A stretch of DNA of 64,000 nucleotides from Candidatus Gastranaerophilales bacterium (GTDB lineage: Bacteria > Cyanobacteriota > Vampirovibrionia > Gastranaerophilales > Gastranaerophilaceae). The notes below the pieces were generated by a model, which ran no database searches, had not been told where the DNA came from, and saw only the letters and a program-made list of their open reading frames with translations. A program made the translations under genes and the position numbers. How positions within the stretch are numbered: the stretch's first letter is position 1; each line of letters opens with the position of its first letter. Where the stretch lies: NCBI GenBank assembly GCA_944322675.1, contig CALUPO010000005.1, positions 62,001 through 126,000 on the forward strand. Reading direction: 5' to 3'. Positions 1-64,000 of the stretch are shown here, piece after piece.

Positions 1-26
1 ATAGTAAAAGATGAAAGGATTATAAA

Positions 27-464
27 ATGACAGCAACATATAATACCGTAGAAAAGATTTATAGCAGAAATTATGGTAGTGATAGATTATTTAAAAGACC
101 ATATTGCCAATGTTTGAATTACACACAAGGTATATTCGATTTTCAGAAAACACTAGATGCTTTTTGGATAGTCGATAATATGGTTTCATATATGCCAACA
201 ATTATGAAATCTTATGAAGAAAAAGGTTTTGAATTTTATGCAGTAGAGATTGTTCTAAACAAAAACCATCAAGGCTACATGGAAGTATTTACAGAAGGAT
301 ATGTTGGTAATGATTATAAAGAACATATAGAGATTATCAAGCAAGAAATACCATACATTGATTTACCTATTAATGGAAATGAAACAACAACATATAAGTT
401 TTTCTTATCATTATCAGCATTAGAACCTGTTAAATTTACGTTTTACCTAACATCAGAATATTGA
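27..464 (+). CDS. hypothetical protein of mobile-element type
   Basis: I do not recognise this 145-residue protein. It is soluble, has no signal peptide or membrane segment, and is rich in aromatic residues. The ATG is supported by a GAAAGGA ribosome site about 8 bases upstream, and nearly the same leader occurs before the next gene, so the two probably belong to one expression set. The neighbours (small unknown genes, a resolvase) suggest a phage or plasmid remnant. Real gene likely; function unknown. Confidence 0.6.
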   Translation: MTATYNTVEKIYSRNYGSDRLFKRPYCQCLNYTQGIFDFQKTLDAFWIVDNMVSYMPTIMKSYEEKGFEFYAVEIVLNKNHQGYMEVFTEGYVGNDYKEHIEIIKQEIPYIDLPINGNETTTYKFFLSLSALEPVKFTFYLTSEY

Positions 465-469
465 TTATA

Positions 470-501
470 AGGGGATTTAATCCCCTACCCCTTAAAGGGG
501 T
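470..501 (+). promoter_or_regulatory. two overlapping alternative hairpins between genes
   Basis: AGGGGATT/AATCCCCT (470-477 with 479-486) forms one hairpin and ACCCCTT/AAGGGGT (487-493 with 495-501) forms a second directly after it. The CCCC runs could pair with either flanking GGGG run, so alternative folds are possible. There is no T-run after them, so a simple terminator is less likely than an mRNA processing or attenuation element. A related hairpin recurs after the next gene. Confidence 0.45.
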
Positions 502-544
502 AATGGTTAAGAAGTAATAAATTAATGTGAAAGGATTTATAACA

Positions 545-1180
545 ATGGGACAAAGAACAGCATTTTTAATCAAAAGAACATACTGTGATGGAAAAGTAAA
601 TATAAGATTAGTCCACCATCAATGGGGCATAGGTCGAGTTATGCACAATAACTTTATTAAAGCATTTATGGAAATGGTTACAAATAGAGAATATGAAAAG
701 ACTCTAAAGGATTTTATGAAGATTATTGATTGCGAGCATTCACTGTATTTAGAAAGGAATTTCAGAAAGGGAAGTCTATCAATTCCAGATGTATTTGATA
801 AGAAAGTTATAAAAAGATATTTCAATAAAACTGATAATAACAATGGAGGAATGATTATCGACATAAAAGAAAAACAATCTGATAAAGAGCCTTATGGATT
901 AGATATTGAAGATTTAAAGATTGGTTTTATTGTAGGGTATGAAGAATGTGAGTATGACTACAATACAAGTAAATACATTGGAGATAAGCCATTTGAGAGA
1001 TTATACACAGGTGAAGAATACGTTAAAATCTCTTGTGATGGAGAGTATGCTTATCCAGAATTCTTAGAAATGTGGAAAGGATTTATAAATCAATATGATA
1101 TTAAAGAAATATCCGACTCAAATAAAGATACTGATGTGTTTAATATATCAGATAATCCAAGTGATGATTTGGTTGCATAG
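545..1180 (+). CDS. hypothetical protein of mobile-element type
   Basis: Unrecognised soluble acidic protein of 211 residues. The reading frame is open from a GTG at 527, but the ATG at 545 is preceded by AAAGGA nine bases upstream, the same arrangement as in the gene before it, so I place the start at 545. No transmembrane segment, signal peptide or catalytic motif is visible. It lies in a run of short co-directional genes leading to a broken resolvase, consistent with a phage or plasmid segment. Confidence 0.6.
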   Translation: MGQRTAFLIKRTYCDGKVNIRLVHHQWGIGRVMHNNFIKAFMEMVTNREYEKTLKDFMKIIDCEHSLYLERNFRKGSLSIPDVFDKKVIKRYFNKTDNNNGGMIIDIKEKQSDKEPYGLDIEDLKIGFIVGYEECEYDYNTSKYIGDKPFERLYTGEEYVKISCDGEYAYPEFLEMWKGFINQYDIKEISDSNKDTDVFNISDNPSDDLVA

Positions 1181-1188
1181 ATGATTTT

Positions 1189-1209
1189 AAGGGGGATTAA
1201 TTCCCCCTT
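1189..1209 (+). promoter_or_regulatory. GC-rich intergenic hairpin
   Basis: A 21-base inverted repeat with 8-bp arms, AAGGGGGA and TCCCCCTT, and a TTAAT loop, ten bases after the preceding stop codon. It resembles the hairpins at 470-501 (same GGGATTAATCCC core). The following sequence is AT-rich without a clear T-run, so it may be a weak terminator or an RNA processing element. Confidence 0.45.
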
Positions 1210-1231
1210 ATATAAAATAAAGGAATTAATA

Positions 1232-1414
1232 ATGGAACGAAAAATAAAAATATTAATTGATTATTTATATGCTTTTAATGACTCATTTACAAAAGCAGAG
1301 TTGCAAAGAATACTAAGACGATTGAAAGATTGCGGTGTTAAAAATATGACTTTTGGAAATCAGAAATTTGAATTAACAAATGATTTCATCAAGTCAGTAA
1401 AAGGGGTTTGTTAG
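1232..1414 (+). CDS. small hypothetical protein
   Basis: A basic 60-residue protein beginning MERKIKILIDY. An upstream in-frame ATG at 1181 would put the intergenic hairpin inside the gene. The ATG at 1232 has AAAGGA about seven bases upstream and is preferred. The middle (KAELQRILRRLKDCGV) could be helical. No family recognised. It ends two bases before the next start, suggesting co-transcription. Confidence 0.5.
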   Translation: MERKIKILIDYLYAFNDSFTKAELQRILRRLKDCGVKNMTFGNQKFELTNDFIKSVKGVC

Positions 1415-1415
1415 T

Positions 1416-1721
1416 ATGAAAAAGATAGAGAAATTAAAGATTAAAACATATGAGGAGTTTAAAGAACAACTCAAAAAAGTCAAAGAAACTCAATCTGAAA
1501 TTATCTTGTCTTATTATAAATATTGTCATTTATACGATAAAGACGAGGATTTAGATTTCGATTTCTATAAAGATTTGATTTTAAAAGAGTTAGAGCTATA
1601 TGGTTTAGAACCTATTAAAATTACAGATGATTTTGATTTGATTTTCAGATTTAAGAATAAAGCTGAAGCAGTTATACATATCAAACCATTTGGCATTGAC
1701 TACCTTGTCTATAAACTATGA
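1416..1721 (+). CDS. hypothetical protein
   Basis: A charged 101-residue protein, Lys/Glu rich at its N-terminus, with no recognisable domain. Its ATG follows the previous stop by one base, with AAAGGGG about 13 bases upstream, so it is probably translated in the same operon. Its end overlaps by four bases an upstream in-frame start codon of the broken resolvase frame. Function unknown. Confidence 0.5.
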   Translation: MKKIEKLKIKTYEEFKEQLKKVKETQSEIILSYYKYCHLYDKDEDLDFDFYKDLILKELELYGLEPIKITDDFDLIFRFKNKAEAVIHIKPFGIDYLVYKL

Positions 1722-1789
1722 TTGTGCCACAGGATGTAAACTTTATGGGAAATCTAAAAATTTCCTACGGCAAAAAGAAAGGATTAAAA

Positions 1790-2380
1790 ATGAGTAAAAT
1801 ATTTGCATATATAAGAGTTTCAACTCGTGAACAACACGAGAATAGACAACTGGATGCTCTTAAAGGTTTGAAAATAGATGAAATAATCGTAGAAAAGGCT
1901 TCTGGCAAAAACTTTGTAGGTAGAGAAAAATACCAACAAATGAAAGCACAATTAAGAGCAAGCGATTTATTGATTATTCACTCGATTGATAGATTTGGTC
2001 GTAACTATACATAAATCTGTAAAGAGTGGGAAACATTGATTGATAAGGGAGTTGATATTCAGGTTTTAGATATGCCTATTTTAAACACACGAGACAATCA
2101 AAACGGATTAACCGGGAGATTGATTACCGATATTGTATTAAAGTTATTGGGTTATGTTGCAGAAAAAGAAAGGTCGAATATCAAAACAAGACAGGCTGAA
2201 GGTATTAAATCAGCTCTTGCAAATGGTGTTAAATTTGGAAGACCTAAATCTGAGATTCCAAAAGATTTCATCAGAGCTTATGAACTCTATAAGCAAGGTT
2301 TGATTAAAGTTAAAGATGTAATGTCCATGTGTAACATCGCAAAAAGTACGTTTTATAAGTATTCCAGCCAAATAAATTAA
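1790..2380 (+). pseudogene. serine resolvase/invertase interrupted by an in-frame stop
   Basis: A small serine recombinase (resolvase/DNA invertase, usual length about 190-200 residues). The N-terminal catalytic domain is clear: YIRVSTREQ with the nucleophile Ser near residue 10, then SIDRFGRNYT. At 2012-2014 the frame meets TAA, then continues without a shift as ICKEWETLIDKG through VAEKERSNIKTRQAEG and a C-terminal helix-turn-helix (KVKDVMSMCNIAKSTFYKY) to the true stop. The broken codon fits Glu GAA to TAA, one substitution. The start is the ATG at 1790 with AAAGGA upstream. As it stands it cannot make a full recombinase unless the stop is read through. Confidence 0.85.
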
Positions 2381-2419
2381 TGGTTAAATTTGTGGTATGA
2401 TATAGAAGAGGTTAATTCC

Positions 2420-3163
2420 ATGTATAACAATCGCTTTAAAGATAATAATGAATACAGAACAAAAATTAATGAGCACAGACCGCTATCTGAGGATGCTCTA
2501 AAGCAAATTAAAGAATATTATAAAATTGGTTTAACGTACGCATCTAACGCTATTGAAGGAAACACTCTTAATTTAGCTGAAACAAAAGTAGTGCTTGAAG
2601 ATGGCATAACTATTGGCGGTAAATCATTAAAAGAGCATTATGAAGCAATAGGACATGCAAAAGCATTTGATAAAATTGTGGAATTATCTCAAAATGCTAT
2701 TTTTACTGAAGAAGATATAAAATCACTACATAAGCTTTTTTACAACCAAATTGATGAAGTAAACGCAGGCAAATATAGAACCAGTCAAGTTATTATCACA
2801 GGTTCTGATGTTGAATTGCCAAAACCAGAAGAACTTAATGCAAAGATGGCTGAATTTGTTAATTCTCTACCACATCTAAAAGAAACATTGCATCCTGTTG
2901 AATATGCTGCAATGGTTCATATTATTTTTGTTAATATACATCCGTTTTTAGATGGCAACGGGAGAGTTGCAAGATTGCTTATGAATTTGGCATTGTTGCA
3001 AAGTGGTTATAATATTGTTGTAATTCCACCAGTAGTTAGAGCCGATTATATTTCAGCATTGCAAGATTCTAATCATGGGAATTATGTTCCTTTTGTAAAC
3101 TTCATATCTGAAATGGTATTGGAATCGCAAAAAGAATATCTAAAAATTATTAGTAGATTTTAA
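2420..3163 (+). CDS. Fic domain protein (likely AMP transferase), class II
   Basis: A 247-residue Fic/DOC-type protein. The catalytic loop HPFLDGNGR (about residues 174-182) matches the canonical HPFx(D/E)GN(G/K)R, so the His and phosphate-binding residues are intact. Near residues 41-47, SNAIEGN fits the inhibitory (S/T)xxxE(G/N) motif placed N-terminal to the Fic core, the class II arrangement in which activity is held off in cis. Such proteins usually transfer AMP from ATP to Ser, Thr or Tyr of a target. The start at 2420 has GAGG upstream; the open frame extends to a GTG at 2390. It stands alone after the dead resolvase; the target cannot be told from sequence. Confidence 0.88.
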   Translation: MYNNRFKDNNEYRTKINEHRPLSEDALKQIKEYYKIGLTYASNAIEGNTLNLAETKVVLEDGITIGGKSLKEHYEAIGHAKAFDKIVELSQNAIFTEEDIKSLHKLFYNQIDEVNAGKYRTSQVIITGSDVELPKPEELNAKMAEFVNSLPHLKETLHPVEYAAMVHIIFVNIHPFLDGNGRVARLLMNLALLQSGYNIVVIPPVVRADYISALQDSNHGNYVPFVNFISEMVLESQKEYLKIISRF

Positions 3164-3319
3164 TCCATAAAAACTTAGGTGTATTTTGTGTACCTTTTTT
3201 GTAGGAAATCACCTTTGAAATTGGTTGATTTTACATTCAAAGAAATAGTCCACAAAAAGTGTACTTTTCATGGACTGTTATAATAGTAATAAAAGAATTT
3301 GCATTATTGTTCCTTATAA

Positions 3320-3347
3320 AAACACTCTCAAGTAACAGAGAGTGTTT
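3320..3347 (-). terminator. rho-independent terminator
   Basis: A 10-bp perfect stem AAACACTCTC/GAGAGTGTTT with an eight-base loop. Read leftward it is followed by TTTTTAT, placing it directly after the leftward gene that ends at 3356. It may also stop rightward transcripts from the Fic gene. Confidence 0.75.
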
Positions 3348-3355
3348 CCTTTATC

Positions 3356-3664
3356 TTAATAAGATGGTAAATATCTATCATATACTGTGAGTTCTTTGAT
3401 ATTACACAACTCACCATTCTCATTTATATCGGCATAAAAATCAATTAACATATGTCTTTCTTGTGCTTCTTTGAATAATTCTTCAGAAAAAATAGTTTTG
3501 ATTTCATGCAAATTAATTTGATTAATAACAGCTTCACCTTCATTTATTGATTTTAAATAGGTATATAACTGCATAGTGCTTTCATCTAAAAGAAAGTTTA
3601 GTTGTCCTATATACCTTTTCATGCGTGTTAAATCTTCTACTGTTAATTCATCTAAATTATACAT
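3356..3664 (-). CDS. hypothetical protein, partner of a small RHH-like protein
   Basis: A 102-residue acidic, largely helical protein that I do not recognise. The open frame begins at 3694, but an AGGAGG ribosome site sits seven bases before the ATG at 3664, which I take as the start. That site lies inside the last codons of the upstream 51-residue gene, so the pair is tightly coupled, as in many toxin-antitoxin or small regulatory operons. No toxin fold or catalytic motif is visible; the pairing is the only hint of function. Confidence 0.6.
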   Translation of the reverse strand: MYNLDELTVEDLTRMKRYIGQLNFLLDESTMQLYTYLKSINEGEAVINQINLHEIKTIFSEELFKEAQERHMLIDFYADINENGELCNIKELTVYDRYLPSY

Positions 3665-3665
3665 T

Positions 3666-3821
3666 TTAAATCCTCCTATATTTATTTGTGTCATTTAATT
3701 CATTAAGTAAGAGCCTTCTTATTAAACTGCTTAGATTGATACTATATTCTTTTGATACACTTTCAATTAGTGCATTTAATTCCTCATCGATTTTTACAGT
3801 TATTAGTTTTGAGTTTTGCAT
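3666..3821 (-). CDS. small ribbon-helix-helix-like DNA-binding protein
   Basis: A 51-residue protein (MQNSKLITVKIDEELN...). The pattern of a short beta strand (KLITVKI), a helix (EELNALIESVSKEY), then a helix after a turn (NLSSLIRRLLLNEL) fits the CopG/Arc/MetJ ribbon-helix-helix fold. AAGGAG lies about eight bases before the ATG. Its stop is one base from the next start. Such proteins are commonly antitoxins, plasmid copy-number repressors or autoregulators. Fold assignment is by pattern only. Confidence 0.6.
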   Translation of the reverse strand: MQNSKLITVKIDEELNALIESVSKEYSINLSSLIRRLLLNELNDTNKYRRI

Positions 3822-4171
3822 GTCTTTCTCCTTTATTTGCTACAAAATAAAATATAATATTTAATATCTTTTGAATTAAAATATAAAATTTTATTCAGTA
3901 TAAAATATAATAAATTGATTATTTGAAATAATATGAGAATAAAATATTAAGAAGGAAATAGGCATAAAATTAAAAAGCCTTGTAATGATTACTATTACAG
4001 GGCTTTTTGTTCTGTTAAATCCACTGGTATTCTTATTCAAATTAATTACGATAAAAAAATAGCTTTTTATATATTTTTCATTAACGTACTATACCATATT
4101 AATAATTTTATTTAATTATTCATAAAAGAAATACCATTTGAATAATTAAAATATTTGTACATATAAAATGT
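3822..4171. other. non-coding interval between two leftward operons
   Basis: About 350 bases of very AT-rich sequence with no credible gene. It holds the terminator at 3972-4008 and presumably the promoter of the small leftward pair ending at 3356. Nothing else is supported. Confidence 0.6.
3972..4008 (-). terminator. rho-independent terminator of the defence operon
   Basis: Stem AAAAAGCC...GGCTTTTT, extended inward by TGTAAT/ATTACA, with T-rich sequence on both sides, so it could act in both directions. It lies about 160 bases beyond the end of the leftward helicase-methylase-Res operon, the likely reason for its presence. Confidence 0.7.
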
Positions 4172-7100
4172 TTAGAATAATTTGCTAAAAATTTGTTCTA
4201 TATAACTAGAATCTTCTTGAAAGACAACGTTATTTTCTTGAAATTCTTCTTTTGAAATACCATCTTTTGCCAAAGAAAGTTGTTTAAAATTGGTATTAGA
4301 TAGTATTATAGAATTTAATTCAACTTTTTCGTCATTCATTTCGTCTTGTATATTTTTTATTTCTTTATAGAATTGTATTTTAGGATTTGAAAGTCCTGAA
4401 ATATGCATTAATCCTTTTGGGTCAATAAACGTTATATATTGTTTATTGTTATAAATGAGCCACATTACAAAATCAGGATAGAAATTATTTGCTTCAAAAA
4501 ATCCTACGCCTCGACCTTTTCCTTGATTTCTTAATAAATATAATTCTTTATCTTCGAAATAATCTTTATTTATTTCAAAATATGTTTTCAAGTCCTCAAC
4601 AAACTGTATCTCTTCGGAATTCAATTGAACAGGAGTTATCTTAATACCATTTTTAGTTTCAAATGATATTAATGGAGTATATAAATGATTATCCCATCCA
4701 ATAGTTTTCAAACCTCTAAATTCAATATCTTCATATTCTCTATTATTTATACTTGTTTTAAGTTGTTCTAGTTTTTCAATAATATCTTTTTTTGAATCCT
4801 CAATATACAATTTATATTGAGATACAACATTAGGGTCATTCTCGTCTATTTCAACATATTCACGGTATTGAGATTCCCATTCATTTTTCTTATTTGTATA
4901 ATATCTTTCACAGTATTTTTTTAATAATCTTACTGCTATATCTTGATATTTTAAAACCTTTCTAAAATCTGTAAAATCAATGTCATCTTGTGGAATATAG
5001 AGTTTATACCAAGATGTATCTTCTAATATAGCTTTTATTTTATCGATAGAAAGATTTAAATTATAATAATTTTTTTCATTTTTTAATTTCTGTAGTTCAA
5101 AAAATATTTCTTGATAATCGATAAAAGCCATTTTTTCTTTGTCTAATTTTGTTTCATTTTTACTTATTACCGAAGAAAATCTTTCTAATGATTCTGTTAA
5201 TTGAACTTTAGAGTACATATCCAATTCTATTGGTCTACTTATAAAATCCCTAGGTGGTAAATCTAAATCAAAACGTCCCCCATCTTTTTTGAAATCAATA
5301 CCTTCTTTTATTCTAGGCATTTTTAAAGGAGTTTTTACATTACCTAAATTAGATATAGCAGGTAATGTGAATTCTATTTTATCTCCAGTAGGTAAACCTT
5401 CTAATTCTAAATATTCTTTAAAAGTTGCCATATAATCTGCTTTTACGCCAAAAATATTCAAAGTTTCAATTGTTTTAATATATTCGGGTTTCTTACTGAT
5501 AAAGTCTTGATAATCACTTCTTTTTAGAGAATAATTAGCCCCTTTTAAACGGACGCCTCGACCAAATAACTGAATAATTTGAGCTCCTTCAGTTTTTCCT
5601 ATGTTCATCAATCCCATAGTAGAAACTCTCCAAGAACTCCATCCTTCGCTAAATTTTTTAGAACCTATTAATAGATTAATTTTAGAATCTTTTTTATTTA
5701 TCCCATGAAATAAAGAATCCGAAAATTCTACAGATGTTGCATGTAAACCATTAGCTTCACACAATTTTATCAAACTATCATTATCGCCAACATTAATAAC
5801 TCCAAAATAATCATTTGTTCCTATTTTTAAGCCAATTTCTCCATCTACACCTTTCAAATTTTCGATATACAAATTAGCTTCTTGTTGTTCTGAATTAAAT
5901 ATAGTTTGCAAAATTTCGGTATATAAAGTCTCTCCAATGTACTTTTTGCTGATTAAATAAGTAAATTTGTTCTCAAAAATAGAAAGTCCTCGACTGTCTA
6001 AAAAGCCATCTTGTCCGTTTAATAAATTGTCAAGAAATTCAACAGTTTTATTTTTCTTTGACACAAAATCATTTATAAATAACAAAATATCAACAACATC
6101 GGATACTTGTTTTTTATTCTCTGTCCTTACAGCATTAACACTGCCACCTACAAATATCCATAAAGGTTTTTCTATCAAAAATGGATTAAACTCATTTTTT
6201 TTATCTTTAAATAGTAACATTTGCTGAAAATAAGTTAATAGACAAGCTGTTAGATATTGAGTTTTTCTATCTTCATCCGAATCATCATCGAGATTTAAGA
6301 TTTGATATTCTTTACCATATCCATCTTCATAAAAATACTTATATGAATAATCAAATAAAATACATTTTGCATATTCATTAGTTAAATCATTATCTTTTAC
6401 TACTGCTTGCCCAAATGTTGCAGAGTATTCAAAACAAAAACCATCTTTAGATAAGGCATTACGTCTTTTTATCCAAGAACCATCTTTGGAACTACTTGCT
6501 CCTCTATGACCTTCATCAACAAGTACAATATTATTTGATTCAAATGCTTCAACAGCAATAGTCTTATCTCCTGTCTCATCAGCCAATTTAGTAATTTCTA
6601 TTATATCTACTCCAAAACCAGTGCTCTGTTGTTGGAACATGCTCATCTGAATATGTTTACCAACTTGCGCTAAAGAAGTTTTGTCAAATATTTTAGCTTC
6701 AATATTAGATAGCTTAAATTCTTCTTTATGTTGTACTGATAAACCTTCATTAGGAGTAACTAGGATTATTCTATTGTAATCTTTTTGTTTGCCATGCAAC
6801 TTCATATAATATTGAATTTGCAAAATATTCATATGCAATAACAAAGTTTTGCCTGAACCAGTTGCAGCCCAAAATGCAATTTTATTTAAATCATTTTCGC
6901 TATATTCAGAAATTTCTTCACCTTCTAGGCATTCTTTGTTATATCGTTCTCTAAAATCATTTAAACTTATAAGCAAATCTTCTTTATTAGAAAAATATTT
7001 ATCTAAATAAATTTCTGTAAATAATAATTCCAAATACTGAAAATACTTCCATTTAATTGGAGTTTCCCTGTTTTCATTAATATGTTTCGTATGAGCAATA

Positions 7101-7342
7101 ATATTTTCATCATATCTTTCTAATTGAGCAACAGTGAGATATTCTTCATCGAAAACAAATCTGTTACTTATAACTTGAAAGAATTTTGTTTGTTGTTTTT
7201 CTATATCAATTTCTTCTAAATAGGTATCTTTCAGATTTTGTCCTAATTTATCAATAGAATCCACTTTAAATAAATTTAAAATAAATTTGAATAGTATTAA
7301 TTTCTTATGAAATTTGATTTTATTGGTTTGTTTCTTAGCCAT
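4172..7342 (-). CDS. type III-like restriction subunit (Res): SF2 helicase with PD-(D/E)XK nuclease
   Basis: A 1056-residue DEAD/DEAH-type translocase with a nuclease tail. Visible in order: Walker A ATGSGKT near residues 158-165; Walker B as DEGH near residue 276, a departure from DEAH; SAT-like motif III (EYSATFG); a motif VI-like stretch with LFGRGVRLKG near residue 591; and at the C-terminus YPDFVMW followed by ITFIDPKG (about 955-975), the D...DxK signature of PD-(D/E)XK nucleases in Res proteins. Res normally cuts DNA after ATP-driven movement and needs its methyltransferase partner for recognition. The gene is last in a three-gene leftward operon, 16 bases after the methyltransferase. 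The unusual feature is the third partner, an SNF2 helicase. Confidence 0.88.
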   Translation of the reverse strand: MAKKQTNKIKFHKKLILFKFILNLFKVDSIDKLGQNLKDTYLEEIDIEKQQTKFFQVISNRFVFDEEYLTVAQLERYDENIIAHTKHINENRETPIKWKYFQYLELLFTEIYLDKYFSNKEDLLISLNDFRERYNKECLEGEEISEYSENDLNKIAFWAATGSGKTLLLHMNILQIQYYMKLHGKQKDYNRIILVTPNEGLSVQHKEEFKLSNIEAKIFDKTSLAQVGKHIQMSMFQQQSTGFGVDIIEITKLADETGDKTIAVEAFESNNIVLVDEGHRGASSSKDGSWIKRRNALSKDGFCFEYSATFGQAVVKDNDLTNEYAKCILFDYSYKYFYEDGYGKEYQILNLDDDSDEDRKTQYLTACLLTYFQQMLLFKDKKNEFNPFLIEKPLWIFVGGSVNAVRTENKKQVSDVVDILLFINDFVSKKNKTVEFLDNLLNGQDGFLDSRGLSIFENKFTYLISKKYIGETLYTEILQTIFNSEQQEANLYIENLKGVDGEIGLKIGTNDYFGVINVGDNDSLIKLCEANGLHATSVEFSDSLFHGINKKDSKINLLIGSKKFSEGWSSWRVSTMGLMNIGKTEGAQIIQLFGRGVRLKGANYSLKRSDYQDFISKKPEYIKTIETLNIFGVKADYMATFKEYLELEGLPTGDKIEFTLPAISNLGNVKTPLKMPRIKEGIDFKKDGGRFDLDLPPRDFISRPIELDMYSKVQLTESLERFSSVISKNETKLDKEKMAFIDYQEIFFELQKLKNEKNYYNLNLSIDKIKAILEDTSWYKLYIPQDDIDFTDFRKVLKYQDIAVRLLKKYCERYYTNKKNEWESQYREYVEIDENDPNVVSQYKLYIEDSKKDIIEKLEQLKTSINNREYEDIEFRGLKTIGWDNHLYTPLISFETKNGIKITPVQLNSEEIQFVEDLKTYFEINKDYFEDKELYLLRNQGKGRGVGFFEANNFYPDFVMWLIYNNKQYITFIDPKGLMHISGLSNPKIQFYKEIKNIQDEMNDEKVELNSIILSNTNFKQLSLAKDGISKEEFQENNVVFQEDSSYIEQIFSKLF

Positions 7343-7358
7343 AATAATTTACCCTATA

Positions 7359-10300
7359 CTAAACTTCTTTTACATCAAACATGCGATTTTTAAACTCTTC
7401 TTCAATCAACATTACCTTGAAGTTTTCTTCATCTGTTTTAAGGTTTTGTAAATTATTATCGCCATTTACATATATCTTGTTAAATTCAAAATCACAAGGA
7501 TTTATTTTTCTGCGTTTTAGGAACTCATCCAAATCTTCATTAGATTTTTCTTCTATATTTCTCCAAATTACAAGAATATTTTCTTCTTTTAAATTTGTAC
7601 CTTCTATAACAATAAAGCCATCTTTTTTATACATAGATGAAACTTTTAACCCGATTAAATAGTTGAAAGTCTCAATTAAATCAACATTGACTAACTTTGT
7701 TTCATTACCTATTGTAATATTCATCTTATAGTCAAATGGATTTTTGAACATTTCGAGATTAAATATACTATTAGAATATTCAAAGTCCATCATATAGGAC
7801 AATTTATATTGTTCTTCAACATCCTGTCCTAACGTGAATTGTCTCTTATTTTTGTTTAAATTATTTAACGCATCTTCATAAGATTCTAATGACATATACT
7901 TAAAAATCTGAGAAACACCATCTCTATTAACAGGTTTTCCATCTTTCCATTCTTTTGAATATATAACTTTTTGAATACGAGGTTTTGTGACTGTATTGAA
8001 ATATTTACCCATTTCACAAAGAATATACTTTCTATTTCCACCATCTTCTCTATTAAGTTCAATAGTAGCATGCCCTGTAACTCCGGAGCCAGAATAAAAA
8101 TCCAAAACAAGATTATTCGGTAGAGTTGCATTATCTATTATATCTATAATTAGTTGCAATGGTTTTGGCGTTGGAAAAATTTTATATCCAAATATTTTTT
8201 TTATTTCTCCAGTTGCAGTATCTGTTAAATATCCATTTTTATTCAGCAAGACACTTTTAGGTTTTTCTCTTAAATCATCAGTTAAATAATCTTTTATGTA
8301 AATAGTTCCTTCTTTACCTGCATATAGGCGATATTCTTTATCTTTTGCAAATTCTTTACTCCAAGTCCATCTACCATCATCTCCATTCGGTAGCTTAGGC
8401 AAAACTTCTTTATAATTTTCTTTATAAGATAAAGATACATCACCATTAGAAGGATTATAATATAATGGATAAAAGCAACCTGGACTATCTTCTCTTCTTT
8501 GTCCATCTCCCTTCTTTCTTAATAAGCCATCCATTTTATATTGCCCATGTAAATCTTTTTTATCAAATTTATTTATAAATTCAGCACTTGGCATTAAACT
8601 TCGAAAACTTTTATTTAATGCTCCATTTTTATATGTAAAAATATACTCATGATTTGTTGCAAAGCCTTCTTTCCCACCTTGACCATTTGAACTTTTGACA
8701 ACAATTAATTGGTCTACCCAATTTTCACGTCCAAACACATAATCCAACACAATAGAATAATATGCAGATTCTCTATTCAACTCATCTTTATCTCCAATAC
8801 TACTATAAAATATACCATTAATTGATAATATTTTTCTAGCTAATCTATTAATATTTAATAATGATGATAACCAAGAACTATCTTTATATTTATCTTTATA
8901 CAAAAAATCATCACTTCCTGTATTATAGGGTGGATCTATGTAGATACATTTTACCTGTTCTCTATACTTTTCTTGCAATAAATTAAGAGCATGAAAATTA
9001 TCTGCATTAATTAATAACCCGTTTGTTTGTTCCTCTAAATTTTCAATTGTTGAGATTAAATCATATTTAAAATCTTGGGAGAAAAATTTAGTATCCAATA
9101 CAAGATATGGGTTTTGTTTTAAGAATTCTATTTTTTTATCTTTATCTGTGCCATTTAGCAATGTATCACCGCCTAGTTTTGTTAAGTCAGCAGTAATTTC
9201 TGAGATTTTGAATAGCTCTTCCCATTCTTGTATTTGTGCTTCATTTGAAATAATCTCAGGGTAAAATCTTTCATCTACTTTATCTAACGTTAGGCAATAG
9301 TTTGTTTCTACAACCATTTTCTTTTTTAACCACAATTTCTTTTGAAATTCTTCAAGTTGAGCTAATAGTGTAATTATTTTTTGTGCAATTTTTTTGATTG
9401 CTTTAGCTTTATTGAGAGATTTTTTGATATTATTTTCATCTAAGTCATCCAGGTTTAGGACTTCATTTTTTATATAGAAATCTAATTCTCTATTTAAAAA
9501 TCCTCCTAAGTCTTTATGTATAAAATAATCAAAGCTATTTTTTGCAGTATAATCGGTAAGGTGTTTTTCTAATAATGTTCTATCTTTGTTTTTTTCTGTA
9601 GGTTTCTTATCTAATAAATTGGTGTAATCAGTGTATTCACTTTTTGATAATTCAGGTAAAAGTTTTGAAATTGTTTCTTCATTATGTTTCTTTTGGTCTT
9701 TTTTATTTTCATCAATTGTATATTGGAATTTAATATATAGTTCACCATCAATAATTTCTATAGGATTTTCATCTATAAGGATAAATCTGCGTTCTTTATC
9801 AGCTTTGTTGTTATCTTTTTCTGTTTCTGCGTCTATTAATTTAAAATGAACAGTTTGTTTGCTTTCATCATTGCCTATTGTAAATGTATAATCTTTAAAA
9901 TTTTCTGAGGTCTTAATATAATATTGGTCAGAATTTGCCCAATGTAATTTTACTTCTTCACCTTCATAAGGTATTGCATAAACATCTTTTTTATATCTTC
10001 TTAAAGACATAAAATCTCCGCCTTCATAATATCTTGAAAAGAAGTTTGTTAAGTGAGAATATACATCATTTTCTAATACTGTTAAATCAACTGAGGATGA
10101 TAATTGGGCTTTTAATTCTTTTACTTTAGGTAAATCATCTGGGTTTGCTCCTAATGATTTTGCTTGTTCAATTGCTTCATTTAGTTCTTTTTGTATAGAA
10201 GCTTTATCTTCGTTCGCTAAATCACTAAAAGATTCTTTTACTTGTGGTAATAGTTTATTATCTAAAAAATCGGTAATTTCTGAGCTCTTTTCGTTCATTA

Positions 10301-10388
10301 TTCGATAAATACCGAAATCTAAATCTGTTTGATCTAATTGAAATATTTCTTTTAATTTCTTCTTTAAATCATTTAGTTTTTCACTCAT
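7359..10388 (-). CDS. N6-adenine DNA methyltransferase, beta class, long (Mod-like)
   Basis: A 1009-residue site-specific DNA methyltransferase. DPPYNTG (about residues 485-491) is the catalytic motif IV and LDFYSGSGVTG (about 758-768) the S-adenosylmethionine-binding motif I. The order IV before I defines the beta class used by type III Mod proteins. The protein is longer than a typical Mod (roughly 600-700 residues), with about 450 mostly helical, charged residues before the catalytic core. The region between the motifs, about 270 residues, probably contains target recognition. It would methylate adenine in host DNA and guide the partner nuclease. Gaps are seven bases to the upstream helicase gene and 16 to the downstream Res gene. 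Confidence 0.9.
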   Translation of the reverse strand: MSEKLNDLKKKLKEIFQLDQTDLDFGIYRIMNEKSSEITDFLDNKLLPQVKESFSDLANEDKASIQKELNEAIEQAKSLGANPDDLPKVKELKAQLSSSVDLTVLENDVYSHLTNFFSRYYEGGDFMSLRRYKKDVYAIPYEGEEVKLHWANSDQYYIKTSENFKDYTFTIGNDESKQTVHFKLIDAETEKDNNKADKERRFILIDENPIEIIDGELYIKFQYTIDENKKDQKKHNEETISKLLPELSKSEYTDYTNLLDKKPTEKNKDRTLLEKHLTDYTAKNSFDYFIHKDLGGFLNRELDFYIKNEVLNLDDLDENNIKKSLNKAKAIKKIAQKIITLLAQLEEFQKKLWLKKKMVVETNYCLTLDKVDERFYPEIISNEAQIQEWEELFKISEITADLTKLGGDTLLNGTDKDKKIEFLKQNPYLVLDTKFFSQDFKYDLISTIENLEEQTNGLLINADNFHALNLLQEKYREQVKCIYIDPPYNTGSDDFLYKDKYKDSSWLSSLLNINRLARKILSINGIFYSSIGDKDELNRESAYYSIVLDYVFGRENWVDQLIVVKSSNGQGGKEGFATNHEYIFTYKNGALNKSFRSLMPSAEFINKFDKKDLHGQYKMDGLLRKKGDGQRREDSPGCFYPLYYNPSNGDVSLSYKENYKEVLPKLPNGDDGRWTWSKEFAKDKEYRLYAGKEGTIYIKDYLTDDLREKPKSVLLNKNGYLTDTATGEIKKIFGYKIFPTPKPLQLIIDIIDNATLPNNLVLDFYSGSGVTGHATIELNREDGGNRKYILCEMGKYFNTVTKPRIQKVIYSKEWKDGKPVNRDGVSQIFKYMSLESYEDALNNLNKNKRQFTLGQDVEEQYKLSYMMDFEYSNSIFNLEMFKNPFDYKMNITIGNETKLVNVDLIETFNYLIGLKVSSMYKKDGFIVIEGTNLKEENILVIWRNIEEKSNEDLDEFLKRRKINPCDFEFNKIYVNGDNNLQNLKTDEENFKVMLIEEEFKNRMFDVKEV

Positions 10389-10395
10389 TTCCCAC

Positions 10396-13281
10396 CTATA
10401 CCACTTTCCAACGGATTTTAAATAAGGTTTCCGTTTTAATATCAGCTTTCATTTGTTCTTTTAATTTTTTTATATTGTCATCTCTTTTAAAGTTTATCTC
10501 TTCTTCCTTTTCATCAATTTCTCTACGAAGTTTAGAAACTTTTCTTCTACAAGCATCTGCTTTTTCTTGAAATTCTATATAATCAGCATTATTTGTAGCT
10601 TGGGAGCTTTCTTTCAAATAATTTCGCATTTTTCGTTTTTCATCAGTAATTTCTTTGTCTAAATTGCCTATTAAATCATCTGCCCATTTGTTTAACCTAT
10701 CGATTTCTCCTTTTAAATAGCTATTATTTAAATTTTGATTTGTATCAATAGTTGAATTTATATGTCTTTTAGCATCTAAATCTAATTCTTTGTTTATAGA
10801 CTCTGGAATGACGATTTGTTGTTTAAATTTCCCAGAAATATTAAATAGCTTTTCACAAATCTCTTGGTCAAGTTTTGTTCCATCGTCACAAAAAGCATTA
10901 AATAATAAATAATCAGCACTTTCAAAAGATTTGATATTTAGTTTGCTTAATACCAAATAACCTGATTTCCCTTGTAAATTTTCTATTACTGATAATTTCT
11001 TTTGGTAATTGCTTATATCAAATTCAATTTCTGCATCTGGTGTAGAAGTTGATATTGCTTCATCTATAACATATTCACCTAATGGATGAGAGAGTCTATA
11101 TAAATAACTACCAATTATATTTTCTTTATCTTTTTCCTTTGATATTAGATAGTAGTTACCAATATTTGCATTTTGAATATGAGATGTATATAAATTGAAA
11201 GTTAAATTTTTATCATCAAATTCAGCATTTTTAGATAAAATAGTTTCTGTTGTTCGCCAGAATAATTTTTCAAATCTACTGAGTTTTTCTCTTGTTTCAT
11301 CTAATTTTATTTTTAGTCGAGTATGAACATCTTCATCAAAATTGTCTAATACATTTTGTTTTGTTAATTGCATTTGAGCTTTTATTTGCTCATCCATTTC
11401 AGCTTGCAATTTATCGAATGCATCGCTTATTTCTTTAGGTGTTCTACAAGAACGATAAATCTCCATGATTTTCTTTTCGAAATCAACACCAGATTCAAGT
11501 GCACCTAACACTTTATCAGAAGACCCAAACACTCCTTCAAATAATTTAAATTTGTCCTTTAATAAATAGTAAACTCGCTTATCAGTTTCATTTGAGCTAT
11601 TTAAAAAGTTTAAGACAACAACATCATGTTTTTGTCCATATCTATGGCATCTTCCAATTCTTTGTTCAATTCTTTGAGGATTCCAAGGTAAGTCATAATT
11701 AATAACTAAAGAACAAAATTGCAAATTTATACCTTCCGCAGCTGATTCTGTTGCTATTAAAATCTCTGCATCATCTCTAAATTTTTCTATAATAGCATTT
11801 CTTGTATCCGCAGTCTTTGAACCACTAATTCTTCCTGAATTTTTATTTTTTTCTAGCCATTCTTGGTATATTTTTTTAGATTCACTATCTGAATTTGTAC
11901 CATTGAAAATCAAAACTTTGCCATTAAAACCATTTTGCTCTAAATAATTTTTTAGATATTCTTGAGTTCTTCTTGATTCAGTAAAAATCAAAGCCTTTCT
12001 TGAAGCGTCAACATCCATTGCTTCAAAACCTTTATTTATTGCTTCAACTAAATGAACTGTTTTAGAATCTGTTTTAATAGACTTTGCTAATTCAATATAC
12101 TTTTCTATCTCATCAATTTCATCTTGAATTTTTTTTGCTTTTTCTTCATCTGAATACTGTTTTGATTCTCTCATTATTTCAGTGTCGTCATTTTCAATAT
12201 CTTCAGAATCTTGTTCTAATAATTCTTTAGTATCTTCATCTATTGAAATTTCTATAAGTGAATCTTCTGAGATTTCTTTATTTTTCAATGCAATCAATCT
12301 GCTTTTAATAGATTCTAGAATTCCTATTACAGCGATAGAAGATGAAGCTAATAATTTTCTTACAACGTTTGTAATCAGAGTTCTTTGTGAATTAGGTATA
12401 GAAAAACTATCGTCCTTTTGTAAAAATTTTGAAATTCCTAAATATAATTCTTGTTCAACTTTTGTTGTTTCAAAAGGAAATGTTATTGGTTTTCTTTGTG
12501 TATAAGGGACATATTCTGTAACATCTTGTCTTAGAGTCCTTTGACAGAATACATTTAATCGATTCCTTAAGTCATTTAAACCAGTAGAAGAATTAACATA
12601 TTGTTGTCTAAAGGAAGATATATCGCCAAATATTTCTTCACTGATAATAGAGGTTAAACCATATAACTCTAATAATGAATTTTGCAATGGTGTTGCTGTT
12701 AATAACATTTTTTTTGTATCTTTTAAAGCAAATTTAATGCCTTGACCAACTTTATTATTTGGTTTATATGCATTTCTTAATTTATGAGCCTCATCTAAAA
12801 CTGCAATATCCCATTTTTGCTCTCTGATTTCATCTTGTTTTGCATTTGCAAAATTATATGACATTATAATCACTTTATTTTTGATGCCAAAAGGATTTAT
12901 AACACCATTTTTTACATATTCATTGTAAGTTTTAGATTCCAAAATAACATTAGGGATGTTAAATTTCTCGTATAGTTCCAAACTCCACTGTTTTCTTAAG
13001 GATGCAGGACATATTATTAATATATTCCGCTTTCTTTCTGCCCAATACTGGCATAAGACCAAACCTGCTTCTATTGTTTTTCCAAGTCCTACCTCATCTG
13101 CAAGTATAACTCCTTTTGATAAAGGGGATTTAAATGCAAATAATGCAGCTTCAACTTGGTGAGGGTTTAAATTAACACAAGCATTAAATAGTGACATTGA
13201 AATTCTATCAGTATCATTAGATGCCGACTGTTTTATCAATTCATTTGCATAATATTTTGCATGGTATTTTGTATATGCCAT
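10396..13281 (-). CDS. SNF2/RapA-type SF2 helicase of the restriction-like operon
   Basis: A 961-residue Snf2-family ATPase. Motif I is DEVGLGKTIEAG (about residues 61-72), motif II LDEAHKLRN (about 161-169), motif III LLTATPLQN, and motif VI QRIGRCHRYGQ (about 537-547). The C-terminal 350 residues are charged and coiled-coil-like. In known families this core translocates on double-stranded DNA; RapA/HepA and the DISARM DrmD helicase share this shape. It is the first gene of the leftward operon with the methyltransferase and Res. A classical type III system has no such subunit, so the set looks closer to DISARM- or Hma-like (helicase, methylase, ATPase) defence loci than to a plain R-M pair. 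Confidence 0.88.
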   Translation of the reverse strand: MAYTKYHAKYYANELIKQSASNDTDRISMSLFNACVNLNPHQVEAALFAFKSPLSKGVILADEVGLGKTIEAGLVLCQYWAERKRNILIICPASLRKQWSLELYEKFNIPNVILESKTYNEYVKNGVINPFGIKNKVIIMSYNFANAKQDEIREQKWDIAVLDEAHKLRNAYKPNNKVGQGIKFALKDTKKMLLTATPLQNSLLELYGLTSIISEEIFGDISSFRQQYVNSSTGLNDLRNRLNVFCQRTLRQDVTEYVPYTQRKPITFPFETTKVEQELYLGISKFLQKDDSFSIPNSQRTLITNVVRKLLASSSIAVIGILESIKSRLIALKNKEISEDSLIEISIDEDTKELLEQDSEDIENDDTEIMRESKQYSDEEKAKKIQDEIDEIEKYIELAKSIKTDSKTVHLVEAINKGFEAMDVDASRKALIFTESRRTQEYLKNYLEQNGFNGKVLIFNGTNSDSESKKIYQEWLEKNKNSGRISGSKTADTRNAIIEKFRDDAEILIATESAAEGINLQFCSLVINYDLPWNPQRIEQRIGRCHRYGQKHDVVVLNFLNSSNETDKRVYYLLKDKFKLFEGVFGSSDKVLGALESGVDFEKKIMEIYRSCRTPKEISDAFDKLQAEMDEQIKAQMQLTKQNVLDNFDEDVHTRLKIKLDETREKLSRFEKLFWRTTETILSKNAEFDDKNLTFNLYTSHIQNANIGNYYLISKEKDKENIIGSYLYRLSHPLGEYVIDEAISTSTPDAEIEFDISNYQKKLSVIENLQGKSGYLVLSKLNIKSFESADYLLFNAFCDDGTKLDQEICEKLFNISGKFKQQIVIPESINKELDLDAKRHINSTIDTNQNLNNSYLKGEIDRLNKWADDLIGNLDKEITDEKRKMRNYLKESSQATNNADYIEFQEKADACRRKVSKLRREIDEKEEEINFKRDDNIKKLKEQMKADIKTETLFKIRWKVV

Positions 13282-13394
13282 CTTACCCTCGTATTTATAC
13301 TAACATGAACAAGCATAATTATTGAATTTATGTAAAGTATATTTTTACCAATTGCTTGTTTATAGTATCATCATTTTATTAAAGGGGATTGCGT
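13282..13394. promoter_or_regulatory. divergent promoter region with inverted repeat
   Basis: This 113-base AT-rich gap separates the leftward operon from the rightward KAP ATPase, so both promoters must lie here. AACAAGC at 13308-13314 is matched by GCTTGTT at 13354-13360, a perfect 7-bp inverted repeat 39 bases apart, suitable for a shared regulator. I cannot assign the -10 and -35 boxes firmly. Confidence 0.5.
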
Positions 13395-16300
13395 ATGACT
13401 AAAAACTTATTTTTACAAGATTCTAATAATAACCATAATGCTAAAGACAGTTTTGGAATACACACAAAAATTGCTGAAACAATTACTGATATAGCTAAAA
13501 ATGAAACTTTATTAAAGTCATCTTTTAATTTGGGATTATTTGGTTCTTGGGGAAGTGGTAAAAGTTATATTGTTGATAAAATCATAAGCAATTTAAAAGA
13601 GGATTACATTACTTTTTATGTTGATGTTTGGAAGTATGTAGGTCACCCTTTAATGAGAAGCATATTATTTGATATAGATTCTCAATTAAAAGCAAAACAA
13701 CTTGATGTTTATAAAGATGGTTATATTGATAAGAACAAAGAAACTTTAGAAAAAAAATTATATGCAGAATCAGAATTCAATGAAGAAATAAAACTCGATT
13801 GGCAAGAAATATGGCAAAAGATAAAACCAATCTTAATATCGCTATTAATTATAAGTGGGATTATATTAATAATATCAATAATTTGTTATTTTAATGACAA
13901 TAGTTGGTTAAAATCATTAAGTATTCCCATATTTTCAGGTTTAGGCTTTGTAACTGCTCCATTAGCCTTTGTATATCTATTAAAATCACAGCTAAAGAAT
14001 CTTGTAAAAACTGTATTCTGTAGTAAAAAAATTAAAACGTATGCATATAAACCAACTTTTTCACCTGAACAATTTGAAGCAATATTCTCTGATATTGTCA
14101 AAAATATAACAACAAATAAAAAAATGCTTATTATATTTGATAATTTAGATAGATGCGAACCCCAATATGCATATGAAACATTATCGGCAATTAAAACTTT
14201 TATGGATAAAGAAAATTGCTTTTATATAATTCCGTGTGATGATATAGCAATAAAAAAATATATAAGCTTAAATTACAATATTATTAATAACGACAATGAA
14301 GATAATAATGATAATGCCGATAAAAAATTCTGCAATGAAGTAGGAGATGAGTTTTTTGATAAACTATTTAATACATATATAAGAATCCCGCATTTGCAAG
14401 AAATTGATAGAGATATTTTTATCGAAGAACAATTAAAAGAATTATCTATATATAGGGATATTGAAACAAATATTTCTGAAATAAAGCAAATATTATTTTA
14501 TGGTTATAATGGGGCTACTCCTAGACAAATAAAAAGATTTATTAATGATTTTTCATTAAATTACCAATTAGCTCAAAATATTGACCCAGAACATACTTTT
14601 TTATTAAAAGATTTAACTTTGTTTACGGTTATGATGGTGATAAAACAAAAATGGAGTAATGTTGAATCAGAGTTAATTGTAACTCCTGACTTATTTTCAG
14701 TTAAAAATTGTAAAGAATATTCAAAGTTTATAAACAGAGTTAAAAACCTTTTACCTAAAAACATTCCATCGATAATGTCTTTTATATATATGAAAGATGC
14801 AATAGATGTAAAATCTATATCCAATAATTTAAAACAAGGTAAGTTAATACAAGACATAAATGACAATTCTGTGATTATAATAAAAAATGAAATACAGAAT
14901 ATGATAGATAATAATGAAAAACTATATTTACAACAAACTGCATCATCTTTGTTTAATATTTTATATCAATCTAAAAATTTAAAAGAAAATAATAAAAATA
15001 TGTTGATAAAATACCTAGGTGATATCTTATCACTAGAAGATATTAACTTTATTGATTTTATTAATCAAAACAAAACTGTAATTGATGAAATAGTTCTATA
15101 TATTAAAGAAATGAGAGATTTTAACAAAGATAAAGTTAAACAAAAAATTTCAGATGTGTTGAGGTTAAATCAGGAGATAGACAAAAACATAAACAAGGAA
15201 CAATGTTTAGATTGTGAAAATAAAATAAAATTATTTAAAAATGTTTTGGGGCATAATGAAATAATTGACAACTTATATATAAGTAAAGTATTTAGAGATA
15301 TTAGCGAAATATCACAAATTGATGAACCTATGCAAAAGTATGTAGAGATATTGGGAGAACAGGGTAAACTATCTTTAATTCCGTCATCTTTTATAAATTT
15401 GATTATAACATCAATTTCAAAAGACTCTTTTTCAGAAAACGTATATAATTGCTTAAAAAACTTCAATAGAAAAACACTTCCTGAACAGAATAAAAAAGTA
15501 TTAGCTCAAAGATTAAATACTATAATTTCAGAAATCTATTCGCAAATAAATGTATATTACAATAAAGAAAATCTGTTAAATGGTTTAAATATGGCTATTA
15601 AATTGATAGACGATTCTTCTTTTGATAAAAGTGAAATAAGTCAATTCAATAATGTTTTGTATAACTTTATACAAAATCTAATGTCTTATAAACCTCAAAT
15701 GACAATGGATTTTTTAATTGAAGCTCTGCGTTTTATAACAGTGGTAAATGATTCATCTTATGATGCAATATTGAGAAAATGCTTGCAATCAGTGGATAAT
15801 CAGAAAATATTTGCAAATAGACTAGAAGAATTAAACAACAAAGAGTATGTTGAAAAAATAATAGACTGTCAGGCTTCAAAACAATTTTTATTCAATTTTG
15901 TAGAAATCAGAAAAATTTGTGTTCAATTAATGCAAGATTCTCTTTCAGATTGTTATGAGAAGTTATTAAGAGAAAAAGATGATAAAATGGATGATTTAAA
16001 AACATTATTAGAAATAAAAGAAAAATATCATACGGAACTAAATAAAAGTGAATTTAAAACCTTTATTTTTTCCAAATATTTTAACCCTGATAACTTAGAG
16101 AAATCATATTCATTATTGGAATTATTGAATAAGTACAATATAAAAGCCACAGAACAAGATTTTAGCACTATTAAAAATAGTACATTAGAAGCATACAAAA
16201 GTGACCCTAAAAGTGGCATTAGGTTCTTAAAAATAGCTAGTGAAACGCTTACTAAAAAACAATTTAATAAGATATTTTTATCTCCATTGTTGAAATTTAT

Positions 16301-16586
16301 AAATAGTGAATTACAGGCAACTAAATCGGTAGGAATATATTCTAATATCGTTTCAATTTTTAATCCCCAATTAGTTGTAAATAATGTTGATATTCTAAAA
16401 GAATTAATTACTCAATTACTGGAAGATGGACAAGAAGCTAATGAATATGAATTAGCTGTACAAATAATTAATTATTTAAGTCAAAATTCCATATCAATTG
16501 AAGAATTCAAGGAAATTGTTCAAAGAAAAACAAATCTTATAAGCAAGGAAGGACAAGATATTATTACAGAAATTTATAATAAATAA
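13395..16586 (+). CDS. KAP-family P-loop NTPase, membrane-anchored
   Basis: A 1063-residue KAP NTPase. Walker A GSWGSGKS lies near residues 50-57 and Walker B LIIFDNLDR near 244-252, both of classic KAP form. Two hydrophobic segments between them (about residues 142-166 and 175-196) are the usual KAP membrane insertion, placing the protein at the inner membrane. The rest is a long helical region. The start is the ATG at 13395 with AAAGGGG seven bases upstream; the frame is open from a TTG at 13389. It is divergent from the helicase-methylase-Res operon across 113 bases. KAP proteins are frequent in defence islands, so a role as a fourth component or as a separate defence gene is plausible but unproven. 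Confidence 0.88.
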   Translation: MTKNLFLQDSNNNHNAKDSFGIHTKIAETITDIAKNETLLKSSFNLGLFGSWGSGKSYIVDKIISNLKEDYITFYVDVWKYVGHPLMRSILFDIDSQLKAKQLDVYKDGYIDKNKETLEKKLYAESEFNEEIKLDWQEIWQKIKPILISLLIISGIILIISIICYFNDNSWLKSLSIPIFSGLGFVTAPLAFVYLLKSQLKNLVKTVFCSKKIKTYAYKPTFSPEQFEAIFSDIVKNITTNKKMLIIFDNLDRCEPQYAYETLSAIKTFMDKENCFYIIPCDDIAIKKYISLNYNIINNDNEDNNDNADKKFCNEVGDEFFDKLFNTYIRIPHLQEIDRDIFIEEQLKELSIYRDIETNISEIKQILFYGYNGATPRQIKRFINDFSLNYQLAQNIDPEHTFLLKDLTLFTVMMVIKQKWSNVESELIVTPDLFSVKNCKEYSKFINRVKNLLPKNIPSIMSFIYMKDAIDVKSISNNLKQGKLIQDINDNSVIIIKNEIQNMIDNNEKLYLQQTASSLFNILYQSKNLKENNKNMLIKYLGDILSLEDINFIDFINQNKTVIDEIVLYIKEMRDFNKDKVKQKISDVLRLNQEIDKNINKEQCLDCENKIKLFKNVLGHNEIIDNLYISKVFRDISEISQIDEPMQKYVEILGEQGKLSLIPSSFINLIITSISKDSFSENVYNCLKNFNRKTLPEQNKKVLAQRLNTIISEIYSQINVYYNKENLLNGLNMAIKLIDDSSFDKSEISQFNNVLYNFIQNLMSYKPQMTMDFLIEALRFITVVNDSSYDAILRKCLQSVDNQKIFANRLEELNNKEYVEKIIDCQASKQFLFNFVEIRKICVQLMQDSLSDCYEKLLREKDDKMDDLKTLLEIKEKYHTELNKSEFKTFIFSKYFNPDNLEKSYSLLELLNKYNIKATEQDFSTIKNSTLEAYKSDPKSGIRFLKIASETLTKKQFNKIFLSPLLKFINSELQATKSVGIYSNIVSIFNPQLVVNNVDILKELITQLLEDGQEANEYELAVQIINYLSQNSISIEEFKEIVQRKTNLISKEGQDIITEIYNK

Positions 16587-16603
16587 AGCACATTGGAGGG
16601 TAT

Positions 16604-17014
16604 ATGAGAAAATTTTTAGTTTTATTATTAATGTTATTCTTTACAAATGTAGCTTTTGCAGTTAATCCTTATGACAGATATGGGCAAAAGACCGGTTCTT
16701 ACAGGCAAACAACTTCAGGCTACAATTCATATGATAGATATGGTTCTAAAACTGGCTCGTATAAGGAAACATCCTCTGGTTATAACAAGTATGATAAATA
16801 TGGACAAAAGACAGGAAGCTATAAAAAGACATCTTCTGGGTATAATTCCTATGATAGGTATGGACAGAAAACTGGTAGTTACAAGACAAATTCTAATGGC
16901 GTAACTACAAAATACGATAAGTACGGTCAAAAAGTAGGTTCTTTTAAAAAGGACTCTTCTGGAAGAATTACCGAATATGACAAATACGGAAGAAAAGTCG
17001 GAACCTATAAATAA
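16604..17014 (+). CDS. small secreted protein with six YDxYG/GSY repeats
   Basis: A 136-residue protein: a cleavable signal peptide (MRKFLVLLLMLFF..., A-x-A site near residues 17-19) followed by six near-identical units of about 20 residues built on YDKYGQKTGSYK-SSG. It has no cysteines and is rich in Tyr, Gly, Ser and Lys, like surface or matrix proteins and short Tyr/Gly repeats. GGAGGG lies just upstream of the ATG. It begins 17 bases after the KAP gene, so it may be cotranscribed. That is odd for a defence gene, and it may simply be passenger DNA. Function unknown. Confidence 0.75.
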   Translation: MRKFLVLLLMLFFTNVAFAVNPYDRYGQKTGSYRQTTSGYNSYDRYGSKTGSYKETSSGYNKYDKYGQKTGSYKKTSSGYNSYDRYGQKTGSYKTNSNGVTTKYDKYGQKVGSFKKDSSGRITEYDKYGRKVGTYK

Positions 17015-17026
17015 ACAACCGACTTT
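16994..17026 (+). terminator. weak hairpin after the secreted repeat gene
   Basis: An 8-bp perfect inverted repeat, AAAGTCGG/CCGACTTT, with a 17-base loop containing the stop codon. There is only a short T-stretch after it, so terminator activity is uncertain. Confidence 0.35.
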
Positions 17027-17042
17027 ATGCTAATATAAATCT

Positions 17043-17324
17043 ATGATTAAATCTTTTAATTGCAAGGAAACAGAAAAAATCTGGCATGAAGAGTTTTCAA
17101 AGAAGCTTCCACATGATATTCAAAAGCGAGCTTTAAGGAAGCTTATGATGCTTAATGTTGCAACTGTACTTGAAGATTTAAGAATTCCACCCAACAATCG
17201 TTTAGAAGCCCTGACTGGAGACAGGCAAGGTCAGTATTCAATTCGCATAAACGACCAATATAGAATATGCTTTAGATGGCTTGATAACCATTCTTTTGAT
17301 GTTGAAATAGTAGATTATCACTAA
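17043..17324 (+). CDS. higB: HigB-type toxin (RelE superfamily)
   Basis: A 93-residue RelE/HigB-like ribosome-dependent mRNA interferase. The C-terminal half (LEALTGDRQGQYSIRINDQYRICF) is the signature of the plasmid maintenance killer family, in which basic and aromatic residues act on mRNA in the ribosomal A site. The toxin precedes the antitoxin, the order characteristic of higBA. There is no good ribosome site before the ATG, consistent with low toxin translation. Together with higA it would stabilise the island. Confidence 0.88.
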   Translation: MIKSFNCKETEKIWHEEFSKKLPHDIQKRALRKLMMLNVATVLEDLRIPPNNRLEALTGDRQGQYSIRINDQYRICFRWLDNHSFDVEIVDYH

Positions 17325-17362
17325 ATATTATCAACTTAAGTAAAAATAGTACTTTAATGGGG

Positions 17363-17391
17363 TTGATATTACGTGATACGTACTATATAAT
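17363..17391 (+). promoter_or_regulatory. promoter in front of higA
   Basis: A TTGATA -35 box (17363-17368) and TATAAT -10 box (17386-17391) with an ideal 17-base spacer. The spacer contains ACGTGATACGT, an imperfect palindrome where HigA or a HigBA complex could bind. A separate promoter would let the antitoxin be made in excess of the toxin. Confidence 0.7.
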
Positions 17392-17424
17392 ATTAATAGG
17401 TAATACTCTATTTGTGAGGTAAAA

Positions 17425-17724
17425 ATGACTAAATACATTGAATTAACAACAGTCGGAGAAATGCTCAAGGAAGAATTTATTGAGCCATATAACCTTACAC
17501 AAAATGCTCTTGCCAATGCTATTTTCGTCCCTCCAAATAGAATTCATCAAATAATAAAAGGGCAAAGAAGAATCACAGCTGATACAGATTTACGTTTGAC
17601 CACTTATTTTGGTCTTTCTCAAGGTTATTTCTTGAGGTATCAAGAAGACTATGAACTCAGAAATACAAAACGTAAAATATCTGATGAAATTAGCAGAATA
17701 AAACCAATTAAAGCTCTAGGATAA
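17425..17724 (+). CDS. higA: HigA-type antitoxin, XRE helix-turn-helix
   Basis: A 99-residue antitoxin of the HigA group. It begins with the conserved GEMLKEEFIEPYNLTQNALA segment and has an XRE helix-turn-helix (about residues 23-60: LTQNALANAIFV through IKGQRRITADT). It binds HigB and its own operator. TGAGGT is the ribosome site. It lies 100 bases after higB, with its own promoter in the gap rather than a direct overlap. Confidence 0.88.
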   Translation: MTKYIELTTVGEMLKEEFIEPYNLTQNALANAIFVPPNRIHQIIKGQRRITADTDLRLTTYFGLSQGYFLRYQEDYELRNTKRKISDEISRIKPIKALG

Positions 17725-17840
17725 TTAAATATTAAACGAGAGCGCACTAGAATCGTTTTTAAGAGGACTTATATTTGCTTTGCATAATTTCTCCAGCTCA
17801 AAACACATGCCAGCCTTATAAGGCATACTAGGAGCTGCTT

Positions 17841-18893
17841 TTAGATATTAAACTTATTATAGAGTTCATTATAATAAATTCCTAAAGTTTGTTGTTGAAT
17901 AGTTTTTATTGCTCTGTGAAATTTATCTTTATATCCAATTTCTGTAAATAATGGTTCAAATGCCATTAAATCTATTTCATCATATTCTTCTACAAGGTCT
18001 TTTATTATCGGAATATACTTATTGTTAGATTCTTCGATATCTTCGATAGTATCAAAAAACACATATTTTCTAAGTTCTTCAGTATAGAACTCATCTAATT
18101 TATTATATAGAGTTCCTTCTTCCAGTAAATAAATAAGCGTAGATATTCTTAGTTCATTTTCTTCTTTTGAATTAAGCAAGAAATGTGTTATCCGTTTAAT
18201 ATTTGATGTATATTTATACCTTTGCTCACATCTGAGAATATTTAGTCCGTGTATGTTATCAAGGTACAACCTTCCTTTATTTTTTTCATAATTCAAAGAA
18301 GGAATTTGAGCAATTTCTTCACTTGTAAGCCAAATATTATCAATAAATCTAGCATTTTTAGTTTTGCTTTGGATTTGCTTGATTTTGTCATAAAAAGTAA
18401 TTTGCCTATTTAAGTTCCTGCAATTGGAATCTTTTTTTCTTTTTAATGGACTTAAGACCAAACTAGAGTTATTAATATCAGAATTTTCATCATTAACTTT
18501 ATATGGATATTTAAACTTTCTACCGAATAGAGCTTTAATATAAGTTTTTACAGGATTTTCTACAATAAGGTTCTTTGTAATATCAATCCAAGTTACATTA
18601 CAATCATCCAAGAAGTGGTAAATGTATTGTAAAAGTCCAAGTAATTTCTTTTCATTAATCATATCGAGATTTAAATTTGGTTTCTTTGAACTTTCCTCAG
18701 TTACTTCATCCAAGTATCTAGTAGGATTAAAATCAACCCTGAAAATCTTCTTGTCAAAATTAACATTAAATGCATTCTCTAGAAAATGTTTCTGTAATTC
18801 ATTTTTTAATTCTTGTTGCAACACAAAAGGATTGCCAATAAACTCTATTCTCTTAGAAAATCTTATTTTATCGATTAAAATATTACCAAACAA
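17841..18893 (-). CDS. probable replication initiator, phage gene II/X-like
   Basis: A 350-residue protein resembling the phage/plasmid replication family (gene II/X). Seen: VTWIDITKNLIVENP (cf. a beta strand with Asp), then TFYDKIKQIQ (the YDK-type strand) and LNILRCEQRYK (an LR-x-E-x-R strand), the pattern of rolling-circle nicking-closing enzymes of that group. In the family a Tyr attacks the origin; I cannot choose the catalytic Tyr. Its start overlaps the upstream 522-residue gene by 11 bases, so the two are translationally coupled. The match is by motif spacing only, so function is moderately supported. Confidence 0.6.
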   Translation of the reverse strand: MFGNILIDKIRFSKRIEFIGNPFVLQQELKNELQKHFLENAFNVNFDKKIFRVDFNPTRYLDEVTEESSKKPNLNLDMINEKKLLGLLQYIYHFLDDCNVTWIDITKNLIVENPVKTYIKALFGRKFKYPYKVNDENSDINNSSLVLSPLKRKKDSNCRNLNRQITFYDKIKQIQSKTKNARFIDNIWLTSEEIAQIPSLNYEKNKGRLYLDNIHGLNILRCEQRYKYTSNIKRITHFLLNSKEENELRISTLIYLLEEGTLYNKLDEFYTEELRKYVFFDTIEDIEESNNKYIPIIKDLVEEYDEIDLMAFEPLFTEIGYKDKFHRAIKTIQQQTLGIYYNELYNKFNI

Positions 18894-20451
18894 TTCTCCA
18901 CAACTCCTCTCTCATCTTATCTATCAACCTATCTTTCTTTTTTGCAAGGCTTGTTTCAATGTCTTTATATAGCTTTCTAAATTCAGCTTTTTGTGCTTTA
19001 TCAGTTGTCTTAAAATACTTATTGAGAATTGTTGTTAATTCTTCCTCATTCGGTCTTTTATGTATTGCTAAAAGTATCACTGATAATAACTTTGGAACTA
19101 ATCCATGAGTCTTTATACCTTTATATTTCTCAAGGTAAGTTTGTAGTTCAGTATAATAAGACTTTATTTCTAAGTCTTTTGAATAATTTAGACACGTTCT
19201 GAATAAATAGATTATAGGCTGCATTATAGATAATCCATAGGCATACATATTATTGAGATTTATATTGACCTCTGGGTTAGTATCTGAACTATATATTCTT
19301 CCCAAAGGATACTGTCCAGAAATAGTGAGTTCAAATAATGCTTTATTATCATTGTTTCCTCTCATAATTGTTAATAAAATATCTATATGTTTGTCGTTTT
19401 TAACTTCGCCGATTCTTTTATCAATGTATATTGCACCTTGATATTCCTGTTTATATGCTTCAGTTAAGAAATCTGAATTCTTTATTTTAAAGGTAATTTG
19501 TTGTCTTTCTTTTGTGCCAGAATCTGATAAATATTTGTTGTCTTTAGTCTTAAATCCTTTTAATTCCTCATAAAATTCTCCATAGCTTCTATTAAGTTCT
19601 AATTGTAAGAACATTTTCATGCCAGTAAAAACGGCTAGTGTTATTACCTTGTAGAACTTGATAAAATAAGCTTCTTCATCTTTTTGTGAAATATTACAAA
19701 TATGAGTAAATACAAGTAGCATATATAGTTCCCAATACATTCTTATATAGTCAAGAATAAAGATTTCTCTATCATCATGAGGATTGAAGTTAAAGTTATC
19801 AGGAGTTATACCAAAATGAATAGACCTAAAAGAATCAACATTAAAAGTAAAAATGATATTATCCAGTTTTGAATTGTTTTTATTCTTGGCTTGTGCTTTT
19901 TTAATGTAATAAGAAACAATGCTATTAATTGAACCATCTTTGTAGTAGTTGATGAAACTTGTTACCACATCTTCATCAAAGTAACTAAATGGTCTTTGGT
20001 TTAAGTCTTTTACAGTATTAATATATTTGTAAACAACACGTTTTAATTCATTAACATCTAAAGGTACTTTATGTTTACCTCTATATCTTAACTTATTAAT
20101 TAATGTTTGATATTCTATTTTAGCTTTCAGTATTTGTTTTATATTGTTATATCCAAATACAATAGATAATTCCCTGTATGCATGAGGAGGATTAATAAGA
20201 TTAATAATACATCTTTCTTCTTTATCTATTATTTTATTATTATCATGGTTTAAGTTATGTACATTAAGAAATATATTATTTGTTATAGGATGATTATTTA
20301 TTTCTGCATCTTCTAAATCTTCATCAGCTATATCTTCAAACTTAAATGAGTTCTCAAAGTCATCTTCAAGAAACACATATTGCATATATTCAAGACTTTT
20401 TAAGATATTATTAGCATTATTGCTATTTGAGCTAAGCTCTAGATTCTCCAT
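18883..20451 (-). CDS. large helical hypothetical protein, coupled to the Rep-like gene
   Basis: A 522-residue protein, acidic at the N-terminus and basic at the C-terminus (KAEFRKLYKDIETSLAKKKDRLIDKM). No signal peptide, membrane segment or known motif is seen. The frame is open from 20490, but GGAAGGGA lies about seven bases before the ATG at 20451, which I chose. It overlaps the Rep-like gene by 11 bases, so a role in replication or maintenance of the element is an inference from context. Confidence 0.55.
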   Translation of the reverse strand: MENLELSSNSNNANNILKSLEYMQYVFLEDDFENSFKFEDIADEDLEDAEINNHPITNNIFLNVHNLNHDNNKIIDKEERCIINLINPPHAYRELSIVFGYNNIKQILKAKIEYQTLINKLRYRGKHKVPLDVNELKRVVYKYINTVKDLNQRPFSYFDEDVVTSFINYYKDGSINSIVSYYIKKAQAKNKNNSKLDNIIFTFNVDSFRSIHFGITPDNFNFNPHDDREIFILDYIRMYWELYMLLVFTHICNISQKDEEAYFIKFYKVITLAVFTGMKMFLQLELNRSYGEFYEELKGFKTKDNKYLSDSGTKERQQITFKIKNSDFLTEAYKQEYQGAIYIDKRIGEVKNDKHIDILLTIMRGNNDNKALFELTISGQYPLGRIYSSDTNPEVNINLNNMYAYGLSIMQPIIYLFRTCLNYSKDLEIKSYYTELQTYLEKYKGIKTHGLVPKLLSVILLAIHKRPNEEELTTILNKYFKTTDKAQKAEFRKLYKDIETSLAKKKDRLIDKMREELWRIVW

Positions 20452-20502
20452 TATATAATTCCCTTCCGATTCTCTCATTCCCCTAATCAAAAAAGAGAAG
20501 GG

Positions 20503-20532
20503 AGGAGTGATGGAGAATCTTTCACCACTCCT
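20503..20532 (-). terminator. terminator within the replication-like module
   Basis: AGGAGTG/CACTCCT stem with a 16-base loop. Read leftward it is followed by CTTCTCTTTTTT, a good terminator form. It lies between the OB-like gene and the large helical gene, so the latter probably has its own promoter or depends on read-through. Confidence 0.65.
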
Positions 20533-20550
20533 TTCTTTAAAATATAATCA

Positions 20551-21009
20551 TCAGTAATTACAGTATTCTTCCATTTCTTCTTTAAATCGTCTTTCTCTGG
20601 CTGCCCTTTGTGCTTCCCAAAGTTCTTTCCACGTAGGTTCTGTGGAAGATGTCTTTTCTCCTTCTTGGAGAGGTCTATCTTCTCTAATTACTTCAATTTT
20701 CGTCATATACTTCAATGTGTAATCAGTAACTTTAGTTTTATAACCTTTTTTGTAAGAACCTACCCTAGCATTGAAGGTTATAACATCACCTTCTTTCAAA
20801 TCGAGATTTTTTAATTGTTGACCTACAGTTTTCCATAAATGGTCTGTTACTAATTCTTCATTATCATCTGCAAGCAAATATAAATCCTTTAAAAGGATAG
20901 TTCTTTCAGGAAAACCTTTATGGTCATTAGATTTAATACCCATTCTTCCAACAGTTGCTCTATATCTTTCTCTGGTTTTATTACCGATTTCTCTTACTTT
21001 AGTTCTCAT
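20551..21009 (-). CDS. hypothetical protein, possible OB-fold DNA-binding protein
   Basis: A 152-residue basic protein. The segment LKEGDVITFNARVGSYKKGY and the alternating strands around it look like an OB-fold barrel, and the C-terminal 30 residues are strongly charged. The frame begins at 21030, but GGAGG followed by TTATG favours the ATG at 21009 (five-base spacing). It overlaps the end of the upstream gene by 11 bases. A single-stranded-DNA-binding role next to a Rep-like gene would make sense, but this is an inference from strand pattern and position. Confidence 0.5.
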   Translation of the reverse strand: MRTKVREIGNKTRERYRATVGRMGIKSNDHKGFPERTILLKDLYLLADDNEELVTDHLWKTVGQQLKNLDLKEGDVITFNARVGSYKKGYKTKVTDYTLKYMTKIEVIREDRPLQEGEKTSSTEPTWKELWEAQRAARERRFKEEMEEYCNY

Positions 21010-21427
21010 CATAACCTCCACATTCTTCAATGTAGGTCATTAGTACAGGAATGATGTGCCCTAGAGCTGTAAAAACTATATCTGAGATTTGAACATCATA
21101 TTTTTTTGCGATAAAGTTTAGTAATTTCACAGTATCTAAAGGTAAATTTATAACCATATCAGATTTTGGTGAATTACTTATAGATAATGTATCTTTATCA
21201 AGATTTGAAGTATTGATAAAATCAGAAATTGAGTCTGCTATAAATTTATTTGTTTCGATGTATTCTTCTTTTTCATACTCATTCAATAAAATTACAAGCC
21301 AATTTGGAAGCGAAATTATAACATCTTGCGTTATTTTATCCCTCCAATTTTCACCATTATAAGAATTTGTCCTTGTTTCATTACTTGTTACTCTAATACT
21401 TGTAACAACTTTAGTTGATTCTGACAT
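20999..21427 (-). CDS. hypothetical protein of the replication-like module
   Basis: A 142-residue acidic protein, start supported by AGGAG five bases upstream. It contains two similar stretches (VIISLPNWLVILLNEYEK and MVINLPLDTVKLLNFIAKK), each a strand plus helix of ribbon-helix-helix type, so it may be a two-unit DNA-binding or partition-like protein. I do not recognise a family. First gene of the leftward set. Confidence 0.5.
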   Translation of the reverse strand: MSESTKVVTSIRVTSNETRTNSYNGENWRDKITQDVIISLPNWLVILLNEYEKEEYIETNKFIADSISDFINTSNLDKDTLSISNSPKSDMVINLPLDTVKLLNFIAKKYDVQISDIVFTALGHIIPVLMTYIEECGGYDEN

Positions 21428-21549
21428 TTGGTCTCCTTTCTGTAGGATTAACCTACCTCTTATCTTTAACTATAGGGGTTCTTGTCCCATATTTTGATTA
21501 TTTCAGTTTATTTGTTTTACCGAAACAAAAGGTGAACATATAAAGCAGA

Positions 21550-21572
21550 AAGCCCTCTCATAGAGAGGGCTT
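21550..21572 (-). terminator. strong rho-independent terminator
   Basis: A 10-bp perfect stem AAGCCCTCTC/GAGAGGGCTT with loop ATA, followed leftward by TTCTGCTTTA. It sits between the truncated serine recombinase (ending at 21646) and the promoter region of the replication-like genes. Confidence 0.75.
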
Positions 21573-21645
21573 AAGGGTTTTACCAATGGTAAATATTTGG
21601 TAATTCTGTAATCTAGTAAAATAGGAAAATAAAATATGAGAATAA

Positions 21646-22992
21646 TTAAGCAATGTTTTGCATAAAATCTTCTATATTACGCAATAAGTCGCATGATGTT
21701 TGTGTCATTGCTTCAAATATATCTATGCAAAAAGTTCTATCTTCAGATAATTCGAGGAGTTTTTTATTACGATTTAATCCTTTGGCGAATATGTCAAAGG
21801 GTTTTTTGTACTCATAGCTTAAGCTTTCGCCATCCATACATAAGTTCTGAAGTACATAATTTAGCAACTCTCTTTTTTCACTATTGTCTGCAACTTTGTA
21901 TAAATCCTCAACCTCATTACAAATTTTTAGGAATTTTGCACCCATTTCAATAAAGTTTATATTTGTTTTTTCATGGGCGGTTATAGCGTTTTGTATGGCG
22001 AATAAATCCTGTGTCCATTTATTATGTCTATCCAGCCAAAAATCTTCGGAAATTTTGCCGTCCAGCTTATCTAAATAGATTTTATCAATCCGCTCTCTTA
22101 ACTTTTGTTTCTGTGTATTTAAGCTATTTATTCTCTCTTTTGTGTATCTTTGTTCATCTTTGAAGCTTTCCGCTAAGACGCTTGAAATCCATTCTTTGTG
22201 TTCATCAGTAATTGTAATTCTTGAAAGAGCCTGTAATAGCTGTTTTTCAATAGTTTCTTCTTTTATATAAATATGTTGCTGCTCACATTCTCCCTTGCCG
22301 CCAGTGCAAGAATAGTAAATATATTTACCTTTTTTAATCTCTCCTGACAAGTTACAGCCGCATTTTGAACATTTTATCATGCCTGCGAATAAGAAATTTC
22401 TAGCTATCATGTGTTTAGGTTTATTATCCTTTCTGAAAGCGAGTTGTGTTAAGTCAAATAATTCTTTTGTAATCAATGCTTGGTGCTTACCTTCATAACA
22501 CTCCCCTTTGTATTGCACAACGCCATAATAAAAAGGATTTTTTAGTATATGCTCAATCTGTGTTTTATATGCTTTGGGAGTAGTGTCCTTATATATAAAG
22601 CCTTCATCATACAATCGGCTTGATAATTGTCTTAATGAAACATCACCTTTAGAATAGAGTTCAAAGGCTCTGACAACATAAGGTGCTGTCTTTTCATCTA
22701 TTACACTGTTTTTCTTATCCAGTTTCTTATAACCGTATGGAGGTTTGCCTGTAACATATCCTTCTTTTGCCTTTTGGGTTAAACCTTTTTTAACTTCTTC
22801 ACTTAAATTTTGAACATATTGCCTTGCCATTCCCACTTTTATAAGGTGCATAAATTTTTCGCTGGAGTGCGATTCTGGTGTTAAAATCGTTCCTTCTTTT
22901 ACAAAATGAAGGTTTAAAGGCATATTATCAAGCGTTATATAGTCGGGTAAATTCCTATACAAACGGTCGTTTTCATTGCTGATTATATACAC
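21646..22992 (-). pseudogene. large serine recombinase lacking its catalytic N-terminus
   Basis: Still 448 codons long. It starts inside the resolvase domain at DRLYRNLPDY, the equivalent of the DRLxRN segment, so roughly 60-75 N-terminal residues including the nucleophilic serine are missing. The recombinase domain (KPPYGYKKLDKK through NPFYYGVVQYKG), the zinc ribbon (CSKCGCNL ... CTGGKGEC) and a C-terminal coiled coil (LNTQKQKLRERIDKIY) are intact. A TGA lies directly before the first usable codon (GTG at 22992), and the DNA upstream shows no resolvase similarity in any frame. It is probably the former integrase of the island, cut by rearrangement. Confidence 0.85.
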
Positions 22993-23489
22993 TCAAGAGA
23001 AATCTTGATATTGTAACTGTTTTGCTCAATAGTGTCTATTAATACAAGCATGCCTGTTTATGTTTATTCAATAAAAGATGAATTTTTATACGTGACAAAT
23101 AGGACTTAAAAAATGCATTCGATGGCACATATCTTAGGTACTGTAAAAGATATGGAGAAATACAAGCAACAGTATCAAAGGCAAAAGAAAATTAAAAGCC
23201 GGCTTGTTAAACAAATTAAAAAGACATTCAATAAAGATAAACTTCAGGTTTTAGGAATTGAACCTAAGCCGATTTTAGAAATTGAAGAACAACCATAGCC
23301 AAAACGTGAACGCAAACAAACAACTCGTGAAATTCAAATTATGAAAAGTTGTTTATAACAAATGGAACAACAAATCCGCAGGCTAGAAAATGGCTTACTG
23401 ATTACATAAAAAGTGATGAATATATAATATATAGAGACGAAAACAATGAAAAAACATTTATTAATATAACAAAAAACATAAAGTGGTTA
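22993..23489. other. decayed coding relics beyond the recombinase breakpoint
   Basis: No intact gene. On the plus strand, 23113-23298 encodes 61 residues (MHSMAHILGTVKDMEKYKQQY...) and the same frame continues past a TAG and a TAA as PKRERKQTTREIQIMK and MEQQIRRLENGLL, suggesting an eroded Lys/Gln-rich coiled gene. Another short frame ending at about 23509 reads RKWLTDYIKSDEYIIYRDENN. Neither is recognised. The segment marks the junction of island and neighbouring DNA. Confidence 0.45.
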
Positions 23490-24146
23490 TCATTGGGAAT
23501 TTGTAAATGAATAATAATCAACTTTAAGTTTTAATGCTTCAACACAATTCTGATTATAGCTTAATGCTATATCAACCAAACTATTTACTTCTTCTTGAAA
23601 CAAATTTTCTGTTGCCTTTTTTGTTAAAATATAATCTGCAATCTTATCACCTGTAATAATTCTCCAATCAGAAATTGTTTCGTGTAATACTTCTTTTTCT
23701 TCTTCTGAGTTCAGGTCTTTTAACTTACAAAATTCAGAAAGAAATGTAAACTTATCTTCGAAAGAATTGTTTTCAACCCAATTCTTAACATCATATGCTT
23801 CATCAAGATACGAATCCATTACATTTATATAATAGTTTGATAAAACTTCTGTGTTAGGTTCAAATACCCTTAACTCAGGCAATTTACCATCTTTTTCAGC
23901 AATCATTAGTTTTTGAATAATTACAACATCTTCATTAATTTTTTGAAAATAATCAAGATGTTCAAAAATGATACTGAAAGCCAAAAGCCATAGAAGGTAA
24001 AGTCTCGCCCATCTCAAAATTTTCGATGATTTCTTCTGCGACAGAATTTTTAAAATTATCCATCAAATCATGTACACCAATTAGATCCATAATATCTAAC
24101 CCATTTTTTCCTCTAATTGTAGTGAATTTATATCAACATATTTCAT
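23490..24146 (-). pseudogene. hypothetical gene broken by two frameshifts
   Basis: The 23490-24017 frame contains a plausible protein (HLDYFQKINEDVVIIQKLMIAE... to the end), but its first residues (MRWARLYLLWLLAF) look like out-of-frame noise. A better N-terminus is read in another frame as MDLIGVHDLMDNF...FEMGETLPSMAFGF, and before that, in a third, as MKYVDINSLQLEEKMG from an ATG at 24146. Joining them requires one shift near 24100 and one near 23975. The product would be about 215 acidic residues with no family recognised. An alternative is a short real gene starting within 23490-24017. Confidence 0.45.
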
Positions 24147-24174
24147 AAAATATATAGTAACATAAAAAAATTAA

Positions 24175-25104
24175 TCAGTTACAATAGCCGTTTTTAACTT
24201 TACTATTCTTTTCACTATGAAGTGTTGATTGTAATTTCTCAAGAAACAATTTTGCCGAAGGAGAAAATACCTGATATTTTTTCCAGACAATATCAAGACT
24301 GGATTCAAGTTTAGGTTTTAGAGGTCTGAAACACAACAGGCTGTCATTTGAAGTATCTGCAAGTTTATCAAGCGTAATTGCACAGCCTACTCCTGCTTTT
24401 ACTAATATAGCAGCATTATACACAAGATTAAATGTTGCAATGGTTTTCAAGTCATCAAATTTACCTTGAAACCAGTCAATAAAATCATTTTGTGAAGATG
24501 TTTTCTTCATCGCCTGTCTTGAATTTATAAGCGGAATTCCGTATAAGTCTTCAAGTGTTACATATTTTTTCTTAGCAAGATGGCAGTCTTTACGCATTAC
24601 AACACCCCACACATCTTTTTCAGGCAGTGTAATATTATCATATTTTGAAAGATCTACGGGTTGAATTAATATACCGAAGTCCAATATTCCCTTATCAAGT
24701 TTTTCAATAACATCTTCGGAGTTTCCGGAGTAAATATGAAGTTTTATATCCGGATAATCATTATGAATTTCTTTTATGGTTTCAGCAATATATTTCATTG
24801 AATCGGTTTCACCACAACCTATATATATTTCCCCGCTAATCGTATCCCCTATAGATAAAAATTCTTCTTCGGTCTTTTCGACCATTTCTATAATTTCTTC
24901 AGCTCTTTTTTTTAAAACCATTCCCTCCGGAGTAAGAGAAACATTGTATCTTCCCCGAACCAAAAGTTTTTGTTTTAACTTTTTTTCTAATTCCTGTAAT
25001 TGTCTTGTAAGTGTCGGCTGCGTAAGATGCAAAGAGTTTGCTGCTGCTGTAATACTGCCTTCTCTTGCTACAGCTAGAAAATATTTTAATACTCTGATTT
25101 CCAT
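24175..25104 (-). CDS. LysR-family transcriptional regulator
   Basis: A 309-residue LysR-type regulator. The N-terminal winged helix-turn-helix is textbook (MEIRVLKYFLAVAREGSITAAA..., LTQPTLTRQLQELEKKL), followed by a periplasmic-binding-protein-like effector domain (SGEIYIGCGETDSM onward). The frame is open further upstream to 25263, but MEIRVLKYF at 25104 is the family start. It is divergent from the ferredoxin-nitroreductase and aldo-keto reductase genes 117 bases away and probably controls them in response to a small effector. Confidence 0.93.
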   Translation of the reverse strand: MEIRVLKYFLAVAREGSITAAANSLHLTQPTLTRQLQELEKKLKQKLLVRGRYNVSLTPEGMVLKKRAEEIIEMVEKTEEEFLSIGDTISGEIYIGCGETDSMKYIAETIKEIHNDYPDIKLHIYSGNSEDVIEKLDKGILDFGILIQPVDLSKYDNITLPEKDVWGVVMRKDCHLAKKKYVTLEDLYGIPLINSRQAMKKTSSQNDFIDWFQGKFDDLKTIATFNLVYNAAILVKAGVGCAITLDKLADTSNDSLLCFRPLKPKLESSLDIVWKKYQVFSPSAKLFLEKLQSTLHSEKNSKVKNGYCN

Positions 25105-25110
25105 ACATAA

Positions 25111-25139
25111 ATAATATCTTTCCCAGATATACAAGTCAA
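25111..25139 (-). promoter_or_regulatory. putative lysR promoter, possibly giving a leaderless mRNA
   Basis: Read on the minus strand: TTGACT (25134-25139), a 17-base spacer, then TATTAT (25111-25116). Transcription would begin about at the A of the lysR ATG (25104), and there is no obvious Shine-Dalgarno sequence before it. Confidence 0.45.
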
Positions 25140-25221
25140 GTATATCTATATATTTAATATAAGTATTTGCTATTTTTGAAAAATCGTGAATAATAGAAAT
25201 ATCGGAAACCAGAGGTTTAAT

Positions 25222-25977
25222 ATGGATAAGAAAATTGTTATAGATAAAGATAAATGTATTCATTGCGGCTTATGCTTAAAGGATTGTGTTGCAGGCTGTC
25301 TTGAATTTGATGATGAAAAATTTCCTAAATACAGAATAAACGGGAAAGAAGATTGTTTCGGCTGTCAGCATTGTTTGGCAATTTGTCCAATGGGAGCACT
25401 CACTTTCGGTGATAAAAATCCTGAAAATTCCGAACAGATAAACTATGGAAATAGCGATGATTTATTAAGTCTTATTAAATCAAGGCGTAGTATCAGATAT
25501 TACAAAAATGAAGATATTCCGCCGGAAAAAATTAGTAAGATAATAGAAATGCTGCCATTTGTTCCGACAGGCAGAAATGTTGATTGTCTGCATTTTTCTA
25601 TTGTAGAAACAAAAGAAAAAATGGATGAGATACGTTCTATAACAGATAAAAAAGGTTATGACAGCAATTTTATTTTTAGGAATGCAACGGGATTGATTGC
25701 CGTTTCTGTTGATAAATCAAAAGCCGCTCAAAGTTGTGATACAATCGATCCTGTTATTGCATTGAGTTATATTGATTTATATGCCCAAAGTCTTGGCATC
25801 GGGACTTTGTGGTGCGGGCTTGCATACGATGCGGCTTTAAACACACCGGAATTTTATTCAATGCTTAGAATACCGGAAGAATATACCCTAAATTTTGTAA
25901 TGCTGCTTGGCATTCCTGATGTAAAATACCAAAGAACAATTCAACCGGAACAATGCAGTGTCAGTATTATTAAGTAA
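25222..25977 (+). CDS. ferredoxin-nitroreductase fusion protein
   Basis: A 251-residue protein. Residues about 8-60 form a two-[4Fe-4S] ferredoxin (CIHCGLCLKDC and CFGCQHCLAICP), and the remainder is a flavin-dependent nitroreductase domain (SRRSIRYYKNEDIPPEKI...). In characterised relatives the clusters pass electrons to FMN for reduction of nitro or quinone compounds. The start is the ATG at 25222 with AGAGG upstream; the open frame reaches back to 25186. It overlaps the LysR control region and is followed 11 bases later by the aldo-keto reductase, so the two form an operon. Confidence 0.92.
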   Translation: MDKKIVIDKDKCIHCGLCLKDCVAGCLEFDDEKFPKYRINGKEDCFGCQHCLAICPMGALTFGDKNPENSEQINYGNSDDLLSLIKSRRSIRYYKNEDIPPEKISKIIEMLPFVPTGRNVDCLHFSIVETKEKMDEIRSITDKKGYDSNFIFRNATGLIAVSVDKSKAAQSCDTIDPVIALSYIDLYAQSLGIGTLWCGLAYDAALNTPEFYSMLRIPEEYTLNFVMLLGIPDVKYQRTIQPEQCSVSIIK

Positions 25978-25988
25978 GGATAGGTTTT

Positions 25989-26783
25989 ATGGATTTTGTT
26001 AAACTCAACAACAGAATAGAAATGCCGGTACTGGGACTTGGAACCTATATGCTGAAAGGGACACAGTGTGAAAGATGTGTATCTGAAGCTATAAATATTG
26101 GTTACACACTCTTTGATACGGCACAAATGTACGACAACGAAAAATATGTCGGCAATGCAATAAAGCATTATAATAGAAAAGATTTATTCCTTACAACAAA
26201 ACTTTACTCTCCAAGCACAAGTTATGAACGAGCAAAATCACATATAGAAAAATCCTTAAATAACCTGCAAACAGATTATATTGATTTACTGCTCATCCAT
26301 GAACCCTACAGCCAAAGCCTTGAAATGTACAAAGCAATGACAGAAGGCGTCAATGAAGGCAAGATTCGTGCTATTGGGATTTCAAATTTTAATAAAAATC
26401 AGTACCTGAATTTCATCAAATCCTGTAGCATTATACCTGCCATTAATCAGGTTGAGTGTCATATATTTTACCGTCAGGAAGGCTTACAAAAACTGCTTGA
26501 CGAAAACGGAACTCATATGCAGGCGTGGAGTCCCTTTGCCTGTGCAAAAAATAATTTCTTTAACAATCCTCTATTGAAAGAAATAGGAGAAAAATATGGT
26601 AAAACAACGGGACAAGTTGGATTAAAATATCTGGTACAAACAGGAGTTTCAGTAATTCCTAAAAGTTCCAAAACAGAGAGATTAAAAGAAAACATTAATA
26701 TTTTTGATTTTAATCTTACAAATGAAGATATAGAAAAAATTAAGTTACTGGATAATGGTAAAACTCTTTTCGGCTGGTATTAA
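25989..26783 (+). CDS. aldo/keto reductase
   Basis: A 264-residue (alpha/beta)8-barrel NADPH-dependent reductase of the AKR5 type (2,5-diketo-gluconate/prostaglandin reductase-like). The catalytic tetrad is visible: Asp43 and Tyr48 in FDTAQMYDNE, Lys71 in TTKLYSP and His104 in LLIHEPY. The C-terminal IPKSSKTERLKEN motif binds the cofactor phosphate. It reduces aldehydes or ketones; substrate unknown. It lies directly after the ferredoxin-nitroreductase gene. Confidence 0.93.
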   Translation: MDFVKLNNRIEMPVLGLGTYMLKGTQCERCVSEAINIGYTLFDTAQMYDNEKYVGNAIKHYNRKDLFLTTKLYSPSTSYERAKSHIEKSLNNLQTDYIDLLLIHEPYSQSLEMYKAMTEGVNEGKIRAIGISNFNKNQYLNFIKSCSIIPAINQVECHIFYRQEGLQKLLDENGTHMQAWSPFACAKNNFFNNPLLKEIGEKYGKTTGQVGLKYLVQTGVSVIPKSSKTERLKENINIFDFNLTNEDIEKIKLLDNGKTLFGWY

Positions 26784-26867
26784 AAATATTCGCAATTATC
26801 TCTTAACATACAGAAAGTTATTCTAAAAGTAAGTCCGACAAAATCTTTAAGCCATTTTGTATTTCAC

Positions 26868-26926
26868 TGTCATTTTGAACTTGTTTCAGAATCCCTTTAA
26901 GCTCCTGAAATAAATTCAGGATGACA
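26868..26926. repeat. dispersed palindromic repeat (REP-like)
   Basis: A 59-base imperfect inverted repeat. The arms begin TGTCATTTTGAACTTG and end AAATTCAGGATGACA and match at 18 of 22 positions. The TGTCAT-TGAA...TTCAGGATGACA form is a widespread intergenic palindrome type in bacteria. It lies downstream of the aldo-keto reductase gene and could act as a transcript 3' hairpin. Confidence 0.6.
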
Positions 26927-27054
26927 AAATAGCTTAAATATAAAAATCGGATTATATAATTGTCATGTATATTAAGGGATAATTAAATAAAATTTTTCTA
27001 AATAGAAAAATCAAAATATAAAAACGCAGATGATATAGTTATTGAAAATACCCC

Positions 27055-27083
27055 TTGATATATTGGCATATTAGTACTATTAT
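27055..27083 (+). promoter_or_regulatory. promoter of the Rrf2-hcp-cupin operon
   Basis: TTGATA (27055-27060), 17-base spacer, TATTAT (27078-27083), 24 bases before the regulator's ATG. It is overlapped by the palindromic operator described next. Confidence 0.72.
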
Positions 27084-27091
27084 ACCAATAT
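27060..27091 (+). promoter_or_regulatory. 32-bp near-palindromic operator, probably for the Rrf2 regulator
   Basis: The two 16-base halves match at 14 positions when one is reverse-complemented; the outer ATATTGG/CCAATAT arms are perfect. It covers the spacer and -10 box of the promoter, so binding would block RNA polymerase. Autoregulation by the adjacent Rrf2 protein is the natural reading. Confidence 0.65.
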
Positions 27092-27106
27092 AAAAAGAGG
27101 ATATTT

Positions 27107-27502
27107 ATGATCGAATTATCGGAAGCAACTGCAATCGCCATACATGCAATGATTTATATAGCTAACAGAAAAGATGAGATTATTTCATTAAAGGAAATAT
27201 CCGAGCATTTTGATATTTCTCCAAATCATTTATCAAAAGTTCTACAAAGACTAGTTAAAGCGGGATATTTAATATCGGTTAAAGGCCCAAAAGGTGGATT
27301 TCAAATTTGTTCGGGAAAAGAAGAGGCAGCATTAATAGATATTTACGAAGTCATAGAAGGGAAATTTATCCCTAAAAATTGTTTATTTGCCTCTAAAAAA
27401 ATCAACAGCTGCTGCTGTATTATGAAACCATTATTAACATCAATTAATAACACTTTTGTTGACTTCATGTCAAATCACAAGATAAATAACGTAAAATTAT
27501 AA
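27107..27502 (+). CDS. Rrf2-family iron-sulfur or redox-sensing regulator
   Basis: A 131-residue Rrf2 protein: N-terminal winged helix (AIAIHAMIYIANRKDEIISL..., ISPNHLSKVLQRLVKAGYL, VKGPKGGF) and a C-terminal region with Cys in PKNCLF and INSCCCIM that can ligate a [2Fe-2S] cluster, as in NsrR/IscR. The regulator of a neighbouring hcp gene in this family usually senses nitric oxide. It is first in an operon with hcp 13 bases downstream, so an NsrR-like NO response is likely but inferred. Confidence 0.88.
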   Translation: MIELSEATAIAIHAMIYIANRKDEIISLKEISEHFDISPNHLSKVLQRLVKAGYLISVKGPKGGFQICSGKEEAALIDIYEVIEGKFIPKNCLFASKKINSCCCIMKPLLTSINNTFVDFMSNHKINNVKL

Positions 27503-27515
27503 AGGAGTATTAATT

Positions 27516-29048
27516 ATGGAAATGTTTTGTTTTCAATGTGAACAAACCGCTCAATGCAAAGGCTGCACAGTTTTCGGAGTTTGCGGAAAATCTGCGGATA
27601 CTGCAAATTTACAGGATGAATTAACAAGTGCTGTTATTGAACTTGCAAATTGTAACGAAATGAATGATGAAAACACAAATTTAATCATTGAGGGGCTTTT
27701 TGCAACAATAACTAATGTAAATTTTAATAATAAATCAATTAAAGAACTTACTCAAAAAGTAAAGTCAAAAATTTCCTGCAATTTAGAATTTGACATAAAT
27801 AGCGTCTGGAACTGTAATGAAGATATCCGCAGTTTAAAATCGCTTATTTTATTCGGTATAAAAGGAATGGCGGCTTACGCTTATCATGCTGCCGTTCTTA
27901 ATTATAAAGACGAAGAAGTCAACAAATATTTTTATGAAGCACTGCAGGGAATATCTAAAGATTTATCAGTTGAAGAATTAACAACTCTTGTCTTAAAAAC
28001 AGGAGAAATAAATCTCAAATGTATGGAGTTATTGGACAGAGCAAACACAGAAACTTACGGCAATCCTGTTCCGACAAAAGTTACAACCAATATTGTAAAA
28101 GGCCCTTTTATAGTTGTTACCGGACACGATTTGCATGATTTGGCACTGCTTTTAGAAAAGACAAAAGATAAAGGAATTAATATTTATACACATGGAGAAA
28201 TGTTACCTTGTCAGGCCTATCCAGAACTTAAAAAATACAGCCATTTGAAGGGTAATTTTGGAACAGCATGGCAAAATCAACAAAAAGAATTTGATAATCT
28301 TCCGGGAGCAATTTTATTTACAACAAACTGCATAATGCCTGTAAAAGACAGCTATAAAGACAGAGTATTTACAACCTCTGTTGTACAGTATCCTGAATGT
28401 GTTCATATAGGCGAGGATAAAGACTTTACACCTGTTATAAATAAAGCACTTGAACTTGGCGGTTACAGTGAAGATAAACAAATGACAGGCATAAACGGCG
28501 GAGATACTTTAACGGTCGGTTTCGGGCATAACACTGTTCTTTCTGTTGCAGACAAGGTTATTGATGCTGTGAAAACAGAAAAATTAAAACATATTTTTCT
28601 TGTTGGTGGATGTGACGGTGCAAAAACAGGCAGAAATTATTATACCGAATTTGTAAAACAAACGCCTAGGGATACTCTTGTTTTAACTCTTGCCTGCGGC
28701 AAATATCGTTTTAATGATTTAGACTTGGGTGACATAAACGGAATACCAAGATTATTAGATATGGGACAGTGTAATGATGCTTATTCGGCAATAAAAGTTG
28801 CTGTTGAACTTGCTAAGGCTTTTGACTGCAGCGTTAACGATTTGCCTTTATCGCTTGTTATTTCCTGGTATGAACAAAAAGCCGTTTGTATTCTTTTGAC
28901 ATTGCTTTATCTAGGCATTGAAAATATAAGGCTTGGTCCAAATCTACCGGCATTTGTTTCACCAAATATTTTGAATTTCCTTGTTGATAAGTTCAAGATA
29001 AAACCTATCACAACGCCTAAAAATGACTTAAAGGATATATTAGGCTGA
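27516..29048 (+). CDS. hcp: hybrid cluster protein (hydroxylamine reductase / NO reductase)
   Basis: A 510-residue prismane-type protein. The N-terminal cysteines C5-x2-C8-x8-C17-x5-C23 bind the cubane cluster. Hybrid-cluster ligands are seen in THGEMLPCQAYPEL, YPECVHIG, GGCDGAKTGR and the ACGKYRFNDLDLGDI region. Hcp works in the cytoplasm of anaerobes, reducing hydroxylamine in vitro and disposing of nitric oxide in vivo. It is preceded by a strong AAAGGAG site and is in an operon with Rrf2 and a cupin. Confidence 0.95.
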   Translation: MEMFCFQCEQTAQCKGCTVFGVCGKSADTANLQDELTSAVIELANCNEMNDENTNLIIEGLFATITNVNFNNKSIKELTQKVKSKISCNLEFDINSVWNCNEDIRSLKSLILFGIKGMAAYAYHAAVLNYKDEEVNKYFYEALQGISKDLSVEELTTLVLKTGEINLKCMELLDRANTETYGNPVPTKVTTNIVKGPFIVVTGHDLHDLALLLEKTKDKGINIYTHGEMLPCQAYPELKKYSHLKGNFGTAWQNQQKEFDNLPGAILFTTNCIMPVKDSYKDRVFTTSVVQYPECVHIGEDKDFTPVINKALELGGYSEDKQMTGINGGDTLTVGFGHNTVLSVADKVIDAVKTEKLKHIFLVGGCDGAKTGRNYYTEFVKQTPRDTLVLTLACGKYRFNDLDLGDINGIPRLLDMGQCNDAYSAIKVAVELAKAFDCSVNDLPLSLVISWYEQKAVCILLTLLYLGIENIRLGPNLPAFVSPNILNFLVDKFKIKPITTPKNDLKDILG

Positions 29049-29365
29049 TGTCAAACATAATAAATTTACATGATATAGAATATTCTGATGAAATTAACAA
29101 AAAATATATTTTTGATAACGAACAGAGTTCTTTGATTTTGATATCTTTTAAGGCGGGTAAGTTAAGAAGTGTCCATTGTGATGAGAATGACGAAGTTGCC
29201 CAGATAATTGAAGGATGTGCGGATATAACAATCGGAAAGAATACTTTTCGATTAAAAGCGGGTGAGATAATTGTTATGCCCGCAAAAATTCCGCATGGGT
29301 TGATAGCGATTAAAGATACAAAAATGCTTTTGTTAAGACCCAAACATACTCATAATAATTTATAG
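29048..29365 (+). CDS. small cupin-fold protein
   Basis: A 105-residue single-domain cupin_2 protein (HCDENDEVAQIIEGCADITIG, LKAGEIIVMPAKIPHGLIA). Metal ligands H-E-H are partly represented: His in SVHCDENDE and His in PHGL. Its ATG overlaps the hcp stop by one base (TGATG), so it is translationally coupled. Such small cupins often accompany hcp in anaerobes; their exact role is unknown. Confidence 0.85.
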   Translation: MSNIINLHDIEYSDEINKKYIFDNEQSSLILISFKAGKLRSVHCDENDEVAQIIEGCADITIGKNTFRLKAGEIIVMPAKIPHGLIAIKDTKMLLLRPKHTHNNL

Positions 29366-29377
29366 TAGAAAATAAAA

Positions 29378-29924
29378 ATGGAAATAAGACAGGCAATAAT
29401 AGAAGATGTAGATGATATTTTTTTATTGTTGAAAAAATATCATCTTAATTCAATAGCCCAAGAAGATAAACTTGACGGCTTTGTTACTACAAATATGACA
29501 AAAGAAGAAATGAATTAATTTTAAGTGAAAATAGTGTTATGATTGCAAAAGAGAATAACAAAATTATTGCTTTTGTAATGGCTGCATCTTGGGAATATTG
29601 GTCAAAATGGCCCATATTTGAATACATGAAAAATAAACTTCCTGAATTTTATTTGGACAGCGTAAGATTGTCAGAAGAAAATTCTTATCAATACGGGCCT
29701 GTTTACGTTGATAAATCTGCAAGAGGAAGCGGCGTATTTGAAAAAATATTTTATTCATCTTTGAAGTTAATGCAAAGTAAATATCCTATTCTTACAACAT
29801 TCATCAATAAAATTAATTATCGTTCCTATGCTGCACATAAAAAAAAGTACATCTTATTAATATAGGAGAATTTCAATTTAACAACAATGATTATTACGTG
29901 ATGGCTTGTTCAACCAAATTTTAA
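29378..29924 (+). pseudogene. GNAT acetyltransferase broken by two frameshifts
   Basis: Frame 1 starts at 29378 (MEIRQAIIEDVDDIFLLLKKYHLNS...) and runs into TAA near 29517. The next frame (ELILSENSVMIAKENNKIIAFVMAASW..., GPVYVDKSARGSGVFEKI, the acetyl-CoA loop region) carries the middle. After an eight-A run near 29840 the last frame gives VHLINIGEFQFNNNDYYVMACSTKF. Assembled, the three make a normal N-acetyltransferase of about 180 residues. The eight-A tract is a typical slippage site, so assembly error at that point should be kept in mind. Confidence 0.8.
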
Positions 29925-30007
29925 TAAAAAAATTAAACCCTTATGAAATAAAAACAATTTATTCTGTATTTCATAAGGATTTTAAAAATTTATATTTATT
30001 CAGCATT

Positions 30008-31180
30008 TCAATAAGCTATTTTCATAAAATTAATCATATCTTCTGCAGTTTCAAGAGGTTTAAACCATTCTTTTGCAGGAACTGTGGGATAAAGGTCATA
30101 AGACATCTCGCTTAGTGCTTCTTCCGGGATATCGACACCTAATTCTATGATTCTTGTAGGGAGTCCTATTTCTTTTACAAATGCCTCAAACTTTTCTATT
30201 GCTTTTCTTGCTATATTGTATTCATTTGTTTCATCCGTAATACCCCAGACGTTTCTTCCCCATCTTGCAAGGCGTGAAACTGTTTTGTCTCCTAAAATAT
30301 ACTTAAACCAGGCAATCGCAAGAACTGCAATACCTGCTGCATGTGGGATATCATAGTATGCACTTAATACGTGTTCTGTGTTATGTATCGGTGCCAGAAA
30401 GTTTCTTCCCTGATCCTGAAAATGAGTGATAGCTATACTTGATGCCCATAATAATTGAGCCCTTGATTCGTAATCATACGGACATAGCAAAACTTTTCTG
30501 CCATGTTCAATACAGGTTTTCTGCAAAGCCTCTGATACTCCGTCTTGTATAGAGCCGACGTACTGGCTAAAATATCCCTCAAAGGAATGTGCCATAATAT
30601 CCATAATCCCCAACGCCGTTTGATACGGATGCAGAGTATATGTATATGTCGGATCCGCAATAAGTGCTACAGGGCGTGTCATATCAGAACGAACATGCAG
30701 TTTTTTCTTTTGCTGCATATTACTTATTACACTTGCATTTGATATTTCGGCACCGCTTGCTGCCGTGGTCGGAATTGCTATTGTCGGTATAGTCTTTTCA
30801 ACTTTAACTTTGCCTTCAAAAAAATCCCAGCAACTTCCTTCATGATAAACAGAAAAACTCATTGTTTTAGCAGAATCTATTACACTTCCGCCGCCGAGTG
30901 CAACAATAACATCAGCTCAGCATTTTTTAAGTAATGCAACAGCTTCATCTACTGTCGTATGACGCGGATTAGGTTCAACTCCCGTAAATTCGGTTATTTT
31001 TATGCCATTTTCTTCGCATAATCTATGAACCTCATCATAAGCACCTGTCAGTTTTGCAGACTTACCGCCATATAAAAAGAAAATATGTCTGCCGTATTTT
31101 TTTATTTCTTCGGGAAGAACCGAAATTTTTCCTTTCCCAAAATGTACTTTTGTCCTTACTTCAAAATCGAAATCTAACAT
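30008..31180 (-). pseudogene. iron-containing alcohol dehydrogenase with an in-frame TGA
   Basis: A group III (YqhD/BdhA-like) alcohol dehydrogenase. The 5' part (MLDFDFEVRTKVHFGKGKI..., FFLYGGKSAKLTGAYDEV) ends at TGA 30917-30919. The same frame continues as ADVIVALGGGSVIDSAK, the NAD(P)-binding signature, and on through the metal-binding His regions (MAHSFEGYF, PHAAGIAVLA) to 30008. One base change of GGA (Gly, expected in the motif) to TGA explains it. TGA is a genuine stop elsewhere here (hcp, the C5 methyltransferase), so recoding is unlikely. It is third in the leftward operon with the SMP-30 and SDR genes. Confidence 0.85.
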
Positions 31181-31199
31181 ATTATCAGCTCCTTAATGT

Positions 31200-32168
31200 T
31201 TATTTCATAAAGAATGCATTAGCATCAGCCTTGGCAAATCCGCCTGCTCTTAAAATCCACGTGCCTGTAGTGCCATTTGTACAAATATAAACTTCACGGG
31301 TATTCGGACGCAGTGTCGCATGTGTTGTGCTGAGCAGTTGTCCTTCATCTCTGCCAGGCATAAGTATCTGCCCGATAGGATATCCGTTCTGGTTATAAAC
31401 AATTACACGCCCTTGAGGATAAATGGCATTATAGACATTCCCGTCTTCATCCAATTCAATGGAATCAGGTCCACAATGCCCTTTGACGCAATATACAACT
31501 GTCTGACAAAACGGTAAGATTTCTCCATTTTCTGTAAGTTCATTGCGTATAATGTTACCCGTTAGCGTATCCGTTACCCAAAGAACCTTTTCATCGGAAG
31601 ATAATGCAATACCATTTGGTGCTGCAAGATTTCTTATTACTGTATGACATTTGTTTCCGTCTGCCGGAATATATGCAACCGTTCCCGTAAGTTCAGTCGG
31701 CAATCCACTCATATCGGTTATGTACATACCGCCTTTTGAATCAAATGAAATATCATCGGCAACCAGTCCTTTTGCGGCTTCCACTTGTGTAAATCCGCTT
31801 CTGTCAGGATTGATAAAAAATATACCGCCGTCTTTATGATCCAGTGTGAAATACGGAACAAACAGTCTGCCATCTTTATGCACTTTTACTGAAGCTATCC
31901 AGGTTCCGGGAGCATATTTATTTACTTCGCATAATACTTTTATTTGTTTGGTTTCCATATTAAGGCTGCACACATGATTTTCCGGACAATTTACAAAATA
32001 CATAGTTCTGCCGGTCTTGTCGAAACAAACACCCTCCAAATCCGACTGTTTGTCAGAAACTTTGACAAAAGGTTTCGCAACAACACTTTGAAGTTCCCTC
32101 TCCGAATAAGGAATCGGTACACATCTGTCACCGTGCTTATAATTTAGTGTAGGGATATAATTTTCCAT
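31200..32168 (-). CDS. SMP-30/gluconolactonase-like protein
   Basis: A 322-residue six-bladed beta-propeller lactonase/esterase of the SMP-30/Drp35 type. Metal-binding residues appear as Glu in DLEGVCFD (about residue 45), Asn in APNGIALS and Asp in GPDSIELDE. The family hydrolyses sugar lactones or similar esters using a divalent metal. It is intact and lies between two dead genes of the same operon, 19 bases upstream of the alcohol dehydrogenase, so it may be losing its pathway. The substrate is unknown. Confidence 0.85.
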   Translation of the reverse strand: MENYIPTLNYKHGDRCVPIPYSERELQSVVAKPFVKVSDKQSDLEGVCFDKTGRTMYFVNCPENHVCSLNMETKQIKVLCEVNKYAPGTWIASVKVHKDGRLFVPYFTLDHKDGGIFFINPDRSGFTQVEAAKGLVADDISFDSKGGMYITDMSGLPTELTGTVAYIPADGNKCHTVIRNLAAPNGIALSSDEKVLWVTDTLTGNIIRNELTENGEILPFCQTVVYCVKGHCGPDSIELDEDGNVYNAIYPQGRVIVYNQNGYPIGQILMPGRDEGQLLSTTHATLRPNTREVYICTNGTTGTWILRAGGFAKADANAFFMK

Positions 32169-32194
32169 TTTTACCTCTATTTATTTTATTCCGC

Positions 32195-32956
32195 TTATTG
32201 TACTGAGTATCCGCCGTCCATTGTAATACATTGACCGGTTATAAATGCTGAACCCGGCTCACAAAGATATGTAACGAGCGAAGCAATTTCTTCAGGGGTG
32301 CCTGTTCTTTTCATAGGTATTTTTTGAACATATGCAGCCATATCATCATAATTCTCATCATACATACGCTGCACCATAGGGGTTAATATCGTACCCGGAC
32401 ATAATGCATTTACACGTATATTTTTATCGGCATATTCAAGAGCCGCACTTTTGCTTAAACCGTTAACTCCGTGTTTTGATGCAACATAAGCACATCTTCC
32501 GTATATTGCAATGTGGCCTGCATAAGAAGAACAATTTATGATAGAACCGCCCTCGCCCTATTTTTCAAGAACTGCAAGTTCATATTTCATACAATTAAAT
32601 ACACCTTTTAAATTTATGCCTACAACCCTGTCAAATTCTTCTTCAGGTATTTGGGCAGTACATAAAACTGTATCCGTCATAACACCTGCATTATTAAACG
32701 CAAAATCAAGGCGTCCGAATTCCTCTATTGCCTTATCTACCATTCTTTTGCAGTCTTGGGCTTTTGCAACATCACAGACAACTGATATCGCTTGAAATCC
32801 CACATCTCTTAAACTTTTTGCTTCTTCAACAGGCTCATGTCGTCCTGCCAACACAACGGCAGCACCTTTTCTTGCAAATTCTTTTGCAGTTTCCAAGCCC
32901 ATTCCTGTTCTAGCACCTGTAACAATAGCGACCTTGCCGTCAAAAATACTAGTCAT
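32195..32956 (-). pseudogene. short-chain dehydrogenase/reductase with an in-frame TAG
   Basis: A classical SDR (253 codons). N-terminal cofactor motif TGARTGMG, NNAG motif, then TAG at 32558-32560, after which the same frame continues GEGGSIINCSSYAGH with the catalytic Ser region, YVASK (Tyr and Lys) and the C-terminus TGQCITMDGGYSVQ. A CAG to TAG change explains the break. It is the first gene of the leftward operon SDR, lactonase, alcohol dehydrogenase. All catalytic residues survive around the stop, so the mutation is recent or an assembly error. Confidence 0.85.
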
Positions 32957-33010
32957 AACGACCTCCTTATAGTTGTTAATACAAATTTAAAACACATATT
33001 ACGTATTTAT

Positions 33011-33039
33011 ATTATTTCCACTTGAGACAGATATGTCAA
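33011..33039 (-). promoter_or_regulatory. promoter of the SDR-lactonase-ADH operon
   Basis: On the minus strand, a perfect TTGACA -35 box (33034-33039), 17-base spacer and AATAAT -10 box (33011-33016). GACA-TATC-TGTC overlapping the -35 box is an inverted repeat suitable for a regulator. It starts about 55 bases before the SDR ATG at 32956. Confidence 0.65.
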
Positions 33040-33112
33040 ATACTTATATCTTATTCACAGATATTTAAAATAAGAATATCTAAAAATATTAACAATTTAA
33101 AATATATTCTAA

Positions 33113-33183
33113 ATTTAAAGATTATCGATTTTCTCTGTATCAAACAGGATAAACCCTAAAATCTTATAAAATAATCTTTAAAT
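33113..33183. promoter_or_regulatory. long structured inverted repeat, probable terminator or RNA element
   Basis: A 13-bp perfect inverted repeat (arms at 33113-33125 and 33171-33183, core TTTAAAGATTAT/ATAATCTTTAAA) encloses a second stem GATTTT/AAAATC and an apical CTGT/ACAG hairpin. It lies between the NudC-like gene and the SDR promoter. It could be the NudC terminator or a small structured RNA. Confidence 0.45.
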
Positions 33184-33251
33184 CGGTTGTACTTTAATGT
33201 CCAATTTATCTTTTGGCAGGTATGCCCAACCGACTAACTTGTACCTTTTCT

Positions 33252-33755
33252 TTATTTTTTTTGCATTAAATATTCTCTATATAAAATATATGCAACATTA
33301 TCAGGATGTTCAGGATAAATTTTTTCAGGGATTTTTTCAATTGGTACCCATTCTGCAGAGTCTACTTCTTCTGATAATTTGAATTTTTTTTTGTTCGTTT
33401 TTGCAATAAAACCAATCATAAGCATTTGCTTTAAATTGAACCAATGTGATGTAACATATCTAAGATCAGAAATCTCTAAACCGATTTCTTCTTTAATTTC
33501 TCTTATTACTGCATCTTCTGCACTTTCTCCGGGTTGCATATATCCGGCAACGAAATTCGAATATTTGTCAGAGAGATATGACTGACGCAAAAGAACAACT
33601 TCATCATATTGATTTGCAATCAAGACAATTACACAAGCAGGAAATAATTCAAACCAAAAATGATTACATATTTCGCAAAAAGGAATTAAGCCGTCATCGC
33701 CGGCTTTTTTTAATATTAATTTATTTCCGCAAATCGGACAATATTCGAACTTCAT
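33252..33755 (-). CDS. Nudix hydrolase, NudC/NADH pyrophosphatase-like
   Basis: A 167-residue Nudix protein. An N-terminal zinc ribbon (CPICG ... CEIC) and the Nudix box (GYMQPGESAEDAVIREIKEE, then IGLE) are present, the pattern of NADH pyrophosphatase. It is shorter than E. coli NudC (257 residues) because the N-terminal lobe is missing. It would cleave NADH or remove NAD caps from RNA. Monocistronic, followed by the structured repeat at 33113-33183. Confidence 0.88.
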   Translation of the reverse strand: MKFEYCPICGNKLILKKAGDDGLIPFCEICNHFWFELFPACVIVLIANQYDEVVLLRQSYLSDKYSNFVAGYMQPGESAEDAVIREIKEEIGLEISDLRYVTSHWFNLKQMLMIGFIAKTNKKKFKLSEEVDSAEWVPIEKIPEKIYPEHPDNVAYILYREYLMQKK

Positions 33756-34255
33756 AATTATATTTAGTCGTCTACTTTTAAACTAAATTGGTTTATAAAA
33801 ACAATAAAATTTAATCTTTAAACTATACAGATTTCATTATAGTACAAAATATTGTATGTCAATAATTATAGACATTCTAATAAACAAAATTGTAAATAGA
33901 CATTGTTATTGAGAAAAGTTTAAAGATAAGTTACCGAAAAAATCAAACTATCTTTACAATATAATCAAACCATGTGTTACTTTACAATAAATTTGAAAAT
34001 AAAAAAAAGGCCGGCATTTTGTTGCCAACCTGAAGTAAAATAGTTTACGAGTGAGAGTGGAATATGTATTTATAAACTTATTATAGATATTTAAATCGCT
34101 ATTAAAATTCCCCATTCGTTTATTTTAAAACAACACTTGGGTATTATACTTTTGTTATTGTTAAGAAATTGTAATAATTTTAATGTAAATTCTAAAGTTT
34201 TTTTGAAATTGGTCGTATATAAAAATATAAATCATATTTTATAGGATAAAGACCA
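33756..34255. other. AT-rich interval with no clear gene
   Basis: Some 500 bases with no convincing coding frame. A GGC-GGCA ... TGCC hairpin near 34009-34027 after an A-run may be a terminator. Promoters for the leftward NudC gene and the rightward 54-residue gene presumably lie at its two ends but cannot be named with confidence. Confidence 0.5.
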
Positions 34256-34420
34256 ATGTATAAGTCACGAAATGCAAAAATATTATCAAATACTTCACAG
34301 GGTGTTGAATTTATTTTAAGGGGTGCAAAAAAAAGGCGATCAATGGCTATAGCTGAAGCAAAGGCAGTAAACAACGAAAATTATAAATTGCAAAGAAGCC
34401 ATTTGATAGCTATTAAATAA
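34256..34420 (+). CDS. small basic hypothetical protein
   Basis: A 54-residue Lys/Arg/Asn-rich protein beginning MYKSRNAKIL. AGGATAA lies about nine bases before the ATG, and a good terminator follows at 34464-34493, giving a complete small transcription unit. The sequence is basic and helical (GAKKRRSMAIAEAKAVNNEN), so it may bind nucleic acid. No family recognised. Confidence 0.5.
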   Translation: MYKSRNAKILSNTSQGVEFILRGAKKRRSMAIAEAKAVNNENYKLQRSHLIAIK

Positions 34421-34463
34421 AAGAATGAGAGTGTTAGTTATCTAAATTTTTTCTATTGAAGTT

Positions 34464-34493
34464 CTAAAAACCGAGTTTTTAGAGCTTTTTTTT
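34464..34493 (+). terminator. rho-independent terminator
   Basis: An 8-bp stem CTAAAAAC/GTTTTTAG with loop CGA, then AGAGC and an eight-T run. It ends the unit containing the 54-residue gene. Confidence 0.8.
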
Positions 34494-34650
34494 AAATGTT
34501 AATTTTTGTAAAATATACTAAATTTCTAAAACCTCCATAAATCAACACATTTCATTATTTTTTATTTTTTTTTAATTTTCTAAACTTTCATATATTTATT
34601 TGTTTGGTAAAATAATTTATATAAATACATTTTGGTAATTTTCTAAAAAT

Positions 34651-37600
34651 ATGTTTGATAATGACTATGATAATGAGAATTTAAATGAATTTCTAAATGA
34701 CGAAAAAATTTCGTCAGATACTGAAAAAATATTAGGTGCCGTTTCCAAAATTGAAGCCGGCATTATTTCTGCAGTTGCCGGTTTTTTTGAAAACCTTTCA
34801 TTTGTTGAAGAAACTCAATCAATTGAAGATGCTATAACTTTTAATGCTTCAAATATTATAAATGAATTTTACTCTCTTAAAGAAACCATCCTTAATTTAC
34901 CTTCATTAAAAAATCAAATTGACGCCAGCAATAGTAATCATAATGAAGTTATCAAAAAATTAGATAATATTATTGAAAAGATAAAATCAAATTGTAATTA
35001 TAATGAAATTGAAGATAATAATAAATTACAATTAAACTTAAATGATGCTTTAATCCCACTTGGTGAAAAATTAAGTGAACTTAACAATTCAATTAATGAA
35101 ATTGGACTTGAACTTAAAACAAATAAAAACCAATCAGATATAAATATAGTAGAAAATACTGGTATTATTGAATCTATTAATAACCTTAATCAAAATTTTA
35201 ATGATATTAAAAATCTGATTAATGTCAATGAAAATGGCGAAATTATTGAGTCTATTAATAATCTTAATCAAAATTTTAATGATATTAAAAATCTGATTAA
35301 CATCAATGAAAATGGTGAAATTATTGAGTCTATTAATAACCTTAATCAAAATTTTAATGATATTAAAAATCTGATTAATATCAATGAAAATGGTGAAATT
35401 ATTGAGTCTATTAATAACCTTAATCAAAATTTTAATGATATTAAAAATGTAGTTAACATTCAACAAGATGAGTTTAATCATTCTTTAACAACAATAAGTC
35501 AAAAAATTAATGATGTTCATAATATCATCAATAATAGTGAAAATACTCTTGAAAATGAAAAAGTTTTAAAATATCTAAATTTCTTAAGTAAAAATATATC
35601 TGAAGTTAAAAATATTTTAAATAATATAGATATTACTACAGGTAATAATTTTCAACATAGTGAAAAAAATAATGAACTTATTCAGTCATTAAATATTTTA
35701 AATCAAAATATCACCGAGATTAAAAGCAGCATCAAAAATAATGATAGTGATACTTGTCAAATATTAAGCAACGATATAAAAAATTTAATCAAAGCCATCG
35801 AAGTTAATGAAGATATATATAATAATCAAACACAAAGTGATATCTTTGAAATATTAAACGTATTAAATCATAAAATAAGTCTAATAACACACACATCAAT
35901 AGATGACAATATAGACAATGTTGAAAATTTATTCAACCAAATAAAAATTATTTTAACAAGTATACAAAATATTGAAGAAAATCAAAATTCATTTGATTTT
36001 AAGGAAGCATTTGAAAGTTTAAAAGAAAAACTGCCACAAATTTCAAGTGCAATTAATAACTTAAAGGAGCAGGATGTTGCTTATTGTAATAAAATAAATT
36101 CCAATATTGCTAAGCTTTCACTTGCTATTGAAAAAGTTTTAACAACAAATACAAATCATATTCAAGATGAAATAAAGCAGGTTAAAGACACAATTATTGA
36201 AGCTGTTGCAGGCTTCTTTCAAAATTTCAATTTTATTGAAGAACAAGAAAATATTTTAAATGCATATAATGAAAATAAAAATGAAATTAATGAAAAGATA
36301 AGTCAAACATATATAAAACTTGACGAAAAATTGACACCTTTAGCATCTAATATAGGTAATATAGAAGTATTAAAGGATAGTATTAACCGTATAAATGATG
36401 TTTTTTCCAAATCTTCAAATGAACTTGATGATAATCTTAATGGATATAAATACACTTTTATTGATCTTGAAAATGACATCATAAAAATTAATATGCTTTT
36501 AAATGACTTTCTGGGAACAGTAAGTCAAAATTTAGATGAAAATAAACAAATTATAAAAAGTGAATTGTCAAATGTTAGTAACATTGTTGAAGAATTTAAA
36601 AACGATAATTCAGATTTTATAAAAAGTGAATTATCAAATGTTAGTAACATTATTGAAGAATTTAAAAATGATAATTCAGATTTTATAAAAAGTGAATTAT
36701 CAAATGTTAGTAACATTATTGAAGAATTTAAAAATGATAATTCAGATTTTATAAAAAGTGAAATAACAAATCTTACCTCAGTTGTTGAGTCAACAAACGA
36801 AGATATTTCAAGCATATCAAAACGTACAAACAAACTTATTATATTAGCAGACGAAGCACAAAATACATTCAGCCAAAATATTGAACATTTTAAAAATCTT
36901 GTATCACAAATTGTAAATCATATTAATAATCTTATAAAACTAAATAATGAATTTTCAAATTTAGTGAAGAATGAAAATATAATAATAAGTAGTATAAATA
37001 ATATAAATGAAGCTTTTATTTATCTTGGCAATTGGATTGATAGCACTGATGTCATTTTTAAAGATATTTTAAAAAATATTGAATCAAATGTAAAAAGTGA
37101 AGATTTAAATCTAGTTCGTATATCACTTGAAGATAGGTTAAACAATATTGAAAATGTTATTTCAAATATTGATAATTCAATTCATGACATGAGTTTAAAA
37201 CTTAACTCCTATGAGGAAATAAGCTTAAATGTCGAAGATAAAATAGGAAGCTTTGACGAAGTTTTTGATAATATAACAGCTTCAATAAATGATAATAACT
37301 TTAAAGTAAATAATTTAAGTGAACAAATTGCAGATGTTGAAAATTCGTTTAACAATAATCTTATGTCACGCCTTGATAAAGTTAATGAAACCATTGAAGA
37401 ATTGCAAACTTCATATGAAGAAACTAACAATTTAATTAATGAAAAAATTGAAAATATTCAAAACAAAATGAATAAAAGTAATGATTATGATGAAAAATTA
37501 GATGAAATTTTAGAAAAATTAAAACAAAACGAGCAAAAAAACATTGAAATTTCAAAACAACTTGAAGAAAAAGACCATCTTTTTGAACAAATAAATCAAG

Positions 37601-37710
37601 AAATGGATGGTGTTCGAAAACTTAATGCAAAAGTTAATAGTATCGAAGATATAATTTCACGTCTTGATAAAAAAATTACCCGTATAGTTGATTATATTGA
37701 TGAAGATTAA
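34651..37710 (+). CDS. very large coiled-coil protein with tandem repeats
   Basis: A 1019-residue acidic, Asn/Lys/Glu-rich protein, coiled coil over almost its whole length, with no signal peptide or membrane segment. It carries four copies of a 26-residue unit (ESINNLNQNFNDIKNLI core, residues about 171-270) and three plus a partial copy of a 22-residue unit (FIKSELSNVSNIIEEF core, about 635-705). An AVAGFF-N--FxEE motif appears near residue 41 and again near 517, so the protein also has an ancestral duplication. Such filaments may be cytoskeletal or polar scaffolds. The ribosome site before the ATG at 34651 is weak. Confidence 0.75.
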   Translation: MFDNDYDNENLNEFLNDEKISSDTEKILGAVSKIEAGIISAVAGFFENLSFVEETQSIEDAITFNASNIINEFYSLKETILNLPSLKNQIDASNSNHNEVIKKLDNIIEKIKSNCNYNEIEDNNKLQLNLNDALIPLGEKLSELNNSINEIGLELKTNKNQSDINIVENTGIIESINNLNQNFNDIKNLINVNENGEIIESINNLNQNFNDIKNLININENGEIIESINNLNQNFNDIKNLININENGEIIESINNLNQNFNDIKNVVNIQQDEFNHSLTTISQKINDVHNIINNSENTLENEKVLKYLNFLSKNISEVKNILNNIDITTGNNFQHSEKNNELIQSLNILNQNITEIKSSIKNNDSDTCQILSNDIKNLIKAIEVNEDIYNNQTQSDIFEILNVLNHKISLITHTSIDDNIDNVENLFNQIKIILTSIQNIEENQNSFDFKEAFESLKEKLPQISSAINNLKEQDVAYCNKINSNIAKLSLAIEKVLTTNTNHIQDEIKQVKDTIIEAVAGFFQNFNFIEEQENILNAYNENKNEINEKISQTYIKLDEKLTPLASNIGNIEVLKDSINRINDVFSKSSNELDDNLNGYKYTFIDLENDIIKINMLLNDFLGTVSQNLDENKQIIKSELSNVSNIVEEFKNDNSDFIKSELSNVSNIIEEFKNDNSDFIKSELSNVSNIIEEFKNDNSDFIKSEITNLTSVVESTNEDISSISKRTNKLIILADEAQNTFSQNIEHFKNLVSQIVNHINNLIKLNNEFSNLVKNENIIISSINNINEAFIYLGNWIDSTDVIFKDILKNIESNVKSEDLNLVRISLEDRLNNIENVISNIDNSIHDMSLKLNSYEEISLNVEDKIGSFDEVFDNITASINDNNFKVNNLSEQIADVENSFNNNLMSRLDKVNETIEELQTSYEETNNLINEKIENIQNKMNKSNDYDEKLDEILEKLKQNEQKNIEISKQLEEKDHLFEQINQEMDGVRKLNAKVNSIEDIISRLDKKITRIVDYIDED
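35164..35475 (+). repeat. 78-bp tandem repeat, four copies, inside the coiled-coil gene
   Basis: Units start at 35164, 35242, 35320 and 35398. They are almost identical at the DNA level, including synonymous sites; only a few bases such as AATAAC/AATAAT differ and the last unit diverges at its end. The repeat keeps the reading frame (26 codons). Confidence 0.92.
36553..36750 (+). repeat. 66-bp tandem repeat, three copies, inside the coiled-coil gene
   Basis: Units start at 36553, 36619 and 36685, and a degenerate fourth begins at 36751. The DNA is nearly identical between units and in frame (22 codons). It is unrelated in sequence to the 78-bp repeat of the same gene. Confidence 0.92.
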
Positions 37711-37880
37711 TAATTTCCCTTCATAAGATCTGACAATTTGATATCTTTTTTATTTTTAACAATTTTAGGGTCAGTTATTTTATATGTTTTTTTTGTTTTA
37801 AAACTTGTAAGCCCTATATGTGTATTTGATTCTTCTTTTAACATAAAAATTTCCATAAAAAAATTTTTTATTGCTTCCAT
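37707..37880 (-). CDS. small hypothetical protein
   Basis: A 57-residue Lys-rich protein (MEAIKNFFMEIFMLKEESN...) with AGGAAAC about ten bases before the ATG. It is convergent with the large coiled-coil gene, and the two stop codons overlap. The end, KDIKLSDLMKGNY, looks like a short linear motif. Moderate support only. Confidence 0.45.
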   Translation of the reverse strand: MEAIKNFFMEIFMLKEESNTHIGLTSFKTKKTYKITDPKIVKNKKDIKLSDLMKGNY

Positions 37881-37992
37881 ATTGTAATGTTTCCTATTTA
37901 TCTATTATCACCTTAATATTTTTATTATCAATCATAAATAATATATTTTATCACCTTTTAAAACTATTTTTTAATTTAAAAAATTATAATTT

Positions 37993-38730
37993 ATGATAAT
38001 ATTTAAAAGTATGGTAAATAATAAAAATATTATACTTTCTTCTAATGTAATTGAAGATGCATTCATTCTTGCGTCAAAAAATTTTGAATATGATGAAATT
38101 ATTGAAAAATTAAAATCAAATGATGAAAGAAATAAAGCCATTTATATTTTAAATCTTAAATCTTTAAATACATTTGATGATGCTATTTTATTTTTGTCAC
38201 ATTTAATAGAGCACAATAACGACATTCGAGAGGCATGTGCTTTTATTATTGAAAAATTTGTTAATGATGATCTAAATGGTAATTCACATAAATTTATAAC
38301 CCAAAATAAATATGCTATTAATTTTATACAAAGAGCCATTAATGACATAAATCCTTCTATATGTCGTTTAATTATTAGTATTTTAAATAAGTTTGATGAT
38401 CAATATTACTTGCAAAACTTAATTGTAAAAAATAGTTTTGAAATTATAAATAACTTTAATGCAAGTGATATAAAAAAAGGTTATAAAATAAATAAGCAAT
38501 TATTTCCATTGTATTGGAATTTAGAAGCTATTTCAAATTTAAAGTTAACATATAATTATAATCTTCAAAAACTTCTTTCAATATGTGCAAATATGAACGA
38601 TTTTTATACGATTCGTGAAAAAGTCGCAAAAATATTATCACATAATCCACAATTTAAGAATGCAGAAATAAGTAAAATAAAAAACAAACTTAAAAATGAT
38701 GACAATTTTTATGTATCTCGTTTTTTATAG
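37993..38730 (+). CDS. HEAT-repeat-like hypothetical protein
   Basis: A 245-residue all-helical protein resembling HEAT/armadillo solenoids (SNDERNKAIYILNLKSLNTF, SHLIEHNNDIREACAFIIEK, DINPSICRLIISILNKF). The starting ATG is uncertain; ATG codons at 37993 and 38011 lack a good ribosome site. It follows the coiled-coil gene in the same orientation and shares its Asn/Lys-rich, low-GC composition, so it may act with it as a protein-binding scaffold. No enzymatic motif. Confidence 0.6.
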   Translation: MIIFKSMVNNKNIILSSNVIEDAFILASKNFEYDEIIEKLKSNDERNKAIYILNLKSLNTFDDAILFLSHLIEHNNDIREACAFIIEKFVNDDLNGNSHKFITQNKYAINFIQRAINDINPSICRLIISILNKFDDQYYLQNLIVKNSFEIINNFNASDIKKGYKINKQLFPLYWNLEAISNLKLTYNYNLQKLLSICANMNDFYTIREKVAKILSHNPQFKNAEISKIKNKLKNDDNFYVSRFL

Positions 38731-38767
38731 TTTTTTTATAGTTTTAATATATTAAAAAATTAAAACA

Positions 38768-38790
38768 ATGGTATTGTCTACCATTTTATC
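38768..38790 (+). terminator. hairpin after the HEAT-like gene
   Basis: ATGGTA/TACCAT stem (38768-38773, 38779-38784) followed by TTTTATC. Short, but in the right place to end the preceding transcript at the edge of the repeat island. Confidence 0.45.
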
Positions 38791-38819
38791 TAAAGTTGGA
38801 GAATGAGGTCAACAATGGC

Positions 38820-38846
38820 AACCCATACGCAGGTTTGAGTAATAGT
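38820..38846 (+). repeat. truncated left end of the 132-nt repeat
   Basis: AACCCATACGCAGG and the next 13 bases match the left end of the complete copies, then stop abruptly in AATAGTTTTT. The preceding TTGGAGAAT...GTCAACAATGGC leader is also shared with the copies at 49795 and 50193. Confidence 0.8.
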
Positions 38847-38893
38847 TTTTAAATAATAATAAAAATATAAAGCCTTTCAGGCGGAGACACTAC

Positions 38894-39094
38894 TCCGTCC
38901 GGAAGACATTAACTTTCGTGTGTGGGGGGATATGGGGGAGGCAAAGCCTCCCCCCCATAAATACTAATTCCCGCCGTAGGAAAGACGCCCGAATGAAATG
39001 AGGGCGGATACCTCAGGCGGAAAAAAAGCCAAAACCGACAGCACGAAGTGCGACAGGCGAAGTTAAACAAAGCAACCCAGTCCGGAGGACGTTA
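38894..39094 (+). repeat. about 200-nt repeat module B, copy 1
   Basis: Begins at CCGTCCGGAAGACATTAAC and runs through a GGGGGAGGC/GCCTCCCCC hairpin, CCCGCCGTAGGAAAGACGCC, a GCCAAAACCGACAGCAC segment, and ends at a second TCCGGAGGAC. It reappears at 50594-50796 almost base for base, apart from the inverted hairpin loop and G-run length. No coding potential. Confidence 0.88.
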
Positions 39095-39123
39095 AAATAT
39101 TTTTAAATAATTTTTTGAAAAAA

Positions 39124-39377
39124 ATAATTGTTCGTGCCTGCGAATGGGTTACATTTGTTGACTTTATTCTACAATTGTTTAATAAGTCTTGAAAAAGACA
39201 AGTGTTGAAATAAGCTAAATGTTGTTGAGTATAATTAAAATATACAACCCATACGCAGGTTTGAGTAATAGTCACAGACGAAACATTGTCAAAGCCTCCT
39301 TTTGTTTGAGTGCACATAGTGCACGAGTTAAGGAGGCTCAAGTTGAGTCGTGTGAATATACGAAAACCAAGTGGGTT
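39124..39377 (+). repeat. 254-nt repeat A (long form), copy 1
   Basis: The right 132 bases (39246-39377) are the hairpin element bounded by AACCCA/TGGGTT. The left part has an inverted copy of the same terminus (CCTGCGAATGGGTT at about 39138), so the long form carries a CCTGCG-AATGGGTT ... AACCCATACGCAGG inverted repeat. It is nearly identical to 39634-39887. Confidence 0.88.
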
Positions 39378-39633
39378 GAAAGGTTTTGGTTACTTTTGAC
39401 TTCAAAAGTAACCCCGTCTGGAAGACATTAAAATATTTTTAAATAATTTTTTGAGAAAATTTTAAATATTTAAAGAAAATTAAAGCCTTTCAGGCGGAGG
39501 CACTTTGTGTGGACAAAGTGCCCAAAACCGTAACCCGACTTGGCACTCACATTCTCACTAAACTCAACTAAAGCAGCCTAAACTCGTGCTTCGCACTCAA
39601 ACAGACGGCTGACTGTTGTTGTTTCGTTAAGTG

Positions 39634-39887
39634 ATAATTGTTCGTGCCTGCGAATGGGTTACATTTGTTGACTTTTTCCTACAATTGTTTAATAAGTCTT
39701 GAAAAAGACAAGTGTTGAAATAAGCTAAATGTTGTTGAGTATAATTAAAATATACAACCCATACGCAGGTTTGAGTAATAGTCACAGACGAAACAGTGTC
39801 AAAGCCTCCTTTTGTTTGAGTGCACATTGTGCACGAGTTAAGGAGGCTCAAGTTGAGTCGTGTGAATATACGAAAACCAAGTGGGTT
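39634..39887 (+). repeat. 254-nt repeat A (long form), copy 2
   Basis: Exactly the same length as the copy 510 bases upstream, with only a few substitutions (for example ACTTTTTCC for ACTTTATTC). The hairpin stem is unchanged and the loop between the GTGCAC blocks is ATT instead of ATA. Confidence 0.88.
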
Positions 39888-39916
39888 TTTTGTGCAGCTT
39901 TTGCGTAAAAGCTGCC

Positions 39917-40030
39917 CCGTCCGGAGGATGTTAAAATATTTAATTTGTTTAAGTTTAACAATTTTGTCACCCTCACCCCAACCCTCACGCTCAAAAGGGA
40001 GAGGGAGATAGGAAAAGACTCTCACCCCAG
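39917..40030 (+). repeat. repeat module C, copy 1
   Basis: Starts at CCGTCCGGAGGATGTTAAAA, followed by ATTTAATTTGTTTAAG, a CACCCTCACCCCAACCCTCAC tract and a GGGAGAGGGAGATAGGAAAAG purine stretch that can pair with it. Related copies begin at 49575 and 50020. Confidence 0.8.
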
Positions 40031-40095
40031 CCCTCACACTAAAGAGATATTTCTAGTAAAATTTAACAAAAGTTAACATTGCAACCAGGGGAGAA

Positions 40096-40528
40096 TTAGG
40101 GTTCCCCTGGAGCAGTGTTGTTTTTTAGTATTTTGAATACGATATTAGTTAATTGCCTAGCCAAACATTTTCTAGCGTATCTTGGTGATTTTCCTTCTTT
40201 CAATTTTTTTTCGTAATATGCTTTTAAAAGGTAATTGTTCACCTCTTGTTGCGAATAACATATTCAAGCATTAAGAGCGGTTCTGCAAGATTTTGTTAAA
40301 AGTGGGTTAATATCACATACTTCGCATCCACAATCGAGAAGAAATCTGGAGAAAGGGAATCCAAAGCAATAGACACCTTCAATAGCCCAGTAAGAAGAAC
40401 CTGCCCATTTAACAGCTTGTTTAAAACCTTGAGGGTTAGTTTTAAATTCTTTAAATCTTCCGTTAACAAAGAGGGCAAATGTATCCTTGTGAGTGTCAAC
40501 GCCTACTAATTAATTGATTTGTTTTCAT
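40096..40528 (-). pseudogene. IS110-family transposase relic, internally deleted
   Basis: Two parts of a DEDD transposase are fused. The N-terminal piece (VGVDTHKDTFALFVNGRF, the first catalytic Asp of the DEDD domain, then YWAIEG and INPLLTKSCR) is frameshifted after its ATG at 40528 and ends at TGA near 40265. The same frame goes on as NNYLLKAYYEKKLKEGKSPRYA, the C-terminal segment of the family, to TAA at 40096. Most of the centre, including the catalytic serine domain, is missing. It cannot transpose by itself. Confidence 0.8.
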
Positions 40529-40798
40529 GATAAACTCCTATTGTTATCTAAGTGACTAAATTCAACAGGCAATCCTGCTTCAAGTATTGAAGTAAAGAGT
40601 ATTTCTTAAGCCTTGTTAAAAAAACAGAAAGGTTAAACAATCTTAAGCAAAGTCTTTATGACTGGAAGAGGATAAGTTTTAACCTTTCTGTTACTATTTA
40701 ATCATGAAATTTTTTGCTAAGCAGGAGAGGGAGAAAGAACAAGACTCTCGCTTCATCCGTACGCAAATCCGCTTTGTGTAAAGTTGTACATAAGTCCC
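40529..40798 (-). other. non-coding left end of the IS110 relic, possible bridge-RNA remnant
   Basis: IS110 elements encode a structured bridge RNA in the non-coding end upstream of the transposase. Here that interval holds a 15-bp near-perfect inverted repeat (AACAGAAAGGTTAAA, arms at 40623-40638 and 40676-40692), followed on the minus strand by a T-run, and a CTTCAA-GTA-TTGAAG hairpin (40578-40592). A bridge RNA is plausible, but the element is dead and its ends are not defined. The far part (40740-40790) matches the repeat near 50395-50440 in reverse orientation. Confidence 0.45.
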
Positions 40799-41986
40799 TT
40801 ATTTTATTATATGCGTCTTCTTGCAGTGCGGGCAAGGAATTGTTTTACCCTTTAATTCTTGCGGAATTTTTAATTTTGTATCACAATCACATTTTATAAA
40901 AATATAATTTTCTGTTTTTAACATTGTGTCATAAGCTTTACGATGATTTAAAATTTCATCTTTTACACTTTGACTTGCCACAGCCGTTGCAACAATCGGA
41001 ATAATTTTGCTATAATCTGGTTTTTCTATAATTTTTTTGTTTACTATATTTGATTTTTTACCCAAAACAATTTGATATGCCATATTATAAGCGGCAATAT
41101 TACAAGAACTTAATTTTAAAAGAATTTCAATTCTTTTTTCAATAGGCGGATGAGTATTATTTTTATTATTCAAAGGACTTACAATAAACATAGACGAAGT
41201 GATTGAATTTGTATTTACAAAATATGTTTGTTCTTCATCAATTTTTTTTAAAGCATTGGCTAAAGCAATTGGGTTTCTCGTATATTGAACGGCACAAGCA
41301 TCTGCTAAATATTCTCTTTTCTTTGATAGGCAAGAATAAAATATTTTTGATAACCCGACAATAAAAATAGATACTAACGCAAAAGGAATTATATATATAA
41401 TTGCTCCTCCATTTTTATAAGAACGTCTACCTGAAAAACTTGCTCTTATCATTTTTATTGATAAATCAGAAATAAAAACCATACATCCTAACATACAAGA
41501 CGTATACAAAAGATAAAGTATATCACGATTTACAATATGCGAAATTTCGTGAGCTATAACAGCTTGAAGCTCATCACGGTTTAACCTTGCAAGTAAACCC
41601 TTTGTCACAATTATTGAAGCAGTTTTAGGATCTTTTCCACTTGCAAAGGCATTTGGAGAATCTTCATCAAGAATATAAATATCAGGAACAGGATTCAACC
41701 CTGAAGCAAGTGACATTTCATGAACTATATTATATAACTTTGGATAATAAGCTCGATGTGCATATCTTGCATTTGACAGTTTTAAAAATACATCCTTTGC
41801 ATTTTTATTTGCAATAAATAAAGTAACAAAAAAATATCCGTAAACAACTATATACACCCAATATGACTTGATGTTAAAATATTCAAAAGTTTTTGCAAGA
41901 CAATAAGACATTAACCCAAAGCACAATGCCATTAAAAAAACAAATAAAAATGTTTTTAATTTATTTTTGTTTATTAATTCCCACAT
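40799..41986 (-). CDS. M48-family zinc metalloprotease, HtpX-like, with C-terminal zinc ribbon
   Basis: A 395-residue membrane protease. N-terminal transmembrane segments (about residues 11-33 and 40-57), HEISH (about residues 141-145) as the zinc-binding active site, a third ligand Glu in REYLADACAV (about 222), and further membrane segments between them. The C-terminus has a CDCD...CPHC zinc ribbon not found in typical HtpX. HtpX degrades misfolded membrane proteins. It starts five bases after lemA ends, a frequent M48/LemA pairing. Confidence 0.9.
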   Translation of the reverse strand: MWELINKNKLKTFLFVFLMALCFGLMSYCLAKTFEYFNIKSYWVYIVVYGYFFVTLFIANKNAKDVFLKLSNARYAHRAYYPKLYNIVHEMSLASGLNPVPDIYILDEDSPNAFASGKDPKTASIIVTKGLLARLNRDELQAVIAHEISHIVNRDILYLLYTSCMLGCMVFISDLSIKMIRASFSGRRSYKNGGAIIYIIPFALVSIFIVGLSKIFYSCLSKKREYLADACAVQYTRNPIALANALKKIDEEQTYFVNTNSITSSMFIVSPLNNKNNTHPPIEKRIEILLKLSSCNIAAYNMAYQIVLGKKSNIVNKKIIEKPDYSKIIPIVATAVASQSVKDEILNHRKAYDTMLKTENYIFIKCDCDTKLKIPQELKGKTIPCPHCKKTHIIK

Positions 41987-41991
41987 ACCAT

Positions 41992-42549
41992 TTAAAAGCT
42001 TACTTTTGGAACTTCCTTATCTTTTTCATCAAGTATTTTAAATTCATTATATCGTTTAAAATCAAAAAATGAAGCGATTATGTTATTTGGAAACACTTCA
42101 AGTGCATTATTATAAAACATAATTGAATCATTATAGAATTGACGTGCAAAGGCGATTTTATTTTCTGTTGAAGATAACTCTTCATTTAATTGCAAAAAGT
42201 TTTCATTTGCTTTTAACTCGGGATAACTTTCAACAACAGCCAAAAGTGAAGAAAGAGAGCCGGATAATTTATTTTCAAAGTTTATTCTTGAATTAATATC
42301 ATTATCATCACACCTTAAAGCCATGTTTCTTGCTTTTATGACATTTTCAAGCACATTTTTCTCATGTTCCATATACCCTTTAACAGAAGCTAACAAATTA
42401 GGGATTAAATCAGCCCGGCGTTTAAGCTGAACGTCAATTTGAGCCCAGGCATTTTTAACGGCATTTTTTTTCGTAACAAGGCTATTATAAATATAAATAA
42501 CACCGCCAATAATAACTATAATAGAAAAAAGAACAATATAATTTGTCAT
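41992..42549 (-). CDS. lemA: LemA family protein
   Basis: A 185-residue LemA protein with an N-terminal membrane segment (IVLFSIIVIIGGVIYIY) and the typical coiled helical core (NAWAQIDVQLKRRADLIPNL, ending RYNEFKIL). Typically found beside M48 peptidases; the precise molecular role is unknown. It forms an operon with the protease gene and with a zinc-ribbon protein upstream. Confidence 0.93.
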   Translation of the reverse strand: MTNYIVLFSIIVIIGGVIYIYNSLVTKKNAVKNAWAQIDVQLKRRADLIPNLLASVKGYMEHEKNVLENVIKARNMALRCDDNDINSRINFENKLSGSLSSLLAVVESYPELKANENFLQLNEELSSTENKIAFARQFYNDSIMFYNNALEVFPNNIIASFFDFKRYNEFKILDEKDKEVPKVSF

Positions 42550-42565
42550 AAAAACTCACCTTCAT

Positions 42566-42952
42566 TTATCTTACATTAAAAAACTCACCTAAAAAGTTAA
42601 TTGTCCTATTATCTGACAACTTTTCACAGGATAATGAATTAATAAATTTTGATAACTCATAACTATCAAACCAAAGCCCGCAATTATTAACACATTTATC
42701 CAAAATAATTCCGTTTACATTAACTTTATACATACTATTTAAACATTTAGGGCAATAACGTTTTTTTTCTTTTGTTTTTAAATCAATAGATTTTAAAAAT
42801 CCAAGCACATTTTTTTCAATATTAAATTTTTTAGCAAATAATTTTAATTCAATTAAACTAAACCAGAATCCACAACAAGAAGGGCACCAGTCAAGCTCAA
42901 TATCTTCTCTTTCGACCATTATCATACAAGAATTACAATTAGGACAATTCAT
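42566..42952 (-). CDS. double zinc-ribbon protein (zf-TFIIB type)
   Basis: A 128-residue protein with two zf-TFIIB-like ribbons: CPNC ... CPSCCGFWF and CPKC ... CVNNCGLWFD. The GxWFDxxEL-type ending of each ribbon is characteristic of the family. It heads the operon with lemA and the M48 protease, which itself ends in a zinc ribbon, so the three may form one quality-control or membrane-stress module. Function inferred from context. Confidence 0.85.
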   Translation of the reverse strand: MNCPNCNSCMIMVEREDIELDWCPSCCGFWFSLIELKLFAKKFNIEKNVLGFLKSIDLKTKEKKRYCPKCLNSMYKVNVNGIILDKCVNNCGLWFDSYELSKFINSLSCEKLSDNRTINFLGEFFNVR

Positions 42953-43000
42953 TTAATTATAAACCACAAGTTTATTTGTATAATATTATTATACAAAAAT

Positions 43001-43026
43001 TTCCGAATGTTTGCAAACATTCGGAA
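43001..43026 (-). terminator. terminator of the ribosomal protein operon
   Basis: A 26-base perfect palindrome (TTCCGAATGTTTG and its complement), followed leftward by ATTTTTGTAT. It lies 30 bases after the rpsI stop codon. Confidence 0.88.
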
Positions 43027-43054
43027 ACTTTGAAAATATAAATTTGTAAATATA

Positions 43055-43450
43055 TTAACGTTTTGAAAATTGAAATCTTTTACGAGCACGTTTACGTCCA
43101 TATTTTTTACGTTCTTTAACACGAGCATCACGTGTTAAAAGTCCTTCAGCTCTTAAAAGATTTTTATTTTCTTCATTTGCTTTAAGTAAAGCACGTGAAA
43201 TACCATGAGCTATAGCTCCGGCTTGAGATGAAACACCACCGCCAATAACCTTAACTTTAACATCATATTTTTCCTGATTATCAGTTAAAGCCAAAGGACG
43301 ATAAATCATCATTTCCAAAATTGGAAGATTACCAAAATAACCATCCAGAGTTTTACCGTTTACAAAAACACGACCTTTGCCGGGAACCAATTTTACAACA
43401 GCTATTGAGGTTTTACGTCTACCTGTTGCTATAATTTCATTCTCTTGCAT
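43055..43450 (-). CDS. rpsI: 30S ribosomal protein uS9
   Basis: A 131-residue uS9 with the conserved VVKLVPGKGRVFVNGK and GGGVSSQAGAIAHGIS segments and the basic C-terminal tail ending KRFQFSKR that reaches the P-site tRNA. Its ATG overlaps the rplM stop by one base. Last gene of the operon, followed by the palindromic terminator. Confidence 0.98.
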   Translation of the reverse strand: MQENEIIATGRRKTSIAVVKLVPGKGRVFVNGKTLDGYFGNLPILEMMIYRPLALTDNQEKYDVKVKVIGGGVSSQAGAIAHGISRALLKANEENKNLLRAEGLLTRDARVKERKKYGRKRARKRFQFSKR

Positions 43451-43890
43451 TATTTAACCTCACTTTCATTATACACAATGGGTTTTTGAGCTTCATGCGG
43501 ATGTTTATCATCAGCATAAACTTTTAATTTAGTAAACTGTTGTGCACCCAAAGTATTATGTGGTAACATACCTTTAACTGCTTTTTCAATAGCTTTTCTC
43601 GGGTCTTTTTCCATTAAGTCTTTAAAACTAATAGATTTTAAACCACCAGGATATCCGCTATGTGAATAATAAATTTTATCTGTTTCTTTTTTACCTGTAA
43701 CAGTGATACCTTTTGCATTGATAACCACAACAAAATCACCAGTATCAACATTTGGTGTATACTGTGGTTTATTTTTTCCTCTTAAGATATTAGCGATTGT
43801 AGTAGCCAGACGACCTAGAGTCTGACCGTTGGCATCAATTAAATACCACTTTCTTTCAACCTCAAGAGGCTTTGCTGAATAAGTTTTCAT
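43450..43890 (-). CDS. rplM: 50S ribosomal protein uL13
   Basis: A 146-residue uL13 ([54 protein letters not shown]). One of the early assembly proteins of the large subunit. Immediately upstream of rpsI with overlapping stop/start. Confidence 0.98.
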
Positions 43891-43942
43891 TATATTGCCT
43901 CCATTATATATTTTTCTTTTATTTCAAATAGTTAAAGTTATA

Positions 43943-44680
43943 TCAATATATAACCTCAACAAGAACAAGTCCATCCGGACTTATTGTCATACCGGCATTT
44001 TTCCTTACTTTTGAATCAAGAATTTCCTTCATTTTCGACGGGTTAAAAGAATTTTTTTCAATCATAAGTATTGTGCCAATAATTGTTCTTACCATTTTGT
44101 ATAAAAACCTGTCTGCGACAAAGTGTATTTTTAAAAATTCACCTTCTCGAATACATTTTGCTTCATACATATTACATACTTTTGCAGGATTTTGTGAGTT
44201 GCTTGCTTTAAAAGCCGAAAAATCATGACAACCAATTAAATAACTTAAGGCTTGATTTATCCGATTTTCATCAAGAGGTTTAGGATAAAGCAAAACATGT
44301 CTATCAAAAACACTTCTTACCTTCCGATTGGCAATAGTATAACAATAATGCCTTTTTTTTGCACTTTTTTGTGCGTGAAATTCTTTTGATACTTCCTCAA
44401 TATTTTTTACGCATATATCATCCGGCAATATGCCGTTTAACGAGTGCAAAAACTTACCATTATTATAAATATTATAATCGCAATCAAAATGTGCAACCTG
44501 AAAAGCAGCATGCACACCTTTATCCGTCCTGCCTGATAAGATTATTTTTATGTTTTGTTTTGTCAACGTACAAAGAGCTTCTTCAAGTTTTGATTGAATA
44601 GTATCAACCTTCACCTGCTTTTGTGAGCCAAAATAATTCGTCCCCACATACTCAATTTCTATTTTATATCGTGTTGACAT
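43943..44680 (-). CDS. truA: tRNA pseudouridine(38-40) synthase
   Basis: A 245-residue TruA. The catalytic Asp is Asp53 in LSGRTDKGVHA; C-terminal KMVRTIIGTIL is also typical. It modifies uridines 38-40 in the anticodon arm. Its place between rplQ and rplM is the order found in Cyanobacteria and several Gram-positives. Confidence 0.97.
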   Translation of the reverse strand: MSTRYKIEIEYVGTNYFGSQKQVKVDTIQSKLEEALCTLTKQNIKIILSGRTDKGVHAAFQVAHFDCDYNIYNNGKFLHSLNGILPDDICVKNIEEVSKEFHAQKSAKKRHYCYTIANRKVRSVFDRHVLLYPKPLDENRINQALSYLIGCHDFSAFKASNSQNPAKVCNMYEAKCIREGEFLKIHFVADRFLYKMVRTIIGTILMIEKNSFNPSKMKEILDSKVRKNAGMTISPDGLVLVEVIY

Positions 44681-44699
44681 TTTTATCCTAAAAAATCAA

Positions 44700-45128
44700 C
44701 TAACTCAATTGAATTAATGCCATTTCAGAATTGTCGCCACGACGGTTTGGCATACGATAAATACGTGTATAGCCTCCGTTACGATTTGAATATTTATTTG
44801 ATATTTCGGTAAATAACTTTCTTAAAATAGTTTCTTCCATAAGCTTTTTACCTTCAACTTTTTCATCAACAACCGCTTTTGTTTCAACATCCATATAACG
44901 GTTAGTTTTGATATCATATATATAACGCAACGCAATACGACGTGAATTTAAATCACCCTTTTTTGCCAGTGAAATAACTTTATCAGCATACGACTTTAAA
45001 GCTTTTGCTTTTGCCATTGTAGTCTTTATTTCACCATGCAAAAACAATTGAGTTGCCAATGAACGCAATAATGCTTTACGCTGGTCTTGCGCTCTTGATA
45101 ATTTGTGCTTTTTTATCTGGTGTCTCAT
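44700..45128 (-). CDS. rplQ: 50S ribosomal protein bL17
   Basis: A 142-residue bL17 with MRHQIKKHKLSRAQDQRKAL at the N-terminus and RIYRMPNRRGDNSEMALIQL at the C-terminus. It has an insertion near residue 90 relative to short bacterial forms. It follows rpoA by 45 bases, as usual. Confidence 0.97.
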   Translation of the reverse strand: MRHQIKKHKLSRAQDQRKALLRSLATQLFLHGEIKTTMAKAKALKSYADKVISLAKKGDLNSRRIALRYIYDIKTNRYMDVETKAVVDEKVEGKKLMEETILRKLFTEISNKYSNRNGGYTRIYRMPNRRGDNSEMALIQLS

Positions 45129-45173
45129 TGTTTTATTATCCTTTATCTATTTTTTTCTATTTTATACTTGCTT

Positions 45174-46157
45174 TTATTCAACCAATGAAGAATCAAACCC
45201 TTCCGGATTTGGAGCTAAGTCAAGCCCGCATTCACGCAATTTTTCAATAACTTCATCTGATGATTTTTTACCAAAATTCTTAATATTTAATAAATCATGT
45301 TCAGATTTTTTCAACAATTCAGGCAAAGAATTGATACTTGCACGCTTCAAACAGTTATATGCACGAACTGATAACTCTAAATCCTCAATAGTTATAGTTG
45401 GAGGGGTTTCAACACGCGGCTCTTCTATAATATCATTTGAAGTTACATCAGTAAACAAAGAAGGTTGTCCTGTTATAGCTGCAATTTGACTAAACTGTTC
45501 TATTAAAAGCTGCGAAGCTTGTGATAAAGCAGCTGTCACCTCAATACTTCCATTTGACCATATTTCAAGTGTCAATCTGTCATAATCCATTGAATCACCA
45601 ACACGGGCAGCATCAACATTATAACTTACACGCTTAATCGGCATAAATGTCGCATCAATAGGAAGCATGTCAATAGGAAGCTGACCTTTTGTATCTTTAA
45701 CTATATCATTTGTAATATAACCTTTTCCTGTTTCAACAATTATATCCGCATGGATTTCTCCACCCTCTGCAACAGTACATATAAGCCAATCAGGGTTTAC
45801 AACCTTTAAACCTGAAGGCAATTTTAAATCCGACCCGAGAACAGGACCCGGTTTATCAATATCAAGTCTTATATGTTGTGCTTCATGTGTTTCAGTTTTA
45901 AAAACCAAACCTTTCATATTAAGCATTATATCAATCACATCTTCAACAACCCCGGGGATTGATGTATATTCGTGTGTAATACCTTCAATTCTCATTGATG
46001 TGACAGCTGCACCTTCAAGTGATGAAATTAATACACGACGAAGCGAATTACCTATTGTTGTTCCAAAACCCCTATCCAATGGTTCAATTACAAACTTGCC
46101 GTACTGTGACCCATCAGAATCAGTTGTTGTGTTTATACATTTTATCCTTAAATCCAT
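45174..46157 (-). CDS. rpoA: RNA polymerase alpha subunit
   Basis: A 327-residue alpha subunit: N-terminal dimerisation domain (GFGTTIGNSLRRVLISSLEGA) and C-terminal domain (LELSVRAYNCLKRASI, LLNIKNFGKKSSDEVIEKL) for UP-element contacts. The frame is open from 46199, but AGGAGA seven bases before the ATG at 46157 and the family pattern support MDLRIKC as the start. It lies 22 bases after rpsD. Confidence 0.98.
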   Translation of the reverse strand: MDLRIKCINTTTDSDGSQYGKFVIEPLDRGFGTTIGNSLRRVLISSLEGAAVTSMRIEGITHEYTSIPGVVEDVIDIMLNMKGLVFKTETHEAQHIRLDIDKPGPVLGSDLKLPSGLKVVNPDWLICTVAEGGEIHADIIVETGKGYITNDIVKDTKGQLPIDMLPIDATFMPIKRVSYNVDAARVGDSMDYDRLTLEIWSNGSIEVTAALSQASQLLIEQFSQIAAITGQPSLFTDVTSNDIIEEPRVETPPTITIEDLELSVRAYNCLKRASINSLPELLKKSEHDLLNIKNFGKKSSDEVIEKLRECGLDLAPNPEGFDSSLVE

Positions 46158-46179
46158 TAATTCTTCTCCTAATTTAAAA

Positions 46180-46782
46180 CTACTTAGAATAATACTCAAT
46201 TACCAGATGTTCTTTAAAATCAGGATCCAACTGGTCACGCTCCGGTATTCTTTCAAATACTATTTTTTGAGCCTCACGGTCAATTGTCATCCAATCAGGA
46301 GCAATTGCCATATCAATTGATTCTAAAGTGGTTTTCATAAAATCGGAACTCTTTGCCTTAAATGTTATAACATCACCGGGTTTTACCAAATATGATGCTA
46401 TATCAACACGCTTTCCATTTATAAGCACATGTCCATGGTTCACCATTTGTCTTGACTGCTTACGTGTAATTGCAAAACCTGCACGGAAAACAACATTGTC
46501 AAGCCTTGACTCTAAATATTGTAATAATATAGTACCTGTAACACCCTTCTTACGTGCCGCCATATGATAATATTTTGCAAATTGCTTCTCACTTACCAAA
46601 TACGTATAACGTATCTTTTGTTTTTCTCTTAAGTGAATCGCATAATCTGAAAGCTTTCTTCTCATTGCACCATGCTGACCTGAAGCATTTTGTCTTAATG
46701 ATGATACTAACTTCCTATTAGATAAATCTTTAACACCGTAGTTACGGTATAACTTGTTTGTAGGTCCTTTATATCTCGCCAA
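46180..46782 (-). CDS. rpsD: 30S ribosomal protein uS4
   Basis: A 200-residue uS4 with the S4 RNA-binding motif (LESRLDNVVFRAGFAITRKQ, RQMVNHGHVLINGKRV). Placed between rpsK and rpoA as in proteobacteria, not at a distant site as in Bacillus. In many bacteria uS4 controls translation of this operon. Confidence 0.98.
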   Translation of the reverse strand: MARYKGPTNKLYRNYGVKDLSNRKLVSSLRQNASGQHGAMRRKLSDYAIHLREKQKIRYTYLVSEKQFAKYYHMAARKKGVTGTILLQYLESRLDNVVFRAGFAITRKQSRQMVNHGHVLINGKRVDIASYLVKPGDVITFKAKSSDFMKTTLESIDMAIAPDWMTIDREAQKIVFERIPERDQLDPDFKEHLVIEYYSK

Positions 46783-46821
46783 TTTTTTGACTCCTTTATT
46801 TTTATCTTAATAATTCTTACA

Positions 46822-47208
46822 CTACACTCTTCTGCGCTTCGGCGGACGACATCCATTATGAGGGATTGGTGTTACATCCTTAATTAATGTAATTTCAAGC
46901 CCTGCTGCCTGTATCGCACGAATAGCAGTCTCACGACCTGAACCAGGGCCTTTTACATATACCTCAACTTTTTTCATACCCTGATCCATTGATTTCTTCG
47001 CAACAATCTCAGCTGCACTTTGTGCTGCAAAAGGCGTCCCCTTTCTAGCACCCTTAAATCCACATCCTCCTGCTGATGCCCAGGCTATTGCATTACCCTG
47101 CGTGTCAGTCGAAGTAACAATTGTGTTATTAAAAGTAGATTGAATATGCACAACACCTGTGAGCACATTTTTTCTTTCTTTTTTCTTTTGTTTTGTTGGT
47201 CTTGCCAT
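46822..47208 (-). CDS. rpsK: 30S ribosomal protein uS11
   Basis: A 128-residue uS11 ([57 protein letters not shown]). A protein of the platform near the mRNA exit. Member of the same leftward operon. Confidence 0.98.
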
Positions 47209-47251
47209 TTTATTATATTACTCCTTTAATTTATTTTATATTAGTTATCCC

Positions 47252-47620
47252 TTATTTCTTCTTACCCGCTATAGGTCCTGTTTTCTTTCCACGACGGGTA
47301 CGTGCATTTGTCTTTGTCCTTTGACCGCGGCAGGGAAGCTTACGACGGTGACGTAAACCACGATACGAATTAATCTCTGAAAGACGTTTTATATTTTGAG
47401 ATTCCTCACGTTTTAAATCACCTTCTATTGAATAATGTGAAATTTCATCGCGAAGCTTTTTTAAATCATCATCCGTCAAATCGTCAGTCTTTAAATCATA
47501 TGATATATTAGCAGCATCCAATATCTTGGCACTTCTTGTTTTTCCAATACCGTAAATATAAGTTAATGCTATTATCATTCTTTTGTTACGAGGTAAATCT
47601 ACCCCGGCAAGTCTTGCCAT
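47252..47620 (-). CDS. rpsM: 30S ribosomal protein uS13
   Basis: A 122-residue uS13 ([40 protein letters not shown]). Contacts tRNA and helix B1 of the large subunit. Follows rpmJ in the operon. Confidence 0.98.
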
Positions 47621-47666
47621 ATTTATATTTCTCCTTTACTTTTAATTGCGTTTACTTTCTCTTAAA

Positions 47667-47780
47667 CTATCCCTGTCTTTGCTTGTGCTTGGGGTTTTCA
47701 CATATTACCATCAAAACACCTTTTCTTTTAATGGTCTTGCATTTGTCACATATTTTTTTTACTGAGGCTCTAACTTTCAT
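47667..47780 (-). CDS. rpmJ: 50S ribosomal protein bL36
   Basis: A 37-residue protein, [20 protein letters not shown] and C-terminal [11 protein letters not shown], containing the C-x2-C ... C-x4-H zinc site of the C+ form. It lies between infA and rpsM, the standard location. Confidence 0.97.
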
Positions 47781-47819
47781 TTTGTATTTCCTTTTTTCTT
47801 ATTCTTTTACTTATCAAGT

Positions 47820-48035
47820 CTATTTTAACCTGTATGTTATTCTTCCGCGGGTTAAATCATATGGCGTCATCTCAACTTTCACTTTATCTCCTGGCAATAT
47901 TCTTATAAAATTCTTCCTTATCTTGCCTGATATATGTGCCAATATTTCATGATCATTTTCCAACATCACACGAAACATCGCATTCGGTAATGATTCCAAT
48001 ATTGTTCCTTCAAATTCTATTACGTCTTTTGACAC
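47820..48035 (-). CDS. infA: translation initiation factor IF-1
   Basis: A 71-residue S1/OB-fold protein ([48 protein letters not shown]). Binds the A site of the 30S subunit during initiation. Most upstream gene of the ribosomal operon in the window. Confidence 0.98.
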
Positions 48036-48293
48036 CTTTTAACCTCTTTTATTTTTATTTTATAATAATATACTATTTCAAAAATTTTTTATAATCAAGT
48101 ACAAATTTTTATCCAAAACCATTTTTATTGTGCCTTTTTGCATGTTTATACAGTATTTTGTTTTTATTTTGTAAGCACTTATTCAAAATATTAAAAGCTT
48201 TGCCTTAAAAATAAATTATATCACTTTATAGCTTTAATTTGTAAATTTTTATTAAGTTTTTTATTTTCATATCTTTAAAAAAACAAAATAACT

Positions 48294-49421
48294 TTAATTT
48301 TCAAAATTTTTCTTCTCAAAAATATAATGTGTTAAAATCATCATTAATATGGTCATTATTATAAGTGGAAAAAGATTTTTTATAACCGGAAATATATTTA
48401 TATCTTTTAAAAATATTCCTTTTATTATCACTAAATAGTAATTAAGCGGATTGATTGAGGCTATTAGTCTAAAAAACTGCGGCATATTTTCAATTGGAGA
48501 AATATAACCAGAAGTCATGACAACAGGGACAAAAAATGTAAATGCCAAAAAAATAGCCTGTTGTTGGGTTTTTGAAATTGAGGAAAGGAATAAACCTACT
48601 GACAATATTGACATTATATATATTATACTTGAAACTAAAAATAAAACTATCGAACCATAAAAAGGAACTTTATAAAAAATTATTGCACTTACTGACATAA
48701 ATATATTAACAAATAAAGCAATCAATAAAGGAGGTATCATTTTGCCTATAAGTATTTCAAAAGCAGACAACGGTGATATAAATATTTCATCAAAAGTTCC
48801 TTTTTCTTTTTCATTAGCTATTGAAAGTGAGGTTAAAACAAGACCTGTCATTGCAGATAATATTCCTACAAGTGAAATAACTGTAAACCAGATAAATTCA
48901 AGATTAGGATTATAAAAATTTGTTTCAATAACTTGAATTTTGTTACTTTGTATATTTAATTCTTTTCTTACAAAATTGCTTGTTATTATATTGGTATAAC
49001 CTGATAAAATATTTGCAACATTGGTTTGGCGTCCATCAAATATTGCTTCAATTTTTGCAATTTTTTCATTATTTTTAAAATCTTTTGAAAAATTATTATT
49101 TAAAATAATACCCATATTTATTTTTCCATTAGATATAAGATGGTTAAGATCTTTAATATTGTTAACTTCTACATAACTTTTAACAAATTTGGCATTTTTA
49201 AATTCATATAAAAAAGATGAGGATAATTGAGTTTTATCATAGTTTAAAATTCCCAAATTAACATTTCTTATTTCCATTGATGCACTATTTGCGAATATAA
49301 AAAGTTGAAGTAAAGGAGGCATAATTATTATAAAACGACTTTTAGGATCTTGAAGAGTTGTTTTAAATTCTTTTATTATAAGAGCTTTAAGCCGATAAAA
49401 TGTTTTGATAATATTCATCAT
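48294..49421 (-). CDS. ABC-2 type transporter permease
   Basis: A 375-residue ABC-2 permease of the YhhJ/YbhR type: one N-terminal membrane segment (FIIIMPPLLQLFIFA), a long extracytoplasmic region, and five C-terminal membrane segments (for example FTVISLVGILSAMTGLVL; IIMTILMMILTHYIF). The SIANEKEKGTFDEIFISPLS and SGYISPIENMP motifs are typical. It would export a drug or lipid with an ATPase partner. No ATPase gene adjoins it; upstream (49422 onward) lies the second repeat island, so its partner may be lost or distant. Confidence 0.9.
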   Translation of the reverse strand: MMNIIKTFYRLKALIIKEFKTTLQDPKSRFIIIMPPLLQLFIFANSASMEIRNVNLGILNYDKTQLSSSFLYEFKNAKFVKSYVEVNNIKDLNHLISNGKINMGIILNNNFSKDFKNNEKIAKIEAIFDGRQTNVANILSGYTNIITSNFVRKELNIQSNKIQVIETNFYNPNLEFIWFTVISLVGILSAMTGLVLTSLSIANEKEKGTFDEIFISPLSAFEILIGKMIPPLLIALFVNIFMSVSAIIFYKVPFYGSIVLFLVSSIIYIMSILSVGLFLSSISKTQQQAIFLAFTFFVPVVMTSGYISPIENMPQFFRLIASINPLNYYLVIIKGIFLKDINIFPVIKNLFPLIIMTILMMILTHYIFEKKNFEN

Positions 49422-49574
49422 TAATTACCTTTTCTATATGATGATAGTATATAATAATTTCAATTTAATATTCTCTTAAGCTAGGATAACCGGGTGATAT
49501 CATGGTCTTTATCCTTAAATTTTATACTTTCTTTTCAACTATTTAATTTTTTGAAAAAAATAAATAAAGCTGCC

Positions 49575-49665
49575 CCGTCCGGAGGACATTAAAATATTTA
49601 ATTTGTTGAAGTTTAACAATTTTGCCACCCTCACCCCCGCCCTCTCCCTTTAGGAAGAGGGGGCA
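49575..49665 (+). repeat. repeat module C, copy 2
   Basis: Starts with CCGTCCGGAGGACATTAAAA and continues ATTTAATTTGTTGAAG and CACCCTCACCCCCGCCCTCT, then CCCTTTAGGAAGAGGG, a hairpin. It matches 50020-50116 closely and 39917-40030 partly. A related CCCTCACGCTT/GGGAGAGGGAGATAGG tract follows at 49690-49760. Confidence 0.82.
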
Positions 49666-49794
49666 TGAAATGTCACTCTAACCTTAACCCTCACGCTTAA
49701 AGGGAGAGGGAGATAGGAAAAGACTCTTACCCCCGCCCTCACGCTTAAAAGGAAAAGTGAAAATAAAAAGTTGGAGAATAAAGTCAACAATGGC

Positions 49795-49926
49795 AACCCA
49801 TACGCAGGTTTGAGTAATAGTCACAGACGAAACAGTGTCAAAGCCTCCTTTTGTTTAAGTGCACAAAGTGCACGAGTTAAGGAGGCTCAAGTTGAGTCGT
49901 GTGAATATACGAAAACCAAGTGGGTT
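49795..49926 (+). repeat. 132-nt repeat A (short form), copy 3
   Basis: Identical in layout to the right half of the long forms, with AACCCA/TGGGTT termini. The AGCCTCCTT/AAGGAGGCT stem and both GTGCAC blocks are conserved; the loop between the latter is AAA. Here it lacks the left extension, and the leader TTGGAGAATAAAGTCAACAA replaces it. Confidence 0.9.
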
Positions 49927-50019
49927 GCGGTTTTGTGCAACTTTTGCGTAAAAGCTGCCCCGTCCGGAGGACATTAAATTAATTTTAAATAAATTTTAAA
50001 AAAAATAAACAAAGTAACC

Positions 50020-50116
50020 TCGTCCGGAGGACATTAAAATATTTAATTTGTTGAAGTTTAACAATTTTGCCACCCTCACCCCCGCCCTCTCCCTTGAGGG
50101 AGAGGGGGCATGAGAT
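50020..50116 (+). repeat. repeat module C, copy 3
   Basis: Opens with CGTCCGGAGGACATTAAAAT, followed by the same CACCCTCACCCCCGCCCTCT tract and a CTCCCTTGAGGGAG hairpin. In front of it is a short AAATAAATTTTAAAAAAAAT spacer that also precedes the copy of CGTCCGG at 50595. Confidence 0.82.
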
Positions 50117-50192
50117 GTCACCCTCGCCCCAAACTTTACGATTAAAAAGGAAAGGGAGAATAAAAAAGTTGGAGAATAAAGTCAACAACGGC

Positions 50193-50324
50193 AACCCATA
50201 CGCAGGTTTGAGTAATAGTCACAGACGAAACAGTGTCAAAGCCTCCTTTTGTTTAAGTGCACAAAGTGCACGAGTTAAGGAGGCTCAAGTTGAGTCGTGT
50301 GAATATACGAAAACCAAGTGGGTT
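50193..50324 (+). repeat. 132-nt repeat A (short form), copy 4
   Basis: Same as 49795-49926 with its AACCCA and TGGGTT termini and an AAA loop between the GTGCAC blocks. It continues directly into a unique structured segment (50328-50374), so the end at TGGGTT is sharp. Confidence 0.9.
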
Positions 50325-50327
50325 GTA

Positions 50328-50374
50328 GCTCCTCTTGTAGACGATGCCTAAAAGGCTGAGTCGTACAAGGGAGG
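50328..50374 (+). other. stable stem-loop of unknown function
   Basis: GCTCCTCTTGTA pairs with TACAAGGGAGG (one bulge), then GAC with GTC and GCCT with AGGC, closing on a short A-rich loop. A second hairpin, ATGCCCTTTAGGGTAT, follows at 50375-50390. It is embedded between repeat modules. It might be a small RNA, a terminator without T-run, or an IS end. Confidence 0.4.
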
Positions 50375-50593
50375 ATGCCCTTTAGGGTATGGTTTTGTGC
50401 AACTTTGTCCACACAAGCGGATTTGCGTACGGATGGAGTGAAGCGAATCCGGATAGCGAACAGAACGAGCCGACTTGAGCGAAGCTCAAAAGGTGAGACT
50501 CTGTGAGCGTGGAGCAAATCCAAGACAGTTGCCCCGTCCGGAGGACATTAAATTAATTTTAAATAAATTTTAAAAAAAATAAACAAAGTAACC

Positions 50594-50796
50594 TCGTCCG
50601 GAGGACATTAACTTTCGTGTGTGGGGGGATATGGGGGGGGGAGGCTTTGCCTCCCCCCATAAATACTAATTCCCGCCGTAGGAAAGACGCCCGAATGAAA
50701 TGAGGGCGGATACCTCAGGCGGAAAAAAAAGCCAAAACCGACAGCACAAAGTGCAATAGGCGAAGTTAAACAGAGTAACCCCGTCCGGAGGACATG
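50594..50796 (+). repeat. about 200-nt repeat module B, copy 2
   Basis: Repeats the module at 38894-39094, with a G-run of nine instead of five before the AGGC/GCCT hairpin, whose loop is TTT instead of AAA. It ends at CCGTCCGGAGGACAT as the first copy does. Confidence 0.88.
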
Positions 50797-50910
50797 TAAT
50801 ATAATTTAGAAAAAAATATGGATAACAACAATTTGACACAAAATGTATGTTTTTATATTATATTATTAAGTATATTAAATTTAAGTTGTTAATTAGGGAG
50901 TTAAATAATA

Positions 50911-51228
50911 ATGAATGCATTGTACAATAAAAGATGGTATGATTGTGAACCAACGCTAAGTTTAGCTATTAGTCTTTTTGAAAATTCTACTCCCGAAGCC
51001 AAAGAAGTGTGTTCAAATTTTATAATCAAGGAAGCTTCAACTAAAGGTGTTACAATTAATAATAACTTTCGTGAAATGTTTGAGTTTCATTTAAGAAGAT
51101 GGTACGATAAAGATAAACTTACATCCGAAGCTATGGAATATTTAAGGCTTGCAAGTATTGATGTAAAAAAAGAACTGGCTTTAGGAGTTATAAAACTTCT
51201 TCAAAAACTTGACTGTGAAGAAGAATAA
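50911..51228 (+). CDS. small acidic hypothetical protein
   Basis: A 105-residue soluble helical protein (MNALYNKRWYDCEPTLSLAI...) with AGGGAG about ten bases before the ATG. The strongly amphipathic helices (EPTLSLAISLFEN, EAMEYLRLASIDVKKELALG) suggest a small helical-bundle protein. No known domain. It stands alone after the second repeat island and is probably a lineage-specific gene. Confidence 0.65.
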   Translation: MNALYNKRWYDCEPTLSLAISLFENSTPEAKEVCSNFIIKEASTKGVTINNNFREMFEFHLRRWYDKDKLTSEAMEYLRLASIDVKKELALGVIKLLQKLDCEEE

Positions 51229-51350
51229 TACTTATAGATTGTCCAAATGACTAATTGTTTTTTTGTAAAAATAGTAAGCAAGTGTAATTAAAATAAATAA
51301 AAATAAGTCTACAATAATAATAATAAGTTAAGAAATAAAGGAATTTTAAA

Positions 51351-51635
51351 TTGAGAATCTTTATTGCATTATTATTGTTTATTTTTATGTTAAGTGGAAC
51401 ATTAAGTGTATTTGCATCTTGTGTAACCGGCTATGCTTGTTCATTAAAGGATTTGAATGCACAAAAAGAAATACAAAATAAAAAATTTCCATATCCCAAG
51501 ATTTCAAAATCATCCAATTTGACTAAATGGGACAAGTCAAAGCAGGATAATGGCGAAACGAATGAGAATATTAACCATATATTTACTTATAAAAGACTTA
51601 TAAATAATATTAAAGTGGCGCAAATTGGTTATTAA
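51351..51635 (+). CDS. small secreted hypothetical protein
   Basis: A 94-residue protein with a signal peptide (hydrophobic MRIFIALLLFIFMLSGTLS, then VFAS) and a Lys/Asn-rich mature part with two cysteines (CVTGYAC). The start is a TTG at 51351 with AAGGAAT about nine bases upstream. It overlaps the end of gatA by 26 bases in convergent orientation. No family recognised. Confidence 0.55.
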   Translation: MRIFIALLLFIFMLSGTLSVFASCVTGYACSLKDLNAQKEIQNKKFPYPKISKSSNLTKWDKSKQDNGETNENINHIFTYKRLINNIKVAQIGY

Positions 51636-53073
51636 ACTCTGTCTCTCTTTCGAAATTAAAAGCAGTGTTAAGCAATAAGCTTTCAGAAAGTGCTTTCGAG
51701 GATAACTGAAGACCGATTGGAAGCCCATTTGAATCAAATCCGCAAGGAATTGAAATAGCCGGAATACCTGCAAGATTTGCACCAATTGTTGCAATATCGG
51801 TTAAATACATGCTTAACGGGTCATTAGCTTTTTCTCCTAACTTAAAAGCAGTTGTAGGAGAAGTTGTTGAAAGAAGTACATCAACTTGATTAAATGCAGA
51901 ATTAAAATCATCAGCAATAAGCCTTCTTACCTGTTGTGCTTTTTTATAGTATGCATCATAATAACCTGAACTTAAAGCATAAGTTCCAAGCATAATACGT
52001 CGTTTTACTTCATCACCAAAACCTTCGGCACGGGTTTTTGTATACATTTCAAGCAGATTTTCGCAATTTTTAGCACGATAACCATACTTTACACCATCAA
52101 AACGAGCAAGGTTTGAACTGGCTTCAGCTGTAGCCAGAATATAATAAACACCAATAGAGTGTTTAAGCAATGGCAAGGATATTTCAACAATTTGAGCACC
52201 AAGTTTTTTATAAACTTCAATACTATTTTGAATGGCACTTTGAACATCACTTGAAAGCCCTTCACCAACAAGTTCTTTAATTACACCTATTTTACGACCT
52301 TTTATATCATTTTCAATATTTTTCAAATAGTCTTCATTTTCAACATTTAATGAAGTGGAATCACAAGGATCACAGCCTTGAATAATATTTAAAGCGGCAG
52401 CAATATCCTTAACGCTTCTTCCAAAAGGGCCTATCTGGTCTAAAGATGATGCAAATGCAATAAGTCCATAGCGAGAAACCTTACCATAGGTGGGTTTCAT
52501 TCCACATACACCACAAAAACTAGCCGGAAGTCTAATTGAACCGCCCGTATCTGAACCAAGTGCAAGGTATGAAGTAAGAGAAGCAACCGAAGCAGCCGAA
52601 CCGCCTGATGAGCCTCCAGGAACATATTCAAGATTCCATGGGTTGTGTACTTTATTGAAAGCACTATTTTCGTTTGATGAGCCCATTGCAAATTCGTCTA
52701 AATTTGTTTTTCCAACTATTGGAATTAAATTTTGTTTTAGCTTTTTTGTAACTGTTGCATCATATGGTGAAACAAAATTTTCAAGTATTTTTGATGAAGC
52801 AGTTGTTTTTGAACCGATTAAATTTATATTATCTTTTAAAGCAAGCGGGACACCTGCAAGAAGTGGAATATTTTCATTATTTTCAATTTTTTTATCAACT
52901 TCATTTGCAGTTTTAAACGCTTCATCGCGAGTAAGAGAGTTAAAAGCACCTATTTTATTTTCAACTTCATCAATACGTTTATATGTTTCTTCAAGAACTT
53001 CGACTGCTTTAATTTCTTTATTTTTAATCATTGTGCTTATTTCAAAAGCTGTTTTTTTTAAAATTTCATTCAT
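51610..53073 (-). CDS. gatA: glutamyl-tRNA(Gln)/aspartyl-tRNA(Asn) amidotransferase subunit A
   Basis: A 487-residue amidase-signature protein. The catalytic triad is seen as Lys80 in PLALKDNINL, cis-Ser155 in PGGSSGGSAAS and the nucleophile Ser179 in SDTGGSIRLPAS. With GatB and GatC it transamidates Glu-tRNA(Gln). The frame is open from a GTG at 53085, but the ATG four codons on matches the family N-terminus. gatB and gatC are not beside it in this window. Confidence 0.96.
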   Translation of the reverse strand: MNEILKKTAFEISTMIKNKEIKAVEVLEETYKRIDEVENKIGAFNSLTRDEAFKTANEVDKKIENNENIPLLAGVPLALKDNINLIGSKTTASSKILENFVSPYDATVTKKLKQNLIPIVGKTNLDEFAMGSSNENSAFNKVHNPWNLEYVPGGSSGGSAASVASLTSYLALGSDTGGSIRLPASFCGVCGMKPTYGKVSRYGLIAFASSLDQIGPFGRSVKDIAAALNIIQGCDPCDSTSLNVENEDYLKNIENDIKGRKIGVIKELVGEGLSSDVQSAIQNSIEVYKKLGAQIVEISLPLLKHSIGVYYILATAEASSNLARFDGVKYGYRAKNCENLLEMYTKTRAEGFGDEVKRRIMLGTYALSSGYYDAYYKKAQQVRRLIADDFNSAFNQVDVLLSTTSPTTAFKLGEKANDPLSMYLTDIATIGANLAGIPAISIPCGFDSNGLPIGLQLSSKALSESLLLNTAFNFERETEFNNQFAPL

Positions 53074-53167
53074 TACCTGCTTCACCTTCTTTTAAAGATT
53101 GTTTAATTAGCTTTTTTTATTGTACAACAAAAGAAGATAATTAAGCAAGATAAATTTATGTTTATTG

Positions 53168-56100
53168 TCATTGTTGTATGTAACTAAAGTTTTCAATATA
53201 TTTATCAATAAGGGTACCATTAATTGTTCCAACACCAGCAGTTTTATCATCTATAAGTTCCATATTGTCTCTAATAATTTTGCGGAAGTTTTTATATTCT
53301 TGAGAATTTGTTATGTTTTTTGAAAAATTGTTTCTATAGACATAGCTATTAAGGGCTATTAAAAGAACATTTGTGTCACTGGAATCATAATTAGAATTTA
53401 CTTTGCTATGAGCTGATTGAATCATATAGCTATAGTCATATTTTTTAGTGTTGTCTTCATCGTTTGTATTTTCTTGAGCTTCAAGATAAGTATCAATATC
53501 AAAATCAAATTTAGTTTTTCTTTCTACATTGCTAGTTATTTTTTCGCAACATGTTTTTATTCTATTTATCTTTTCTTCTTTTTCATTATCTTGTTTTTGC
53601 TCATTGGTTAAAAAAACTATTAATTCTTCTAATTCTTTTTTTATTACTACTAAATTATCTACTGTATTTTTTGTTATGCCAATTATTTTGCTCTCTTCTG
53701 GATTAGATCTCAATAATAATCTATATTGTGCTATTGATTTTTCTAAATTTTCTAATTCTTGTCTCATTTCATTGAGGTCATCTGTTGATAAATTTGGCGT
53801 ATTTATTATCTTAGTTAACATATTAGCAAGATCGTCCTGAGTTATTGAATAAACAGTTTTGATGTTTGGATTTTGGATTAAGAAGTTGTTGAATAATTGT
53901 ATGTTCTTAACACGTGTTAGAAATTCGCAATTTCTGTTTGGTGTAACTTCTTCCTGCTCTTCATAAAATAAAAATTTTCTTTTATTACCTGGGTCCAATT
54001 CTTTTAATTTCTTTGTAAGTGCTTGAAATATTGTACCATCTTTATCAATGTTATAAAATCCAAGTTGTCGCATATTATTTATGTTTGTCGCTTGTTTATC
54101 TAAGTATGACCATAGTTCTGGCTTTTGTACGTTTTCTATCATATTTAACAGTTTGTTTTTATATTCTTCTTTAAGTTCATATCCCATTGTTTGTGCTTGT
54201 ATAATATAACTTAAGGCGTAATGTTTAGTAGTGTTATCTTGTAATGTAAAATCTATAAATTGATTAAATAAAGCTGTATCTGTCTCTTTATCTTCTTTTT
54301 TACTGAAGTTCCAAAGACCTAAGTATAAGAAATCGTTTATTAAATTGAGATTGATATCTGACATATTTGTATTATGTCTTAATTGTTTTAGCTTTATAAC
54401 ATTTTCAAGAGCTATTTTTTTCTCTTTTTTATCGGCTTTGTATAGCTTATATTGGCAACATTTAAAATAATCGCAAAAGAAATCTTCCATGTATTCGTTA
54501 CCTGTACTTTGTTCTTCTACTTTTGCACTTAGTTTATAAAATATATTATTAAATACCCCTCTTCCTTCTTCATTATTATGAATAGCTAAATATAATATTG
54601 AGTTATTTTGATTCAATATGGACGTTAAATAATTACATATCTTATTTAGAAGTATTGGATTATTTTTAATTTTTTCAAAATTACTATCAACAATTTTTAA
54701 AAAGTTAATGGTGTTTTCTTTATATTCTTCTACATTAGCGGAATTGATTTCTTTTATTTTTTGTATTTGTTTTTGTCTCATTTCATCTATTGCTTTCACG
54801 TTAAAGGAAGTAAAGTTGGTTTTGTCATAGTCATATTCATGGTATGTATTGTCCGGTATGTCCGATGTGTCCGATATTCTGCCACTGCCGCCACCCGATG
54901 GTATTAATTCTGTCGGTTGGGTTTGTTCTACCGGTGCTTCCGATGGTTTCGATGTGGTCGAATTCACCAATGGGCTAAGGTTTGCTGTTAGGTTCCTTGT
55001 TGTTTCGTTTTGTATCTCCTCACTATCTTTATTTAATAGTATTTCTTTTATTTTATTTTTTATTTCTTCTTTTTCTTCTTCTTCTATATCGTCTTTTATT
55101 ATTGAATATGTACTATTTTCTCCTTCAGTTTTATGTTTTTGCATATATTTACTTATGAAGTCAAGATTAAGTTTGTCTTTATAATTATCCTTTGTAACTA
55201 TTCGACTCAATGTATCCACCAAAACATGTTGAATCTTAAAACATTTATCTAATATAGATTCATAAAGGTCGGGATTTATAGACTCCAAATCTTTTGTTGT
55301 GATAAAAGAGTATACTATAGAGTATGCACAGGTATCATTTATTATTAAAGAATCATTTATTAAAGATTGAATTTTTGATAAAATATTATTAGTAATATTA
55401 TTAGTTTTATCTTTTAAATCTTGATTTTCTTTTGAATCTTGACTATTACGATTTCTGACAGTTTGACAAAGTAATTTTATCACAGGTATCATATTAGAAT
55501 TTTTGATTAAATCTTCTTTATAGAATTGGTTTAAAGTTTCAAGTGCTATATCTTTAATATTTGTATTATTGGGTAATGCGTTTATAGCATCAATAAATGC
55601 ATAAGCAACATCACTTACTTTGCTGGATTTTTCTTCTTTTGTACTACTTTTAAAATCATCCCATGCTTTTTTAAGCTTCTCAATGTATTTTGCTGTTATT
55701 TCTTGTTCTGTTATTTCTTCTTCTGTTATTTCTTGTTCTGTTAATACGTGTTCTCCTTCTTCTTTGATTACATTGTCGCCCGATAGACTTACCGGTTCTG
55801 CCGATGGTTTTGATTCTTCTGTTTTTTCTCTGTTATTGACTTTTGATTCTTCTGCTTTTGGTTCTTTTGCTTTTGGTTCTTCTTCGCTTAATATTGTCTC
55901 TAATACTTTATCTGCACTATTTTCACTATTTTCACTAATTTCTTTATCTTTATTAAAGCCTTTAATTTCATCACTTAAATGTTGACGAAGTTGGTTGAGA
56001 ATAAAAATTATTGCAGCTTGATTTTCTTTTGTTTTAGTTTTTTTGCTTAACTCTTTTGTTACCGCTTGAAGTTCTGCTTTTTTAACATTACCTTTTTTTA

Positions 56101-56452
56101 TCATCTCACTTATTGTTCGACCTTCAAATTTTTGATTGCTATTAATATTTAAAGTTTTTAAATTTGTTTCTAAATTTTGAACATTTTCTTGAGCATTTGA
56201 AGCTGCTTTTGAAGAGTTCTTTCCGGCTATCTCTTTAATTTTGTCACCGACTTTTTTAAACCAGCCTTTGTTATACCCGATAACACCTAAAATAGAAACA
56301 CAAAGTAAGCCTGCACCTCCAATGATAATGCCTTTCCATTTTTGCCAGAAGCTTTTAGTTTTTTCATTTGAAGAAGATTCAAAGCTATCATAGTTTTGAC
56401 CATTTCCAAAACGAACATTATAATTTAAGGCACCATTATTTTGATTTGCCAC
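53168..56452 (-). CDS. very large membrane-anchored hypothetical protein
   Basis: A 1094-residue protein. One transmembrane segment near residues 38-62 (IIIGGAGLLCVSILGVIGY) followed by an acidic, Glu/Lys-rich linker with EITEEEITEQEIT and KAKEPKAEESK tracts and a Ser/Pro/Gly spacer (TELIPSGGGSGRIS). The remaining 500 residues are helical and may form armadillo-like repeats. There is no signal peptide, so the bulk probably stays cytosolic or is exported by an unusual route. No family recognised. It lies alone between gatA and the MlaE-like gene, and upstream of its ATG are two palindromes and a G10 tract. Confidence 0.7.
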   Translation of the reverse strand: MANQNNGALNYNVRFGNGQNYDSFESSSNEKTKSFWQKWKGIIIGGAGLLCVSILGVIGYNKGWFKKVGDKIKEIAGKNSSKAASNAQENVQNLETNLKTLNINSNQKFEGRTISEMIKKGNVKKAELQAVTKELSKKTKTKENQAAIIFILNQLRQHLSDEIKGFNKDKEISENSENSADKVLETILSEEEPKAKEPKAEESKVNNREKTEESKPSAEPVSLSGDNVIKEEGEHVLTEQEITEEEITEQEITAKYIEKLKKAWDDFKSSTKEEKSSKVSDVAYAFIDAINALPNNTNIKDIALETLNQFYKEDLIKNSNMIPVIKLLCQTVRNRNSQDSKENQDLKDKTNNITNNILSKIQSLINDSLIINDTCAYSIVYSFITTKDLESINPDLYESILDKCFKIQHVLVDTLSRIVTKDNYKDKLNLDFISKYMQKHKTEGENSTYSIIKDDIEEEEKEEIKNKIKEILLNKDSEEIQNETTRNLTANLSPLVNSTTSKPSEAPVEQTQPTELIPSGGGSGRISDTSDIPDNTYHEYDYDKTNFTSFNVKAIDEMRQKQIQKIKEINSANVEEYKENTINFLKIVDSNFEKIKNNPILLNKICNYLTSILNQNNSILYLAIHNNEEGRGVFNNIFYKLSAKVEEQSTGNEYMEDFFCDYFKCCQYKLYKADKKEKKIALENVIKLKQLRHNTNMSDINLNLINDFLYLGLWNFSKKEDKETDTALFNQFIDFTLQDNTTKHYALSYIIQAQTMGYELKEEYKNKLLNMIENVQKPELWSYLDKQATNINNMRQLGFYNIDKDGTIFQALTKKLKELDPGNKRKFLFYEEQEEVTPNRNCEFLTRVKNIQLFNNFLIQNPNIKTVYSITQDDLANMLTKIINTPNLSTDDLNEMRQELENLEKSIAQYRLLLRSNPEESKIIGITKNTVDNLVVIKKELEELIVFLTNEQKQDNEKEEKINRIKTCCEKITSNVERKTKFDFDIDTYLEAQENTNDEDNTKKYDYSYMIQSAHSKVNSNYDSSDTNVLLIALNSYVYRNNFSKNITNSQEYKNFRKIIRDNMELIDDKTAGVGTINGTLIDKYIENFSYIQQ

Positions 56453-56519
56453 ATTTTGCCTTGAATTTATTCTATTATTTAAAAAAAGGATTTATATTGT
56501 TCATTTTTTACCTATGATT

Positions 56520-56588
56520 TTATAACTATAGTTATAACACTTCTATATATAGAAAACCCAAAAATTTTAATTTTTATCGGGGGGGGGG
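56520..56588 (-). promoter_or_regulatory. palindromes and G10 tract upstream of the 1094-residue gene
   Basis: An 18-bp perfect palindrome (TTATAACTATAGTTATAA, 56520-56537), a 14-bp palindrome (TTCTATATATAGAA, 56541-56554) and a run of ten G (56579-56588; C10 on the coding strand) lie 68-136 bases before the ATG. They probably form the control region. Homopolymers of this length are slippage-prone. Confidence 0.5.
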
Positions 56589-56636
56589 CTAATTGTTACA
56601 AAAATTTACAAAAAGAACATAAAAATAACTAAAATA

Positions 56637-57368
56637 TTATATATAGAATATTAAATTAATAATAAAATCGGCAATAAGCAAATAAATAGTACATTTAATA
56701 GCAGATTTAGTAGTTGAAATTCCAACATCAGCAGCACCGCCTTTTGTTAAATATCCTTGAGTGGCACACACACAAGCGATAACAATTCCGAATGCAATTC
56801 CTTTAAAAAGACTGATATAAATATCTTTAGGTTGTATAAAGAGCCAAACAGAGTTTAAATATCGATAAGGATGTAAGTCAATTGTAAAATATGCAATAAT
56901 TAATCCGCCAATAATACCAATAAGTTCAGCTAATATAACAACCATAGGAACAGTTATTGCAGCGGCAAGAATTCGTGGTGCAAAATAATATCCAACAGGA
57001 TCAACTTTTAATGTTTTAATAGCGTCTATTTGTTCAGTTACTTGCATATTGGCAACCTGTGCACAAACTGCCGTTCCTGCTCTTGCACCTATAGCCAGGG
57101 CTGCAAAGCCTGGAGCTATTTCTCGAATCATAGCAACAGCAATAAATCCGCCAACGTAAGCTTCAGCACCTGACATTAAAAACTGTTTTGATATTTGAAG
57201 TGCAATAACAGTTGATGCTATAAAAACTATTGTTAAAGCTATTGACATTGAATCATAGCTTATGGATGCAGCCTGCTCAATTGTCTCTTTAATAGTTAAA
57301 TTACCTTTTTTTATGTATCTTAAACTTGTAAAAAAATTTTCAACACATTTGCCTAAAAAACTAATCAT
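56637..57368 (-). CDS. MlaE-family ABC transporter permease
   Basis: A 243-residue permease of the MlaE/YrbE type, with the conserved EQAASISYDSMSIALTIVFI start, AMIREIAPGFAALAIGARAG core and PRILAAAITVPMVVILAELI motif, and five membrane segments. The family moves phospholipids or other lipids across the envelope with an MlaF ATPase and an MlaD binding protein, which are not adjacent here. It overlaps the end of ilvE by eight bases, so both are translated together. Confidence 0.92.
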   Translation of the reverse strand: MISFLGKCVENFFTSLRYIKKGNLTIKETIEQAASISYDSMSIALTIVFIASTVIALQISKQFLMSGAEAYVGGFIAVAMIREIAPGFAALAIGARAGTAVCAQVANMQVTEQIDAIKTLKVDPVGYYFAPRILAAAITVPMVVILAELIGIIGGLIIAYFTIDLHPYRYLNSVWLFIQPKDIYISLFKGIAFGIVIACVCATQGYLTKGGAADVGISTTKSAIKCTIYLLIADFIINLIFYI

Positions 57369-58284
57369 AAACAGGAGTACACCATTTTTCGTATTTTTTA
57401 TTGTTTCCTTTTACCACATCAAAGTATGCATTTTGAAGTTTTTTAGTTATATTTCCAACTTTACCGTCACCTAAGTTACGATTATCAATAGATACAATAG
57501 GGCTTATTTGAGCACCTGTGCCGCAATAAAAAGCTTCATCTGAAATATAAAGTTCTGTTCTATCGACTTCACGTTCTATAACTTCAATGCCTAAGTCACA
57601 GCTAAGTTCTTTTATTGTATTCCGTGTTATACCTACCAGAATATTATCAGTTATTTTAGGAGTTATAAGTTTGCCTTTTTGGACAATAAAAAGATTCATA
57701 GCAGAACCTTCGGTAACGTGTCCATCGGGACCTAACACAATTGCCTCATCAAAACCTGCCAGTTTAGCATCTGTAATAATTAAAGCTGTATTAGCATAAC
57801 ATCCGCTTATTTTGGCTCGAGGAGGTATTGCATTGTCATCTGAGCGTTTCCAACTTGAAACACAAACTTTTAAACCGTTATTAATGTCAACATAGTTGCC
57901 AAGTTCCATTGTAAACATCATAGTGGAATCTTCAATACCATCTAAATGCGGGCCTATTTTTTTTGCTGATGACTTATAAATGGTAGGACGAATATATGCA
58001 TCTGTTTTATGTTGATTTTTTCTCAATAATTCAATTGTATAGTTACACAATTCTTCAATGCTATAAGGGGTTTGCATATGCATTATTTTTGCACTATTTA
58101 AAATGCGTTCATAATGTTCTTTCATACGAAAGACATATAACTGATTATTTTTGTCATTCCAATAAGCACGTATACCTTCAAAAACAGAAGTTCCATATAA
58201 AAAAGCATGGGTTTTGACTGATAATTTTGCTTCATCAATTGGTTTGAATTCACCGTTTAAAAATACATATTCCATGCCTTCCAT
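57361..58284 (-). CDS. ilvE: branched-chain amino acid aminotransferase
   Basis: A 307-residue class IV PLP aminotransferase. Conserved SVKTHAFLYGTSVFEGIRAY at the N-terminus, RAKISGCYANTALI with the PLP Lys, EGSAMNLFIV and GITRNTI. Catalyses the last step of Val, Leu and Ile synthesis. The frame is open from 58302, but GGAGGG ten bases before the ATG at 58284 supports that start. Translationally coupled to the MlaE-like gene. Confidence 0.95.
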   Translation of the reverse strand: MEGMEYVFLNGEFKPIDEAKLSVKTHAFLYGTSVFEGIRAYWNDKNNQLYVFRMKEHYERILNSAKIMHMQTPYSIEELCNYTIELLRKNQHKTDAYIRPTIYKSSAKKIGPHLDGIEDSTMMFTMELGNYVDINNGLKVCVSSWKRSDDNAIPPRAKISGCYANTALIITDAKLAGFDEAIVLGPDGHVTEGSAMNLFIVQKGKLITPKITDNILVGITRNTIKELSCDLGIEVIEREVDRTELYISDEAFYCGTGAQISPIVSIDNRNLGDGKVGNITKKLQNAYFDVVKGNNKKYEKWCTPVYD

Positions 58285-58344
58285 AAATGTTATGCCCTCC
58301 ATACTTTATACTTTTTATTTTATTATTAATTTAAATTAATAAAA

Positions 58345-58587
58345 TTATCCAACAAGACGACTTTCATCGACTTCTGAAGCTTTTACCATAATAGCATGTT
58401 CAACAGGATTTTCTTTTTTTATTGAATTATCGAAATTATAATCATCAAATCCAAATTCATCTTTTGGACGTTTCAACTGATATTCATCAACAAGTCTTTT
58501 TGCAAGTTCGGCTATTTCGTAAACAAGGCGGTATCTATTATCGGTTTGTTCATTTAAATCCCATGCAACTTTTATTATCTGGTTCAT
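58345..58587 (-). CDS. rpoZ: RNA polymerase omega subunit-like protein
   Basis: An 80-residue protein resembling omega of Cyanobacteria-type polymerases: NRYRLVYEIAELAKRLVDEY (the equivalent of the NRYxLVxxxAxRAKQL helix) and NPVEHAIMVKASEV (the KPVxxAIxE segment). It would wrap the C-terminus of the beta' subunit. Short but with good motif agreement. Confidence 0.78.
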   Translation of the reverse strand: MNQIIKVAWDLNEQTDNRYRLVYEIAELAKRLVDEYQLKRPKDEFGFDDYNFDNSIKKENPVEHAIMVKASEVDESRLVG

Positions 58588-58957
58588 TTTGTTTATAATT
58601 CTCCTGATTTTAAAATTTATAATATAATTGTACTACTTATTTTATTAATTTTCAAGTTTTATTATTTGCAGCCTATATGTAATTTCCCTGCGGATGCATT
58701 TAAATATAGTTATGTATAGAGAAATTTATTAATATAAAAAATCCAGGAAAAAGATTGAAAAGTTGAACAAGAAAGTAGCAAAAGCCACAGCTGAAAATCT
58801 TGAAAAAATGTAAAATACTACATATGTTTAACTCACAAAAAGAGCCAAAAGAATTGTGAGAAGATATGCAGTTTGTGTTAAAGAATGTAAGTTAAGATGG
58901 AATCAAGCTTGCATATAAAATCCTAAGCGGAATATTTTATTAAAATCGGGTGATATA
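58588..58957. other. interval with no intact gene
   Basis: About 370 bases between rpoZ and the right-hand accessory genes. A short Lys-rich frame (KKIEKLNKKVAKATAENLEKM) ends at TAA near 58812; this and the following AT-rich sequence look like a decayed gene. Nothing else is supported. Confidence 0.4.
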
Positions 58958-59257
58958 ATGGAAAAATACCAACAATACGAAAAAGAGCTTTTAACCCTTC
59001 TTTATGACTTAAAGAGGAATAATACAAACCTTAAAGATGTTAATAAATCAATAAAAGCACTCATAAACAAAGACCATGCCGGCATGTTTGAGGTTATAAA
59101 CGAACTCAACACATCTGGTTATATTCATATAGTTGCAAAAAGGGGTATCGGAAAAAACTTTTTTACATCTATTCCAGAGGATTACTTGACCTTAAAGGGG
59201 GAAGAGATTTGGAGAATTTTAGCATCGTACAGCATTAGAAGTTCATTTGCTTTATGA
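58958..59257 (+). CDS. small hypothetical protein, possibly winged helix
   Basis: A 99-residue protein (MEKYQQYEKELLTLLYDLKR...). Two helices, a strand-like GYIHIVAKRGIGKNFF and a C-terminal helix would suit a winged-helix DNA-binding protein, but the match is loose. It ends 12 bases before the DUF3800-type gene and is likely cotranscribed with it. A weak GGGTGATATAATG leader precedes it. Confidence 0.5.
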   Translation: MEKYQQYEKELLTLLYDLKRNNTNLKDVNKSIKALINKDHAGMFEVINELNTSGYIHIVAKRGIGKNFFTSIPEDYLTLKGEEIWRILASYSIRSSFAL

Positions 59258-59269
59258 TAAAATGCCAAT

Positions 59270-60427
59270 ATGGTACGATATATTTATTTAGATGAAACGG
59301 AATTTCAAATAAAAAATGAAACTTGGATTGGCTATGGGGCTTTAATTACAAACAAAGTAATTGAAAATGATATTATTCAATCGGCATTAAAAACATTAGA
59401 GCAATATAAAAACAATAATGATAAAGACTATAATATTTGCGATGATAGAACTTTAGAAAGAAAGTACTTTCATGCTTCAGAAGATTATGCTTGTGCTCAT
59501 AGTGCAATTTGTAGACAAATTGAGAACATAGATGGTGAGTTTTGCGTTGAACTTGTAAAATCTAATAATCAAGAAGATTTAATGCAAAGAAGTATTTGGG
59601 CTAGTATTGCAGGGTTAAACTCTCCTGAAAAAACATATCTTATATATGAAAATAGAACCAATTTAAAAGATAGTATCATAAAAAAGCATGTTAATTTAGA
59701 GCACAGATATATAATACACAATATGAGTGATATTATGTATATGCCTTTGTATTTTCCAGAGCTTTATTATACAAAAGTGGAAAAAAACAATGCAGGTATG
59801 CAAATAACAGATTTTATTTTATGGGCATATCAAAGGAGCTTATCTAAAGACGACAATAGATGGCTCAAACTTGTTGAAAAAAATAGCAAAGTACGCCCCA
59901 ATAGTGTTTCTGTACAAAGTGAAATGAAGCCAGATAACGACTGTTTTTATACTTTTACAATTAATAAGGGAATTATTGAATACACAGACCAAATAAAATT
60001 ATATGGGGAAATTAAAATTCATGATTTAAAAAACTTAAATGATTTCATTATTAAGAAGATATTAAAAGACATTTTTATAGAATTATATATATTACATTTA
60101 AGACAAATTGTACATTCTGGTTTAAAAGCAGAATTAGAATATGCCATAAATAACATTGAAAAATCAGCCACAGATTTGTATTTATCATTCTTGCATATAT
60201 TTGATATGGTTACCTTTATCTCTAATAAAAATACCATAGAGGTAAATGAATATTGGCTATCTTGCAAGAAACTTGTTGCAGAATGTTTTAACCCAAGCGA
60301 CCAAACTCAATGGAGTCTTAGACATGAACAATTTGATAGAGCATGGAATGAATTAAAACAAGAACAATTTTTTAATAAAGTGAAATCTATGACAATAGAT
60401 GAGATAATTGAAACGACTGACCTTTAA
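59270..60427 (+). CDS. DUF3800-like protein
   Basis: A 385-residue protein. The N-terminal YIYLDETEF (acidic strand after the first residues) and the later GMQITDFILWAYQRS (cf. the QxADFxxWAxxR helix) match the DUF3800 pattern, a family predicted to have an RNase H-like fold and often found in mobile elements and defence islands. The remaining C-terminal 150 residues are helical and unassigned. No catalytic activity is proven for the family. It lies just upstream of a C5 methyltransferase locus. Confidence 0.65.
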   Translation: MVRYIYLDETEFQIKNETWIGYGALITNKVIENDIIQSALKTLEQYKNNNDKDYNICDDRTLERKYFHASEDYACAHSAICRQIENIDGEFCVELVKSNNQEDLMQRSIWASIAGLNSPEKTYLIYENRTNLKDSIIKKHVNLEHRYIIHNMSDIMYMPLYFPELYYTKVEKNNAGMQITDFILWAYQRSLSKDDNRWLKLVEKNSKVRPNSVSVQSEMKPDNDCFYTFTINKGIIEYTDQIKLYGEIKIHDLKNLNDFIIKKILKDIFIELYILHLRQIVHSGLKAELEYAINNIEKSATDLYLSFLHIFDMVTFISNKNTIEVNEYWLSCKKLVAECFNPSDQTQWSLRHEQFDRAWNELKQEQFFNKVKSMTIDEIIETTDL

Positions 60428-60443
60428 TCAATCCTATATACAA

Positions 60444-60482
60444 AAATAAACCCGCCTGCAAAACAGAATGGGTTCGTTTTAG
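60444..60482 (+). terminator. weak terminator after the DUF3800-like gene
   Basis: AACCC ... GGGTT arms with an inner CTG/CAG pair, followed by TCGTTTTAGTTTT. Plausible as the end of the small two-gene unit, though the stem is interrupted. Confidence 0.45.
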
Positions 60483-60618
60483 TTTTAAATGGTGGTGCTG
60501 GTAGTCCAGATAGCATTATTCTCCTATAGCTACCACTATTCTATCACGATACTGTTTTCAGTATCTTAATAACTTGACATGGGCATTTATATATAATAAA
60601 ATTGAAGGGAGGTTAAAT

Positions 60619-61893
60619 ATGCCTAAAAAATCAGTATACAGAAGTAATTTAAACTTTTTAGATTTATTTGCTGGTTGTGGTGGACTTTCCGAAGGATTTA
60701 TACGTGCGGGTTTTTCTCCTGTTGCACACATTGAGATGGATCAGGCTGCATCAAATTCCCTAAAAACCAGAATGTGCTATCACTGGCTAAAAGAACACAA
60801 TAAACTTATGTTGTATTATGACTATCTAAATAAGAAAATTTCAAGAAATGATTTATATTCTTTGGTTCCTTCTGAAGTAATTGATTCTGTTATCAATGAA
60901 GAAATTGCAGAGAATACTTTGGAGAATCTGTTTAACGATATTGATAAAAAATTAAATAAACAAAAATTGTCCCTTATCATCGGCGGACCTCCTTGTCAGG
61001 CGTATTCATTAATTGGACGTTCCTGTGAAAAAGAAAATATGCTTAATGACAAGAGAAACTATTTATATAAATATTATGCCGAATTTTTAAAACACTACGA
61101 GCCTGAGCATTTTGTTTTCGAAAATGTTACGGGACTACTTTCTGCAAAAGATCCCGATGGTAAGCGGCACTTGGATAATATGTTAAATTTATTTAAAGAT
61201 GTCGGTTATGAATGCACTCTTTATGTATTAAATGCAAAAGAATATGGTGTACCACAAAACAGGAAACGTGTAATTATCTTGGGAAATAAAAAAGACTGCA
61301 AAAAAATAGATCTTAACATCCCTAAGCAACCATGTAAATCTACAATAAATGAATTATTTGAGGATTTACCTAAAATAAAGGCAGGAGAAGAGTCATGCAA
61401 ATACATAAAAAAATCAAACAAATTATTAACAAATTTAAAAATACGTGACTCTAAAACGCCATTAACATTTCAAATGGCACGCCCAAATACTCAGCAAGAT
61501 TTATCTATATACAAACTTGCTGTAAAAAAATGGGAAAATGAAACAGGCAGATTAAATTATAATGATATTCCTTTAGGGTTACAGACGCACAAAAATAAAA
61601 ATTCTTTCACTGACAGATTTAAAGTTGTTGCGGGAAATCTTACTTACTCACATACCGTCGTTGCTCATGTTGCAAAAGACGGTCATTATTATATTCATCC
61701 GGATATTGAACAAAACCGGTCTTTGACACCTCGAGAGGTTGCACGCATACAGACTTTTCCAGATGATTTCTACTTTGAGGGAATAAAAGATGCAGTTTGC
61801 AGAACTTCTGCATATAAGCAAATAGGTAATGCCGTTCCTGTTGTTTTGGCAGAAAAAATTGCACAATATATAAAGGATAGTTTGATTGGTTGA
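60619..61893 (+). CDS. DNA (cytosine-5) methyltransferase
   Basis: A 424-residue C5-cytosine methyltransferase. Motif I DLFAGCGGLSEGF, motif IV GGPPCQAYS with the catalytic Cys, motif VI FVFENVTGL, motif VIII QNRKRVIILG and motif X AYKQIGNAVPVVLA are all present. It would modify a specific host sequence for protection or signalling. The frame is open from 60574, but GGGAGG six bases before the ATG at 60619 marks the start. The next gene starts inside its last codons (8-base overlap), so the two act together. Confidence 0.95.
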   Translation: MPKKSVYRSNLNFLDLFAGCGGLSEGFIRAGFSPVAHIEMDQAASNSLKTRMCYHWLKEHNKLMLYYDYLNKKISRNDLYSLVPSEVIDSVINEEIAENTLENLFNDIDKKLNKQKLSLIIGGPPCQAYSLIGRSCEKENMLNDKRNYLYKYYAEFLKHYEPEHFVFENVTGLLSAKDPDGKRHLDNMLNLFKDVGYECTLYVLNAKEYGVPQNRKRVIILGNKKDCKKIDLNIPKQPCKSTINELFEDLPKIKAGEESCKYIKKSNKLLTNLKIRDSKTPLTFQMARPNTQQDLSIYKLAVKKWENETGRLNYNDIPLGLQTHKNKNSFTDRFKVVAGNLTYSHTVVAHVAKDGHYYIHPDIEQNRSLTPREVARIQTFPDDFYFEGIKDAVCRTSAYKQIGNAVPVVLAEKIAQYIKDSLIG

Positions 61894-64000
61894 AAATAAT
61901 TTATATAAAATACGTCCAGCAGGACGTCATCTGTTTACAATAGGTAAGGATTTAATAAAAGATCCTCAGGCTGCAATTATTGAGTTGGTAAAAAATGCTT
62001 ATGATGCAGATTCTCCTTCTGTTGATATATATTTTGAAATCTCGGAAAGCAAAGATAAATTACTTATAAAAATAAAAGATTTTGGTCATGGTATGACAAA
62101 GGATGATGTATTAAAAAAATGGCTTGTTCCCTCAACTGATAACAAAGAAAAACAAAAGAAAAGTCCAAATGGTCGCATAATGCAGGGGAAAAAGGGAGTT
62201 GGTCGTTATGCAGTATCATTAATTGGAAATGATTTGTTGATGGATACAGTAGACCAAAATGGAAACAAATCACAAATATACATAAATTGGGATGACTTTA
62301 ACAAGTACGAATATTTAGATGAAGTCAATATACTTGTTGATTTTTCAAAAGTTTCTGAACACTCCGGAACAGAACTTATAACAACCGGAGATATAGAACA
62401 CTTACAATATTGGGTAAAGCAAGACAGGACTGGTAATTTTGTTAATATCAATGCATTAATAAAAGAATTAAAGAAAATGCTTTCTCCAAATAAAGATTCT
62501 AATGATATTTTTGAAATCACTTTGTATCTTAAAAATTTTGATGCAGAGAAAGAAAAAACAATTCCGATTAAGCCTTTTCCTTTTTTTGATGTTTATGACT
62601 ATAGGATTTTTGGTAAATTTACAAAAGATGGAAAAGGTATTTTTAAATATCAGAATTATAAATCTGGAAAATTGGTAGAGGAAGATATAATTTTAAATGA
62701 AGATGTAAAATGCGGGAACGTAGAATTTGATATTAAAGTATATGATCGGGAAACAGATTCTTTACGAAATCTTATTGGGCGGGGGTTAACCAATGAAAAT
62801 GGAGCTTATCTCAATGTTCAGGAAACAAAAACTATTTTAGACGCAGCTTCCGGTATAAGTGTATACAGAAATGGTTTTAGGATAAGACCTTTAGGTGATC
62901 CCGGGTTTGATTGGCTACATTTGGATACACAACGTGTACAAAATCCTTCTTTTATCATTGGTAATAATCAGGTTATAGGTGTTATAAATATTGAAAGTGA
63001 AGATAAATCTGGGCTGGAAGAAAAAAGTGCACGTGACGGATTGAAAGAAAATGAAGCTTATAACAATCTTGTAGATATTACAAATGCTGTTTTAAATAAT
63101 TTAGAAAGAAAACGTTTTGACTATAAACGATTCATTGATAAGCAAAAGACTAAAACAACAAAAAATACAGAAACTTTATTAGATTATACAAATACCGAAA
63201 AAGAAATCGAGCAGGTATTGCGTAATGACAATATATCTAAAGAAACAACAAAGAAAGTTTTAAACGTAATTTCAAAAACAAAAAAAGAAAAAGAGCAGCA
63301 ATACAATATTATATCAGAATATATCGCTAAATATGAAGGTCAGGCAACTCTTGGGAAAATAATGGATATCGTTCTACATGAAGCCAGAAAACCTTTAAAT
63401 TTCTTTTCTAATCAAATTAAAAATACAGAATACTGGGCGAATGAATTAAAAGAAAATTATACAGAAGAGAATTTAAATAATTTATTAGATATTTTATCAG
63501 ACTATAAACTAAATACGAAATTATTAACAGATTTATTTCGAAGGTTAGATCCTCTTTCATCTAAAAACAGAGGCTCTAAAAAAGAAATAAATATAAAAAA
63601 GGTTATAAATCAATCTGTAAATATATTTCAAAATGAAATCAAAAATACGAATATTAAATTAATTATTGATTGCAAACCGGATATAGTATATTTTGCTTGG
63701 GAACAAGATTTAGTTGTTATTATTACAAATCTGATTGAAAATAGTATATACTGGATTAAAAAAAATAATTCTTTAAATAAAATTATAGATATATCTGTTC
63801 AAAAGAAAGATACTGGCTTTGAAATGGATATCATTGATACAGGAGAAGAAATTCCTGAATCTGCAATAGAAAGCGGATCGATATTTGAACCGGGATATAC
63901 ATCCAAGCCAAAAGGCAACGGTAGCGGCTTAGGTTTAGCGTTAGCAGGTGAAGCGGCCTCAAGAAATAATATAGTTTTAAAAGCCGTTAGTCATAAACAT
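61886..64000 (+). CDS. GHKL ATPase of MutL/MORC/Hsp90 type plus histidine-kinase-like module, partial
   Basis: Open to the window end, at least 705 codons, starting at TTG 61886 (the only start codon after an in-frame TGA, with AAGGA upstream). The N-terminal GHKL ATPase motifs are visible: IIELVKNAYDAD (motif N), IKDFGHGMT (DxGxG) and GKKGVGRYAVS (GxxGxG). About 440 residues later comes IMDIVLHEARKPLN, like a HisKA segment, then VVIITNLIENSIYWI, IDTGEEIPE, FEPGYTSKPKGNGSGLGLAL, a second, histidine-kinase-like GHKL domain. Prokaryotic MutL/MORC homologues with C5 methylases in R-M-like operons are described in the literature. Downstream partners lie beyond the window. Confidence 0.85.
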   Translation, partial: MVENNLYKIRPAGRHLFTIGKDLIKDPQAAIIELVKNAYDADSPSVDIYFEISESKDKLLIKIKDFGHGMTKDDVLKKWLVPSTDNKEKQKKSPNGRIMQGKKGVGRYAVSLIGNDLLMDTVDQNGNKSQIYINWDDFNKYEYLDEVNILVDFSKVSEHSGTELITTGDIEHLQYWVKQDRTGNFVNINALIKELKKMLSPNKDSNDIFEITLYLKNFDAEKEKTIPIKPFPFFDVYDYRIFGKFTKDGKGIFKYQNYKSGKLVEEDIILNEDVKCGNVEFDIKVYDRETDSLRNLIGRGLTNENGAYLNVQETKTILDAASGISVYRNGFRIRPLGDPGFDWLHLDTQRVQNPSFIIGNNQVIGVINIESEDKSGLEEKSARDGLKENEAYNNLVDITNAVLNNLERKRFDYKRFIDKQKTKTTKNTETLLDYTNTEKEIEQVLRNDNISKETTKKVLNVISKTKKEKEQQYNIISEYIAKYEGQATLGKIMDIVLHEARKPLNFFSNQIKNTEYWANELKENYTEENLNNLLDILSDYKLNTKLLTDLFRRLDPLSSKNRGSKKEINIKKVINQSVNIFQNEIKNTNIKLIIDCKPDIVYFAWEQDLVVIITNLIENSIYWIKKNNSLNKIIDISVQKKDTGFEMDIIDTGEEIPESAIESGSIFEPGYTSKPKGNGSGLGLALAGEAASRNNIVLKAVSHKH

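Follow-up and report, generated by a model that had tools for sequence, protein, structure and literature searches.

Type III restriction-modification (R-M) systems that methylate cytosine at N4 (m4C) were characterised by Murray et al. in 2021 (PMC8259958). In Eco86II and BspHIV, a third gene, for a helicase-like ATPase (SF2 helicase), lies directly 5' of mod, and both systems were shown to produce m4C (PMC8259958). An additional SF2 helicase gene 5' of mod is reported for >500 genomes (PMC8259958). For Eco86II, methylation does not need the SNF2 protein, which was also undetected in a preparation that cleaves DNA, and cleavage occurs 3' of the site at a distance of about 25 bp (PMC8259958). 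We compared these systems with a locus found in the window, the whole stretch of 64,000 nucleotides analysed here.

Organization of the locus

All four open reading frames of the initial annotation are present at their positions (Table 1), and Pfam bears out its domain calls: SNF2-rel_dom with Helicase_C in the 961-aa protein, N6_N4_Mtase in the methylase, ResIII in the nuclease and a KAP P-loop domain in the divergent protein. SNF2, Mod and Res genes form a tight operon with gaps of 7 bp (SNF2-Mod) and 16 bp (Mod-Res) and no inserted gene, and the catalytic motifs of all three proteins look intact. The KAP protein most likely starts at the ATG at 13395, which is preceded by AAAGGGG. This start gives a product of 1063 aa and accounts for the 113-bp distance to the SNF2 start.

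Table 1. Features of the locus and its flanks; positions are those of the window
Feature	Position	Strand	Description
Fic/DOC protein	2390-3163	+
Res	4172-7342	-	1056 aa, type III restriction helicase-nuclease
Mod	7359-10388	-	1009 aa, beta-class amino-methyltransferase
SNF2/RapA-like helicase-ATPase subunit	10396-13281	-	961 aa, first gene of the operon
Spacer between divergent SNF2 and KAP genes	13282-13394	none	holds a breakpoint near 13343-13359
Inverted repeat arms	13305-13315 / 13353-13363		10/11 positions paired
KAP P-loop ATPase ORF	13389-16586	+
Repeat protein gene	16604-17014	+	signal-peptide-like protein with YDRYGQKTGSY-type repeats
HigB-like toxin	17043-17324	+
Large serine recombinase	21646-22992	-

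The locus of E. coli NCTC86 (NZ_CP019778.1) encodes SNF2, Mod and Res in this order (963, 1040 and 1126 aa), and we refer to it as Eco86II because its strain, gene order and protein types match PMC8259958. Identity to its proteins is 48% for SNF2, 42% for Mod and 45% for Res over nearly the full length. The two loci share the order SNF2-Mod-Res on one strand, a long Mod N-terminus and intact catalytic motifs; they differ in that the proteins are 42-48% identical and that a KAP gene lies next door here. BspHIV is likened to our locus through its published description, the sequence comparison being with Eco86II alone. The sequence features of the subgroup are found: an ATPase gene 5' of mod and co-directional with it, res coming after mod, motifs IV and I in Mod, and Walker A, DExH and PD-(D/E)XK motifs in Res. 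Given the full-length homology and the same gene order, the locus is a diverged member of the Eco86II/BspHIV subgroup. Hence, judged by sequence, the SNF2-Mod-Res operon is of a known three-component type III R-M kind and no new architecture.

Mod, Res and SNF2 subunits

Mod matches the PADLOC MTase_III model (E-value 1.6e-211), and its motif IV (DPPY, residue 485) precedes motif I (763-769, with FYSGSG near 765), the order of the beta class. The catalytic region is related to EcoP15I Mod (4zcf). Classical type III systems such as EcoP15I share Mod and Res with this locus, but they lack the extra SNF2 gene, and their Mod is shorter (644 aa versus about 1000 aa here). The N-terminal extension of about 450 residues in the 1009-residue Mod, singled out earlier, is real but not special: the whole family, Eco86II included, has it. 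An AlphaFold model of this extension is of moderate quality (pLDDT 75, pTM 0.47) and gave no significant fold match in the PDB (best E-value 2.3).

The initial annotation called Mod an adenine methylase. Sequence cannot tell the modified base (Pfam gives N6 or N4), and the label is unsupported because both characterised three-gene systems, Eco86II and BspHIV, make m4C. The label is better amended to "adenine or cytosine", with cytosine more likely. By analogy with these systems, m4C is probably the better guess and m6A a possible one; with an identity to Eco86II of 42-48%, the modified base may differ here.

Res matches the PADLOC REase_III model (E-value 1.1e-219) and contains GSGKT, DEGH and PD-(D/E)XK-like motifs; a search of the solved Res structures gave no sequence match at an E-value of 0.001. 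The SNF2 protein has intact Walker A, DEAH and VI motifs, and its top match among solved structures is RapA. No nuclease domain was found in it, Pfam giving helicase-type domains only.

By homology, Mod would bind a short asymmetric site and methylate one strand, probably at cytosine N4. On unmethylated DNA, the Mod-Res complex would slide, powered by ATP hydrolysis in Res, until it runs into another complex at a site of inverted orientation, after which cleavage would follow about 25 bp past the site. As for the RapA-like SNF2 subunit, it is likely a double-stranded-DNA translocase that helps in vivo. It might, for example, strip RNA polymerase or other bound proteins off the DNA before the sliding complex arrives, or recycle complexes that have stalled.

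Distribution and co-divergence of the three genes

We used the Mod N-terminal region as a query, with one genome per species, and found at least 578 relatives, the best 80 of which were kept with their flanks. Among these 80, SNF2 lies upstream of Mod in 41 of the 54 relatives with enough upstream DNA, and Res lies downstream in 59 of the 60 loci with enough flank. Complete SNF2-Mod-Res triads were found at 57 of about 90 loci examined, in many phyla. According to record titles, the hosts of the relatives include Planctomycetes, Bacteroidetes, Firmicutes, Proteobacteria, Nitrospirae, Verrucomicrobia and others. The triad also occurs on plasmids (Klebsiella, E. coli, Aeromonas, Hymenobacter); on a haloarchaeal plasmid, Mod-Res is present without an SNF2 of this kind. 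Protein distances are correlated between the subunits (SNF2-Mod 0.50, Mod-Res 0.83, SNF2-Res 0.68; permutation maximum 0.19), shared organism history being uncontrolled in these values.

The SNF2 gene is absent from 13 of the 54 relatives, and its absence is scattered on the Mod tree, taking as many changes as with shuffled labels. Since absence is scattered in this way, the SNF2 subunit looks helpful rather than obligatory. One could go further and regard SNF2 as a separate passenger gene with no function in the type III system. The scattered absence would fit this, as would the Eco86II experiments, in which methylation proceeds without SNF2 and SNF2 peptides are absent from the cleaving preparation (PMC8259958). 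However, the place of SNF2 5' of mod is kept in different phyla, the two genes often lying no more than tens of bases apart, the divergence of SNF2 correlates with that of both Mod and Res, and the SNF2-mod association is the one published for >500 genomes (PMC8259958). We therefore consider a mere passenger unlikely.

On a Priestia plasmid (L035:8992-18127), a UvrD helicase with a PD-(D/E)XK nuclease domain fills the SNF2 slot before Mod-Res. In a related genome (G015, L041:3423-6247), the genes directly after the triad are SIR2-like and HerA-like, a combination typically seen in defence. In a genome of the same family (G067:C27:5460-9618, partly in L011), a remoter SNF2-like gene (33% identity) stands just before a type III-like Mod.

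KAP gene and other readings of the locus

The KAP protein scores 93 bits with the KAP_NTPase Pfam model. We found no KAP gene near triad relatives, either in the 80 species-genome loci or in 20 viral-contig loci. Within the same bacterial family, KAP relatives 98%, 55% and 37% identical are encoded in genomes G067, G096 and G008, respectively, and these three genomes have no close SNF2 and no Mod of the family. In turn, the triad-bearing genomes G014 and G015 have no KAP, and a genome of the same genus (G001) lacks both KAP and a Mod of the family. In G008 the KAP gene adjoins tyrosine integrase and resolvase genes, and in G096 it is near a Mu-type transposase gene. Viral contigs gave no KAP homologues, and plasmids gave only distant haloarchaeal KAP-domain proteins.

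The nucleotide match with the 98% copy begins at 13359, inside the spacer, and DNA upstream of this point is unmatched; the match with the 55% copy begins at 13343. An inverted repeat between the divergent genes had been pointed out earlier, but 22% of dinucleotide shuffles of the 113-bp spacer give a perfect repeat no shorter than its 8-nt core, which puts it at chance level. A shared operator in the spacer was rejected on this ground, and also since the left arm of the repeat lies outside the KAP-conserved DNA. Of the two roles proposed for KAP, effector or unrelated neighbour, the data speak for the latter: it is absent from relatives of the triad, and its own homologues occur without the triad. 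On this sequence evidence, KAP is most plausibly an unrelated neighbour that is mobile in its own right, rather than a component.

A four-component system, with KAP as a divergently encoded membrane effector triggered when the R-M part senses phage, could be argued from the adjoining divergent position of KAP and SNF2 113 bp apart, from the membrane segments predicted in KAP, and from the KAP proteins known in further defence systems, Qat being one. QatA indeed shares the KAP P-loop domain, but our protein reaches 68.4 bits with its model versus a cut-off of 600. Against such a system stand the distribution of KAP and the triad in both directions, the breakpoint in the spacer and the chance-level repeat, which together make it very unlikely. 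Also suggested by one subunit is a DISARM or ARMADA variant built from a DrmD-like helicase and a methylase: DrmD models are the best-scoring ones for the SNF2 protein, and class 1 DISARM (with DrmD) likewise combines a related SNF2-like helicase with a DNA methylase. However, the SNF2 protein scores 678.8 bits, under the curated DrmD cut-off of 950, and the methylase (PF01555) is a Mod as in type III systems, accompanied by a Res subunit. Moreover, DUF1998/MZB (PF09369), which marks DrmB and helicases of the YprA type, is absent from the whole genome, whereas controls were positive in 8 genomes. With PF09369 missing and the DrmD cut-off unmet, we rejected DISARM/ARMADA membership, whose probability we regard as close to nil. 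The earlier view that the locus is neither plain type III nor DISARM holds: Res and Mod are present together with SNF2, DrmD stays below its cut-off, and there is no DrmB-type protein.

BREX membership was rejected as PglZ (PF08665) is absent from the genome. In PADLOC, HmaA gave 184.2 bits for the SNF2 protein, far under DrmD (668.3 bits), and no Hma model was listed for Mod (among the best 25 models) or for KAP. From these scores, Hma membership is provisionally judged unlikely.

Overall, we are confident that the window holds a three-component type III R-M system of the Eco86II/BspHIV subgroup, probably acquired horizontally, beside an unrelated mobile KAP gene. The initial annotation was right to see a restriction-type defence locus. 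Its idea of a four-component or new architecture finds no support: the triad matches a published system and occurs in many phyla without KAP, while KAP has a separate history, so that both the novelty and the KAP link fall. A striking four-gene arrangement is thereby resolved into a known three-gene restriction system and a mobile gene unrelated to it, which leaves a mostly ordinary locus, a further member of the published subgroup.

The flanks of the locus resemble a mobile defence island, with a Fic/DOC protein, a HigB-like toxin and a large serine recombinase (Table 1). The repeat protein gene that follows KAP has a 95% copy behind KAP in G067 and a 96% copy in G001. As G001 has no KAP, this gene is not a fixed KAP partner.

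Genes inserted inside related operons

We looked at the genes lying inside related operons. Counted among complete triads only, 29 of 57 have at least one same-strand gene of at least 140 aa in the SNF2-Mod or the Mod-Res interval, and many of the inserted genes are of defence type. An AAA_21 and DUF4276 pair is placed between Mod and Res at seven loci from different host phyla (L033, L046, L061, L063, L064, L075 and L082, with L063 and L064 being near-duplicates). Other inserts scanned include a YhcG nuclease, Schlafen/AlbA, a weak AbiJ match, GmrSD, PHP-AAA, AAA_21/AAA_15, IrrE-HTH and AAA_14-DUF4143; some of the inserted genes scanned gave no Pfam match.

One might propose from this that SNF2-bearing type III loci are a modular chassis, in which exchangeable in-operon genes (in about half of the complete triads, many belonging to known defence or abortive-infection families; AAA_21 with DUF4276, YhcG, Schlafen/AlbA, AbiJ-like, GmrSD, PHP-AAA, OLD-like) are functionally coupled to the system, with the R-M core or SNF2 serving as a sensor or licence for a second-line effector, and KAP being such an effector outside the operon. 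We hold this proposal to be quite improbable. In-operon defence genes would make triad operons good places to seek coupled effectors.

Loci in E. coli (L126:15808-26353) and Salmonella (L038:6232-16247) combine a related SNF2 and a Res with a short Mod of about 565 aa, and Abi and AIPR genes lie within them. A small HTH gene upstream in the E. coli short-Mod locus is annotated as MAD1.
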